From Hymenoscyphus infarciens (Eukaryota > Ascomycota > Leotiomycetes > Helotiales > Helotiaceae), in the NCBI GenBank assembly GCA_001414345.1, contig LLCB01000002.1, positions 372,001-436,000 on the forward strand: DNA of 64,000 nt, in the 5' to 3' direction. The translations under genes were made by a program, and so were the position numbers. Under the pieces are notes generated by a model. It was given only the letters and a program-made list of their open reading frames with translations, was not told the DNA's origin and made no database searches. Below, piece by piece: positions 1-64,000 of the stretch (positions are counted from its first letter, which is position 1; every line of letters begins with the position of its first letter).

Positions 1-2600
1 CATTTCGGCAACACGGAGTTGCACATATGTCCGGGGTAAACGCCAAAAAGGGGTGAGAGCTCCGAAGCGAGAACATGAAGCGAGCGACAACAATTGAGGG
101 GTAATTTTAATCGCTTTGCCTCTTCAACAAATTTCCACAAACAATCATAACCTGGAGAAATTCTGTGGGGAATTTGGGGGGGAAAGACGTGACTATGCAT
201 CACATGTAAAAGGGGCTGGACCTGCAGATGCCCCAACGCCGCAACCCCGCCTTTTAGGGTATGATTTAGAACCGACGAGCGAGGCGGTCCAAAACCAATC
301 GCGGTAAAGGAGGATTTTATTTTGGTAACCACTCCGAAGCTTGAATCCAAACCAGACACCGCAGTACTTAAGCAACCGCACCTCATTAAATTCAGCTATA
401 CTGCTATGCTGCTATGCATACCCTCTCCATTGTGGCTGCGGCTGGGTCACCCAATCATTGCATCTGTGTGTGAAAGAACAAGTCGACGAGTCGTATAGTA
501 CCTAATAGGGGCAGGTGTATAGAGTAAACGTATCAAATTGATAACACCCAATCATGTCCCGTCGCACCAGATCAATTTCCTTATCACTTCTTCTTTCATC
601 TCCGGGATCGTTAAAGCTGAAAGGATTCCTTGTGTTACTTGTATCGTCATCCTCTGTGCCTACGGACTTCGTTTTTCCTCCGGAGCCTCCGTTTAAAGTT
701 GCCACACTGTAGCACAACACGAGCCTCAGTCTTGGGGCTGGAATCTGCACTTGTCACTTGGCAGTAGATCAGCATAGTATGGGGTATACTGCGGCCAAAA
801 GCTCGGGGGATGCCAAAGCCTGTTGCTTGTCAAGAACCTTCCAGCGTTCGTATTTTTTGGGCCGCTACTTTTGAGTTGCTTTAGAAAAACTCAATTTGTG
901 TGCTACTGTAGATTGGGCGCTGTTTCCCTCAATAGTGAACAATTGTTATCGATGTCACCAACTGATCGCGCTCGTGTGCTCCGGTACAATGCTTAATTAC
1001 AGGCCTCAATTTTCATGCGAGCTGCGAGGAGTAGTGTATCGTTACCCTACTATCTCTCGTATCTGCTGCCCAGCTTGGCACATGCATCGAGTTCTCAAAT
1101 CACGATTGCAGACCGAGACTGAATAGCTTTCGTGGGCTTTCTTGGCATCCTCGTATTAATACTTTTGGCTTTCCCAAGCCCGCGGATTTTTACGTTACTC
1201 TCTCCCTCCTGAATTAAAATGTAAGCTGTGCCATACTGAATGTCTGTGCACTCTACATTTTATTCAGTGGGGGGAGAGTACCCGTTCTTCGTTCTCTCCC
1301 AGCAAAAATATGTCGCTCGACGCGTATTTGATGCTTTTCCTGTGGGTGGTCAGCATTTTATCCTTGTAAGCCCACCAACACGGAACAAACTCAGTCGAGT
1401 CGCGTTGGAGATGAGCGGCCGAATTAGGGGTTGGGAATGTTACTCTGCGGTATTTTCCTTCCCTCAACGCTCACCAACCCCCGTTGAAGAAAGTCGAGTC
1501 GGTGACGGTTGGTGGATATCAACCCCTGAAAACTATACTTATCCCTGCCCTGCACAAATTAATTGGCCGGTTGGCTTTTGGGAAGCCACTCGCCCCTATT
1601 TTCTGCAGACCTTTCAAAGGGCGGTGATCGCTTTCGATTTCTGCTCCCCTGAGGTTTACGAATGCCTTTCTTCAAGGTGTTTATTTGATACGGCATGGAA
1701 GAGGACAACCCGATTTCCTTCAACCCCATGGGTAAGGTGTTCAAAATTACATGCGATGCTTCACTTTCCAAGAATGAAGCTATTCCCAGTTTTTTCTTTC
1801 CCTCCTAGCAATTTTTTTACTTCACAAGGAGTTTTGTAAGAGGTATTGAGTTCCGATGTTGCTTTCAACTCCTCTCGTGATAAGCAGAAATGTTTCCTGA
1901 AATCGCTCAAAGTTGTGAGCTTGATCTACAAAATATTACTAGTTTGCTCCTCCTCTTTCAGAAAAATACTTGACTTGATGTGCGCCTTGCTTGTCTTCGT
2001 GCTGCTTATGTTCAAGCTTGGGGGGGGGGAAATCTCCGGCTGTCAGGTTCTCTTTTTCTGTCGTTTGAAACAGATATCAAATGATTTTGTCGGATGGTTT
2101 TCTTCCAAAATCAACAAGATTTTTTCGGAACGAGTACTTTCATATGCTACGTTTGTTGGAATTCTAGTTGATTTTCTTCTCTCGTTATTCTTTGGCAATG
2201 CTAGATGATGTACATTCTTTAAAATAAACAGGATGTGCAAAGAGAAACTTGGGGTAGTACTACCGAATTTGCTATTCGGCATTCAGGAAGGATTACAGTA
2301 GAACTCTGTCTCTAAAGATAGGTCTTAGTTAATCGTGAGCTCTCCGTCCTCGCTAACTATGTCCAAATTTTCTCCCAGCAACTCCGTGGTGAAGTCGACC
2401 TGTCTAAATGGCGAAGGACTTTGGAACCTTCTCTCCAGAGCCTCAAAAGTCCGTAAGAATAAGTTCTACGAGAGTATGGGTTGTCGAATATTGTTTCAAT
2501 TATCCGCTAATAATTCTACTTTATTGCTTCATTATTCATTGAGGTAAAGATTCCAAGAGCATACCATCTTACGTTAGTCGTTGACGGGATGCTGCCTTCC
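1..2600. other. Intergenic, no supported gene
   Basis: I see no convincing gene here. The longest open frame (1240-1839, +, 199 codons) has an ATG but no recognisable domain, no signal peptide and irregular composition. Shorter frames overlap on both strands. Base composition is ordinary in the first 1.2 kb and becomes more AT-rich further right. An unannotated fast-evolving gene or a decayed copy cannot be excluded. Confidence 0.5.
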
Positions 2601-2772
2601 TCTGACCCGGAAGTTGTTACAAGTTTATATGCGGCAGTGTCAAATGATCAAGACTCCCTTGGTACTTAATTTCTGCCCTACTACGAGTATAGATTTGGAG
2701 TGTTCTATCCCCAACTTGCTCCCACAATTGGAAAAATGAAAATTCCCTTGTCCTGATGGCCTAAATTCTAGT

Positions 2773-2874
2773 TCAAACCTCAAGGTTTTTGACCAAATAC
2801 TGCTTCAGCAGCCTTGCCAACCCTTTTTCCCAAATGTCTAGTGAGGAAAACATAATCGCAAACTTGGGATCACC
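2773..2874 (-). other. Possible decayed coding fragment
   Basis: On the minus strand a T-rich acceptor (TTTTTGTAG) is followed by a 33-codon open stretch ending in TGA, with a coding-like residue mix (it contains FAIMFSSLDIW). Upstream on the same strand, around 3080-3180, is another coding-like piece (RIVEDYERVVEKIR) interrupted by stops. I do not recognise the family. It could be the 3' end of a decayed gene in a region drifting towards AT; chance remains possible. Confidence 0.2.
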
Positions 2875-3299
2875 CTACAAAAAGAGTGAGGAAAGTTATA
2901 GAATGAGGATTGTTTCATAGCTTGTTCCCTCACACTCTCCCTTTACTGTTCTACCAACGAAGAGATGGCGGAAAGAGATGTTTATCTATGAGATATTTTC
3001 TTCACTTTAATACAACGGCAATAGAAAAGGATGGTTCCTCTGCTTTCAACAACATGCACCTTACAGAAATGGGGAATTCTACTGCCGAATCAGCGTTTGC
3101 TGTCGAATTTTCTCAACCACTCTCTCATAGTCTTCAACAATTCTGTCATATCGTTGAACTGAAAGCCAGGAACTTACAACAAATCAAGTAGTGAGAGTTT
3201 CATAACAACTCAAGTTCTGGTGTGCCAACAGAACCCAAAAGACTAACACTGATGTGTTCTTTATACAAACAATCCCTTTTGTTGTTCTGGATTTATTTC

Positions 3300-6200
3300 T
3301 GTAATACTTGACATCTTGTTTGAAGATTTCTAGATTGTAACTGGTTAGGGTGGCTAATCAGTCGACAGGATTGGAAAAGACATATAGTCTCAAATCTGAC
3401 AGGTATATTAAGAACGCAAGTTTTGTTTACAAGGGAGTTATTTTCCTGAGGTTACCTCTTTCTTGTGCTTCTACATAGGGAGGAGCTAGAAAAAGTGAAA
3501 AAACCAATTGCTAGAAACTTAGAGTAGAATCGCTCTGCTCAGCCTGCCCGATTACTCGACTCATACTGGGAAAACGTATTTAATTGTGCTAAACGACTAG
3601 AATAATGATATTTATATTTACTTTATTCTCCTAAATCTTTTGGGATAACTATTGAAGGAAAGGTGCGAGGGGCATGATGATGTATCAAGTAAATTGTAGT
3701 ATAGTTACTTAGAAGTAAGAGTATTTTAATACTAGTAAAAACACGACAGAGATGGTGTACGACAAAAATCTAAATTAATCCCAGCCGTAGATTATGTGAA
3801 ACAATATTCTATGCACACTCCTTGTTTGAACAAGTGGAGGCCAACAGAACTGCGAAAGACTACTCATGAACTAGGCAGAGGAGCTGAAAGGGTGAAGAGG
3901 CTTGAGCAGCAGCACTTGTGAAGTACTTTTTGTTCCTTAATTATCAATAGATCTTTGTTATCTCCCTCCTCTTTCTGAGTTGAAGTAATACTAACACGCT
4001 CTCTGGAAACATGGTCAAAATATAACTGTGGAGACTTGTCAGAAACTGAGAAGTAAAGGGATTACCAAACTATAATTGATACTTCCATGGCGATGAAGGC
4101 TCACAAACTTTTCATATTTGCCTAGATCTATAAGTCAAGTTTCTGCAGCATTACCAGCACGCCCAAGTTTGGAAGGGCAAAACAATTCCGCCTTAAATAC
4201 CTTATTTGCCTCTCATATTCTCGAACACAGTAACCATTGTAATCTTAAATACAATTCTCTACAAAGGACAAATAATAACTATAAAGACTTGGAACGGAAC
4301 CACACCACTAAGCCAATAAATATGTTTTCAGCTGTGACATCTAAGACCTCCTTCTGACTACATACCCCTCTTTTTCCTCCCCCAGTATCCGTAAACTATA
4401 CGACTTCTTGTTTAACACTTTCTCCTTTCTTCACTTCCTCAAACTTCCTCTCTATAAACTGAACCCCCCCCCTCCCACTTCTCACTATCGATTTTTCAGG
4501 TGCTGTCGAATCCCCTTCACACTCCTAAACCATCTTAGATGAACCCCATTCCCTCTAGCTTTCAACCCTGGTCAAGTACCCGTTTACTCTACTCATTTTA
4601 CGCCGACAGCTCCTCATTCTCCAAAAGAGTAAGAATCCTGGGCATTGCTCTACGTATACCCCCTCTCTCTATTGCCTTTTAAAATGCCGAAAAAGCTTTA
4701 TATTGTACGAGAACGTTTAGGAGAATTAAGCAGCTGATTTTCTAAATCTTCTAAACTGTTTAAGAAACTACATATAATTGTCCTAGATAAACTCACACAA
4801 TACTTACAAAAGGCAGCTGTTTCCAGAGGAAAGACCATCTTTCTTACACGGTTAACTTTCTTTCACAGTGTCTAATTTGAAGGCCGCTACTAGCTGTTGA
4901 GGAAGTTGTTATTCCCAACAATTCATCTGAAAAAGGTAATTCACTCTTTTAATTTGAATATTGGACCTACTATTTACTACGAGCATAAGTACGGACTATA
5001 TAGAAAGAGCCCTTGCCATCGTTCGTAGAATATGTAGATGAAGATATTATACTAAAAGACTTAGAATAAGTATATAAAACAACCAAACTGACAAGAGGAC
5101 TTCAAAAGATGTTTCATACTCCGCTGTTATAAGAAATTAAATACCGTGTCACGCCACCACCATCATCCTTCGGTAAAGGAAGCTATTCGCTTTCTTCTCC
5201 TCCTCCATGCTCCCGACTAGTATTTCCAGTCTTTTCGCCATATCTCAACCTACTATTTATATCCTAAGTCTAGAGTAATGAGAGCTTAATATTATTCAGG
5301 CATATAGGGAGAGACACTTATAGGTACTATGATAGTCGTGACATCTTCTATATCAGCTATATAGAGAAAGAGGAGAAGAGAGAAAATAAAAATACAAAGG
5401 GCTTGGAAACCATGTCTAATCTCTACCTTTATTATTAGCAGATCCTAGAACGTTCACCCATAACTTTTCTTTTATTAGACTATATTTTGAACTTTCGAAA
5501 AAGTCATACTGTAAAAGCCTCCCAAAACCTTTTGCTCATTAACAACCACTTACTAACAACAAACACACAAGAATCACATCACCAGCAAAGTAATTCAGCA
5601 GTCCGACATCAAAATATAACCACATTATTGAAGAGATCAAAGCAAAGCAGCGAGATAGGCGAAATTCCTAGAAGTTGCGATATGCGACAGGGCCTTTGAC
5701 TCTCTTTCTCGATATATAAACCCACTTCCTATAATTACAGACCCTTTGCTTCAAAAATACCTCACCTCAATAACTCTTTTCCCTCTTCTTTCTCTTCTTT
5801 CTCTAGATAAAAAAAAGGTTTTGTTACTATCGATTCCCTAGGTAGTTAACAACGATTCTACCTCTTTCTTACAAACCCCTAATAGCTTTATTAATATTCA
5901 ATAGAGGGATTTCTCTTAGATTAAATTTCATTAGAAGACGTAGTCAAGTAAGACAGCTTCTTTAAATCTATCTACTCTTCCGTTTATCTCTATAACACCA
6001 ACCGTAACCTTATTAAACGCCCTCTCGAATTCAGCTACTCAGAAAGAAAAGAGGAGGAAAACACTTTATACCTCAACCTTCTACACCACAAAAAAAAAAA
6101 AAGAGGGAAAAGGAAAAGGAAACAACTCCTTTTCTATATAAGAAGAAGGAATGAAATCCAGAACCCACCTGTAGTTAACAACTAGCAAAACTCTACCGAG

Positions 6201-6767
6201 GAAGCGACTTTTTAACATCTTAACGAAAAAAGCTCTCTCAAAAAATAATACAATAGATATACAAGACATCATTTCAAACCCGTCCACCCCTTCCTTACTC
6301 CCTCTTATACCCCCAAAACTCACACCCTAACCATCTACCCCCGCTCCCTTCAGAACCCCCTCCCCTTCCGAAAAAGAGTCATCACACATCAACACCCCAT
6401 CCCCTTCTCCAAAAATCCAAACCTCTTCTTCCACCAACATCAACAAAAGTATCCTCCAAATCCCCACCTCCCAACACCTAAATCCAAACTCCACACCAAC
6501 CTCCCACCAAGGCCCCCCCCAAACACGAAGAAAAAAAACCTTACTTCCCCATACTCACTTATATACTAAACCCACCCACCACAAACTTATAAATCTCATT
6601 ACAGACCCTCTCACACATATCCCTTCCCAAAAATCAAAGCAAGGAAAAAAAAGAAAGAAAAAAAAAGACATATATCTTTATAACAAACACAAGCCTAAAA
6701 ATATTCTCTCTTATTTTAAAAGCCTTCTCCTAAAATTACCTAATATCGTAAAAAGCTTATTCTTCAC
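3300..6767. other. AT-rich gene-free tract
   Basis: About 3.5 kb with frequent stops in all frames and rising A/T, with C-rich/G-poor stretches between about 4370 and 6600 (strand asymmetry, runs such as CCCCCCCC near 4470 and poly-A near 6090). No domain-bearing open frame was found. It looks like relic repeat DNA or a low-complexity intergenic block. Confidence 0.5.
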
Positions 6768-7341
6768 TAGAGAAGTAAACCTAATAACGGAAAGAAGAGA
6801 TAAGTACTAAAAAGAAGCGCGAGATATTAAGAAAAAAGAGAGAGAATATTAAGAGAGCTAATATCTTCTCTTCCTAGTACTAGTACTAGTATAAGAAGTA
6901 AGTATAGTAGAATAGTAGCTACTACTTATACTCTACTATACTCTACTCTACTTTATACTACTTATACTACTCTAAGTATTACTTAAGTCGTTTAAGTTAG
7001 TAAGTATATAGAATAAGGTAAGTAGAACTAAGTTAGACTAGGTAAAACGCTATATATAATTAGAGTTAGCTAGCGATATAGTTATACTAGAAGCTTACTT
7101 TTATTTCCTCTATAAAGATAGAAAAAAAATTAAAAAATTAAAAAAAAATAAAAAAATAAAAAAATAAAAAAATAAAAAATAAAAAAAGAAGAAAACTCTA
7201 AAAAAAAACTCTAAAAAGACAATAATTTAAATTACTTTATTCTATATTAACTAACTACATAGTATTAGTAGTTATAGTATTTTATCTTTTATCTTTAAAA
7301 TTTAAGATTTTTTAAGAGATATAGTCTATTTAACTTATAGA

Positions 7342-7406
<65 letters not shown>

Positions 7407-7657
7407 TACTTTACTTTACTTTTTTACTTCTCTACTACTTAACTATCTAACTATCTAGTATACTACTTAAGCCGCCGACTCGCCGAGTAATTTATACTCG
7501 TACTACTTCTTACTACTCTCTCTAATCCCTCTCTCTAATCTCTCTCTCTACTTCTTACTAATCTCTCTTTCTACTTCTTACTAATCTCTCTTTCTACTCT
7601 CTCTTACTACTCTCTCTTACTACTCTCTCTTACTACTCTCTCTAATCTCCTTTCTCT
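6768..7657. repeat. RIP-like tract depleted of CpA and TpG
   Basis: Reading base by base, I find only two CpA steps (near 7220 and 7259) and no TpG in about 890 bp, although CpG, CpT, CpC and TpA are all present. Repeat-induced point mutation in ascomycetes turns CpA into TpA (TpG into TpA on the other strand), so near-total loss of CpA/TpG with abundant TpA is its expected end state. The tract includes A-rich stretches (7120-7200) and a (TAC)n array. No surviving coding sequence. Confidence 0.75.
7343..7405 (+). repeat. (TAC)n microsatellite
   Basis: About twenty uninterrupted TAC/CTA trinucleotides, followed by TTTAC repeats. It lies inside the CpA/TpG-free tract. Confidence 0.9.
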
Positions 7658-7799
7658 GCCCGACTAGACTCTGCTCGACTCGACTCTGCTCGACTCGATA
7701 GTAGTAGTAGTACTAGTAGAGAAAAACGAGAGCTAGTAAGTACCTAGTAGCTAGAGCAAGACCCTTCTCGTCAGGTAAGAGAAGGAAGGAAGGAAGGAA

Positions 7800-7893
7800 G
7801 CGCTCTTAACCCTCTTAACCCTCTTAACTCTCTTAACCCTCTTAACTCTCTTAACCCTCTTAACCCTCTTAACCTTCTTAACCCTCTTAACTC
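7800..7893 (+). repeat. 9-bp minisatellite (CTCTTAACC)n
   Basis: About ten tandem copies of CTCTTAACC with variants (CTCTTAACT, CTTCTTAACC), directly preceded by a GGAA tetranucleotide run at 7784-7799. The complement (GGTTAAGAG) is only loosely similar to the fungal telomere unit TTAGGG, so I treat it as an interstitial minisatellite at the edge of the AT-rich block. Confidence 0.85.
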
Positions 7894-7899
7894 TCTCGA

Positions 7900-8610
7900 C
7901 AAAGACTTACTTCCAAAGTTTATAGGTCCGCTCCCCTTGATCCATTGCATGACCTATGTATGACCCAACACTTGTACTCTGACCTGCTTTCTGTTTCTTC
8001 CTCACAATCATACCAAGTCACCTCGCATTAAATATCATTTCACATTCACATTAACATCACATCACAACCCCAATCACCACAATCACAGCACAACACACAA
8101 CTCTCATTTTCAATTTCCATATATTTTCTCTCTACACCCCATACGCCATTTGTCCTGCCACATCAAGAAAAGAATAGAACGGTGGTCCCCCAAGGCGCAC
8201 TGCCGTATCATAGACTAAAAGCAAGTAAGGTTTTAAAAGACACTAAAATTGGGTTTCTTCTCTCCATCATCCACTCACAACAAGGAACCAAAAACATAGG
8301 AAAACACCGCTCAAGGAAAAACAAACAAAAAATCTCTCAGTCCAAAATATTCATAATCCTACTGTCAACCCAACCCCCTTCATTCTATATACTGATCCTA
8401 TGATCCTCCAAGAGAAAACGGGGTTGGGTATCCTCCACTATCCTCTCTAATGCATTTCTGCCGTGCTAGGTATCCTTTCGAGGCCCGGTGTGCATGTTGT
8501 ACAACAACGCTAAAAACAAAACCCTCCAAAATAGAAACCATGAAGAAAGCAAAAAAGAGTTGATCATTATATAAACAAAGACCCGCGTCCCTCAATCTTT
8601 CTCATGTTTC
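7900..8610. other. Intergenic / 3' flank of the Flc-like gene
   Basis: AT-rich, with CA-rich stretches (8030-8150). No supported gene. The part nearest 8610 should hold the 3' UTR and polyadenylation site of the minus-strand gene that ends there. Confidence 0.5.
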
Positions 8611-10976
8611 CTAATACGCAACGCCCCGATATCCACCATATGGTTGCGGAGAAGCCGAGTTATTTCGGAGGTTGGGTAATGTAGGTTGGTGCGAGTCGGC
8701 GCCACCTAGGGGTGCTGCACCAGTTACTAGGTGTTCCCGGCTGCTGGCGTCCGAGGACATGGGTCGGTGGGTTGCGACAAATGGTCGCAGTGGCGTGGCA
8801 CCCGAGTATGGGTTTGCTGGCTCGTTCATGAAGCTGTCGGAGCTGTTATCCTTCACAAGAGGGTGCTTGACGTCGTTCTCGTAATGGGATCGTTGGGATG
8901 GATCCATCAAAAGGCTGTTGCGGGCATCGAGAGGGGTGAGGTTGTCGAGGTCGCGGTTCATTTTTTCTATGTCATGTTAGGGGGAATTTTAAAGAATGGA
9001 TGTGATGATGCTTACCTGCTTCCTTACGTCTCTTTCTGTGTGGGTTCTCCTTGAAGCACATGATGAGTGCGTTGGCAACAATCAAGATGGCGAGAACTCC
9101 GGTAAGTGTCGACTGGACGGCAACAAGAACCACACCGGTGACGGTCTGGGTGGTTGCACCAATACCAAGTTCCTCGACAAAGACAAGAATACAGATGACT
9201 GAGAGTGCTCGGACGACCTGGATGAATATGTTGATAATGTTACCAGATCGTCTCTCGAATGGTCGGTTCCAGACCAAAAGTCCAAGCATGAGCACCTCGA
9301 TGACCAATTGCGCAATGGTTTGTGAAAGTCCATGTCCATCGGCAGCTGCGAGAACGCATCCCTTGGCGAACATGTATGCGATGATTGGGATAAACACCCA
9401 CCAGAAATCCTTCTTGTAGCTATCGTAGAAGATGCTGTATTTCATCCAGGTTTCCTTCTTTTCGTACAATCCTGCTACATCTCCTTCGTGTTGCTTGAGC
9501 TTCCGTGCAGTATTCCAGATCTTGAAAATGAAGAATCCGAGGACGGCACTAAACAGTGCAAGAGTGACACCTGCAAGTGTTTTGGCAGCCCAAGAATCTC
9601 CGTGTGTAAATTGGAATATGCAGTAGAGTGTCCAAACACTATAAAGTAGCAGAATCAATTGGACAATAGCACGACCCATGGAACCCCAGTAATGCTTTCG
9701 GAATCCAGTAAGACCCTTGGGGAAAGATCCAAACAGCGCCCAGGTTTCGAGAATGACCTTGAAGAATAAGATACCAACAGCAATTGCAGCGATAACACAG
9801 GCAACGATGAGAAGAACGGTCATGAAGGTATTGGCGGAAGGAACGCTCAATTGCTCAGCGTAGGCCTTGATACCAGATACCTTTTCTTCGATGGCCGAGG
9901 TCGTTGATGTAGAGTTGGCGGTGGTGGTGCTTGCATTTGTAGATGTGCTGAGAGTATCTCTGACCATCAGTTGCATCAAGTTGAGGGAGCGCTTTGTGAC
10001 GGAAGTGGTGTCCCCGGCATAGTTCAATGTCGCGTTATCAAGATAAGCAACACTGTTGGTGGTCAAGTTTCCACCTGTGGCATTTCGAAAACTGTCGATG
10101 GAGGTTTGCATAGCTCTCCATGGAATAATCCCACCGCTGAAAGCAAAGTTCTTGGAGAAACTTCTGTAAACTGGTGGCAAGTTTGTGGACATCATTCCGT
10201 TGATCGCGAATCCCTGGAAGACGGTGAAGACCTCTGTGAATGAGGGACTAATTGTTCCTGCTCCCCCAGAACCAGCACCAGCCGCAGCAGCTCCGACAGC
10301 TGAGGCTCCTGTAAGAGCCAAGGCCGCTCCAGCAATACCTGCTGCAACAAAGGAAACTGCTGGTAGGTTAACCGTCTTTCCATTGGACACTACTGATGTC
10401 AAGCAGGCCGCAGTCTGTTTTGTGTCCTTCGTTATCAGCTTGAGGTTTGCCTGTGCTGAGATATCCGGAACGCTGAACGCAATGGAGGGTATCATGGAGG
10501 CGTAAGAATCTGGAATGGTCTGCACACCAGCTGCAGCGAAATCACCCACAGGCACTGATGAGAATGTCAGCAGTTATCAACCCAGACTGAAAAGCCAATA
10601 CCTACCAGGACATAGCTGTGATACAAACGTTGCTGTATCACAAGGATCAAAATCTTTCGAGTAGACGTCGGTACCGTATGCAGTAACGCTCAATGATGCC
10701 TGGGGTGATTGATTAGCTTCTGGTGGTGTAAGATGCAAGTAGGAGGGTCCTTACCGTAACATTCTGAGACTTTGTACTGGAACCAGCAACATTGAACGTC
10801 ACCGTCTTGTTGTCGGCATTATATTGGATATCAACCTTGTTGACTTTGATGGTAGCATCCGAGTCACAAGTGCTGAAACTTGTGGTCTCGAGAATCTTAT
10901 CCGCGAGGACTCTGGCCGGCAGGGTTCCGAGTAACAATAAGGAAAAGGCCGAAAATGAAGAAAATTGTCGTAACAT
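8611..10976 (-). CDS. TRP/Flc-like multipass membrane protein (flavin-carrier family)
   Basis: Four exons on the minus strand: 10976-10755, 10699-10606, 10554-9016 and 8966-8611 (736 aa). Donors are GTAAGG, GTAGGT and GTAAGC, and all phases agree. The protein starts with a signal peptide (MLRQFSSFSAFSLLLLG, cleavage near ARVLA). An N-terminal extracellular region with paired cysteines and N-glycosylation sites fits the ML-like/TRP_N domain. Then comes a block of about nine hydrophobic helices (from about residue 330 to 640, fungal TRP-like domain), and a polar cytosolic tail. Family members (yeast Flc1-3, fungal TRP-like channels) act in ER/Golgi or plasma membrane and are tied to FAD transport, calcium and wall maintenance; which role applies here cannot be read from sequence. 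The Ser/Thr-rich luminal loop (about residues 290-330) is low complexity. Confidence 0.88.
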
Positions 10977-13900
10977 GATGACTGATGTGAAATCTCCCCC
11001 TATAGCCCTCCGAAGTGCGAACTTGAGAAGCCCTGGGTATGTCTAGTTTGGTGCGCCTTTTGATTCTGAAATGTGTTGTTCCCCTTTCTATGTGGTCCGC
11101 GAAATGACTGGCGAGACGAGGTCTCCTCTCTTCCCTCACAAGATGATGGAATACGGTAGGAAACAATAAAGTTGTATCGTATATGGCAGGTTACACCTGA
11201 TTGGAATCGAAGTCGGTATATTAGAGACAATTCGAGTCGGTGTGGTGTTGATCGTTAAAGGGGAGAAGCGTGAGGTTCGGAAATAGGGGAGGGAAGGAAT
11301 CGCGAGGGAGGAGTTCGTGTTGTTTGTTGTCAGGTGTTTCTTGATAGGGAGAGGACAGTATGGAAACGAGAGTGAGTATGGAAAGGAGAGGTTGAACAAA
11401 AAGAAGAGAGGAAGAAGTTTGAAAATGGGAACGAGCGTGATGCCACGGATGGCGATGGCGGGTGTGGAGGTGATGGTGGATGGCGAAGGAGAATGGAAGG
11501 AGAGTGGTTGAAGCGTATCAGGGAGAGTGAGCGAGCGCTGAAGGGTCTGGAATTGGGGCAGCGCACGTCGACTGCCCATGCTGCGGAATCACCACCCAAT
11601 CACTGCACAGTCGGCGAGTAAAATGGCAGGCCCACACGAAACGGGTAGCGGAGCGAATGGAAGACAGGGAAGGGACGAGGAAGATGACAAGCCTGCGCTA
11701 AACCACATTCACACTAGTGAGATTTTCAGGGGAGGTTGTTGTAAAAGCAGCCAGTGCGCACCTGCCAAGCTTGAGATCAAGTCGTGCCCCTGTCGAAAAG
11801 TGGATAAGACCCGCTATGATTATGATTGGTCTATAATCTGAGTGAGTTTGAGAAGCTTGGGTCAGCCAGAGGAGGTGAAGGTGATCTTGCTGGTTGTGGT
11901 TCATTCTCAGATGGTGTGCAAGCACGAAACCTCAATTCTCTATTTCTCCTCCAAGCGAAGTGTTTAGTCAGGTTCTCGGTTATATCACATCCTCTATTGA
12001 CAACCAGCAGTCACCGCAAGGCCTGAGATGAGGTCATCAGGGACACGACGAACCGGTGGAACTCACTTGGCCAACTTGACACACCCGAAGTCTGATATTC
12101 GTCGTAGCTTCGGAAGACCTCCCCGTTTTCTGGAAAGAAGAGGTCGAATCGAATCTTCTCTTTATCAATCTGGTACCTGAATCTCATCGTAAAGACTGGT
12201 GGATAGTTGTATTCTTTTCATTGGATTCCCAGTTCTTCAAGTACGAAATGAATGCGGCCTGGTGGCGGGCTTGCATGCGTGGATTTCTCCATAAAATATT
12301 CCGGCGACTGCAGTCTTTGGTTAGGTAGTACAGTAGTGCCATCTCATCCATTTCTATTATTAAATCTGATAGAAACTTTAAACTTTGCAGAGACTTTTCG
12401 CCCAAGTGGAAAAGCACATTTGTATGTACACTTGTACATCTTCCTTGATTCTTTATCTCGCGGCTTTCCTTTCCTTCCATATGAAAAAAAAACTTGAACT
12501 TGGCCGCATCGTTCGTATTGAATCTCCATCCTGGCCCAGGCTCCCCGCCCTCTTTGTTCCTCCACTTGCCAACGAACGCGCCACCTGAGGGCACCGCCAC
12601 TGGCTCATCTTCTCCACCGCGTTGATCCTGAAATAGATAGACGAGGGATTTGCAAATTAACAAATCTCACCCGCCCGGCCCAACCTTGCTCTTCCCATTT
12701 GTTGGCCAGAACTATCGATCAACATTTCACTTCACGTGAAGTAGATATCTCGTATAGCACGTGAGTGAGAGTTCTGATTTTATCTAAATCTAGCTGCTTA
12801 TAAGCGTTTTATTGGACACATCGAATGTAAGGTTCTATTTCAATATCCTCATGCTTATTCTACACTCAAACAACCAAGCATTCCGAAGCTTCTAATCCAA
12901 CGCCGCATCTCGTGCTCGATGCTCACCTCTTTCATCCAACCGAGGATTATTGATCCTCTTTAAAATACGATTCCTCCGCCGTGCCATGTCTACGTAAATA
13001 CCTCATGATATAAGTAGGTAGTTGTATAAAAAGGGCAAGTTCTTAAAGTCATGACTCCCGTCCCTTTACTCCAGGGAGTACTTTTTTTGACAGGAGGCCT
13101 GGGGATTGCAGGAATTCGTGACTATAGTCCAAGGCACTTGCGCTCCTACCTACAATTCTCCTAGCTCTTCTGGAATGATAAAGGTATCATGAACCTAATT
13201 GTCCGAGCCGTCTACGGATAATTAAATTAAATGTCCGAGTCTTGGTTAAATAATTGAGAGAGCGGCATTCAGGTACTCTGCTTGGTGAATAGGAATTGAG
13301 AAAAGAATTAGTGCCTGAGTAAGAAGGCATACATCGAGGCACCGATACGCGTATAAAAAAGAAAACACCAAGACAAAAGCGAACGTATATTGAGTGCCTT
13401 TATTGGTTAGACTCTTAGCGTTGTATCACCACCACCCAATCTCACAAGGCTGTTCAAGTCTCCAAACCCGCTTTGGAGAACGTAGCGTAGCTTCAAGAAG
13501 AAGTGCACGAATATCCCATCGGATTCGTGCTTTCCCTCAGATTAAAGCATGCTCCTGTAACAACTGTATTCGTGGCTCGTCGAGGATATCTGTCTCCAAG
13601 TCGTGGCTGCCTAATTTATTCAAGTCGGCACAGTGAACCATCCGTCTCACCTGGGTACGGCGCAAAACTAGTGATTGATTTGCGGCATGACTCCTCGCTA
13701 GACAGAGGTGCAGATACGCGCATAACTGGATCTGTTGCAACTCGCAAAACCGGCCAGCGGTATCAACAATTTAACTTCCAGATTCGCTCCTTTAAGTAAG
13801 ATTCTGACTCCAAGATCGCTCCTTGCTTATTCTTTGTGCATCTCCAATTCTAACCCTCACCGACTCTTCCACGCTCCACCAGCTGACCTTGAGGCGGTGG

Positions 13901-14005
13901 CGCCTCACAGGACGGGGTATCCCCATTTGCGGGGGACAAATTGTTGGCCTATAAACTACCGAGGACCCCCTTTGAAAGCCTCATCGGTAATCGAGTGCCA
14001 CAAAC
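10977..14005. other. Intergenic: 5' flanks of the Flc-like and ABCB genes
   Basis: About 3 kb between divergently transcribed genes. Several open frames of 60-160 codons overlap on both strands (for example 11136-11579 and 12184-12663, -), but the longer ones lack an ATG at the stated start or are low complexity, and none shows a domain. It probably holds the promoters of both neighbours; I see no confident TATA box or RNA gene. Confidence 0.45.
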
Positions 14006-17000
14006 ATGGACAAACCTCCAGATATCACGGAAGAGAGTGACACCCGTCCAACCTCATCTGAAGACAAGGAGAGCCACGATGAAATCAACTCCGATAAGGA
14101 AGCAGGTAGTGAGAAGACCGCCACCCTAGCACAACCAGAAAATGATACCACCAAAAGCCCACAAGTAATAGAGGTAAAAGAGGAGGAGGGCAAGAAAACG
14201 GATTACACAGCCAAGGCGGAGAACAAGACTTCCTGGAAACATTACTTTGTATAGCCATCTTTTCTCCAATTTTGAGCTTCATTAATAATGGCTAGCGAAT
14301 CTTTAGTTATTCCAGCAGGTTGGATAAACTTCTTCTTGCTTTTGCGATAATGGCTGAGATGGGTACTGGTGCAGTATGTAAAACTCCTTCTAGGGATTTT
14401 CCCATTTTAATAGATTGTAGACTTTACCTCTGATGAACATTGTCTTTGGTAAGTATCCTCTGGAACCCCTTTCAACTCCACACTGCTTATTCCTGTTCAT
14501 AGGTTCTCTTGTTGGTGATTTCAACAAGTACTTTATCCCCGGTTCAGGTGTTACAAAAGAGCAATTTACAAAGTCTCTCAACAAGCAAACGTAAGCATTG
14601 CTCTCCTTTTATCAGTCACGGTATCGACATGATCCAATTATTTCCGTTGCTACCCTTTACTTTCTTCTGGCCATCTGTGACCTTCTCCGCGACCGAAATT
14701 GACAAGGAAATAGCTTGTACATCGTCTATCTCTTCATCGCTCGCTGGTCTCTCAGTTACCTCTCCATGTACATCTTCCGAGTCGTAGGGATCCGAATGTC
14801 CGCCAAAATTCGTCTCCACTACCTCGAAGCACTCTTCGCGCTACCAATCTCAGTCATTGATACCTTACCCACAGGACAAGCATCAAATACCATCACAACC
14901 ACCGCAAACGTCCTCCAAATTGGCGTTTCCGAGAAACTGGGAATGATTTTCCAGTTCACGGCATTGATGCTCACAGCAGTCATCGAAGCCTTTGTCTACG
15001 ACGCCTTACTAACCGTAGTGACAGCCTCCATAATCGTCTTCCTCGGCCTAGTCTATGGAACCCTCGTCCCCATAATTTTGAAACTGCAGAAAGAAGTCGA
15101 ATACGCGGATGAAAAGGCCGCTTCCATAGCCGGAGAAGTCCTCAGTTCCATCCGAATGGTCATCGCTTGCGGGGCTGAGGATCGAATCGGCACCAAGTTC
15201 GCCGGTTGGATCGAAGAATCTCGAAAGCGAGGAAAGAAATTAAGTCCTTTCATGGGAGCGAATTTTGCCCCGCTCTTCTTTGCGGTTTTCTCGACGATGG
15301 CCTTGTGTTTTTGGTTTGGGTTCAAGTTGTATGCTGAGGGGAGGATTGATAGTGTTGCTACGATTGTTATTGTGCTAATGAGTGTTATGATGGTTAATTT
15401 TGCTGTTAGTAAGTTGATATCCTTTTCTTTTCTGTCCGGGATTTTACTATACCATCCCCTTCTTTTCTAGTTCTGGAAATACTAATCTTCCTCTAGCTCA
15501 AACCGCCGCACCAATCATGGCAGTAGGAAGAGCAGCCTCAGCAGCAACCGATTTCTTCGCCATAATCGACGCCCCGAAACCCAAAACTACTGGTCTCTCC
15601 GCCCCAGATGTTTCTGCTCGTGAAGACATCCTCCTCGAATCAGTTACATTCGCCTATCCCTCTCGTCCCCACAACAAAGTACTGGACAACCTCTCCATGA
15701 AATTCGAAGCCGGAAAAATCACCGCCATCGTTGGTGCCTCTGGTAGCGGGAAAAGTACCATCGTCGGCTTATTAGAACGCTGGTACGAACTGGACAACAA
15801 CTCCATCTTCAAGATCCCCGAATCAGTAATGCTTGATGAGAAAGAGAAGAAGAGACGGGAAGAGACGAAAAAGCTCGAGATTGAAGAGGGAAAGGAACCG
15901 GCTATTGAGCTTTCGGGGAAGATTCTTGTTGGGGGAAAGAATTTGGATGGTTTTGATTTGAAGTGGTGGAGGAGTCAGATTGGGCTTGTTCAACAGGAGC
16001 CTTTTATTTTCAATGATACCATTCGGAAGAATGTCGAGTATGGACTTATTGGGAGTGAGTGGGAGGATGCGGATGAGGAGACGAAGACTAGGCTGGTTGA
16101 GGAGGCTTGTAAGGAGGCGTTTGCTGATGAATATATCGTTAAGCTGCCATTGGTATGTTGTTTTGCTTGTTTCGTGTCGTTCGCTTCTGGTGTAGCAACC
16201 AACTTTCTAACCCGGTGTTCTCAATCAGAAATACGAAACTCAAGTCGGAGATGCCGGTATTAAATTATCTGGTGGTCAAAGACAACGATTAGCGATCGCG
16301 AGAAGTATCATCAAACGACCTAAGATCTTGATCCTCGACGAGGCGACTAGTGCTATTGATGTTAGAGGAGAAAGACTCGTCCAAAAGGCTCTCGGTTCGT
16401 TGACTCTTTCAACACTCGTTTTGAAAACCTGGGCATGGAGTGGGCAGGAGCTGACGATTGAATTCTATAGACCGTGTCGCGGAAGGAAGAACTACCGTTG
16501 TGATCGCCCATCGACTTTCGACCATCAGAAAAGCAGATAGCATCGTGGTCTTACGAAAGGTTAGTTCACTTTTTTTCTTAGATATTCTTTTGCATGAACC
16601 CACAACTTACCAAACTTACTTGATCCATTTCTAACCATCAATCTACAGGGCCAAGTAGTCGAGACAGGTACTCACGATAGTCTCCTCGCAGACGAGAATG
16701 GAGCATACTGGGCACTCGTCAACGCACAAAAACTATCAATGGGCGAGAAATTCTCTGATGAAAATGATCTTACCGAAGCTACAGATGTCGACAACACGCT
16801 CATGAAAGAAATGACTTCTTCAAGTATAAAACAGGAAGAAATTGTCGTTTGGAAACCCAAGGGATTCTTCAATAGTTTCGGTCTTCTTATGAGAGAGCAG
16901 AAGCAGAGATGGCCCTGGTATCTTGTTCTTACGATTGGTTGTGTTGGTGCTGGATGTAAGTCTTCTATCATTTCAATGAGCACATCTTGTGAGGCACTCT

Positions 17001-18944
17001 TTGGAATTCCACTCCTAACATTACATTCCAGCAACTCAACCAATTCAAGCCTGGCTTTTTGCGCAAATAATCAATGTACCAATCTTCACAGGTGGTGCCT
17101 TGACAGATGCAATCAACCACTGGTCGTTACAGTTTGTCTATCTTGGTATAGGCGCTGCGGTATCATATTTCCTCCTTGGACATTCTTCTCAAACCATTTC
17201 TTCGGTAAGAACTCCTTCCTCATCCTCGAACCTTTCTTCAGGGCACTGCTAAATTTCCATCTACAGCATATTGCATGTACCTACCGACAAGAATATTTCG
17301 AAAGCATCCTCGCAAAACCAGTCTCCTTTTTCGACGAAGAAGAGAACTCATCCGGCACCCTCACAGCGCGTGTTGCAAACGATCCAACTCAACTCCAGCA
17401 AATACTAGGAATTAACATGGGAATGGTCTACGTCGCAGTATTCAGTTTAGTAGGCTGTATAATAATATCCTTCTACTTCGGCTGGAAGTTCGTCTCCCCC
17501 TCCCTCTCTCCCCCTTCTTCACATCTTCAGCTAACCTCTCTCTCTACAGACTCACACTGGTAGCCACCCTCGTCTCAATGCCCATAATCCTCGCCTGCGC
17601 CTTCTTCCGTCTCCGCTACGAACTCCAATTCGAAGCCATGAACAACGCCGTCTTCGCGGAGTCCTCGAAATTCGCATCCGAATCCATCGGTGCCTTCCGA
17701 ACCGTCACCAGTTTAACACTGGAAGATATGATTTCGAAACGATATGGCATTTTACTTCAGGATCATGTGGATAAGGCGTTTACGAAGGCGGGATGGACAA
17801 CGTTGGTTTTTAGCGCTAGTGATAGTGTTTCGCTCTTATGTATGGCGTTGACTTTTTGGTACGGTGTATGTATACTCCTCTTCCACTCCTCCACCCTACC
17901 GTCCCTTTCTCTATAAACGATTGCTAATTCTGGGGATCGATGCTAGGGCAAATTACTAGCTACACGCGAATACGGACCTGTTCAATTCTTCGTCGTCTAT
18001 ATCGCTATCGTCAACGGCTCCGAATCTTCGGGTTCACTCCTCTCCTTTGGACCTAATATGGCACAGGCTGCGGCGGCGGCGAATCGTATCCTCAGTTTTA
18101 GAATTAGACCAAAGACGGGGGAGAGGAAAGATTTGGAGATGCGGGATACGGAGGGGGGTGTGAGGATTGAGTTTAGGGATTGTTGGTTTAGGTATCCTAC
18201 ACGGGATATTCCTATCTTTCAGGGGTTGAATTTAATTGTAGACTCCCCCCCTCTCTTACCCCTTCGTCATACTGATCAAAACCACAGATTGAAAAAGGGC
18301 AATTCGCCGCCATCGTGGGACCATCAGGCTGCGGAAAAACCAGCATCGTCTCCCTCCTCGAAGCCTTCTACCCCCTCCAAAAAGGTCGAATCCTAATCAA
18401 TGACGTCCCTCTCACCGACCTCGATACCGCGAAATATCGCTCAAAGGTATCTCTCGTCTCGCAAGAATGCACACTCTTCCAAGGCACAATCCGGGAGAAC
18501 ATCCTCCTCGGCGTCCCAACCGACACTCCAACCTCCCTCCTCCATCAAGCCTGTCGCGACGCCGAGATCCACGACTTCATCATGTCACTACCCGAGGGGT
18601 ACGAGACCGATGTCGGGAATCGCGGCGTGGCCTTGTCAGGGGGACAGAAACAGAGGCTGGGGATCGCGCGGGCGGTTATTAGGGATCCGAGGGTGCTGTT
18701 GCTTGATGAGGCGACTAGCTCACTGGATAGTGAGAGTGAGAGGCAGGTGCAACGGGCTTTTGAGAGGGTGGGGAAGGGGAGGACGGTGGTTACTGTTGCG
18801 CATCGGTTGGCGAGTGTGCAGAGGGCTGATGTTATTTTTGTGCTTGGCACTGGGGGGGTTTTGGAGAGGGGGACGCATCAGGAGTTGCTTTCTAGGAGGG
18901 GGGTTTATTGGGAGATGTGTCAGAGTCAGGCGTTGGATCGGTGA
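14006..18944 (+). CDS. Full-length ABCB (MDR/leptomycin-resistance type) transporter
   Basis: Fourteen exons: 14006-14248, 14296-14373, 14421-14448, 14503-14590, 14714-15408, 15497-16152, 16229-16394, 16471-16559, 16649-16955, 17032-17204, 17267-17487, 17550-17865, 17947-18237, 18288-18944. Phases agree throughout and give 1335 aa, normal for a two-half ABCB exporter. After an acidic cytosolic N-terminus comes TMD1, then NBD1 with Walker [10 protein letters not shown] (about residue 456), signature LSGGQRQR (about 608) and Walker [16 protein letters not shown]2 is followed by NBD2 with GPSGCGKTS (about 1126), LSGGQKQR (about 1230), [12 protein letters not shown] and the H-loop AHRLAS. All ATPase motifs look intact. 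Such proteins export hydrophobic toxins, drugs or peptides (pheromone in some cases); the substrate cannot be inferred. Coding style changes sharply between C-ending and G/T-rich stretches (for example at 17750), possibly past gene conversion or simple drift. Confidence 0.93.
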
Positions 18945-20805
18945 GGAGGTAGAGGAGGCGTGGCGAGCGGGGAAACGAGATTAATAGGGGGAGAGCCGGG
19001 GGAGAACGAGGTGCGGGATTGTAGTTTATTGTAAGATTTTTGGGGGGAAAGATCCACTTTTCATGTTTCTTGATAGTTACTTCATAGCTGGCTTTACTTG
19101 GCTTAGCTGACTTGCCACTCACCCACTGGTGCTTTGGTCTCGTCTCGTGGGGGAAAACAAAACTCTACTTTTTTTCCTCTTTCTAGAAAAGGATTTACCT
19201 TTGTTTGTGTTTGATGAGGATTTCACTTTTATTGATATACTATCTATGAATGAATCAGGACTCGAGAAATGTTACAAACCAGAATTTTGAATTTGTTGGG
19301 GTTGGAAGAGGGGAGTTATTTGAAACTCCTCAGTTGGAGAAGAAAGGCTCAAGATGAGTAAGTCGTGTAGAGTAAACTAGCTCTCTGCCTTCTGAGCGAA
19401 AGCTACTGAGACTAGCCTACTAGTTTTGAAGTGTGAGAATTTGAGGGAGTGAGAAACTAGCTTTCGCGTGGTACTGAAGTTCTTGTTGAATGTTGAATGT
19501 TTCTATTGGAAATTTGTTGAAGATGTCCTGGTGGGCTGATCGATCACATAGGTGGACGAATAAAACTCGATGTGTAGTTTAGTCATACTGTCTACACAGG
19601 AGTGAAACTAGTGCCATTACAGGCTAGACATGTAGTAAGCCCCCTCATACGTAAGGTTCTGATTTTTAGTCAGAATTGTGTAGCTTGAGTATGTTTAGAA
19701 ATGCTCAGATACCCCTCTTCAGCTCGATCTCTCTTTGCTTTCTTGCTCTTTAATAAGCGTCTGTTGTGTTCATCTGAATTTCAACCCTTCAAGTGTGAGC
19801 TCCAAAGTCTGCCGCTGATGAAGTCTTGTTTTTGCTGAAATTTCATCGTGTTGCTAGAATAAGGCCCGTCACCTTTACGACCATGGAGTGCGAGCACGAA
19901 ATTGGGGGAAGGTCCGGAGCTTGGACAACGATGGACTCGATGCGCGGACCCAGTAGGAAGGACGACGACGAGGACGCGGAGAACAAAAAATGCTACTCAT
20001 CTGGAGAATTTTTTATTTCGGGGTAGCGATGAACTTCTTGATTGGAGTTCAAATGAAGCAGAACCTTGGAGGCTCCCCACAAAGCCTACTTTTGTTGCTG
20101 AGTTCACATCTTGATCATCATTTCCGTGCTCTCACCCAAGCTCGCGACGGATAGTAAAAGCAGCAGTACGCCAGGTTCATACCGGGCATAGCTCTCGTTT
20201 TTGAACTGTTCAGGATATCATTGAATCGTACTTAAAAGTTACAACAACTTGCTATTTACTGAACTACTATAGGTTTTTCTGTCAACACCAGCCAAAGTTG
20301 CCCACCACTTTAGGCTAGCTCGCAAATGCATGAATCTGCAGAGGCACCAGTTCCCCCCTTGTTTCCTATTACTTTTCACCCGCTGATTTCCAATAAAATG
20401 CACACCCTCATTGTTTTCTCCTTCTCTAAACGTTGGGTAACTGATAAATATTCCCCTGGAATACGGTAAACTGAAGAAAGAACAATGCAAGTTTTCCAAC
20501 TTCCATTTTTGTAAAATTACATTCATACACCCCTTTTCCCAGACTCATAAAGTGTGTCGTCAAAGGCGAAGTCAAAAGAAAGAGAATAATTTTTTTGGTG
20601 AAGTGTTTAGGAGTCTAAGCATGATGGGAACGGGAGGAGAATAGGAGAATGTTTGAGAGTCCACATAGAAACAATTTCCCAAAGCATGCCACCTAGAAGC
20701 TGCAGTCGGGCCCACCACTTCCGCGCTACAATCATGCTTAAACAACAACTTCCGTAAAAGCATCTCAATTGGTCGGCTCTGTTTCGAAATAGTCCGTGAG
20801 TTGAG
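18945..20805. other. Intergenic
   Basis: Downstream of the ABCB gene. No domain-bearing frame. Open frames of 60-95 codons exist on both strands without recognisable products. The region just after 18944 should hold the 3' UTR. Confidence 0.45.
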
Positions 20806-20810
20806 CTCGT

Positions 20811-21020
20811 CTCGCGGTGGACACGGAAAGGGGCACCATTAATCGTCCGGCTCCACAAAATCTAACAAAAAACTAATTGGAAACATATAACAGAAATGTT
20901 ACTAGATGCACAAGATACTAATCAACGATAGTTTTGATTTCTAGACTTTTTGAAGTTGTTTGCGTTGCTGCGTTGCGTTGATAATAAAGTAATGGTGCCA
21001 CTTTCAGTGTCCACCGCGAG
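20811..21020. mobile_element. Short inverted-repeat (MITE-like) element, 210 bp
   Basis: Two 31-bp arms in inverted orientation, 20811-20841 and 20990-21020, match at 29 of 31 positions (mismatches where the left arm has GG/GGG and the right-arm complement TG/TGG). Both ends carry CTCGCGGTGGACAC or its complement. The pentamer CTCGT lies directly outside each end (20806-20810 and 21021-21025), as a target-site duplication would. The interior is AT-rich with no coding capacity. I read it as a non-autonomous DNA transposon or foldback relic; the superfamily is not determined. Confidence 0.65.
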
Positions 21021-21025
21021 CTCGT

Positions 21026-21560
21026 TTACAAATAAACTTCGTGACAAGCTTTGTGACAAGCTTTGCGCCAAGTCTTTGAAATACCATCGTCTGATGACTC
21101 CATTGGTTAGTTGCCCTCGCTAAACATGTTTGTGCGTTACTGGTATAGGTACCGGTAGCTAGAGCTCTCTGTTCTCGGTTTCTTAACATCCGTTCAAGGC
21201 GATAAGTCTCCTTCCGGGAGCCATCGGGAGGGAATTTACCGCTCCGAACTTTCGGCTTTCAAACGCTACAGAGCTAAAATCAAGGGTGATGACCACGTCA
21301 TAGAGTTTTCGGACGAGATTGAGTTCACAGTTCCCGGTCCAGTGTTGTCTGGACACGGTGCACGTTTCATGTGAGAACTTCTTTTCCGCGGGACTTTCGA
21401 AAATCTGGGGTAAATATATATATCCCAGCGTGCGACCATCTTATCTCCTCCTCCTCCTCCTCTTACCAACCAACCAACCATCCAATCACTTCCCAATCTC
21501 CATCTCATCTACTCATCAACCTCATTACTCACCTCACTCACCAAACAAACAACTCTCAAA
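21026..21560 (+). promoter_or_regulatory. Promoter and 5' UTR of the small secreted protein gene
   Basis: A strong TATA-like run (TATATATATA) at 21414-21424 lies about 137 bp before the ATG. It is followed by a pyrimidine-rich CTCCTCC block (21443-21463), a CCAACCAACCA stretch and a CAAAC/CTCAAA-rich leader ending in CAAAATG. TATA plus CT-rich leader is the pattern of highly inducible fungal genes. Confidence 0.55.
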
Positions 21561-21881
21561 ATGCAATTCTCATTCTTCCTCATCACCTCCCTCCTCTTCC
21601 TCACCTCATCGGCAACCAAGAACCCCCGAACTCAAAACCTCCAAGTACGAGAGAATGTCCTGGTAGCTTGTCAAACCGGCGTTTTCCAGAACCCAGATGA
21701 GGATATCAGAAATGTAATTTGCGTGGATGATGCAAAATGCACCAGTGGGAGTGACGAAAGCGCGCAGATGGAGATGGATGGAAAGGTTATGGATGTTGTA
21801 GAGTGTACGGGTTGTCCGACTCAACTATCGGCAATTACGAATCATTGCTCGTTTGTGCCGGCTGCTACTACTTCTCAGTAG
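21561..21881 (+). CDS. Small secreted cysteine-containing protein
   Basis: Intronless, 106 aa, with a clear secretion signal (MQFSFFLITSLLFLTSSAT). The mature part is about 88 aa, acidic in the middle, with six cysteines (AC, IC, KC, EC-TG-C, HC), enough for three disulfides. There are no membrane segments and no GPI signal. Size, signal peptide and cysteines are those of fungal effector-like or apoplastic proteins, but I do not recognise a named family, so function is open. The start is fixed by the ATG after a CAAA-type context, with the TATA run upstream. Confidence 0.8.
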   Translation: MQFSFFLITSLLFLTSSATKNPRTQNLQVRENVLVACQTGVFQNPDEDIRNVICVDDAKCTSGSDESAQMEMDGKVMDVVECTGCPTQLSAITNHCSFVPAATTSQ

Positions 21882-22491
21882 GGAATTGGGTGTGGATTTT
21901 TGGGGAGGAGAGAGAGAGAGATTGGGGTTCTGTTGGGGGGTGCCTGTGGCTTTGGGGATGAATAGTGCTGGAGTGGTGCGGTATTGGAATCTGTTGTGTG
22001 ATTTCAAGAGTCCCTGATGGATTGATTGCTCCGGATTTTGCCACGGGACATCGATGCCTCTTATTAATTTTAATCTATACCCAATAATTGAACAAAAACA
22101 TATATCAGAACAGTAGATCAGCAGATCTAGTCTATCTTGATTTCTTCCCATCGCTCTAGTACAACATAATCTTGCATGGAGCACTGTAATCACTCATGCT
22201 ATGTGATAAATTCGATATATATATTTCGTTGAATAACATCAAAACTATATACGACGACACTTTCGCATCAGACCACCTCGTAGGGTAAATCCGGCATTAT
22301 CGGTATACTAATAAATAAGAAAAGATATGAAAATTCATTCCACTCCCGTCTCCAATTTCGAAGAGGATACTCAAACCCAGCCCAAAAACGCCGTCGCTAA
22401 ATTTTTGTTCAAGACCGTAATCACACATAATTATTATATACCAACACACCACTCTCGTCCTAATCTGTGCTGTTTTTCCAAAGCCAGAGGA
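21882..22491. other. Intergenic between convergent genes
   Basis: AT-rich 3' flanks of two convergent genes. Includes a GA-rich stretch near 21905 and an AT-alternating stretch near 22215. No gene seen. Confidence 0.5.
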
Positions 22492-25468
22492 TTACTTCCT
22501 CCCCTCTCCATCCATCCTGTCCTGCTCAAATGAAAATCGGTTCTCAGCCGGCACAGGAACATGCACTAAATCCTCCCCCTTCAATCTTTTCCGTCCCGTA
22601 TACGGGTCCATAATCTCCCTCGTCTGCATATCCGCGCGAAGAGCAATCATGTCCTCCCTCAAGAACTTCGAAGGGTCTTCGTATCTATGATTTCCCGCAA
22701 TTTGACTCGTAGAAGCCGCGCTGGAAGACGGGGAGATGGGAGAATGAGGGAGTGGAGAGCGGGAATTAGAGTAGTTTGAGCGACTGGAGGCTGACATATG
22801 AATATCACGACTGGAAAGGTTGGGGTTGGAAACGTTATATATGTCGCTGGTGCTCGCGGCGCTGACACTGACTGGATTTGTGGATGAGGTTTCATGGTCG
22901 GTGTAGTGACTTCCTAAAGTACTGGATGTGTTTTCGGTACTTATTGTTCCGCCCGGTGAGGTAAGAAGGGTTTGTTGTTCTGCGGAAAGGTTTCGCGAGT
23001 GCGAGTTGGGAAGTCGGGGGAGGTGAATGTTCTCTGGAAGTCGACCTGCATAAACTATGTTTCCGGGACTTAGACGTCGGTAGGTTGGCGGCGGACTTGT
23101 TGGGCCCATGGTCCCTGTACCGAGGGTCCCCGTGGCTATCGTTTCGGTTCCTGTGAAGCCAGGCGAAATTGGCGAGGGCTGGGGACTTGATGCTAAAGAA
23201 TTGTGTGAATCAAGGACGGGCGAGACGAGGGGAGTGTGACCTTCTGAATAGGTGGGTGTTTGAAGGTATCGTCTATGATCTGGAGGTAAGCTATCGTCGA
23301 GTTGTGATTTCTCCAAGGGACAGTTTTCATGTATTTGATTGTGAGATGAAGTTAATGGTCCTTGTTGACGCTCCAACTTCCGTCTTGCTCGGTCGTATGC
23401 TGACATATAATTTGAATCGGTTGTCGAAGAGCCGTTTTCTGTTGTCCCAGAAAGAGTCCCTGCTTCACTATCCAATTCGGCTGGTCCGAGGGGAGCTGCG
23501 AGTTCAAATCGTTCGTGATCTGCTCCGGCTCCTACTTCGGTTGCAAAATTTGTGCTGCCTGCTGCTTCATTGACACCGGGGGGAGGTGGTGGTGCGTCGG
23601 GGTTTCGACGGAAACGCCCTAGGAACGAAGGCGGTTCGGTATCCGTTGGCTTTTCTCCTGTTTCTTGAGGACTAGTTTGCTTTTGCTTCCGGCGGCGGAG
23701 ACAGAAGAATAAGAACACGGAAAGTGCAATGAGTGCTACTGCGCCAACTGCAATCCCGACGATAGCTCCCGTGGCTATTTTCCCGGTTGTTCCAACAGGG
23801 CCACCAGTAGGGGTTGACTTTGGTGCAGTAAAGGTGCTATTACTTGGTCGATCGATGGCAACAATCTCCGTATCCAGAATCGGATTTGTTGTATGGATGG
23901 CTTGATGAACCGAAAAGGTATTGCGCTCATAGTCAGTAATGAGATATGCCTCTTGAAGGAAGGCTCTTCCAATAGTATACTGGGCTTCGTTTGTTGCTCT
24001 TTTCAAAGGGAAATAATACTTTGTCGAATCAGGCGCGCCATATGTTGCATTCAAGCCAGGAAAAGGAACAGAGAGTTGCAGATCAAAAGCAGCATATGGG
24101 AGTGTGATGTTTACGCTGCTTGGTGAGGTGCCAACATCTGATAGAGTGAACGTGAAGCTCAATTGCGAGTTCATGAGTGTGTCATGTTGCGCTGAATTTG
24201 CATCGAAAGTATACAGACCCAAGGAGCTATTGAAAGAGAGTCCTAAAGTCTGAGCGAAGCGATCACAAACTGATTGTGGAAGCCATAGGTACGGTGTAGA
24301 GCTGTCAATAACAGCAGAAATCCGATCGGCTGATGATGCTAACTGGACAGGCGCTGTCCAATTGTTTGAGCTCGCGGCTGAGGCTACTGAGATGTAGTTG
24401 ACAACAACTTGTGGGTTCTGAAGTATGTTGAGGTTGAAGTTGATATCGTGAGGTTGCATTCGATTTGCATCATAACCACCAAGAGTCAGAGAAGTTGGGA
24501 CCCCCTTTTGTTCTAGCTCTTGTTAGCCGAGCCATGAAAGATGGAGGCTATTCACTTACGGTATTTGGCCCCAGCAGTATATCCATAGCTGTGACTGGGT
24601 ATGGCACTGACATTCTCGACCAATCCACTAATCGCGGGCAGCGAGGTGACAGTTTTGAAGTTTCCAACCACAACCCCTAAACCAAACATCCCAAGCAGAT
24701 ATTGTGTTGTATTTATCGAGCCAACGATGGTTGAATTCAATGTGACGCCTGTCGAACCAAAAGTCACAGCATCAAGGCCATAGTCTGCGTATCCTTTGCC
24801 TCCGAGTCGAGCGTCGACGCCCAGAGTAAACCTTCCCTGATCCTGCCATGTGGCAGAGGTCATAAAATCATATACTTCCCCTCTGGCGTTGATACATATG
24901 GAATCTGCAGTTGCGAAGTCAGCGGTATGTCTGGAATGTTTGCCCCCTTTCGAGATATAAGAACTGATAAGTCCACCCCTCCCACAACTCTATTCGCAAC
25001 TCTATTCGCAACTCTCATTGCACCACCATCTCCACCGTCACTTCTTCGTCCCAAAACATCGCTCCCGTCGTCTCTGGCTTCTTCGGATCCGCGCCTTCTC
25101 CAGAATACAAAGCAGAACAAGAAAACACTCCCACTCACTGTTTCCCGGACATCCTCCTGGACCTACCAACCACGTCTCTGAGCTCACGGTATCGACCATT
25201 ACATCAATCCATTGCGGCGGCGTACCCACGCGTAGCGATATGGCAGACCATGATCCGTCGTACCCGTACCTGTCATGGCCCGTTAGCAAACCACGCGCAA
25301 AGAAACCCACGATGGCATCGCCCGCTCGCTCGCGTCTCCCGGAATCACTGACCAATCCGTGGAAGGGGTTACACTCAAGGGCACGAGCGCGCTCTGAACC
25401 CGTGGTGCTAGAAGTAGAAGGGCAGCGATGGAGAAAAGCCGCCAGGTCCACCTAGTGGCCGAATACAT
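22492..25468 (-). CDS. Membrane-anchored aspartic-protease-like (A1 fold) protein
   Basis: Four minus-strand exons: 25468-25353, 25269-25139, 24904-24560, 24512-22492 (870 aa, phases agree). Order: signal peptide (WRLFSIAALLLLAP); N-lobe start WYGYDGSWSAISLRVGTPPQ; a DG-W and GGC region; a C-lobe ending in TIGRAFLQEAYLITDYERN, typical of pepsin-like folds; one transmembrane helix (about residues 442-468) followed by RRRK; and a long Pro/Ser-rich cytosolic tail. The N-lobe active-site motif reads D-T-V and the C-lobe motif D-S-S, so the glycine of the usual DTG/DSG is missing in both. The aspartates remain but catalysis is doubtful. Plausible roles are a surface sensor or binding protein. The start at 25468 is preferred over an in-frame upstream start because it places the signal peptide properly. 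Confidence 0.8.
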
Positions 25469-28400
25469 GGTCACGATTGAAGGCGCATTCTCGTCGCCAG
25501 AATTCACGATAGACAGTCAACGACAGTGAGGTGTTGAGGATTTCGAATGGCAAATCAAATTCACGAAGCGGCACACTGATTACGGGCATGGAACAACCAG
25601 CCCTGTCCTGTGCCGTTGGGGGGGGCACTGGCACCCTGAATACCCGCCCAAGGTTGGTGGGGGATCCACTGGAATTTGGGTGGACTCTGAAAGCAGGAAC
25701 CCCCTCTTCAAGCCCAAAAGTCCCCCAGCGGACCCCCAGCGGACTCACCGGTACCTACCGAATGCGAATTTCTGGTATAACGTATTTACTCCTACAGGCC
25801 CCGTACAGGCCCCGTACAGGCTTGGCTTGGCTTGGCTTGGAGTTCGTCCCAGTCAAGTACCTTAACTCGGGAGGCGTGTGAGATTCAGCCTTGTCTTACT
25901 CCGAAAGGAAATCTACATACGCCACCGATGGTCGACATGAAGAGCTGCGGAGAATGCGACTAAAAATGCATGATTAGGTTCAGATGTTGGCTTGGGCCGG
26001 AGACACCCTTCCACAGCCTATTTTGGCATGATTCTTGAGAGCGTCCTGGAGAGCGAAGACTTCAAAATGTCCAAGAATCTCAATACCCGTTAGGACGGGG
26101 GGCCTTTATCCCTCCTGAGTGGTGAGACGAGCTCAAGGACATGTTTGTTAGAGTGTCAGCTCCCTTCAGCTTCCTGGTGAGAGGCGCGGTATTCGAGGAC
26201 GCAGGAAATGGCGATTACTTCCAGATGGATTTGCCTCTGAATAATCACGATGCTTTGATTTCGCGAGGGAGGTTCTCAAGAGCAAAGACACCAGTTACAA
26301 TTAGCCATATCCACTGTTCAAATTGTGGAAGCTGCAGGAGGGGAACATTAAGGTGGTTGGTGGTTTCCCCTGTTCTCCCTGGTCTGATAGTCCGGCCACC
26401 CTCCTCTAGCTCTGTTGGCGCACATTTCATTGAACAACTTAATCAATCGGTCGGTTGCAAGATGCAACTCTATTTCAGTTTCCTATCCACGAGATGTCGG
26501 CAAGACCCCACCATTTTGGTCATGTTTCTGCCGACCCTGGAAGATACGAAATTCTTTGCTAAAGATCACCTGTCAGCAGAATCGTCTGATGTCGTGGCTG
26601 CACTGGATTACTCTACAAAGGCCAGTGAAAACTCGCGAATCGAGATAAGGATCAATAAGGCACTCTCTTGCTCGAGTTTTCTTTGCTTCTCATGCACTTA
26701 TCTTGTCTCTCGACACGAGAACTGCACTTGAATAGCTTCGCCCACCCAGGAAGTTCGGATGGTTCAAAACTTAGGGGTCGAAGATCGTCTGGAAAATTTC
26801 CCAGTGCGAACAAGTTGCATTTCTGCGAAGCTATTTTTGATATCACTTCCTACGGACCCCTCGCTGTAGTGTCACCCCCCAAAGAACCCCTTTACCATAT
26901 CTCCTCTCGTTCTGGCCTTTCTGGTCTATCTGGCTCTTCACTTGAAAATCTCTTCATCATCCGATCATGAGATTATTGAGCAGAAATTAGGGTAATTGAC
27001 GAATGATGGTTATCATTTACGCGGAGGCAACTACCTTGGGTTTATTCAACCTGTTCCGGGGGGAGGGGAGACATGCAGATGTGCTGCCAATTGCCAGTGC
27101 ATCGGAAGGGTGGGTGGTTAAAGTCGTCGGGGTTTTCGGTGACCACAGACATGGGCAAGAAGAGGTAAAGCGATTGGCTCTGGTGAATGATGTGGAAAGG
27201 GTCTCTCGTTTACCAGCCAAAGCTGCAGATATTATCCCAGAGAAACATGTGGTTTACGGTTGCATGGCGTCTTGTCTATTGCTCTTTACCCTGAGTATCA
27301 CGCGCATCGACAGCGAGGATGTGTGAAGAGGGGGGACAGCATCGGCCGAGACCATGCATAGGTTTGTTTCTTGGGAGGTTGGGAAGGACAGCAGTTCATT
27401 TGGAGAAAGAGGTGGATGAAGGTTCCTTATGGTGGAGGGAAGTTCATACCTTTGTAAATGCCAAGTCGCTTTCCTGGGATTCTGGTTCTGCGCGTGAGCG
27501 GCACGTAATGAAATCCAACTCAATGCCAATGAAGTTGCGATTACGCTTCCACACCTGTCAGCACTAGCACGCAGTTAAAAAAGGAATTTCGCCCCAGAGC
27601 AACGCAGCCAGTATCTTCATCTGATGTCCAATTGCAAAGGTTGAAAAGGAATCTTGGTGCGGTGAGGTGATCTGTCATCGCATTAAAGTTGTTTCAAAGG
27701 ACGAGATCGAATTCCACCGGTAGGGCTCGGAACGCTAAGGGGTATCCGTAGGGCCGTCTTGTTGGTTTGACTCCAATTGGGCACCGGTAGCCAGGGCAAC
27801 CTTGGTTTTGGTGGATCTCATGCCGAGTCTTCTGGATTTTCATAGCTGGAGGCTCGAGGACAACACAATTGTCAGCTGGATCGCCGACCCAAACAGCTCG
27901 TTTCAAGGTGTTCCAAGTTCTGATTGCTGCAATTCAGGTACACAGCAGGTCTGCGCCTCGATATTCGTGGGCGAATAAATCAGCCTTCGGAGGGATGATT
28001 GTTTCTCCGCTCTGCTCGCCTTTCTCTTGCAAACGACGATCACTCAACAAAGACTGTTCCTAGAAACAGGATCCAAAAGCCATTGGTAACCACTCGGGTC
28101 TTCTCCCACGCAGCCTGTTCAAATCTTAACCACGCCAGAACGCCAGAGCGAGCCTAGAGCTCCAATATCATATCGTGCTGCCTGAGGACTCAGGGTCTCA
28201 ACTCCAAAATCATCCCATGAAGATCCAAAGGGCATCATCTCCGGTCGGCCTGCGCTTTCTGCACTTGGCGACGGGGAACCTGGGGGATGTTAAACCTGGC
28301 AAGTAGGTAGGGGTTCGGTCCAATCGCCGTCTGGTAGCTCTCTGGCGTATTCAGCTGCCCCGTCTCTCGAGTCCTTCATGCTGACAACCCGAGTCTCCAC

Positions 28401-28985
28401 GACCAGTTCCATTGACAGCGAGGCACCTTTTCGCCGCGACGCCTTTACGAGGCACTGGGAGTATACGAAGCCATCAGCAATGGCAGCAATGTTACTAGTA
28501 GTCTCCCCAAGCGCTAGTTGTTCAATCTAGCTTAGCCCACTTATTCAAGCCTGTTCAAGCTTATTCAAGCCTCCTTCAGTGCATTTGCGCCTTGGAGAAG
28601 TCGATAGTGGAAGTGTGGTTTAATTTGTACACTCTCGTCAGCAGGTGATGGGCCCGCACCATACTTTATTCCTCCCATTTCATCCGCGCCCTCTCCTGCA
28701 ATCAACACTTTTGCCATGCGCTGAGTGCACCCAGAACCCAAGAGACTCTTTTCTTTTATCCCCCCCACAATCGTTTTTGCACTGTTACCGTTCCATCCAG
28801 CCACTCGTTAGAATTTTGGACCTGCAGAGATCTTCTGATTTTCTTGCTGCCTACTCCATACTATCACGGCCTATTAATCTCTTGGTGTCGAGAGTCTTCA
28901 TATCGATCTTCCCACAACCGTCGTATGCTAATTAGTATCGTTGACAACTTAACCTCGTCTTGGGCTTCAAACCCCTTTCAGAGAG
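25469..28985. other. Intergenic, 3.5 kb
   Basis: No supported gene. Open frames such as 26141-26731 (+) and 27003-27326 (+) lack domains and are matched by similar-sized frames on the other strand. Local repeats are an 11-bp duplication (CCCCGTACAGG) at about 25799-25820 followed by four TTGGC units to about 25840, and imperfect TTCAAGC repeats at 28545-28570. A short, poorly conserved gene could hide here. Confidence 0.4.
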
Positions 28986-31748
28986 ATGTATTTCTCTCGT
29001 CAGTTGTTGTTCTGGACTATCCAGGGCAGCTCTTTTGTTGTCGTCCAAAGCTTTCCCGGACCGGCTGGTACGTTTCTACTTTCCAAGTAGATATCTAACT
29101 TTATTTTTAACATTGATACATCAGACTCAAGTCCACAACCCTACCTGAACACAACAATAATATCAACAACGTCTACTACGTCGAGTAGTAGTGTCAAAAG
29201 CCAGGAAGTTTTGGTGGCAGATGTCTATACATCGGCACCCATTTCGCGAGGAATAATCAGTCGCCCAACAACCTCAATTGAATCTGAGACAACGAGTAGC
29301 AGCAGCATACTACAGTCTAGATCAATAGTATCACGTCCTGCGACGAACATTCCAGTCAGCTCCACGTCTTCAATCAGCGTTGGAAATTCAACGAAAAGCG
29401 GTCCTTCCGTTTCCGTGTCTACTGCATCAGGATCGCCCTCAATCACTAGTAAATCAAATGGTACTATCACCTCGCAAACTCTGTCCGTGCCGACAAGCCT
29501 CATCACGTCAAAGTCTAGTTCTTACAGTTCTTATAAGAACTCCACCACCAAACCTACTTCGATTACCAGCCATTTAAACACAACTACCACTCCATGCTCA
29601 AGCCTTTCGCCCGGTGAACCTTCCACAGTATGGGAGATTCTGCCAAACACCAACACGGTCACTTTGACTCAATATGGCAATGGTACAAATGCTTCTATGA
29701 CATCGTTCTCCTCACTGCCCGAATTTACTCCACCAACTTATTGCTCAACCACTTCAACAGCTGTGCCTCCTTCGTTATCAGTCACTGAGCCAGGGACATC
29801 TGGAAAATTCGAGTACACTTCTACTTCTAGAAATCCCATCGCATCTTCCCCTGCATTCTCAACGGCACCGGCAGCCTCGACCGGCGCTGGGCAGGTAATT
29901 ACAGTTGTTACAACGAGCAAAAACCCCAACTATGTAACCACCACAGTTGGTAATCTCGGATATCCTGATGGCCCCAATACACGAAAAGTTATTCCTGATC
30001 CAGATCCAACCGATGTTAATTGGGGCCCTGTCCCATTCCCTAATGGGAATGGAGGAACAACAACTCCGATTCCTATCAATCCAGGAAATAACCCGAGCAA
30101 CCCATCACCTCCCAACCAAGGAACCCCTGATATCCCTGGCAACAGCAACCCAAGCACACCGAACAATCCAAGCACACCGAACAATCCGAGCACACCCAAC
30201 AATCCGAGCACGCCAAATAGTCCAAGCACGCCCAATACACCCAACAATCCGGGCAATGGTAGTCCGGGAACTAGCAATGGCTCAGGGGCAGGAAACCATG
30301 GTGGAAGTGGAAGCGAGTCTAATATAGGCAGTGGAAATGGAGAGAATAACATCGGCGGCTCGAATAATGTGGCAGGTGAAAATGGAGCGGGGTCCAGTAA
30401 TGGCGGCTCGAATAACGGTGCTGGTTCAAATAATGGAGGAAGTTCAAACGAAGGGGGCTCTACTAATGGAGTAGGATCTGGAAATGGAGGAAGTTCTGAC
30501 AACCCTGCTGGAAGCAACAATGGAGGTTCAAATGGCAATTCAAATGAAGCCACACCGACGACAGCAACGATTGGACGTGTTCCTGTCGTTTTAGAACCAA
30601 CACAAGTCATCATTGGAACACAGACGATATCGATACCTGATCTTGGGATTACTGGGAATGGAAACGGGAATGGAGGTGTCAATAATGGCAATGGCAATTC
30701 AAACGGAAATGGTGAAGGTTCAAGAATCATTGTTGAAAATGGACAAACCTTCACTGTCAACCCCTCACGAGTGGTCGGTGCTGGCTCAACTGTCAACATT
30801 CCAACAACCAGTTCAGGTGGTCTTTTCAGAGAAGCCACACCGACAGTCATCTCTGGAATCCCAGTACAGCTTGGTCAAAATAGTGCTGTGATTTCGGGAA
30901 CGACATACTCGATCGGGCCAGGGGCACCACAAACGACGATTGTTGTAAATGGTCAGACAATTTCCGTTGGACCTGAAGGACTAGGATTTGCTCAGACAAC
31001 AGTTCCACCAAATGCGCCTCTTCCCACCAACATTGTCATTATTGAAGGTCAAGTATTTTCTGCTGTTGGTCCCTCTCTCGCTGTTGTGGGAGCCTCAACG
31101 ATCACTTATGGTCCCGCGATGCCTGCCCAAACCAATACTTTCAATGGCGCTCCCATCACTCTAGGACCTGGGGGGATTTATTTTGATGGTGGAAAAAGCT
31201 TGGGAGGCATAGCAAATCCAAGCAACACACAAATTGGTCTTGCCGGCGGACTTACGATAAGTGAAATTGGTTCGAGCATTGCAGTTATCAATGGCGTTAC
31301 TTTCACAGTTGGGCCTGGATCAACACCGATTACCACGGTGATCAATGGGAAGACTGTCACGATAAATCCAAGTGGCATTGGTCTCGGAAGTACAACACTC
31401 TCATTCCCTTTCAACCCAACCACTCGAACACTCACAGCTGGAGGAGTCACCTACACCGAGATTGGTGGGACTTTGGTTGTGCTCGGAGGAACCACATTTA
31501 CAGTTGGGCCAGGAGCCAAGCCAACGACAGATATTCTCAACGGACAGACCATCAGTATTGGGCCAGGCGGGGTTGGATTCGCATCGACAACGATTCCACT
31601 ATTAGTGACCTCCTCGACGCCGACTGCAGGTGCCAGTGCAGCAGCGTCAGCTAAATCCACGAGTGCCAAAAGCGGGGCAGGCGTAACAAGACCAATGCCA
31701 GGAGTTTTGGCATTATGCATGGTAATATGGGCTGGATACATGTTTTGA
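28986..31748 (+). CDS. Repeat-rich GPI-anchored-type cell-wall protein
   Basis: Two exons, 28986-29067 and 29125-31748 (57-nt intron, donor GTACGT, acceptor CATCAG), 901 aa. The first exon supplies a hydrophobic secretion-type start (MYFSRQLLFWTIQG then SSFVVV); the large frame alone has no ATG at its beginning, so this exon is inferred. Then come a Ser/Thr-rich region with N-glycosylation sites, a Pro/Asn block of NPSTPN repeats (30148-30255), a Gly/Asn/Ser block (30270-30540), and four diverged modules of about 60-70 aa built on TFTVGPG...TTVINGQTISIGPGG. The C-terminus ends in a small-residue stretch plus hydrophobic tail (VLALCMVIWAGYMF), as for GPI attachment. Likely a wall or adhesin-like protein; no enzyme motif. 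Repeat number probably varies between strains. Confidence 0.75.
30148..30255 (+). repeat. In-frame minisatellite coding NPSTPN repeats
   Basis: About six copies of an 18-bp unit (AACAATCCAAGCACACCG and variants) encode NNPSTP repeats in the wall protein. Length change by slippage would stay in frame. Confidence 0.85.
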
Positions 31749-32234
31749 ACTTTTGGGGGGGCTTGAATTGGGTCGGCGTTCACAGGATCTTTTGTGCATA
31801 TACCCGGGAAAATTGGCTTTCATGAGCATTTTTGGGATGAGAAGTTTGTAATAATAGTGTATATAGACGAGCCATGACGGGGCGACGAAAATGAGACTAT
31901 GAAAGATTCGAGTTAAATGAATTCGTTTAGGAAAATTGCGAAGGATGTGGATCCGTTATGATTATTTTACATTCAGCTCAGGGGGGCTGCCAAGTCAGCT
32001 CGGCTAATCCCGAAAGGGCTGAGAGTGGGGCTAGCTAAGCTAATCCCCAATGAGTCGTGATAATTTCCTTGTCCTCACGTCACCAAACAAGACTTCACGA
32101 GATCAATAACACAACCACGTCGAAACCGAACCCGAACCCGAATCCCTCTCAAACCTCCAATCTACACTTTCAGGCTGACCCAGAGATCACTGGCTCAGTC
32201 AACTTCCAACTCCAAGTCTCCGTAACCCAGTTTT
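31749..32234. other. Intergenic
   Basis: 3' flank of the wall protein and promoter of the F-box gene. No gene. A CGAACCCGAACCCGAA run lies near 32120. Confidence 0.5.
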
Positions 32235-35200
32235 ATGCAATCAGAGCCAATCGAAATATCCCCCATTTCCACCACAGCAAACACCACAGAACCCTCCAAC
32301 ACCTCCCAATATGGCATCCTTCACCAAGACCTGCATTCCGCAGACCTGCGCGACCCTCAACCCGAGAAGCGTGCTGGCTCTTCAAGCCCACGATCTGCAG
32401 ACAATGGCGGCGCGTCGTCCAGCGTTGCTGACGCGAATGTGCAAGATGAATTCAGGCGATTGATGAGCGATAAGAGTGAAGATAGGCCCAAGCCGTCATA
32501 TCAACAAATCTCCGAGTACGAAAACGCTCTATCGCCTTCGCCACCAAGAAAACAAAGCGAGGGACCTGGTTTCAAGGTCGTGAAGAAGAAGGGCAATCAA
32601 TTCGAAGGACCACAACTTGATCAGTTTCCAAATGGTTAGTCTCCTTCCGTCTGGCAGACAACTCTTACCATGGTTTGCATACAATACTTAACCTCATATG
32701 CTAATTATCAACAGAGGTGCTCACCCATATTTTGTCACATCTGCCAGCCGCCTCTCTTTCTGCGGTTTCCATGGTCTCCCGGAGATTCTACAGCCTCGTT
32801 ACAACACCCCATGCCTGGCGCATTGCCTTTTCTCGATTCTTCCCTGGTCAAGATGCTTTGGATGGACTGGCCAATGGTGGCGGTTCTGATTTGGAGCCTC
32901 GGGAACAACTACGTTCTGAACAACGAGTATTCACTCGGTTGACCGGACTAGCATCTTGGAGAAGCGAATACATTTTGCGCACACGGCTTTTGAGAAGTTT
33001 GGCACGCGGGAAGCCTGCGCAAATTGCGCCTGGCCATGGTGCTTCTTCGCGTTCCAATAGTGCTGCCAATAATGCCAATGCGGTGGTTACCTATAGCTCT
33101 CAACTCTTTGCCACCGTCAATCACATACACGCGATTTGGAACAGCGGCCGGAAATCACCACGGTTTATCCATGGTACTGATGAGACTGGTACTGCATGTA
33201 CTAGCGACCCAAACATTGGCAAGATTGACAACTGGGGGCTTTCTGATCCGCAAGCATTACCTCAATTCGCTGATTTGTTTGTTGGAGATGAACAATATGG
33301 CCTTGGTGATGGTCCTGCAGGACTTCCAAACTCGATGGACGTTAGCCAACCCTTTGGTATGATCTATGGTGAAGGTTTTCCTGGCGGACAAACATACTTT
33401 AGATCCTCAGAAGAAATGCGTGGTCGTTTCATCTGTCAACCAAACGATATCATCGACCACAAACGTGGAATCCCCACCATCCCGTTAATGATCGAGGCTA
33501 TTTCCGCCGTTTGGATCGCTAAATCAGGCGACGTCCCTATGTGTACTGATGGCCTCGTTGGTATATTGACGGGTTCTACTTTAGGAGTTGTCACTGCATA
33601 TTCTCTCGGTGCTGACACGCCTCATGGTCGACGCATTCCAAAGGGTCAGATGACAGCCAAATGGGTACTTAGCCCTGGTGTACCGATTACCTCCATCAAA
33701 GTAGACGACTCTTACAATCCACGACGTAAGTTATCGGGTCGCATCTGGGCTGTCGCCTTGAATGCTTTGGGGGAGGTGTTCTATCTCACCAAACCATTGA
33801 AATCACACCTTCTTGATGCCAAGGTCGAGGAGAATAGTGGTTGTAGGCATGCTTGGGCCACCGGACGTTCTGCTTATTGGAATCTCGTTGAACCTTCTCG
33901 TCGTGTCGCGAGAGAGGACCCCTACGATGTGTCCGAGATACCTGGTAGCTACTCACCCAGGTCATCATCGAAATCCATGCGTCTGTCTAAAGCACAAGTC
34001 ATTGCAGAGACACTGGAAATTGAAAAATATTTGGCTTATCGACCATCGCATTATCGCAAAATTTGCCATGGGTGGGATATGCGTAGAAGACTCGAAGTCG
34101 ATTTTACAGGTGATGATGGCAAAGGCGCTGGAGAGGCGATTGTGGTCATCAACTGCGGTATTGAGGAAGGTCTGACTCCGGAGATTAAGAGATTCACACG
34201 ATGGTCAACAGAACAAGCTTCTCTTGCAGCATATCCTGAGCCAAAGACTCCTCCAAGCCCCGGCAAGAATCTCAGCATGTCTTCTCTCTTTGGTGGTGGC
34301 AATATGATTACTCCTCCAAGGATCTCATCGCCTGACATATTCCAAAGGAGTTCCGCATTCGCCAGCTCTATGTCAAGTCCAGTTAGCACACCTTCGATTC
34401 CTAGCACCCCGTCTTCTCGTATGGCTTCGACAAATCTTATCGAAGAATGGCGGACTACCACCTTCTCGTTGAGGAACCATCCTAGTGAAGAAATCACAGC
34501 AAGCGCAATTGATATGTCTACCTATGCTATGGTGACTGTTGACGAAGATCCGCTCCGAACTGTTAACGGCAATTCCGAATTCTCGTCTCCATTTGGTACA
34601 CCGGGGTATTCTGAGGCTGGAGGAGCTCAAATACCAGGGCATAGAGCACGTTTCTTGGCTGTTGGAACGAAAACGGGTATTGTTCAGTTGTGGAATATAA
34701 GAGGCCCTCAATCTGCAAATTCTGCTATGGCCAATGAATTGCAGCCCCTTCGGACTATTTACACAGACTCGCCACAAATATCATGCCTTGCTCTTTCTGC
34801 ACTTTATCTTGTTCACGGTGGCAATGATGGCCTCGTCCAAACTTGGGATCCTTTGGCCTCGAACATGCAGCCTGTCAGGACGCTCAATTCAAGATTCTCT
34901 TCTCGTGCCCGACGTCGCTTGGTTCAAGCTGAAGCATCAACGCTTGGTGTTGGTATCAACCTCTACGCCGCCGGAGCAATTGCTCTCGATCCAGATCCAA
35001 CAGTCTTGCGCGGAATGGTTTCTCTAGGAACTCATCTTCGTTACTGGTCGTACAGCTCCTCTGCAGCGGATCAATACCAAAGCAAGAAACGTCGTCTCCG
35101 TCGCTCGAATGAGCGTGGTAGCAATTCTGGTCCTGATCGCTTCACCAACACTGGTAGAGGTGCTCTCATGGACTACATTGCTACCGAACAGGAGGAACTC

Positions 35201-35857
35201 AAGAAGGAAAAGCTTCGACGATCCAGAGAAGAAGCTCGACTTGCTGGCAGATTTGGTGTAGGTCTGGGAGGACTCAGCGAAGAAGAGGCCATCCGGTATG
35301 CAGAAATGGTTTCTGCAGAGGCGTTTCAAAAGGAACAAGAACATCGTGTCAGTACTAGTGATGCTGGCTACCTTTCCGATGACGACACCTATGCGAACCA
35401 CAAGACAGTCTGGAGCGGCAGTGAAACCATCACCCCTGAAGGAAGCGTTGTTGGACGATCGAACGCATCCCCGAAATTGAAAAATGACGACGAACTTGAA
35501 CAAGATATCGAAGAAGCAATTCGTCTCTCCCTTCTTGACGGTGTCGACGAAGGTGGAAGCCCGCCTCGAGCCTCTGGCTCTGGTGGGTACGAGATCCCCA
35601 TCACCTACAAAACCAAGAAGACTCGTCGTTCTCCTTCTTCATCGCCTTCGGGTAGTAAGACTCGTAGCAAGGCGAGATCTAAAATCACTACGCCGGTTGA
35701 TGGGGATGATTTGGATTTTGCTCTTCAATTGAGTTTGGCCGAGGCGAGAAGTCAGGGTGTGGAGGTTGAGGGAAGAGAGGAAGGTGGTGAGGATGAGTAC
35801 CCAACTCTCAATAGTCCGGCTGCTAAGGGGAAGGGGAAGGGTAGAGCCTGGCGTTGA
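32235..35857 (+). CDS. F-box protein with WD-like repeats and ubiquitin-interacting motifs (Ufo1-like)
   Basis: Two exons, 32235-32634 and 32715-35857 (donor GTTAGT, acceptor CAACAG), 1180 aa. A disordered Ser/Pro-rich N-terminus leads to an F-box starting right at the junction (EVLTHILSHLPAASLSAVSM, about residues 134-175), the Skp1-binding part of an SCF ligase. A long middle region carries WD40-type strands (for example ARFLAVGTKTGIVQLWNIRG and YLVHGGNDGLVQTWDP). The C-terminus has a Lys/Glu coiled segment and two UIM-type motifs, EEAIRLSLLDG (about 1063) and DFALQLSLAEA (about 1133). F-box + WD + C-terminal UIMs is the architecture of yeast Ufo1, which delivers Ho endonuclease and other substrates for degradation and is itself controlled through its UIMs. 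Assignment rests on architecture, so orthology is an inference. Confidence 0.85.
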
Positions 35858-36601
35858 TTGAAAGGGGTTACGGGGATTGAGATGGATGTTGGTGAGCTTT
35901 GCTTTTGAGAGAATTTTAGATGAGTGATCCGTTTCAGCCAGCGTGGTGTTTAGCTCATGGCTTTGTTTACTTTTTTCGTGTGCGCCTGCTTGGGCGTGCT
36001 CTAATAACTTTTCTTCCTTTCTACCTAGTTAGGCAATTGTCTAGCTGATAAAATGCGATAGTTCATTTTTCGCTTTACTTGAGGACTGACTTTGGGTTGT
36101 GGTCTCTGCGTGATGTTGTGATTTCTTTACATTGATGATTTCTAGCCGAGCTCATCATTCTGCAAATGAATATTGAAAAGCGTTTCTCGATCTCTTCCCA
36201 TCATCAGAGAAACGAAACCAGAAGGGTTCCCTATGCGCGTGGCAAACGAATTAACATGGATAGTGACAACCTTCATACCATGCTGAGAACTGCTCTGTTT
36301 GGCTGCTTTATTCACCAATCGTCTTGAATACTCTTAACTCGCTTTTATTAATTTTTATAGTTTGTTAAAATAACTCAAGTCTTATAAACTGTCTCGAACA
36401 AAATAAACGATTTTCGGATAAGTACCTAATACTTTATATCCTTAAATACTTAAGACTTTAGCTAATTAACTTAATTAATCTGAACACTTTGGAGTAAAAT
36501 TATGTAATAGCTTAATTTGCTAGATTATCCACTTAATACTAAAAGGTAGCGACGTGATTGGCTAATTCCCTGATAGGAATGAAGCATACTAAATGCCACG
36601 A
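35858..36601. other. Intergenic between convergent genes, AT-rich
   Basis: 3' flanks of the F-box gene and of the minus-strand SDR-like gene. A patch at about 36330-36560 is very AT-rich. No gene. Confidence 0.5.
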
Positions 36602-37759
36602 CTAACAACCAGTATAGACCTCGCCCCTCTCAATAACCTCAAACACCCCCATAGTATGATCCCAAGCCTTCTTCCCCCACCCCTCCTTCCTCAACTCCTC
36701 AATCTGCTTCGAAGTCGGCACCACATCCCCATTCCAATTCCCCTTATACGCACCACCACCAACAACACCATCACTCCCAACCGCAGCCTCCAAACCCTCC
36801 CCTCCATTCTTTCCTTCAACCACCTTCCCCCTAGCAGGCCACCTACTCGCACCACTAAAATGAAAAACCACCCTCTCCCCACACTCCTCCCACCCCAAAC
36901 TTGTAGGACCAAATTTCAGCACCGGTTTCAACACCGGAAACGCGACTTTCATCCACAGCGGCAAATCATCATTCCCCCAAAAGCCAGGAAACGCATCCAT
37001 CACCAAGCCGGGAAAGTAATGTATACATCTCAATTTCCCCGCATGGCGTTTTGCCAGTTCTTCAAAGAAGAAAGTTTTCAAATAGTCAGCGTGGGAGCCT
37101 ACATTTAGGAATCCATAATGTTTTGGATCGCGGAGCGTTAGGTCGTCTTGGAAGAATGCGGTTCTCCGGTCGGGGGCGAAAACTGAGAGGATGAGAGCGC
37201 CGGAAGGGAGAGAAGAAGCGAGGAGCAGGGGGAGGAGGTTGTGAATGAAGCGGATGCGCGAATAGTAGACCAGGGAGAGAAAGGTGTCTAGACCTTCTTT
37301 CGTTTCTATGGGATTCTGTTAGTCTTCATACGACAAGGTAAATAGGAGGTGAAACTCACCCTGCCGTCCCTTGGTCAAACAAAAAATAGCCTGGCTCTGA
37401 CACAAGAAGTCCACTCTCCCTCCCCCATCCTCTTTTTCCCTCCTCAAAATCTCCCCACAAGCTCCATCCACCTCTCTCAACAAACTCGCATCCTTACACT
37501 GCACAAATCGGAAATCGCCCTTCGGAGCCCTCTTCCTCGCCTCCTTGAAAATAGCTTCTACTTTCTCTTCCGTTCTTCCTACAAGGTAAATGCGTAAACC
37601 TGAACCACCATCCAAAGTCGCGTGATGTGAGGCCAGGGCTAGTAAGCCATAGGATCCAATTCCGTGGGTTCCGCCTATGAAGACTGCAACGAGGGGTTGG
37701 GAGGGTATGGCAGTTTGGTTTAGAGAGTGGATTTGGGAGAGAGGGATAGTTTTGCCCAT
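36602..37759 (-). CDS. Atypical short-chain dehydrogenase/reductase-like protein
   Basis: Two exons, 37759-37360 and 37305-36602 (donor GTGAGT, acceptor CCCATAG), 367 aa. A Rossmann N-terminus with glycine motif GGTHGIGSYG (about residue 29) followed by an LVGRTEEKVE segment places it in the SDR superfamily with NAD(P) binding. The classical catalytic YxxxK is not evident: the equivalent stretch reads HYGFLNVGSHADYLKTFFFEELA, and the serine-containing strand reads ALILSVFAP. So it may bind nucleotide without classical reduction, or use other residues. I chose the ATG at 37759 because the upstream in-frame extension is a hydrophobic, F-rich stretch just beyond a plausible promoter; a longer membrane-anchored form starting at 37921 cannot be excluded, although its first codon is ATG too. 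Confidence 0.75.
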
Positions 37760-38745
37760 TTTCGAGATGTGCGACTTGTGATGAATGATTTTGAGAAAGG
37801 GAAAGAAGATCGTGTTGGTTTGTGAGAGTGTGACGAGATGATATCCTCGAGATATCCAATATGTGAAGAGAATACCAAAACCCAAAACGATTCGAAAGAG
37901 AAAGAAGAAAGACTGATGCACAACTTATATACTTTTAAATCACCACTCCACCGCACCACTGCCTCTCCTCCCTAACCATCTCAACATCCAACACCGGAAT
38001 TTACCCTCAAGTCCGCTTTCTAGCCATCAGCCATCAGCCATCAGCCTCTTAATAGTAAGATTATCAAACCATCACCATTCCAGAGATATTGGTGGGGTCG
38101 GTACCCAATGTGCAGCAACGCTAACCCTCTCTCGTATTGTTAGAGATCGCGCTAGCCAATTTCAGTAATTGTCGTAAAATGGGGGGTTAAGCGAGTGCGA
38201 CCACTGTCTAAGCGGATGCGGTTCGGAAAATTCAGTATGAGTAGAAAACCAAGAGGAAGGAATACAAGACCCTCTTTCGAAGACGCCAGCCACTTGGCAG
38301 AAGAAGAGGGTAATTTACAAGCGGAAACAGGCAGATAAATTCGAAAATAGCATTAAATTTCTACCATCATGACGTATCATATTACGGAGCTTGAGCTCCA
38401 TCGAAATCTTCTCGCATCTATCCACAATTAATACATCCCCCATTCCGCCAACCAGGCAGAATGAAGAAGAAAAAAAGAGTTCATAAAGAGCACACATTTC
38501 CTGCCTCGTTCATTTGAGCTTGCTCCCAGTTTCAGCCCAGAGCAATACACCATCCCTCCATTTTACACAAGCAACAACAAGTTCCTAGGGTGGTATAACA
38601 TTCGCTATCCTGCGAAAAACGCCTGCCCTAAAACAGTAAAAAAAACAGCCAGGTATCGAATCGAAGAATATCCCGTTTCGCTCACTCTAAAAGCACAAAG
38701 AACGCCATATCTCATATGTCTTTACATGAAACAATCAATTGACGT
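37760..38745. other. Intergenic
   Basis: Promoter side of the SDR-like gene and 3' flank of the SNF2 gene. It includes three tandem CATCAGC units near 38026-38046. No gene seen. Confidence 0.5.
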
Positions 38746-41700
38746 TTAACGAATCTTCTCTCTTTTGAAGGAACCACCACCCATCTGCGTCGTCATCTTT
38801 CGCTTTTTAGTGGCCACAACAATAACATCATCATCGATCGTAATGGGCGTGTTGATGCCGTTACTCTCGGTGGTAGCATCGGTCAATGATCCAGGACCTG
38901 TACTCGAGTCTCTTTCCCCGCCAAACTTGTTTTCATAATCGACCAGAATTCTTTCAGCAATCTCGTCACAGAGAGCTTTGTCCCCAGGGTGATCCTTGAA
39001 GTGATTCGTACAAGCTGCGCATTGAATATAAAAGGCTTGGGTCATCTCGGGATAATTGAGAAGTTCATACTCCGGAAGGTTGTCGCCAATGAGTGTCGTA
39101 TTGTCGAAATCAACGCAGTCCTCGCAATATGCATGCTCACACCAGCGACATCGATACAACATCCCGCCTGCATCAGTTGTCTTTTGCGTGCAATCGAAAC
39201 ATTGGTGTTGGGGGCAGTTGAATTGCCAGCCCTTCGCCCTTTGTTGGAACTCCTTGTCAAGGCATCCAAGATGGTATGCACGAGGACATAGCTGACAGCA
39301 GTGCAATTCTCCTCCATCAGTGCAGACTTGGCAGTGACTTTGTGGTTCGACTGGGGCCTTCTTTTCGCGCTTTTGCTCCTTGTAAATAGGGTCCTTGTCG
39401 CCCATTGTTGGCACAGCTTCCCATTGTTTGCAGTTCATCGATTCCTTAGAAACAGCAAAGCCATCAACCATGACGGTGGTATTCTTATCTTTTCGGCGCT
39501 CTGCTCTGTCAAATTCTTCCGAGATATCTTTGTTAGAGCTGTACTTGGTACGAGCCAACTTCTTTCCAGCAAAGACGGAAGACTCGACCCGCTCCATCTC
39601 AGTCAACCACTTTCGCTCTGCCTCTTCATCGATCTTGGCATCTGGAATGGCATCTTTCTTGACGTTAAAATCAGCAGGCTGATCTTTACATTTTAACACG
39701 GTGGTATCCCAATCCCTATAAGCGCGTTAGTAAACAGCCAGATACTATAATCTATATTTGACATACCAGCTGAGCATCTCGTTGACATCAATTTCTGGTC
39801 GGGAAATTGCAGAAGCACCACGTCGTACCAAAGTCATAAGCTGTCCTGTGCTCAATTGAGGCATGTTGTCATCGACTTCGGCTGCTCCAGGTCTCCCCTT
39901 CTTTTTCTTTCCACCACCACCGAATTTAGTATGGATATCCTGCATCGCCTCAGTCACCTTTGCAGACAAATAAAGTTTCTTCTGAATACGACCCATCATC
40001 TGTTCTTCGACTGTGCCTTGCGAGACAAGTTTATAGATTGTGACAGGGTTCTTCTGTCCAATTCTGTGGGCTCTGGCCTCGGCCTGTAGGGTGATTTGTG
40101 GATTCCAGTCTTGGTCAAGAAGTACGACATCGGAGGCGGTTGCCAAGTTGATACCCAAACCACCGGCACGAGTAGAAATCAACATTACTCTGTAGTCAGT
40201 GGTCAAGTCGTTGAACATTCGAATACCGAGATTTCGACGTGCTCGAGCAGTAGACCCATCGATTCGAACGGAACGATAACTTGAACCATCTCCTCCCCTA
40301 AGCAGTAACAGTTCTTCAACCAAGTCCAACATTTTTGTGAATCCCGAGAATATCAAAATCTTCTTCTTTTGTTTGACAACCAACTCATTCAAAAGCTTTT
40401 CCAGAACAATGAATTTTCCTGAAGCATGAATAACATGATCTCCGGCGTGATACGGGTCAGGCTCGGCGTGTGATATTTGATATGGGTGGTTGCAAACTTT
40501 GCGGAGTTGCATCAAGAGGTTCATCAGCTTTTGCCATGCAGACTTGTTTTTTCCTTCTCCTTGAACTTCAGCTTCCCGCTGGACAGTCTTTTCAAGAATA
40601 TCCTTCGTCTCCTTCCATGCATCCGTGCCCACCATATCAGCATTTTCAAACACTTTCAATGCATTTTCCTCCATCTTCATGACTTCGGCATCTCGAATCT
40701 CATCGTCGGACGAAGCCTTTAAGGCATCGGCTTCCTTTTCCTTCATCCCCTTGAAAAGCTCGTCTAGAAGACCTTGATCTGCCTTGGTGATCATGCGTTC
40801 GTACCAAAAGCGCTGCATGGGACTCAATGGCACAAACAACAAGACTTCAGTCTTTGGTGGAAGATTTAGGTCGACTCCAGGTGAAGTTTTCATTCGTCGT
40901 AGCATGATCAGCTCCAACAAGTGTCTGGAACTATCAAGAACCGTGTTGAGATAGTGACCCTTAGATAGGTTGAAGGAGTTATCGAAGAGCTCGTTGGTAT
41001 TTTCGCTAAAGACCTCTGGGTAGAGCCAATGTAAAAGACTCCAAAGCTCGGACAAGTTGTTCTGAAGGGGGGTTCCAGTCAAGATCAATCGGTACTCTGC
41101 CTTTAAGCCCTGCAAAGATTTTGAAACAAGACTTTGGTGGTTTTTGACCGTATGACCTTCGTCCAATACAGCGTAACGCCAAACGAATGCCTTCTTGAAC
41201 CAAGATTGTTCGATGCGAAAGCAGTCATATGTTGTAACCACTAAGTCAACACCAATATCGTCTTCATCCTCGGAGTCGGTATCTAGCAAAACAACTTGTT
41301 TTCCGGCAGCGTTTCGTCTCGACTTGAATTTCGCCTTCGCCTGTGCAGTCATGTTTCCAAACGAGTCGATCTCACCCATGACTATCTTCTTTAACTTGTT
41401 GCGCTCGTTGATCGGTCCATGGAATCTGACGACCTTGAGACCTGGTGTCCATTTTCTTGCCTCCGCCATCCAACTGCTCAAAACAGAGAGAGGACAAACG
41501 ACTAGAAATGGTCTTTGCAATCTACCTGTTCCAGCCTTAGGGTCATTCTCCTTCAAATATTGTATGAGTGACAAGGTTTGTAGAGTCTTGCCCAGACCCA
41601 TTTCATCTCCAAGGATTCCAGATAGACCGTTCTGGTGAAGATAGGCCATGAAGCTGAGGCCCGACAGCTGATAAGGCTTCATTGTGGCGGTGACACCTTT

Positions 41701-42453
41701 TGGTTGAGTGACAATCTCCTGGTATGGGGTGATTGTGGGAAGCTTTTCCAACTCCTCTGGGGAGAGCTGATCATGCTTCTCAACCAGCTTTCGAACATAG
41801 TTGTGAGGTGGTAGCAATGGAAGCAAAAAGTCCTTTTTCTCCACGAAGAACCTATTTCTGTTTGCAGCGGTCTTGCTAGCAATCTCCTGCCGAATGGCTA
41901 CCCTCTGACTGACAGTCGGTGTGATATTGAATGAATTGACACCGATCAGATCTGCAATCGCATTCTTAGGGGTCTTTTTTGTTTGCGTTCGATTATTGCG
42001 CGGAGTCTCGATATTCTCTAGCGCCTTGAGAGACATATTGGGCTTTCGAACTCGTAGGCGGCGACGACCGGGGGTTGTGTATTCGATATTCTCGTCCTCT
42101 TCCTGCTTTGCAGCGGCGGTAGTAGCTGGGACAACATATTGAGGTTGTGGGGGAGTGTCGAAAGATCGGTTCATGGGCGACATCTCTGGATCTGGGTATG
42201 ATACCGAGGGTCTCGATCTTTGTAACAAGGGAGAGTCACCTTTCTGGCTGTCCTTCTTGTGATCGATGGATGCGCCTGGGAGGTATTTCGCAAGAAGGCT
42301 GGAGGCGGCACTTCGACGAGGAGTTTGTGAGGAGGCGGCGGATTGAGGAGAGATCGGGATGGCAGCTGGAGTCTCTTCGTTTGCGCCAAGTGCCACCGGT
42401 GAGTTTGGGGCGTCCATTGTGAAATGCAAGGGAGAGGGAGCGTGGGGATCCAT
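38746..42453 (-). CDS. SNF2-family ATP-dependent chromatin remodeller with C-terminal PHD finger
   Basis: Two exons, 42453-39767 and 39715-38746 (donor GTATGT, branch site TACTAAC, acceptor TTATAG), 1218 aa. A disordered basic N-terminus precedes an SNF2 ATPase: motif I DEMGLGKT (about residue 280), DEGH (about 432), LTGTPLQNN, then the helicase C lobe with AGGLGINL and QAEARAHRIGQ (about 800). The second exon carries a Cys/His-rich module, about 1020-1110 (CQVCTDGGELHCCQLCP, a PHD finger, followed by further CxxC pairs like an extended PHD). Such enzymes slide or evict nucleosomes; PHD fingers read histone H3 tails. The frame continues upstream to a TTG at 42510 but the first ATG is 42453. 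No chromodomain or HAND-SANT-SLIDE seen, so subfamily (ISWI-like versus other) is open. It faces the Clr2-like gene across a shared promoter. Confidence 0.9.
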
Positions 42454-43062
42454 CGAGGGAGGCTTGCGCTTGCGCTTGGTAATGAAGCTGAGGAATGGGA
42501 GGTTTCGCAAGCCCTCGGGAAACGTCGTGCAAGGAGCAAAGGCGATTAAGGAGAGTCCATGAAGGAAAGGTGAGATCGATACTCGGCGGAGCTGAAGAAA
42601 GAAAGAGAGAAAGAAAAGGATGGCTTTCTATAATTCAAGTGAAGTTGTGGGTTGCGGTTGCCATTGGACGCGGCGGCCATTAATCGCGTCTGCATAAGGA
42701 ACTTGTGGAGAACCTGTCTTTTGCGCCACAACGCCACACCCCTGATTATCGCACGCATACAGTTTTGGTTTTTTTATAACTAAAAAAACCCGAGTATTAA
42801 AATCCGCTATTTGTGGAATGCAATTGTGTTCAACGCAGTCTGGTGGAATTCTACTAAAGTGATCTATCAAGGAACACTGGCAAGGGGCTGCATTTATAGC
42901 TGTACCGGGCCGACTTTAATCCGTTAATATAGCTTAGTGCTTTGGCGCGTCGCCCAAGTCAACCAATTCAAGGTTGTCCCCCCACCAGCGAACCTCCTGT
43001 CGATGGATCCCCTTGAATTCTCCAAGGTACCTACGTACCATTGCTTATTGTAATAATTGAAT
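42454..43062. promoter_or_regulatory. Divergent promoter shared by the SNF2 and Clr2-like genes
   Basis: 609 bp separate the two start codons, with no other gene. It contains GA-rich stretches (42590-42620) next to the SNF2 start and a CCAAT-type sequence at 42960-42966. Shared control is inferred from layout only. Confidence 0.5.
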
Positions 43063-45030
43063 ATGGCTCCTTACTATCCCATCACCATTGTCAGATCAGA
43101 TGGCCTCTTCGCGGTACCAACCAGATCCGGAACCAGCGAGCCAAATGAACCGACAGCAGCTCAGCAAGATGATACACCCGACTCCAAGGGCATGGTTGAT
43201 TGCTACAAGAGGTTGGATCCCGAGGAGCCAAAAGCTGTAGATTGGAGACGGAAGCTTGGTGGCATGCTGATGCACCGGCTGGGTGGGAAAGAACATCATA
43301 GTAGACCTCTCTACGACTGCCCCTCTTCGTTTGCAAACGCTAACAACCCCTTGGACAAAAGCTATATACTTTCCGAAATTCCCGAAGGCTATGTGCTATG
43401 GGAGCACCTGAAATACAACGTCGATAAGGTTAATGGCGATAAATCAAGAGAGAAAGGGAAACACGCGGCGGGAGTCTTTGAGAGGCAGGACGCATATCTT
43501 TATGGCCACCCACAAGGTCGGAAAAAGCGATATAGGAGTCCCGCAGATTTCTTCCATCATCTCCTATGGCTTGCGGTAGACAAGGAAGGCGATCCAGTCA
43601 ATTGCTCATGCAAAATTTGCTCGCCAGATGGAGAGGATGAAATCGAGGAAAGTGGTAGGGCTACGTCGCAGCTGAAGAAAGAAATCAAACCTCCTGCTTC
43701 TGCTTCTGCTACTGCAGCCGCGCCTACCAAGGGTAACATAATCCCTTTCGGGTTTTTTAATTATATATATATACTAATGAAATTTCCAGCTATACAACAG
43801 GTACACTCTGCACCCGCAGTTACCTCCAGACCCCCGCCAAATAATACACAAAATAGATCAACGATACAGCCAAATTCTATAGCCCTAAATACATCTCCTG
43901 AGCAGAGAGCGGATGGTGCTGCCAATGGGAAATATTTATACAGATCTGGGGAGTTGGTGTGGTTTAATAATGGGATGAATTGGCGACTGGGTATAATTTC
44001 GAAACGACAGTTACAAAATGACAAACCCCGCTACCTTCTTCAGCCTCTCTCAAATCCCTTTCAACACCAACCCTGGCAGATTAAGGACGACGAAGCACTC
44101 ATCAGACCTTGGTTGGCGTGGAGTGTCCCATCTACAACGATTCCTGCAATACAAAATCTCACATATGATCAGGTGCCGTGGGAGCGAGTTCTGAGAGGAG
44201 AGCTCGATGGAGGTCAATCGCGCGATTATGTGGTTGATGGCAGTATTCTTGCTGCAAAAGTCATCGACTCCAGCTATTCGCTCTACGACCGAATTGATAA
44301 TGCTCTTGCAGGTCCGGGAGAAGTGCAGTACCGGGGAATGTTTCTGGGTGCTGAAAAGGTCTGGGTAGGGGAGCCAATTCGGCTGCGAGGAACTGATAGC
44401 AAAGATATCATTGTGCTCATCGTTCATAAACTGATTGAACTTACGGGTCCAACGGGCGCTTCCCAACTAACATTTGTTGGTGATGTTTACAAATGGGTTG
44501 AGATGCCCACTCCGTACAGAAACCGCTCAGATTGGCCTACACCAGATCTACCTGCACGAATGGTTACGGATCTTCGATTCAGAAACGAAGTCGCCGACCA
44601 AGCCAAGACTGGTCTATATTACGAATGGCGCTTGCTAGAACCAGCTGCACGCAAAGGAGTAGCTGATGTTAAAGGTCGATGGTACGAAACCCGAACACTT
44701 CTCCCCATCCTCCGGGGAGCACAGGTCTTCCATGATGAGCTTGTCAAAGGTCGAACTAGCGACGCGGGGGAATTCATGAACGGTCGACGAGATAAAAACA
44801 ACAATGTCGAATCACGGAAGAAGAATCGCAGAGATACATTGGGAAGAGCGGTTCCTGCTGATTTCAAGGTCTCGCGGGGTTTGGATGGTCCGCCTGCTGA
44901 TGACGTATTCCCTGATCTTCAACAACCGCCGACAGATTTGACGTTTGTGGAGTCGGATATTGACCAGTTTATGGATTTGGATCCTGCTGGGGCGCATCAT
45001 GAGTTTTATGGTGGGGGCTTGGGGCATTGA
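43063..45030 (+). CDS. clr2: Clr2-like transcription-silencing protein
   Basis: The ATG at 43063 (MAPYYPITIVRSDG) opens a long frame to 45030. A 57-nt stretch at 43733-43789 has donor GTAACA, branch TACTAAT and acceptor TTCCAG and is a multiple of three without a stop. It encodes an out-of-place hydrophobic piece (PFGFFNYIYILM), so I read it as an intron: exons 43063-43732 and 43790-45030, 636 aa. The N-terminal part has the YPI..SDG start and the SPADFFHHLLWLAVDKEG segment ending in CSCKICSPDG, as in the Clr2 family; the second half has the ELVWFNN..WRLGII domain. In fission yeast Clr2 is a SHREC subunit that joins a histone deacetylase and a remodeller for heterochromatin silencing. Family identification is from remembered patterns, not a search. 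Confidence 0.8.
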   Translation: MAPYYPITIVRSDGLFAVPTRSGTSEPNEPTAAQQDDTPDSKGMVDCYKRLDPEEPKAVDWRRKLGGMLMHRLGGKEHHSRPLYDCPSSFANANNPLDKSYILSEIPEGYVLWEHLKYNVDKVNGDKSREKGKHAAGVFERQDAYLYGHPQGRKKRYRSPADFFHHLLWLAVDKEGDPVNCSCKICSPDGEDEIEESGRATSQLKKEIKPPASASATAAAPTKGNIIPFGFFNYIYILMKFPAIQQVHSAPAVTSRPPPNNTQNRSTIQPNSIALNTSPEQRADGAANGKYLYRSGELVWFNNGMNWRLGIISKRQLQNDKPRYLLQPLSNPFQHQPWQIKDDEALIRPWLAWSVPSTTIPAIQNLTYDQVPWERVLRGELDGGQSRDYVVDGSILAAKVIDSSYSLYDRIDNALAGPGEVQYRGMFLGAEKVWVGEPIRLRGTDSKDIIVLIVHKLIELTGPTGASQLTFVGDVYKWVEMPTPYRNRSDWPTPDLPARMVTDLRFRNEVADQAKTGLYYEWRLLEPAARKGVADVKGRWYETRTLLPILRGAQVFHDELVKGRTSDAGEFMNGRRDKNNNVESRKKNRRDTLGRAVPADFKVSRGLDGPPADDVFPDLQQPPTDLTFVESDIDQFMDLDPAGAHHEFYGGGLGH

Positions 45031-45923
45031 GTGACGCATAAACATTTGATGTGGTGTTTGGAGTTTATGGATTGCATGGAAGAAAGTTTTGTTACATCTG
45101 GGTCCCTTTTCGAAAGTAGATACCCTGAATTTTTTGCTTTTTTGTTTTCAAACTTTGCTTTGATGGTTGGGGGAAGATGGGTTGGTGGGAGGGAAAGATT
45201 GGATTGCATTGTATTGCTAATTGTGCCGGTGTGTGTGGAGAGTGGTGGGAAGAGGTACGATATTTGGTATTGTTACTGTACATGACAGTAGCGAATAGCG
45301 ATATTAAATTAAAGAGATGTCAAAATTAGGTTCGGGTGGTTGTTTCCTCTAAAGTATGGAAAACAAACGCCCGGGTCTCCGTCAATTTGTCTACCCAGTG
45401 GCTAGGCCCTCCATCTCTTTTTTCGTTACATCATATCCATTATCCAATCAAGCCAAAAGGGGTGACAGAGTCTAGACCCTAGTTCTCACGTGTTGCAGTC
45501 CCAATTAGGGGGTTTGTTGCATGTCGATAAAAATAATCGATTAAATCATCGATTATTTCCCTCCCCTTTGTTTTTCCTGGGTCACGTTTTTAAGAGTTTT
45601 GAGTTGGGGGGAATGTACGTTTTCTTTCTGATTTGTAGGTTATAGAATCAAGGTCGCGCCATCGGCATTGCTGGCTAAGAGAAGGGAATGCTGTAATTGT
45701 GGAGTGTTTGATGTTTGTTAGGGAATGGGGATGGCGGGGGATGGAAATTTCATGTGTTTGATCGGGATTATGAAAGGAGCTATTGATGGGAAAGAGTAGT
45801 TTAGGGAAGGGTTCCGAAAGTTGTTTAAATGATTGAAGATGGTCATCCCTCTGATAGTACAATATATTTCGACAGTAAGAGATCCTAGCGATGAGGCTTG
45901 AACTTGTGGTAATTTAATTATAA
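45031..45923. other. Intergenic between convergent genes
   Basis: 3' flanks. It holds a perfect 11-bp inverted repeat, AAATAATCGAT (45531-45541) and its complement (45548-45558), with a 6-nt spacer. This could act as a hairpin near transcript ends or be a palindromic protein site. No gene. Confidence 0.5.
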
Positions 45924-46803
45924 CTACCTGGTGCTACAGAAATTCTTGCGATGTGGGACACTTTTCAGCGGGAAAGGTGTGTTAAGTACACAATTTTTTG
46001 CTTGGTTGAGAGAAGCCAGGTGCTGATGGGAGCTTTGAATGTGGTATGAGTTGAACGGAATTAATCCACTTCTAGCTTTATATGTGTTTTTCCAAAGCAA
46101 CTTCCCAAATTGTATCTTAGAATCACCGCGTTGCATCTTCTTCCTCAAATAGTCCTTCTGGACTTCAATCTCAACCCCAGTTACATTCCCAACCTCTCCC
46201 GCATCTCTTTTAGACTCCAACAACTCCCCGCTCTCCATCTTCTTCTCGAAGTTTTCCCGGAACTTTTTCGCCCCCTCTTCAGCCTGAGAAGAAAATTCAA
46301 ACATCCCTTCTATGTTGACAAGGCCAGTAACTATTTCCGAGGAGAATGTAGGCTTCGTGGTCACGACCCACACAGAATGCGATGAATAAGTAACCAGAAG
46401 AATAGGTATGGACCCGAACAAAGCCAGGCCTCCTAATGCGATGAAAAACAACAAACATTTCGGCCATTTCGGCAACGGCTCCTCATTTTTCTCATGCCTC
46501 TTTCTTATCACCCTGAACTCATCTTTTTTCTTCTCCCATTTGTCGTCCCGTCCTGTGGCTGTTGAATCTTCTACTCTTTTACACCTTTCCCTGGCTCTCC
46601 TTGATTATTCTTCGTTCACGTTTTCGTGGTCTTTGGGACTTCGGATCAATGAGATTTGTCGACTCTGAGAATTCGTGTTCTTCACAAAAGGGCAATGGTG
46701 TTTCTGAGGGGGTTTCTTCTCTTGAAAGTCTGGTTGCGGAATCGTTGGGTTGCTGTGGTCCTTTCTCGAGATCGGTGAGTTTATGGTTGTTTGGTTGGCC
46801 CAT
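45924..46803 (-). CDS. Single-pass membrane protein, unknown family
   Basis: Two exons proposed: 46803-46620 and 46552-45924 (donor GTGAAC, acceptor CCACAG; 67-nt intron), 270 aa. The N-terminal 90 residues are polar and charged (many K/E/R). A transmembrane helix follows (CLLFFIALGGLALFGSIPILL), then a luminal or extracellular part with one glycosylation site (NVT) and a charged, probably helical segment (EEGAKKFRENFEKKMESG). I do not recognise it. The intron is my inference to join two frames; the donor is weak, so the N-terminus may differ. The last 50 codons are less coding-like and the true 3' end could be an unrecognised splice. Confidence 0.5.
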
Positions 46804-47529
46804 TGTTGGTGCTATTGGTCTCTTGCCAGTTGAGTATTCTTTCGCAAGGCTTGGATGAGTCCAGGTGGATGATATTTGAGATATGGATACGATGCTTTGT
46901 TGGTTTTGGGGACAGCTACTTGGCAGGGAGAGTTGAAGGCACCTTATAAGTGAGACAATACTTTTATTTTTCTGGTTGATTCATACTAGCGTGAAGGCTA
47001 GAATTGTTTGGTTACAACCGGCAATCTTTAGTACTTAATATATATAGTGTCGATCTAGCAAAACAAGAGAACCTGAAGTCTAGTCTATTCGTTGAATTAT
47101 ACTTTGGTAAGAGCGTCAGTTATCGTTGGTCATGTACTTGCTTCAGTGACAAAGTTTCGTGTTCAGCTTAGAGCAACTGAATTAAATATCAAGACTTAGT
47201 TTTTGAGCGTTACCTATTCAAGTTAACTCTGGTAAAAAAAGTTAATTGTTGTAGACACTCAAGGATACTTTATAGTGTTTAGTTTTAGATAGACGAGGAA
47301 CAGTGAGTGACGTCATCCAAAACAAATTTCAACAACAATAGAATCATTTATCATGTAAGAGCTCGGGTGCCAATCATCATAAAATTTAGTGGATCTCATT
47401 GGTTCAATACAATCTCACCAGCCACAAGGACCCACTACGTCCATCGCCGCCAGCGTAGCATTATAAATCACCACCACCTTTCTTTCGTCCAGATCACCAG
47501 GCCAACAACAATCGAGATTGCAACGAACC
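46804..47529. other. Intergenic, divergent promoters
   Basis: Between the one-TM gene and the Zn2Cys6 gene. AT-rich, no gene. The part before 47530 is the probable leader of the regulator. Confidence 0.5.
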
Positions 47530-47795
47530 ATGGCTCCCCCTTATCGAAAATCTTGCTCAAATTGTGTCAAGTCAAAACGACGATGCGAATTCACGTTAGG
47601 GAATTGCCAGAGATGCACGGCCAAGCACCTTGTCTGTTCTCTAAATCGAAACGCCCGGCCAAATGTTGCAAACAATGTTTCCAATCAGGCAGAATCTGGG
47701 AATGTGAACTCACTTGGGAATTCTGCGGACCTCTCGGCTTACCCGATGGACAATTTGCCATTGTTTGGGGGTGATCTATGGAACGAAAACGGGGA

Positions 47796-47803
47796 GGCAG
47801 CAG
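47796..47803 (+). repeat. Target-site duplication, left copy
   Basis: GGCAGCAG, identical to 48512-48519. Eight base pairs is the duplication length of hAT transposons. Confidence 0.9.
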
Positions 47804-48511
47804 TAGGTCTGCACAACGAATAGATGAATAAAATATTAATTATTCATCATAAATATTAAATAAATATATAGTATTCGAGCGATTATTCGAGCGATAAGAG
47901 CTTAAATGAATATGTTACGAATAGTTTCTATTTATTAAGCTTAATATCCGCCCCCTAGGTCTTAGTATAGAGGGTTTATATAAGTTGAATTTTACTCTCT
48001 TTTTATATATATATTTAAACACAACTAAACTATAAACTCACTTACTTTTAATTATTATTAATAGATTACTATCGTCTCTACTCTTTATCACTTATATCAT
48101 GTGAAATAGGGTGTTATGTTAAAGGGTATCACATGACACCCCACTTTCTAAAGCATTATACACGTGACCTTTAAGCTAAGGTTTCAACTAAGGTTTCAGA
48201 CGTCGAAAGAGTCGAAAGGCTTCACTCTTTTCACCTTATTTAATAAGTTATCCACTTTTTTAACCCCCGGCGTAGCCTAATCGAGACGACGAAAGCGACT
48301 AAAGCGGATAATTTCGGGGGATTTTCATACATGTTTAGATAAGTGGGAAACCATACCAAAAGGGTGGAGAATACAGAATATTCATGAATAAACGACTGCT
48401 ATTTACACCCTAAACTCTCCTTATTCTTGAATAATTCGAAGGGTAATTTATCCGTGGAAAATCGTGAATATTCTGAATATATTCGTAGCTTTTATTCGTT
48501 GTGCAGACCTA
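47804..48511. mobile_element. Non-autonomous hAT-type element (MITE), 708 bp
   Basis: Ends are perfect 19-bp inverted repeats, TAGGTCTGCACAACGAATA at 47804-47822 and its complement at 48493-48511, flanked by an 8-bp direct duplication GGCAGCAG. The interior is AT-rich with no open frame for a transposase. Many GAATA/TATTC pentamers cluster within about 150 bp of each end (for example 47870-47890 and 48378-48497), as expected for subterminal transposase-binding sites. An inner pair TCATGTGA/TCACATGA lies near 48098 and 48129. Identical target duplications and perfect end repeats indicate a recent insertion. It must be mobilised by a transposase encoded elsewhere. Confidence 0.9.
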
Positions 48512-48519
48512 GGCAGCAG
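48512..48519 (+). repeat. Target-site duplication, right copy
   Basis: GGCAGCAG, matching the left copy exactly. Confidence 0.9.
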
Positions 48520-49637
48520 CTTTCATCGAGCCATCATGGCTTGCAACATTGACACCCGGACCAGACCTTGATATACAGTGGCCATCTCAAAACGCAGACG
48601 AGGAAGAACTTCAAATCGACCCCTGCAACCAGTTTGACGACAGTATCAATGCGGCTCAATTCACAGATGAGCCCATCGCGATTACAACCGGAGAAATCTA
48701 TCACGAAAGAGTCCGCTTCATATCTCGTCAATTCCAAGCTCATCCGGCCATGTTTCTGAAGAATGGCCAGACGCCTTTTATCCATCGTCCTCCGAATAAT
48801 CAGCCCCATCCGGCCGTTTTGCAGGATGCTCTAAGCTCTTGTGCACTGTATAGCTGTAAGACCCGGGATAATGAGCGTATGGTTTTTGGTAATTTGAGTA
48901 GGAAGGTTAAAGAGTTGGTTTATAGGCGGAGAAGTGAGCCCACAACCAGCGAGTTGTTGGCCTCGGTACAAGCGTTGTTGCTTTATCAGATTATAAGGTT
49001 GTTCGATGGCGATATTCGATTGAGGGCGGAGGCTGAGATGACTGAAGCTACACTGATCCAGTGGGCTGAAAAGCTGAATGAGCAGACGGAGCAGCTACCT
49101 CTAAGATATGAGGACAGTACTTCAGTGGCAACGAACTGGGATATATCATGGAAAGATTGGGTCTTCAAAGAAAGTTGTCGACGCACGATACTGTGTGCAT
49201 ATATGCTCCAAGGAACTTACTCGTTCTTGAAATTTGGCTACGATTCCGTGGCAAATAAAGTGAACACATTGTCATTTACAGCACAAGAAGCTCTCTGGTG
49301 AGTACTCATGCTTTACATTCAATATTGAAAGAACACTAAGCATTTCGCAGGAATACACAATTGGAATATGAATGGGAGGGAGTATTCAAGGAGAAACCCC
49401 ATTTTCAAGTGGTCATAAAGCAGTGGGACCTCGCTTTGAATGGAGCAACACCAGGTGATTTCGAAGATCTTGGTCTTATGGTATGTGTCGCTTTAAATGG
49501 ATCAAAAACATGTGACAAGTTCCCACCTTTATGTCAGGTAAGATTTTTGTATAATTGCTCCTTCTTGCACTAACAATCACGTCAGGATTCGTGAGGTGAG
49601 CGTTATAAACAAACTATAACTCGGCCAATTCACATAT

Positions 49638-50747
49638 CTAAGCGCTTGAATTCCATCCACTCAAAGCGACAGTAAAGAGATTCTTCCCCTCAATTTCTTC
49701 TGCCTTAGCCTTCATCTCTTCGACATCAAAGTTTGAAAACATAAATCTTCCACGCATAAACTCCGCTTCCTGGCTTGCGAACCAGAGACACACCCCCCCG
49801 GGAAGTTCTATCAAAATTAGCTTCAATTTTCCAAGCACTAATTCACAAGACACAACTTACCAACATCGTCACAATTCTTGTTCGGCAATCCAGCATTCGT
49901 AGACATATCAGTGACAATCTGACCTGGTTGCAGATTGAAAACGCGCAACTCAGGATTTTCATGATGAAGATACTCCATGAATCTTGCTCCTGCAGCCTTT
50001 GAAGTGCTGTAGGCTGAGAAGCCAGGGATGTAAGGAATGAAGCCAGCTGCAGAAGAAATATTGACAATCGTTGCCCCTGGTTTGGAGATCTTCAGAAAGG
50101 CTTGGGAGAGAATGATGAGACCTTTAACATTGATCTCGAAACTGAGCCAATAGTCCGAAAGCTCTGAATCGACGATAGACTTGTGTTGATCGAGATAACC
50201 CGCGTTTGCTACGAGAACATCGATCTTTCCATGGGTTTTCATCGATGAGTCGATGACTTTTTTGACGGCCACCGGATCGGTAACATCGGCTACTTCGTAT
50301 GCGATTTTTGTTTTCCCGAGCTTTGAGAGCTCAGAGACTGCAGATTGGAGGACGGATTCTCGTCGTCCCACTATAGAAACTCGGAGTCAGTATACTTCTT
50401 TGGGGATGTATAATGAGTAGAATGAGTAAGAAGCTCCAGCACTACGGAGGTATTGTAGAAAATTCGAGAACGAGGAATGTCTCAGCTCTAGAATTTACCC
50501 AAAGGAGACATTTACTCAGAGAAACTGGGTACTGACCGATGGTTACTGCTTCGGCTCCGGCTTGAACGAAGGCAGTTGCGGTTGCTTTGCCGATCCCAGT
50601 GCCACCTCCTGTTACAAGGATGACTTTCCCAGTTGCTGAGAGGAGGGGGTTCTCAGATGATATAGCTGGGTAGAGAGATTGGTGGTAGGTTTTGGTGAAG
50701 GCATCGAGTTTGAGGTCCTCTGTGAATGACTTGAGTTTGTGGGCCAT
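49638..50747 (-). CDS. Classical short-chain dehydrogenase/reductase
   Basis: Three exons: 50747-50537, 50370-49861, 49807-49638 (donors GTCAGT and GTAAGT; 296 aa, phases agree). It has the complete SDR set: TGGGTGIG cofactor loop (about residue 46), NAG (NAGY), the NISSAAG strand with catalytic Ser, and YSTSK with the Tyr/Lys pair. VGRRES after the first strands suggests NADP preference because of the arginines. The substrate is unknown; such fungal enzymes often act on secondary-metabolite or sugar carbonyls. It is convergent with the interrupted Zn2Cys6 gene, 43 bp between their ends, which hints at but does not prove a functional pair. Confidence 0.92.
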
Positions 50748-52476
50748 TGTGATGATTTGAACCTGTTGTTTGGTTGAATTTGGAAAGTGTTTTCCGTTTG
50801 AGAAAATGGGTTTCTGCTCGAGGATTTCTGAGTTAGATGCTTTTGGTTTGCTGGAAGAACTGAGGATGAGAGGGACTTATATAGCTCAATTACTTATATC
50901 CGCTGCAGGCTTGAGTTCCGCTTGAACCTCCGATTAATTATGTCCGTTGCAGTCTTGAGCTCCGCTTGAACCTCCGCGAGACACACTTATTCATCGGATA
51001 CGTATTAGGAGCTGGTCGTAAGTTTGTACGTAGAAGCTCTGTTGGTCGGAAGAAAAACTTCTAATGATTGATTAACCGTTGGGAGGAGAATGAGCACGGC
51101 AGTATAATTAACTAGCCCAACCTTACTAGAAAGAAAGTAAGAAGCATGTAGAACCGACGATCTCTACCCTATTTCAAAACATTGACTCTTCTATAATCTA
51201 CGCCCTATCAGGTAATTATATAGAGAGAGTGGAAAAAGGTCAAGGGGATCGCAAAGGAGGCTTGAGTGCGACCAAGCCCGAGTCATGAAAACTCGACTTT
51301 CGGCACCATTAGATATTGCTTTGTAAGAATACTTCTATATATTAAGAGATAGGGATGTATTTGATTAATAACCCTCATACTTCCATTTTATAACTGGCGT
51401 TGAGTTTTTAAGGTGGGTGCGGTCGTTGTGTAGAGGGCGCGTGTCTAAAACGCTGGGTCGCGAGTAATCTCTGTGATAAAAAAACAACAATCTTTCACCA
51501 CGGGCAGCCAGAAGGAGTCGACTAAACTGGAACTTGCAGCCTGTCAATAGCAGTGATTACGAGAGTTCTTCGCGTAATGTTTCAGGCGACAAAGGCGAGA
51601 GTGGAATTTTCTCGGAAAGTTAGAACTAGATTGTCATAAGATCATCAGTTATTTGATATTATCCTAAATAACGAAGACAATGAAACTAGGTAACTTTATA
51701 TCCGACTACAAGTAATTTTACTCATTTTCCTTAAAATTTAATATGGGCATAACTTCATTTATTAACTGAAATTGTACTAAATAGCCAGAGCAACCAAATT
51801 TCGTAAGGTTACCTCAGATAATATATTAATTTTCAATAAGCTCCTAGGTTAAATTCTTATACTGTAACAAACTACAAGGGAAATTACTTCAATTGTCCTT
51901 GAACTGGTAGCAGTGCTACAGTGCTGCTTTTAGGTGGAACTCTCCGCAACCTGCTGTAGTTCCGCTCTTATGAAAAACGTCGAGATTATGCTGTTTTTGT
52001 AAGACGTAGAGATAAAACTAATTCTAGCTTACTGACAGTCTATATTTTAGTCCCTTTGGGTCTTTGGTCTGGTCTTCTACTCTGAAGTAAGAACATCTTG
52101 ATTGGCTGGTTTGGCAAGCTTGTGTTCTTCCTAAATTTGGATTTTTGTCCCACGTTGCAAGCTGCCTCGTCTTTTCATTTTAAATCTTTTTAGCAAAGTT
52201 TTGATTATAACCAATCAAGTACAAGGTTCCTTCGCCCTGCTATTATTCCCAAAGTGGTTGTGATGAAACACGTGGGTTACACGCTGTCACGTGGAGAGGG
52301 TTATCAAGAGCTCCCGACCAATCAGAACAACAACACCTCAATGTCTCAAAACCATCAACAACCCCCATCACCCGCACCCCTCACTTATAATAGACTCTCA
52401 TCTCCTCCCGTACCAACACTTTCTTCCTCTATCTCTCGTCTCATCTCATCTCATCTCATCTTATCTCATCTCAAAA
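50748..52476. other. Intergenic, AT-rich, with tandem duplication
   Basis: No gene. A 44-bp unit is tandemly duplicated at 50894-50937 and 50938-50981 (shared core CTCCGCTTGAACCTCCG and variants, several mismatches). 51600-51900 is AT-rich. A TCATC repeat at 52438-52470 sits directly in the leader of the S1-type nuclease gene. Confidence 0.55.
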
Positions 52477-53751
52477 ATGAAGACACTCGTCCCAACAACC
52501 ATCCTCGCGCTCCTCCCTCTCACAAGCGCGTGGGGGACCCTCGGCCATACCACCGTCGCCTACATCGCATCCAACTTCGTTTCCCCACCAACCGCTCTCC
52601 TTTTTCAATCTATTCTTTACAACGACACCGAACACTACCTCGCCAACATCGCCACCTGGGCTGATAGTTTTAGGTATACTGCTGCTGGGAGGTTTAGCGC
52701 ACCATTGCACTTTATCGATGCTGAAGATGAGCCACCTTTGTGGTGCGGAGTGAAAATGGAGAGGGATTGTGCTAAAGAAGGGTGTATTGTTGGGGCTGTT
52801 GCGAATTATGTAGGTTTTGTTTTGAAGCTGGTGTTGATTGGTGTAGACCAGTGTAACGTTGGGGGAGGACTAATAGTGGAATTAGACGAGACAGTTGCTT
52901 GATCCGAGTACGCCGGCGTATATGAGAAATATGGCTGCGAAGGTATGTTTATGGAGCATTCATTATCGAAAAGATCTAACCGTTGGATTAGTTCATCGTT
53001 CACGTGAGTTTCTCAAATTCTTTCTACGTTATTTCTCTATTCCTTATCCATGTAACAAGTTTCATACTACTCATTTCCTCGACCTTGTTTGGAGTGTGTT
53101 GGTTGGTTGAGATATATGCCCTTGGCAGTACTGACTATCGCCACAACCCAAATGTGGAGAAAAGTCAATAAATCATCTCTTGCACGCCTTTCTATTTTCA
53201 AGTACATAAAACTCACGATCCTAGTTCCTCGGCGATATCCATCAACCACTACACACTGAAGCTCTCCTCCGTGGCGGAAACTCCATTCCCGTCCTCTTTG
53301 CAACCCACCCAACTAACCTCCACCATGTTTGGGATACCTCAATCCCGGAAACGCATATTGGAGGATACGCCCTCCCTTTCGCTCAATCATGGGCCGCAAA
53401 TCTCACAGATTCGATCCGAAACGGAATCTACAAATCCCCAGCTGAGAATGAATGGCTCAATGGAATGTCTCTAGGAGACCCGGAAAGCAGTGCTCTGATT
53501 TGGGCCGGAGAATCGAACGCTTATGTTTGCTCGACCGTGTTACCAAAGGGGAAAGATGGCGTGGAGAATGTGGAGTTGGGTGGTGAGTATTTTGAGGCTG
53601 CAGTTCCTGTTGTTGAGACTTTAGTTGCGAGAGCGGGGTTTAGGTGAGCTTTTCTTCCAATTTTATCATGGAGGGGTTGTGACTAATTGTGTTTAGGCTT
53701 GCGAAGTGGTTGGATTTAATTGCTTTGGGCGCTGCTAGAACAGAATTGTAA
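52477..53751 (+). CDS. Secreted S1/P1-type zinc-dependent nuclease
   Basis: Five exons: 52477-52809, 52886-52942, 52992-53003, 53225-53643, 53697-53751 (291 aa, all phases fit). The signal peptide ends in LTSA, giving a mature N-terminal Trp (WGTLGH) that, in P1 nuclease, itself binds zinc through its amino end. Other ligands match: H of WGTLGH, D of WADS, H of PLHFID, H of FIVH, D of FLGD, H of QPLH, and H/D in HHVWD. This set holds the trinuclear zinc site that cuts single-stranded RNA/DNA and removes 3' phosphates. Exon 3 is only 12 nt and codes FIVH, supplying one zinc ligand. Length is near the usual 270-300 aa. Likely role is extracellular nucleotide scavenging. Confidence 0.88.
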
Positions 53752-54071
53752 TCCAACCGGCAACAAGGGAATGAATGATTCTTAGAATACATACAGTTTG
53801 TCAATTTAAGGTACCTCAAATTGTCAGCCCCTGTGATCAGAGTAGCGACCCCGAAAGGAAATCACCTATACCGTCGCGGAGTTACAATGAGACCTAATGG
53901 AAGAGACTCGATTCCGAAATCTCGAATTCAGGTGCTCATGGGTAAATCTCTTCCGCTTCCCCTAGGGCTTATAGCTTTTTCACTCCCACAAATCGCCTGT
54001 ATTCATATTATATATTGTTGTTGTATTTCTTCTTTACACGCTAATTTCAAACTATCACACAAATGAGACGT
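53752..54071. other. Intergenic between convergent genes
   Basis: 320 bp of AT-rich 3' flanks for the nuclease and 7TM genes. No gene seen. Confidence 0.5.
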
Positions 54072-55667
54072 TCACTTCGCCTGTCCCACCCAAGTAGCCG
54101 TTTGACCTTGACTGCTCCCTCCAACAATATCTAGACTTCTTGCTATTCTCCTCTCATCATCAGAAACATTATCCCAGTTCGTGTCCTTTCTATCCTGAAA
54201 TGTCAACTCTATCACATCCATTCTTATGATATTCTCCCCACACTCTGATTCTGTTCTCTTCCCCCCGATATTGCCATCTCTTCCGGACTTCAGCTTGGTG
54301 TGTCCGGATTTGTTGAAGTATCCGTCGCTACGCGGTGCTGTTTTTTTGCTCCCTGTTAAGCTTTTCCAGCTCTTAGGTACGAAGGCGGAGAGAATGGGGA
54401 GGGATGCTGCGACGACTCCGAATGTTAAGTCGATTAGGGTCCAGTTTTGTAAGGGCACGAAGTTGACTGTTGATTGTTAGTGAAATGAACTACAATCCTT
54501 CTGATTGAGAATGGACTTACAGAGGATGTCAGTTGACAGCCTCTCCTGTTCGACCTGCCGTATCACAGAACCAATGGCACTCATTCCTCCGATACTGAAA
54601 ACAAAAAATAGCCGTGCCTTTGTCTTCCAGCTCATTTGAACTTTCCAAAGTACAATCAATGGTACAGCGAGTAACCCGAAATCCATGAGGGCATGGATAA
54701 CACTCAAGCCACTTCCAACAATATTATCGCTTATGCAGTTTGGCTTGTGTTTCAGCTCGGTAGCTACGCGGATGATATTCCAACCAGCGTATGGAGGATC
54801 GCATTGGAAGATACACCAGAATAATGATAGTAAGAGATAGGCGACGAGGAGACCGATAAAGCAGTTGTTGAATATAAGCCAGGCTCGCGAAGTGATGGAG
54901 GTGAGACGTCGGTTAAAGAGGCAGATGGAGAGCTTTATGAAGCCAACTGCGAGGAAGAAGAGGATTTTGTCAACGTTGGCGTACAGTTTGAAGTATGAGT
55001 ACTCTTCGTAGGTTACGTCGTACATCTGTCATAACCTATTAGTGCTTGAATCAATGGAAGCACGTGAATGAGGTCGAGAGAGCGCCATGTTCTTGTTTTG
55101 GGTAACTTCTTACATGTTTCCCCGCTCCCCCGTAGACGACAGCGCAAATCTGCAAAGCTGGCCATGCCACTGCTAATATCTAGATTCGTTAGCATTATGA
55201 AAAACCACGATAGCACCAAGGGATGATAAAACATCGAAACAGGTGAAGACTTTGAAATATGTGGGGTGGAGGAAGCATTCCCAGCAAGCGAAAAGTTAGA
55301 CCAAGATTTTACTTACAACACCAGGTACAATGAAAACATCATCCAAGCCCACCAAGAGACCTCTGTTGAACACCCGTATACCAAGTCTTAGTAAGGTTAT
55401 TGTGACCATCACACAAATCGCTGCAATCATAGAAGCCAGAATCTTCGGTCCATTCGTTTCCGAAACATATACCGCTGGTCGCTTCGGATTTACAGGAGCA
55501 CCAAGTATGGGATCTGTCTTCAATCCAAGCTGATATAAGAAGTACTGTGCAATATAATAATCCTTCAACGTCGCGGGTGGTGTGCCCAAGAATGCTGAGA
55601 CTGAGCCGCTCGGAAGTATCGTCGAAAAGGTAGTGGTCGAATTGGCGGCCAGCGATGAGGACGACAT
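54072..55667 (-). CDS. Fungal-rhodopsin-type seven-transmembrane (PTH11-like) protein
   Basis: Four exons: 55667-55317, 55179-55114, 55025-54521, 54466-54072 (donors GTAAGT, GTAAGA, GTAAGT; branch CACTAAC in the last intron), 438 aa. Hydrophobic segments include ILASMIAAICVMVTITLLRL, AWPALQICAVVYG, ILFFLAVGFIKLSICLF, FIGLLVAYLLLSLFWCIFQC, LMDFGLLAVPLIVLW and LFFVFSIGGMSAIGSVI, with FGVVAASLPILSAF last. The FIKLSICLFNRR and FWCIFQCDPP motifs are typical of the fungal rhodopsin-domain family related to PTH11 receptors. There is no CFEM cysteine domain. The C-terminal cytosolic tail is charged and Ser/Gly-rich. These are candidate G-protein-coupled sensors; ligand unknown. A start upstream of 55667 is possible, but this ATG puts the Ser/Thr-rich N-terminus outside. 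Confidence 0.8.
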
Positions 55668-58107
55668 TATTGGATATGGGTGTAGATTGTCGAAAGAGGA
55701 AAGATTCGTTGGACCATACGGAGGATTTTCGTTACGTGAAACCCCCAGATTTAATCGTCGTGTGCATGCGTTTTTTTGACTACTCGTCCTCTCCGATACC
55801 CAACATGGAAGATAACGACTGGAAGGATTTTGAGTTTCTTGGCTCTGAATGATTGTCCTCCAGGCCACGAGTCTAACTACTTTCCCCGTTGCTTGGGTCA
55901 AGAGTGTGCTGATCTGGGGTAATTTTGAATATGGTTGGGTGTTTGGGTGTTGGGGGCGGGGTGGTGAGAAGCGGTACGGACTGGCAAAAAGAGTTGAGAT
56001 CTTCAAAAAACAACAGATGAAATTCTCCAAGAGAAAAACCTGCAAAGCAAACGAAGCAAAGGTGGAGTTCAGATGATATACACAGAGCATGGAAAATGAG
56101 GCGAGTTCATAAGCCTAGTTTCTAGGTACGAAACAGTGGTACCATTTCTATGCTGGGTTTATTTTCAACAGGTGTTCACGGCAATCCGGACCACTGAAGT
56201 CACAATGGGTTTAACCTTGGTAGGTTTGCTTGCCCATTAGCGAGTATCCTTGAAAGGGACAACACACTGTGAAGTAATCGAACAAAGATGGAAAATTAGG
56301 GGCCGTATCCCGAATGACATGAAACTTTCCAAGAACCATTTCCCCAAGATTCGAAAGTTGATTTGACATCAGATTCGAAGCCTGGAGCTTTATATAGCAA
56401 GGTTCTCCTTTCTTCTAGGAAACCTTAATCGTGTAGTTGGCAATGCTAATCTTTGTGATAAATCCACAATTACGATGTACATAGTTGAGTTGCAGATGGA
56501 GAGTGTTCGAATTGCACATTATCCGTGGAACTCCATATGTTTAGCGTTCATGACCAGTTGTTTGGAAGTCTTCGCATCGCAGGTGTGGTGGGTCCTTTCC
56601 ACCGGAAAGTCTGACCCAGAAATCGCGTCGCCGCGTCGGTGTTCCTTTAGAAACCCTGATGAGGGGCGATTGATAGCGGAGAAAAATCTGCTGGCTGATA
56701 AAATGCGTGGAGCAGAGGATTTCGGCGGCAATATTTTTACTCTAAGTAGCCGTTAGGCTCGATGATAAAAAACGTCCCGTGCCGTCAAGCTTCGATGATG
56801 GTAAAATTCACCTGCTCGAGCGTGCGAATTATTCAGTCTAGGAAATTTCAATCCACGAGAATAGCTAGGCAAGATGTATAAATTCTCTCTCTTATCTCGG
56901 TCTAATCAGCTCATACTCACAGATGGGGTTGTTCCAAGATTAGAAAAGATGCGACGACATCGTAAGAAAACTCAGAGTACCTATTCGCGATCCAGAGAAC
57001 AACTTATGGAAGATTTGAATTGGTTGCTTGTGGAGGCATGTAAAATAAAGTTATCGCATGGTTTAGGTGCGGAGATTGAGTTTCCCACCACGCTTGGCGG
57101 AACTAACGCCACTCAATAGACGATCTGAAACACCGGTGCGTACACACTTGTAACGCTACAGGTTGAGAATTTTAGATAATGAGATATTTTGAAAGTTCCA
57201 TGTCTTTCAACAAGTTTGACTCTACAAACCAGACGCGAAATAAGCTAAGCGAGACTTCCAGGAGGAATAATACAGAATGGAGCAGATCATAAACTCTCAC
57301 GGCAACACGTAAGCTTTTTGTGGTTCCAGTGTCGCAAAAAGCTGGGAATACTTACTGAGTTACAAGATGTCACTAGGGTATACCTAACTCTAAAAACGTT
57401 TGATGGATATCGGATAAATTTTTGTGTAGCGAGCACATAATCAAACTCTAGATTATCTATCTTTTGACTGGTCAAGTCAGGCTATAAATCTCTCGTTCCC
57501 AAAGATTGCTGAGCCACGGGGCCTACGGAGAAAAGAATTCCTCATAATGCCAGCAGCGAGCCATGACGATGCCCTTCTGCCACTCCTGAAGTCACGCAAT
57601 TGTTGATACCCACCGTCCACAAAAAAAGTAACATCGACAGATTAGTCCGATGCACAACAGTTAGCGTGGCAATAGTGTCATTTACAGAAATCTTAGGGCT
57701 ATCCTAATTCCATTAGCGAACTTGCATGCTTGCCTCTTGCAGTAAAGTCACAACAGGACCTGCATTCTTGGAGACCCGCAAGGCGATTCAAAATCCGAAA
57801 ATCTGCTAAGCACAGGGATTCAATCCGCGACTTTGCATCCCAGCCCCCACTTTCATACCGGACGATCTCCAAAAAGGGTGTGCGCCGCGAACCATAGGCC
57901 CGGGAAGGAAGTGGACATCAATCGAAAAATGCAATGTGACTCCCAGGATACACCGCAGTAAGAACAAGGCAACCTCTCACTAGACAGGAAATCTTTAAGC
58001 CTCAGCAAACAAGCAAGCAAGCACGCCAGGTTTCACCATAATCGTTTACTTTTTGCCTCGACCCTTCGATCGAGAAAGCTGTCATTTTTAAGTTTCTCAC
58101 AGCAAAG
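55668..58107. other. Intergenic, 2.4 kb, divergent promoters
   Basis: Several open frames of 60-95 codons, none with a recognisable domain. The frame at 56874-57119 (+, 81 codons, basic) is the most protein-like but unsupported. GA/TC-rich sequence lies upstream of the 7TM gene. Confidence 0.4.
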
Positions 58108-59365
58108 ATGGAGTCATTATGGGTTTTGCTGCTCGCTGCCGCGTCGGTGGTGGTTGCTGGTGGTAGTGTGGATTGTACTGGTATCAACGGGATAATGAAG
58201 GAATGCCGGTCACCAGAATCTTTCTACAAGCGGGATGTATTCTGGGTTGGTGGTCAATATGTTTCTGCAGCTTTGGGTTTGATGACGTACGATCAAATGT
58301 ATGTTGAGAAACTTACTGGACTTGGTGGTGTATGGCAACAATACCCAATCGTTCTCTTCCATGGTGGTGGAGTTTCGGGAGCAGTAAGTTTAGGCTGTTA
58401 TGCTATGTTATCTCGTATATGCTAACTGTGACTACTAGACTTGGCTCAACACACCCGACAACAGAAAGGGGATGGCGTCGATGTTCCTTGATAAAGGATA
58501 CCAAGTGTATATCGTCGACCAAACCTCAGTGGGACGTGGCAGCCAAAATGATATCACTGGATACCCATCAAGATTCGGTTCAACTTCCAACATCACTGAG
58601 AAGGGGTTCACTCACCCTGAAGGTGCCAATGCCTATCCTCAGTCACAACTTCACACCCAATGGCCAGGAACTGGTTTACTTGGGGACCCGGTTTTCGACG
58701 CATTTGAAGCTGGGTTCATACCTTTGACTTCCAACAACACTCGCCAGGAGATGTCAATGCGAGTAGCAGGTTGCGAACTACTCAACTTGATTGGAAGGAG
58801 TTTTCTTGTTTCGCATTCAGTTGGTGCCATTCATCCAATCCTACTATCCGATGAGTGCCCAGATCTAGTAGCCGGAAATGTCAACCTTGAGCCTGGAAAT
58901 ATTCCTTTCGAGTCTTATGTCGGCAACGCAACTTCTTCCGTTGGACGTACATCAGCAAGAGAGTTCGGCCTCACTGCTACCAACCTTCATTACTCGCCAG
59001 CTATTACCAACTCATCCGAACTGATCTTGGAAACTGTCGGTGAAGATCTTCCATCAAACAGATCTTGTATTCAACAATCAACTGCTGCTGACAACACCGT
59101 CCACACACTCCCAAATCTCGCCAAGGTTCCTTATGTTTCGTTCACCGGAGAGGCTAGCCCTCACGCCACATACGCCCACTGTGTAATTCAATATCTCAAG
59201 CAAGTTGGTGTCAAGCCAGATTGGATCAGAATGGAGAACCGAGGCGTGAAGGGGAATGCTCATTTTGGATATTTAGAGCTCAACAGTGAGGATTATTTTG
59301 ATGTTGTTGAGAGGTGGATCGCAAGTACGATATGTAATTTGAATGGATGGAGATGTATATTCTAG
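58108..59365 (+). CDS. Secreted alpha/beta-hydrolase (esterase-like)
   Basis: Two exons, 58108-58383 and 58439-59365 (donor GTAAGT, branch GCTAAC, acceptor ACTAG), 400 aa. Signal peptide MESLWVLLLAAASVVVAGG. The core is an alpha/beta hydrolase: oxyanion region IVLFHGGGVSG, a WLNTPDNRKGMASMFLDKGY strand-helix, the nucleophile elbow FLVSHSVGA (S-x-S-x-G in place of the usual GxSxG first glycine), and a C-terminal region with PYVSFTGEASPHATY followed by the late His (NAHFGYLE). Six or more N-glycosylation sites fit secretion. Substrate class unknown (esterase, lipase or similar). The first-position serine in the nucleophile motif is a family variant seen in some fungal members; I regard it as probably active. 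Confidence 0.85.
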
Positions 59366-60515
59366 TAATATGACTGGGTGCATGTAAATAGTAATGTAAA
59401 CGCCAGAGCTAATGATTAATACTTGCACTTCAGTCGTCAATGTTTGTGTCATCGTAAGACCTCCCACAGTACCATATTGTGCTAATGAGTCAAGGAAAGG
59501 TTTAGTCTTGAGTTTATTTACGACAAGGAGAATCATGCTTATATATATTATTTTGCCTGGCTTAAGAGACTTTTTAATAAGTTGATGTGCGAAAGAAGTG
59601 AGGAAATAAAGTTTTTGAGTGCCTGGTAAACTGGGTACAATTCACTCTGCCGGACAGCTTTCCTGGCAGTCCAATTATCTAAGGATAAGGTAGGTAATTC
59701 TCAGTTACATATATTGGTTATCTTGTCCATCTCAATTTAGAGATAGTTAAGTTTTTTACTTCTTTTATAGTTTTCTCTAAATCTTTTAGTATCAAAGTAA
59801 AAAGAAACTGTATATTTTATTGCTCTAAAACAAGCGAGTTATTCAAAGATAGTTAAGGAAGACAGATATGTGCTTTTATCTTCTATGCCCTATTTGGCTA
59901 AATTAATCATATATTCAGGAGAAAACCGTAAGTGCGAGTGCTTGCTGTAAGAGTAGTGTGTGGGATGTTCGTTGTCTTTTGAGAAGTCGGTGTTCTGCGA
60001 AAACGCGTCTTCAATTTACCTCGCGCTGGATAACACCATCACTTCCGCTAACGGCGACAAAATAGTATCAAATTGTTCTGGAGAGTAAATACGTGGTAAA
60101 TTACGCGTCAAAGTTCACCCAAGAGGACCGCTGCGCGTCTCATAACGATAAGCAGAGAAATATTTCTCCCGATAGAAAATAGAGCAGCAAATAGTTGTCG
60201 TTGTCCCAACTCTTTAGGAGAATTTGAAATATTATCCTAAACATCTGGAACCTTTAAAAATATTAACCGAGATATTTCGAACAATTTCATGCAATTGCTC
60301 CAAAATATCTGGATTAATAACGAGAAGAGGTACTTACCGCCACTTTCTAGAGCTGCTGGGATTTCCTGTCCTGGGCTAGCGTCAAGTGCACACTCGCTTC
60401 AAAATAAGCTGGTGTCTTCCTTCGCAAGAAACCATCACCAATCTTATACGGTAAATTCTTGTTCTCTCGATAATTCAAGCAGGTGCGCCTTCAAGCAACC
60501 TCACTAAAAACACCA
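59366..60515. other. Intergenic, AT-rich
   Basis: 3' flank of the hydrolase gene, then AT-rich sequence (59500-60300) with frequent stops. The frame 60289-60507 (+, 72 codons) is unsupported. Confidence 0.5.
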
Positions 60516-61000
60516 ATGGAAGAATACGACTCGGAAGAGTGGGCCTCCAACAGAACTTGCCAAAAAGCCGCCAGGCTCGAGTAAGACGCCAACGCGCGAC
60601 GGGAGGTCAATCAAATGGATAGCGCCTTGACCAAAGTATCGTGGAGGAAATCTGCGATGGCAAATTACAGGCGCAGACGAGAAGAGTGGATGCCCTCGAA
60701 GAGAGCTTCACTGGTTTGACTTCGAGTTTAGCTGTCATTGCTTCCTATGTCAGGGCCATAAAAGATGATATTGGAAATATCAAGAAACAACTTGACGGCA
60801 ATTTCCTGGCAACCAATAACAAGCTGTCTTCTGTTACCAGAGGTATGTGCGTGATAGTTCCCGCCCGAGCCGTCTCTGATTCCCGTATTCAAGATTCCAA
60901 TCCTGGAGGCAACTCCTCCATTTCGCCTCATGTCCAGGTCGGCTCTCGGTCTCACTCGTCCGAAAAAATTTAACCTTGGACGCGACGACGACCTTGAACA
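60516..61000 (+). pseudogene. Decayed coiled-coil protein gene
   Basis: The ATG at 60516 starts 22 acidic codons (MEEYDSEEWASNRTC) and hits TAA at 60582-60584. The same frame continues after the stop with coding-like residues (DANARREVNQMDSALTK), then a one-base shift near 60640 gives a long heptad-patterned stretch (VEEICDGKLQAQTRRVDALE, then SYVRAIKDDIGNIKKQLDGN). One stop and one shift suggest a recently broken gene for a helical coiled-coil protein. The family is not recognised. A spliced gene using these exons cannot be fully excluded. Confidence 0.45.
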
Positions 61001-61099
61001 AAACGGAACTCAAGGACTCGACATTTTGTACAATTTCCGAGGCAGCTCCCCCAATCTTGACCATCCGGCTATTCAAGATTCCAATCCTAGAGGCAACTC
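60887..61099 (+). repeat. 29-bp direct repeat pair
   Basis: Copies at 60887-60915 and 61071-61099 (starting ATTCAAGATTCCAATCCT) differ at one base and lie 184 bp apart. Flanking bases do not match clearly. It is a duplication inside or next to the decayed coiled-coil gene. Confidence 0.7.
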
Positions 61100-61242
61100 T
61101 CCAAATAGAAACTCTTCCGGAAACCAAAGTGACCCAAACCATTCAGCAAACGTTTCGTAACGCAGTACTAGCTCAAACCCTTCGGTACCAAAGCGTCCAG
61201 CGTTGGAGGAAGCACCCGACGATTCTAGGGCCAAGTGAGTGA

Positions 61243-61813
61243 AGACTATCGCTTCTGGGGCTTCGGGTTTGTGGCAAGGTGTTGATATCGGATACAGAAG
61301 CCAGCCACCTTAGAAGTTGAAGCAAAGAATTACGCTGAGTGTAGGCAGACAAGAGTTACAACTCACCAGACGGATACCCCTTCCCATCAAATACAAGATC
61401 ATCGAGAACGGTTCAAAGAAGTTAAATAAAAAGGAGCGGGTGGCGAGGAGGATGCCCTACCTTAGAGGAGGCTCTTGTGAGCGCTTTTGATTTAACACCA
61501 TAATGTTTCTCCTCGCTGAAACGAGATTTCTACTGTGATAGGTATAAGCCAAGGAATAGAGGAATTAAAGATTGTCTATCGGCGTAAGTGCCCTCCGATA
61601 ATCGGGAAGCACAATCACTACCCACACCTGCTTTTCCGCTAACATTTATTTGAGTGATAAGCTGCGAGTAAGCCAGTAAGCAAGTAAGCCACGGGTAAGC
61701 TGTTCTCAAGAAAGTCACGTGTACGCGGAAAATACTTATCCCTTTTCCGCACAACCATCACCCCAGTCCCCAACCTCCTCAATTTCTCCATCTATCTATT
61801 CCCTTCAATCACC
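61243..61813. other. Intergenic
   Basis: Upstream of the RWD-C-like gene. A short AAGCAAGTAAGCCA-type repetition lies near 61660-61700. No gene seen. Confidence 0.5.
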
Positions 61814-63007
61814 ATGTCATCAGCGACACTATCGCGCATCCTAATAAAAACCCACCATATGACTTCGCGAAAGAAAATCTCCGCTATCACGAAAGCCGCG
61901 GGGAAATACAATGTCTCTGTGCTCTTGAAGGTTGGATGCAGTCCCGGGATTATGTTGTGTGAGGGGGCAGAGGGAGGTAAAGATGGTGGTGCGGGGGAGG
62001 CTGGAGGAGTTAGGGGGTGGGAGAGTGTTGTTAGGGTATGTGATTCCCTTGGATTTGGGTGACGATGGCGGTGCTGATGATAGAGATGAAGAGGCCAGGA
62101 GACGAGTGTCTTTTGGCTTAAAGGGGCGTTGTTTGGGGGACCTCGCAGTTGTCTCCTGGTGCGGTGCGAGTCTTCTTTAAAATCACCCCCTTCACTCCCG
62201 GATACGTTCTCGACGACGAGAATAATATATACGGAGGGGGGTGGGGGGGCGGTTATTAGGTACTCTGACCGTGGATGCACGAACCCTTATCGATATGGTG
62301 GGACATGAGGTGAGAGGTAAGGGGCGGACCCAAGTCCTATGTTGCAAGTTCGAGTCGAAATAATTTCGACTTTGGACTGCGAGGGATTGTGTCGATCACT
62401 ACGGGCCGCTTCTTCTCTCTTGACAACACCTGCGTGACACATCGACGCACTTGGCCCCTCGATCGCCCCAAAGAGATCCCCCACTCGTTAGCTAGTGCCA
62501 CGAGAATCTGGGGATTGAGAAGCCGGGACAAGTGTTTTCCTATTCTCGGGATTTAAAGAGGGATTAGAAGTCGGGAGTTGGAACTCTTGAGGCTCTTCTG
62601 CCATTTGGGTTCGGCTTCGGTGTTCTTTTTTCCTGCAAGGTTGTAGGAGGGGCAATTTGGTGTAAGAGGTCGTTTCATCGTTCGTACTTTACTCTGGTGT
62701 GTTTGGAGGTGTGCTTTGACATGTCTCTCTGTTCCCTTTCTCACTCACTCGCACTCTCCATCATGGTCTTTAACTACTCGGTTGTTGAATCTGATCTAAT
62801 ACTCTCAACCCCCAACAGAGATTAAGATACAAAGACATGCAACTCCTAAAGCGAGAAGAAATTTCCGAGTTATCTCTCGCCCCTCTAGGCATCGAGGCGG
62901 GTGATGTATGGGAAATCGAAGAGATCAGGGAGTTTGGAAAGTTGTTGGAAAGGGATGCCGAATTGTTTGCATGGTGGAGGAGAGGGATGGGCTTTGCTAG
63001 AGAGTAA
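61814..63007 (+). CDS. Small protein resembling the RWDD2/DUF1115-type C-terminal domain
   Basis: Two exons proposed: 61814-62035 and 62819-63007, 136 aa. The donor is GTATGT and the acceptor CAACAG, phase 0. The first exon has IKTHHMTSRKKISAITK and LLKVGCSPGIMLCEG; the second continues RLRYKDMQLLKREEISEL and ends WWRRGMGFARE. The HH-K-K block, a G-PG-EG motif and the RYKDMQ strand are what I remember of the C-terminal part of RWDD2-like proteins. Function is not known. The intron would be 783 nt, unusually long for this window, and contains GC-rich sequence, a G-run block (62237-62251) and a 19-bp palindrome, so it may hold an insertion. There is no RWD domain upstream, so this is either a short family member or an incomplete model. 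Confidence 0.55.
62353..62371. repeat. 19-bp palindrome
   Basis: AGTCGAAAT-A-ATTTCGACT, perfect 9-bp arms around one base, inside the proposed long intron of the RWD-C-like gene. The neighbouring GTTCGAGTC resembles a tRNA T-loop but no cloverleaf forms. Confidence 0.6.
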
Positions 63008-64000
63008 GGCCTTGATTACTCGCGAACCCAATTTATCCCACGGTGGTTAGAATGTACGGATCGAGAGTTCGATGACGATATGATCCGACGATACGCTACT
63101 GGTTGGGGATGTTTGATTATCCGATATCCCATGATAGAGCTTGTTGCAACGCAGCTCACTCGGATTTGATGGAACGACAACGCGAATAAGTAGCCAAGCC
63201 AGGAGTTTCGGATGAAGTTTGGGCGATCTTCAATATCTGGCTCTTCGGGATGAGACTGGGTGATAAGCTATGATACTAGGTACCTTGTCTTTCTTGCACC
63301 ACGTTCTCTAGACAAAAGGCTCTTTGCTGACATCTGTAGACTAGAGTATAGGAATAAGTAAAGTAGAGTACAAGTCGTCTCCTCTCTTGGTTTTTAAGCG
63401 AAACTTGCAAAATCAAGTTAACTGTTCTGGAATGCTAGACCAAGCACCCCAAAACGATTATTGAAGAAAAAATATATTCCCCCGTCTCTTATGTTGACCC
63501 CTTTTCTTTATCAACTTGTGACTCTTTCTACTCTTGTATCCATCAATGAATTGTTAATTATCTCCATGAAGCCCATTCATTCAATGGACTGAGGACTGAG
63601 AATGGAAATCAGGTTTCTTCATTAAATTGGGTCTTCATGATGAGCTCTTTCAATCTGTCTGTTATGTTTGCTCTTTTGACATGATTCACTTTATTACTTT
63701 CTAGAAGGGTGAAACTCACAACTTCAACTCTCACAAGCTTTAAATTCACTATCAATTCTATCCCTACGTCAGGTTGGAAAATAATCCTCTTGCAAAAATT
63801 ATTGTGATTTTGAGGGTTTAGAATACATAGTGAATTGTGGCTGAAAACCTCCTTGACAAGCTGCCTTCATATTTGAAGTATGGTGCAACATCAATCAGCT
63901 CCACTGCTTTACCTGGCCTCTCTCAGTGTATGAGCTGATGTATATGCTCTCTATGCTTAATGGCAGAGGAGTCATACATTAAGACTCCCATTGAAGGTGA
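63008..64000. other. Window end, no supported gene
   Basis: Short frames only; AT content rises to the right. A gene beginning past 64000 cannot be seen. Confidence 0.45.

Follow-up and report, generated by a model that had tools for sequence, protein, structure and literature searches.

Where new introns come from is an open question; a gene in the 64,000-nucleotide stretch of Hymenoscyphus infarciens DNA analysed here (the window) bears on it: a short transposable element lies in a coding exon, and its two junctions read like a splice donor and a splice acceptor. If the insertion is spliced, a fungal DNA transposon has been caught making an intron, with the ancestral state known. If it is not spliced, the locus is a useful counter-example: coincidence can furnish a transposon with ends that look convincingly like splice sites, as a test of the whole family makes visible. 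As argued below, we think it probable that a hAT-type MITE has recently inserted into the gene and truncates or otherwise disrupts it.

Anatomy of the insertion

The element is a non-autonomous MITE of 708 bp (47804-48511, plus strand) with near-full-length matches elsewhere in the genome. It is bounded by perfect 19-bp inverted repeats, TAGGTCTGCACAACGAATA at 47804-47822 and its minus-strand counterpart at 48493-48511, the latter including a CAG that ends at 48506. The 19-bp end sequence has two matches in the window, against 0.01 expected by chance. The element is flanked on each side by GGCAGCAG, an exact 8-bp target-site duplication (47796-47803 and 48512-48519, both plus strand). The element ends and the exact duplication within an exon, as described in the initial annotation, were thus recovered, and so were the junction strings GTAGGT and CCTAG. 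The hypothetical donor GTAGGT begins with the last G of the left duplication (47803), and the hypothetical intron, GTAGGT...CCTAG, spans 710 nt (47803-48512, plus strand). As had been claimed, its removal would be frame-neutral: the product would read GEAAAAAFIE where the empty site reads GEAAAFIE, a gain of 6 nt and two alanines. This is not evidence for splicing, because an 8-bp duplication from which one base is used on each side always leaves 6 extra nucleotides; we dropped frame preservation as an argument, since it is an arithmetic consequence of any 8-bp duplication. An internal donor, TAG|GTCTGC, was also discarded, since by the same arithmetic it yields 10 or 16 extra nucleotides.

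Without splicing, the frame of the gene runs into a TAG at 47821-47823. We propose that the MITE landed only recently in the first coding exon of this Zn2Cys6 gene, which has a single copy, duplicating GGCAGCAG as it did so, and that transcripts would read into the element and meet this in-frame TAG after 97 codons. The predicted product would retain the zinc cluster and lack everything after it, and the gene would in that case be disrupted. The sequences show that the insertion is precise, that a close relative has the site empty and that the family is multicopy and makes 8-bp duplications. Against disruption stand the plausible GTAGGT donor and the fact that exact splicing at the element ends would restore the frame.

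The interrupted regulator gene and its relatives

The first coding exon of the regulator opens with an ATG at 47530 and continues as an open frame of 91 codons up to the hypothetical donor (47530-47802, plus strand). Homology resumes past the insertion point, where the homologue P0001 is uninterrupted, in the remainder of the exon (48520-49297, plus strand). An ordinary intron of 53 nt probably follows (49298-49350, plus strand), with a GTGAGT donor, a CAG acceptor and a branch-like CTAAG whose A is 11 nt from that acceptor; the homologues align on both sides of this intron without a break (LW-N). In Pfam searches the gene product matched Fungal_trans (E=3.5e-05, just above the cut-off) and Zn_clus (E=0.00077, just below it). 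The 180 homologues found at E<=0.001 together span its whole length. Among the best 120 of these 180, the best-scoring named homologues are from Chlorociboria, Amylocarpus, a Mollisiaceae species and Stipitochalara, all of which we take to be Leotiomycetes, and the closest is P0001 (97% identity, 279 amino acids).

At the insertion point P0001 reads uninterrupted through GEAAAFIEPSWL (GEAAAFIE), and P0068 carries a similar uninterrupted stretch, GEATAFIEPSWL, in a linker region that otherwise diverges when 11 selected homologues are aligned with the gene product. P0001 starts inside the linker and ends, C-terminally, exactly where the window gene goes into its next intron. This end point suggests that P0001 was read from unspliced genomic DNA, and since it probably was, the absence of an intron from its insertion point is a good inference rather than a proof. 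These comparisons place the element in an exon.

The regulator gene is single-copy in the 65.6-Mb assembly, the next match having 36% identity across 210 residues. Searched against the genome, the DNA downstream of the insert matches itself alone, and no empty allele of the insertion site was found in the assembly.

As a separate observation, the C-terminal tail encoded by the last exon (49351-49590) departs from that of the relatives, and a W-L-G...R-W-G-L stretch that they carry is absent from all three frames of 49351-49590. The regulator gene may therefore carry other damage besides the insertion.

Candidate splice signals at the element ends

GTAGGT had been said to serve as donor in two other genes of the window. 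We found it with an intron-like continuation at four sites, one of which is convincing (minus strand, 10605, 51 nt); on this narrower basis GTAGGT is a plausible donor here. The convincing candidate also emerged ab initio: a first ab initio intron search of the window returned no joint candidates, and a second returned 20 noisy ones under a rough scoring that favoured branch-site and donor motifs.

Branch sequences about 40 nt before the acceptor had likewise been proposed. One does exist: CTGAA within TTCTGAAT (48471-48478, plus strand) is the sole sequence of branch-site type (YTRAH) among the final 75 nt, and its A (48476) lies 36 nt from the hypothetical acceptor. By the stricter CTRAY consensus the element offers no usable branch site near the acceptor, as none occurs within 200 nt of the hypothetical acceptor and the nearest is 232 nt away. 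The acceptor also has competitors, with AGs ending 24 and 6 nt before the required one. If the nearer were used, the CAG ending at 48506, one codon would be read before a stop. We tested 13 AGs in the interval 48301-48540, and two of them keep the whole frame, the CTAG at 48512 and a GAG at 48530.

These signals bear on whether the spliceosome excises 47803-48512 exactly, taking a duplication G at each side together with TAGGT and CCTA, and so makes a protein two alanines longer. Both splice strings are present and the frame would be kept. In RNA folding the two inverted ends pair (z=-5.5 against 20 shuffles), and the predicted 19-bp duplex could juxtapose the splice sites, yet it would also bury both of them. 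There is a reported precedent in Aureococcus, where an introner brings both of its splice sites with it and leaves its transcript 12 bp longer (PMC9860276). The distant CTRAY and the earlier AGs, one of them leading to a stop, argue against exact excision, as does length: at 710 nt the hypothetical intron compares with 53 nt for the gene's own putative intron, and with a range of 42-529 nt and a median of 57 nt given for introns of 226 core genes of Fusarium, a member of another fungal class (PMC5677156). Together with the family data below, in which G..G sites are not favoured among open-frame copies, this makes exact excision, in our judgement, decidedly improbable.

Splicing could also be irregular. 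When maize Ds1, a hAT element, lies in an exon, sequences close to its ends are reported to serve as splice donors and acceptors (PMC5432752, citing Wessler 1991), and cryptic sites in the present element might be used in a similar way, for example by joining the donor G|TAGGT to the CAG that ends at 48506, which is preceded by a T-rich stretch. The expected outcome would be mixed transcripts, mostly out of frame or stopped, with little correct product at most. Such splicing requires a branch site, which is not evident in the element, and we regard it as unlikely.

A multicopy family of hAT-type MITEs

A DNA search of the genome with the element gave at least 44 matches, of which at least 37, the window copy included, are near full length; the remainder include pieces of three further copies. 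These counts are lower bounds, as the search scores the best candidates alone. A pattern search for the terminal repeat returned 207 end matches at <=2 mismatches. From these data we assembled a sample of 48 distinct two-ended copies, which excludes four one-ended loci and a 4.2-kb copy, L071. An exact 8-bp duplication flanks 36 of the 48, and 43 have one with <=2 mismatches. Across the 86 half-sites of these 43 copies (both strands), T at position 2 or A at position 7 occurs in 36, against 23.7 expected (p=0.003), and G at position 1 or C at position 8 in 37, against 19.3 expected. The hAT target-site pattern described in PMC10368747 and PMC2803484 is nTnnnnAn, which in this family is a preference and not a rule. 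On the strength of the 8-bp duplications and the matching half-site preference we call the family hAT-type, and the element, judged by these features, is a member of a large multicopy family of MITEs.

No partner transposase was found among the 22 matches to Dimer_Tnp_hAT in the genome, every one of which has internal stops. These remnants are spread over contigs C14 and C558 and 19 others. In a by-eye comparison, none lies within 5 kb of the MITE ends among the end matches listed. Around the remnant L093, whose flanks are available, there are no MITE-type ends, and L094 is cut by a contig end. Among the remnants and end matches compared, we found no link between the degenerate hAT genes and the MITE.

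The long copies L071 and L092 (4.2 kb) were considered as autonomous elements and set aside, since each is a MITE with a nested AT-rich element. This second element, with ends around CGCTATTCTA/TAGAATAGCG, is nested in four MITE copies, L071 (contig C196), L092 (C99), L095 (C281) and L096 (C88). The nesting points differ, at about MITE positions 198-216 and 303-324, and the orientations in L071 and L092 are opposite, as if the AT-rich element preferred the MITE as a target. CpA/TpG is strongly depleted, in the manner of RIP, both in the element nested in L071 and at the L092 locus.

Splice-capable sites across the family

Splicing at the element ends requires that the duplication, read in sense, both start and finish with G. 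Given TAGGT...ACCTA ends, a G..G duplication of 8 bp would supply donor and acceptor in either orientation, and 8-2=6 would keep every frame. Ten of the 86 oriented sites (43 copies, both strands) have such a duplication, so that the joint presence of both splice strings is about a one-in-nine coincidence per orientation; put differently, about one in nine oriented insertions could start as a frame-neutral intron.

The initial annotation had seen in the element an introner-type family that makes introns, and this part of its interpretation found no support. An open frame of >=200 codons runs across the empty site in 11 of the 43 copies, by a test that misses short exons. Sense G..G duplications occur in 2 of these 11, compared with 8 of the 75 other oriented sites, which in this small sample is no enrichment (binomial p=0.33, Fisher p=0.38). 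The two are the window copy (L001) and L025; when the window copy, which prompted the search, is left out, the count is 1 of 10. The duplications of the other nine open-frame copies are unable to give sense end splicing. Within the limits of the sample, we see no introner-like bias of genic copies toward splice-capable sites.

The comparison was widened with candidates from two pattern searches, paired by eye (the wide pairs on C414 and C741 were left out); the ten newly added sites had about 700 nt of flank per side. Altogether 23 copies that are end-spliceable or nearly so, some with poor duplications, were examined, and 22 could be judged, the flank of L071 being too short. A long frame in the matching sense was found in two of the 22, again L001 and L025. 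For the L025 frame, Pfam gave no match, and none of 7994 scored candidates was a homologue at E<=0.001; for that reason L025 is not firm support for splicing.

Several copies interrupt recognizable genes at duplications that make sense end splicing impossible: L056 lies in a SET-domain frame, L058 in a short-chain dehydrogenase frame and the C189 copy (L084/L085) in an acetyltransferase frame. In L056 and L058 the Pfam domain runs across the insertion point. The C189 copy, in an acetyltransferase frame of 454 codons, is end-spliceable in antisense alone.

Counts of insertions in coding frames cut both ways. Copies lie in long open frames in 8 of 37 cases, against 91 of 740 nearby positions, so they are not depleted there (upper p=0.08), which could mean that such insertions are tolerated; random window positions fall in long open frames in 574 of 1500 cases, a proportion above that of the copies, and this comparison points the other way.

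Taken over this small sample, nothing in the sequences points to intron-making by the family at large. What survives of the newborn-intron interpretation is a mobile element, its insertion into an exon, the potential to keep the frame and an empty site in a relative. As part of the disruption that we favour, the splice-like junctions would probably have arisen from the transposon ends, TAGGT/ACCTA, together with a duplication that by chance starts and finishes with G. The same strings suggest that hAT-type MITEs of fungi might now and then behave as introners, with the present gene as the first case, an idea to which we give little credence.

Age of the window copy

We aligned 45 of the 48 copies, those of 600-720 bp, leaving aside three whose lengths differ. 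In this alignment L004 and L002 share 98% identity with the window copy. The window copy differs from L002 at 14 positions, 10 of them transitions with G/C here and A/T there, and 12 of its 17 differences from L003 are of the same kind. We read the window copy as young and little mutated. Its likeness to its nearest relatives may mean that the gene has not yet had long to degenerate, and, the copy being young, intact flanks tell us little about splicing. We accordingly dropped intact flanking frames as evidence, since L008, L056 and L058, which are not end-spliceable, have equally open flanks.

Comparison with known systems

The family resembles hAT elements and their MITEs, such as the MITE Mar (PMC3517528), in its short length, inverted ends, 8-bp duplications and T/A preference at positions 2/7; as a difference, no partner transposase was found for it. 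With maize Ds1, as characterized in PMC5432752, the element shares a hAT-type nature, an 8-bp duplication, a TAG start and possible splice sites in an exon. The supply of splice sites by hAT ends is thus known in kind, with the difference that splicing of Ds1 is reported as observed and that of the window element is a potential read from its sequence.

Introners with terminal repeats and duplications are described from algae and other groups in PMC9860276, where fungal introners are said to lack TSDs and TIRs. The present family is like the former in being a multicopy DNA element whose splice sites would derive partly from the duplication, with a small gain of codons; unlike those described there, it showed no bias toward splice-capable sites in our small sample, and its splicing is putative. 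The literature on fungal intron gain includes propagating twin introns (stwintrons). Among the open-access titles and abstract openings listed, we found no fungal hAT MITE spliced as an intron.

Elsewhere in the window, positions 7488-7919 consist of simple tandem repeats, including an array of the 9-bp unit CTCTTAACC.
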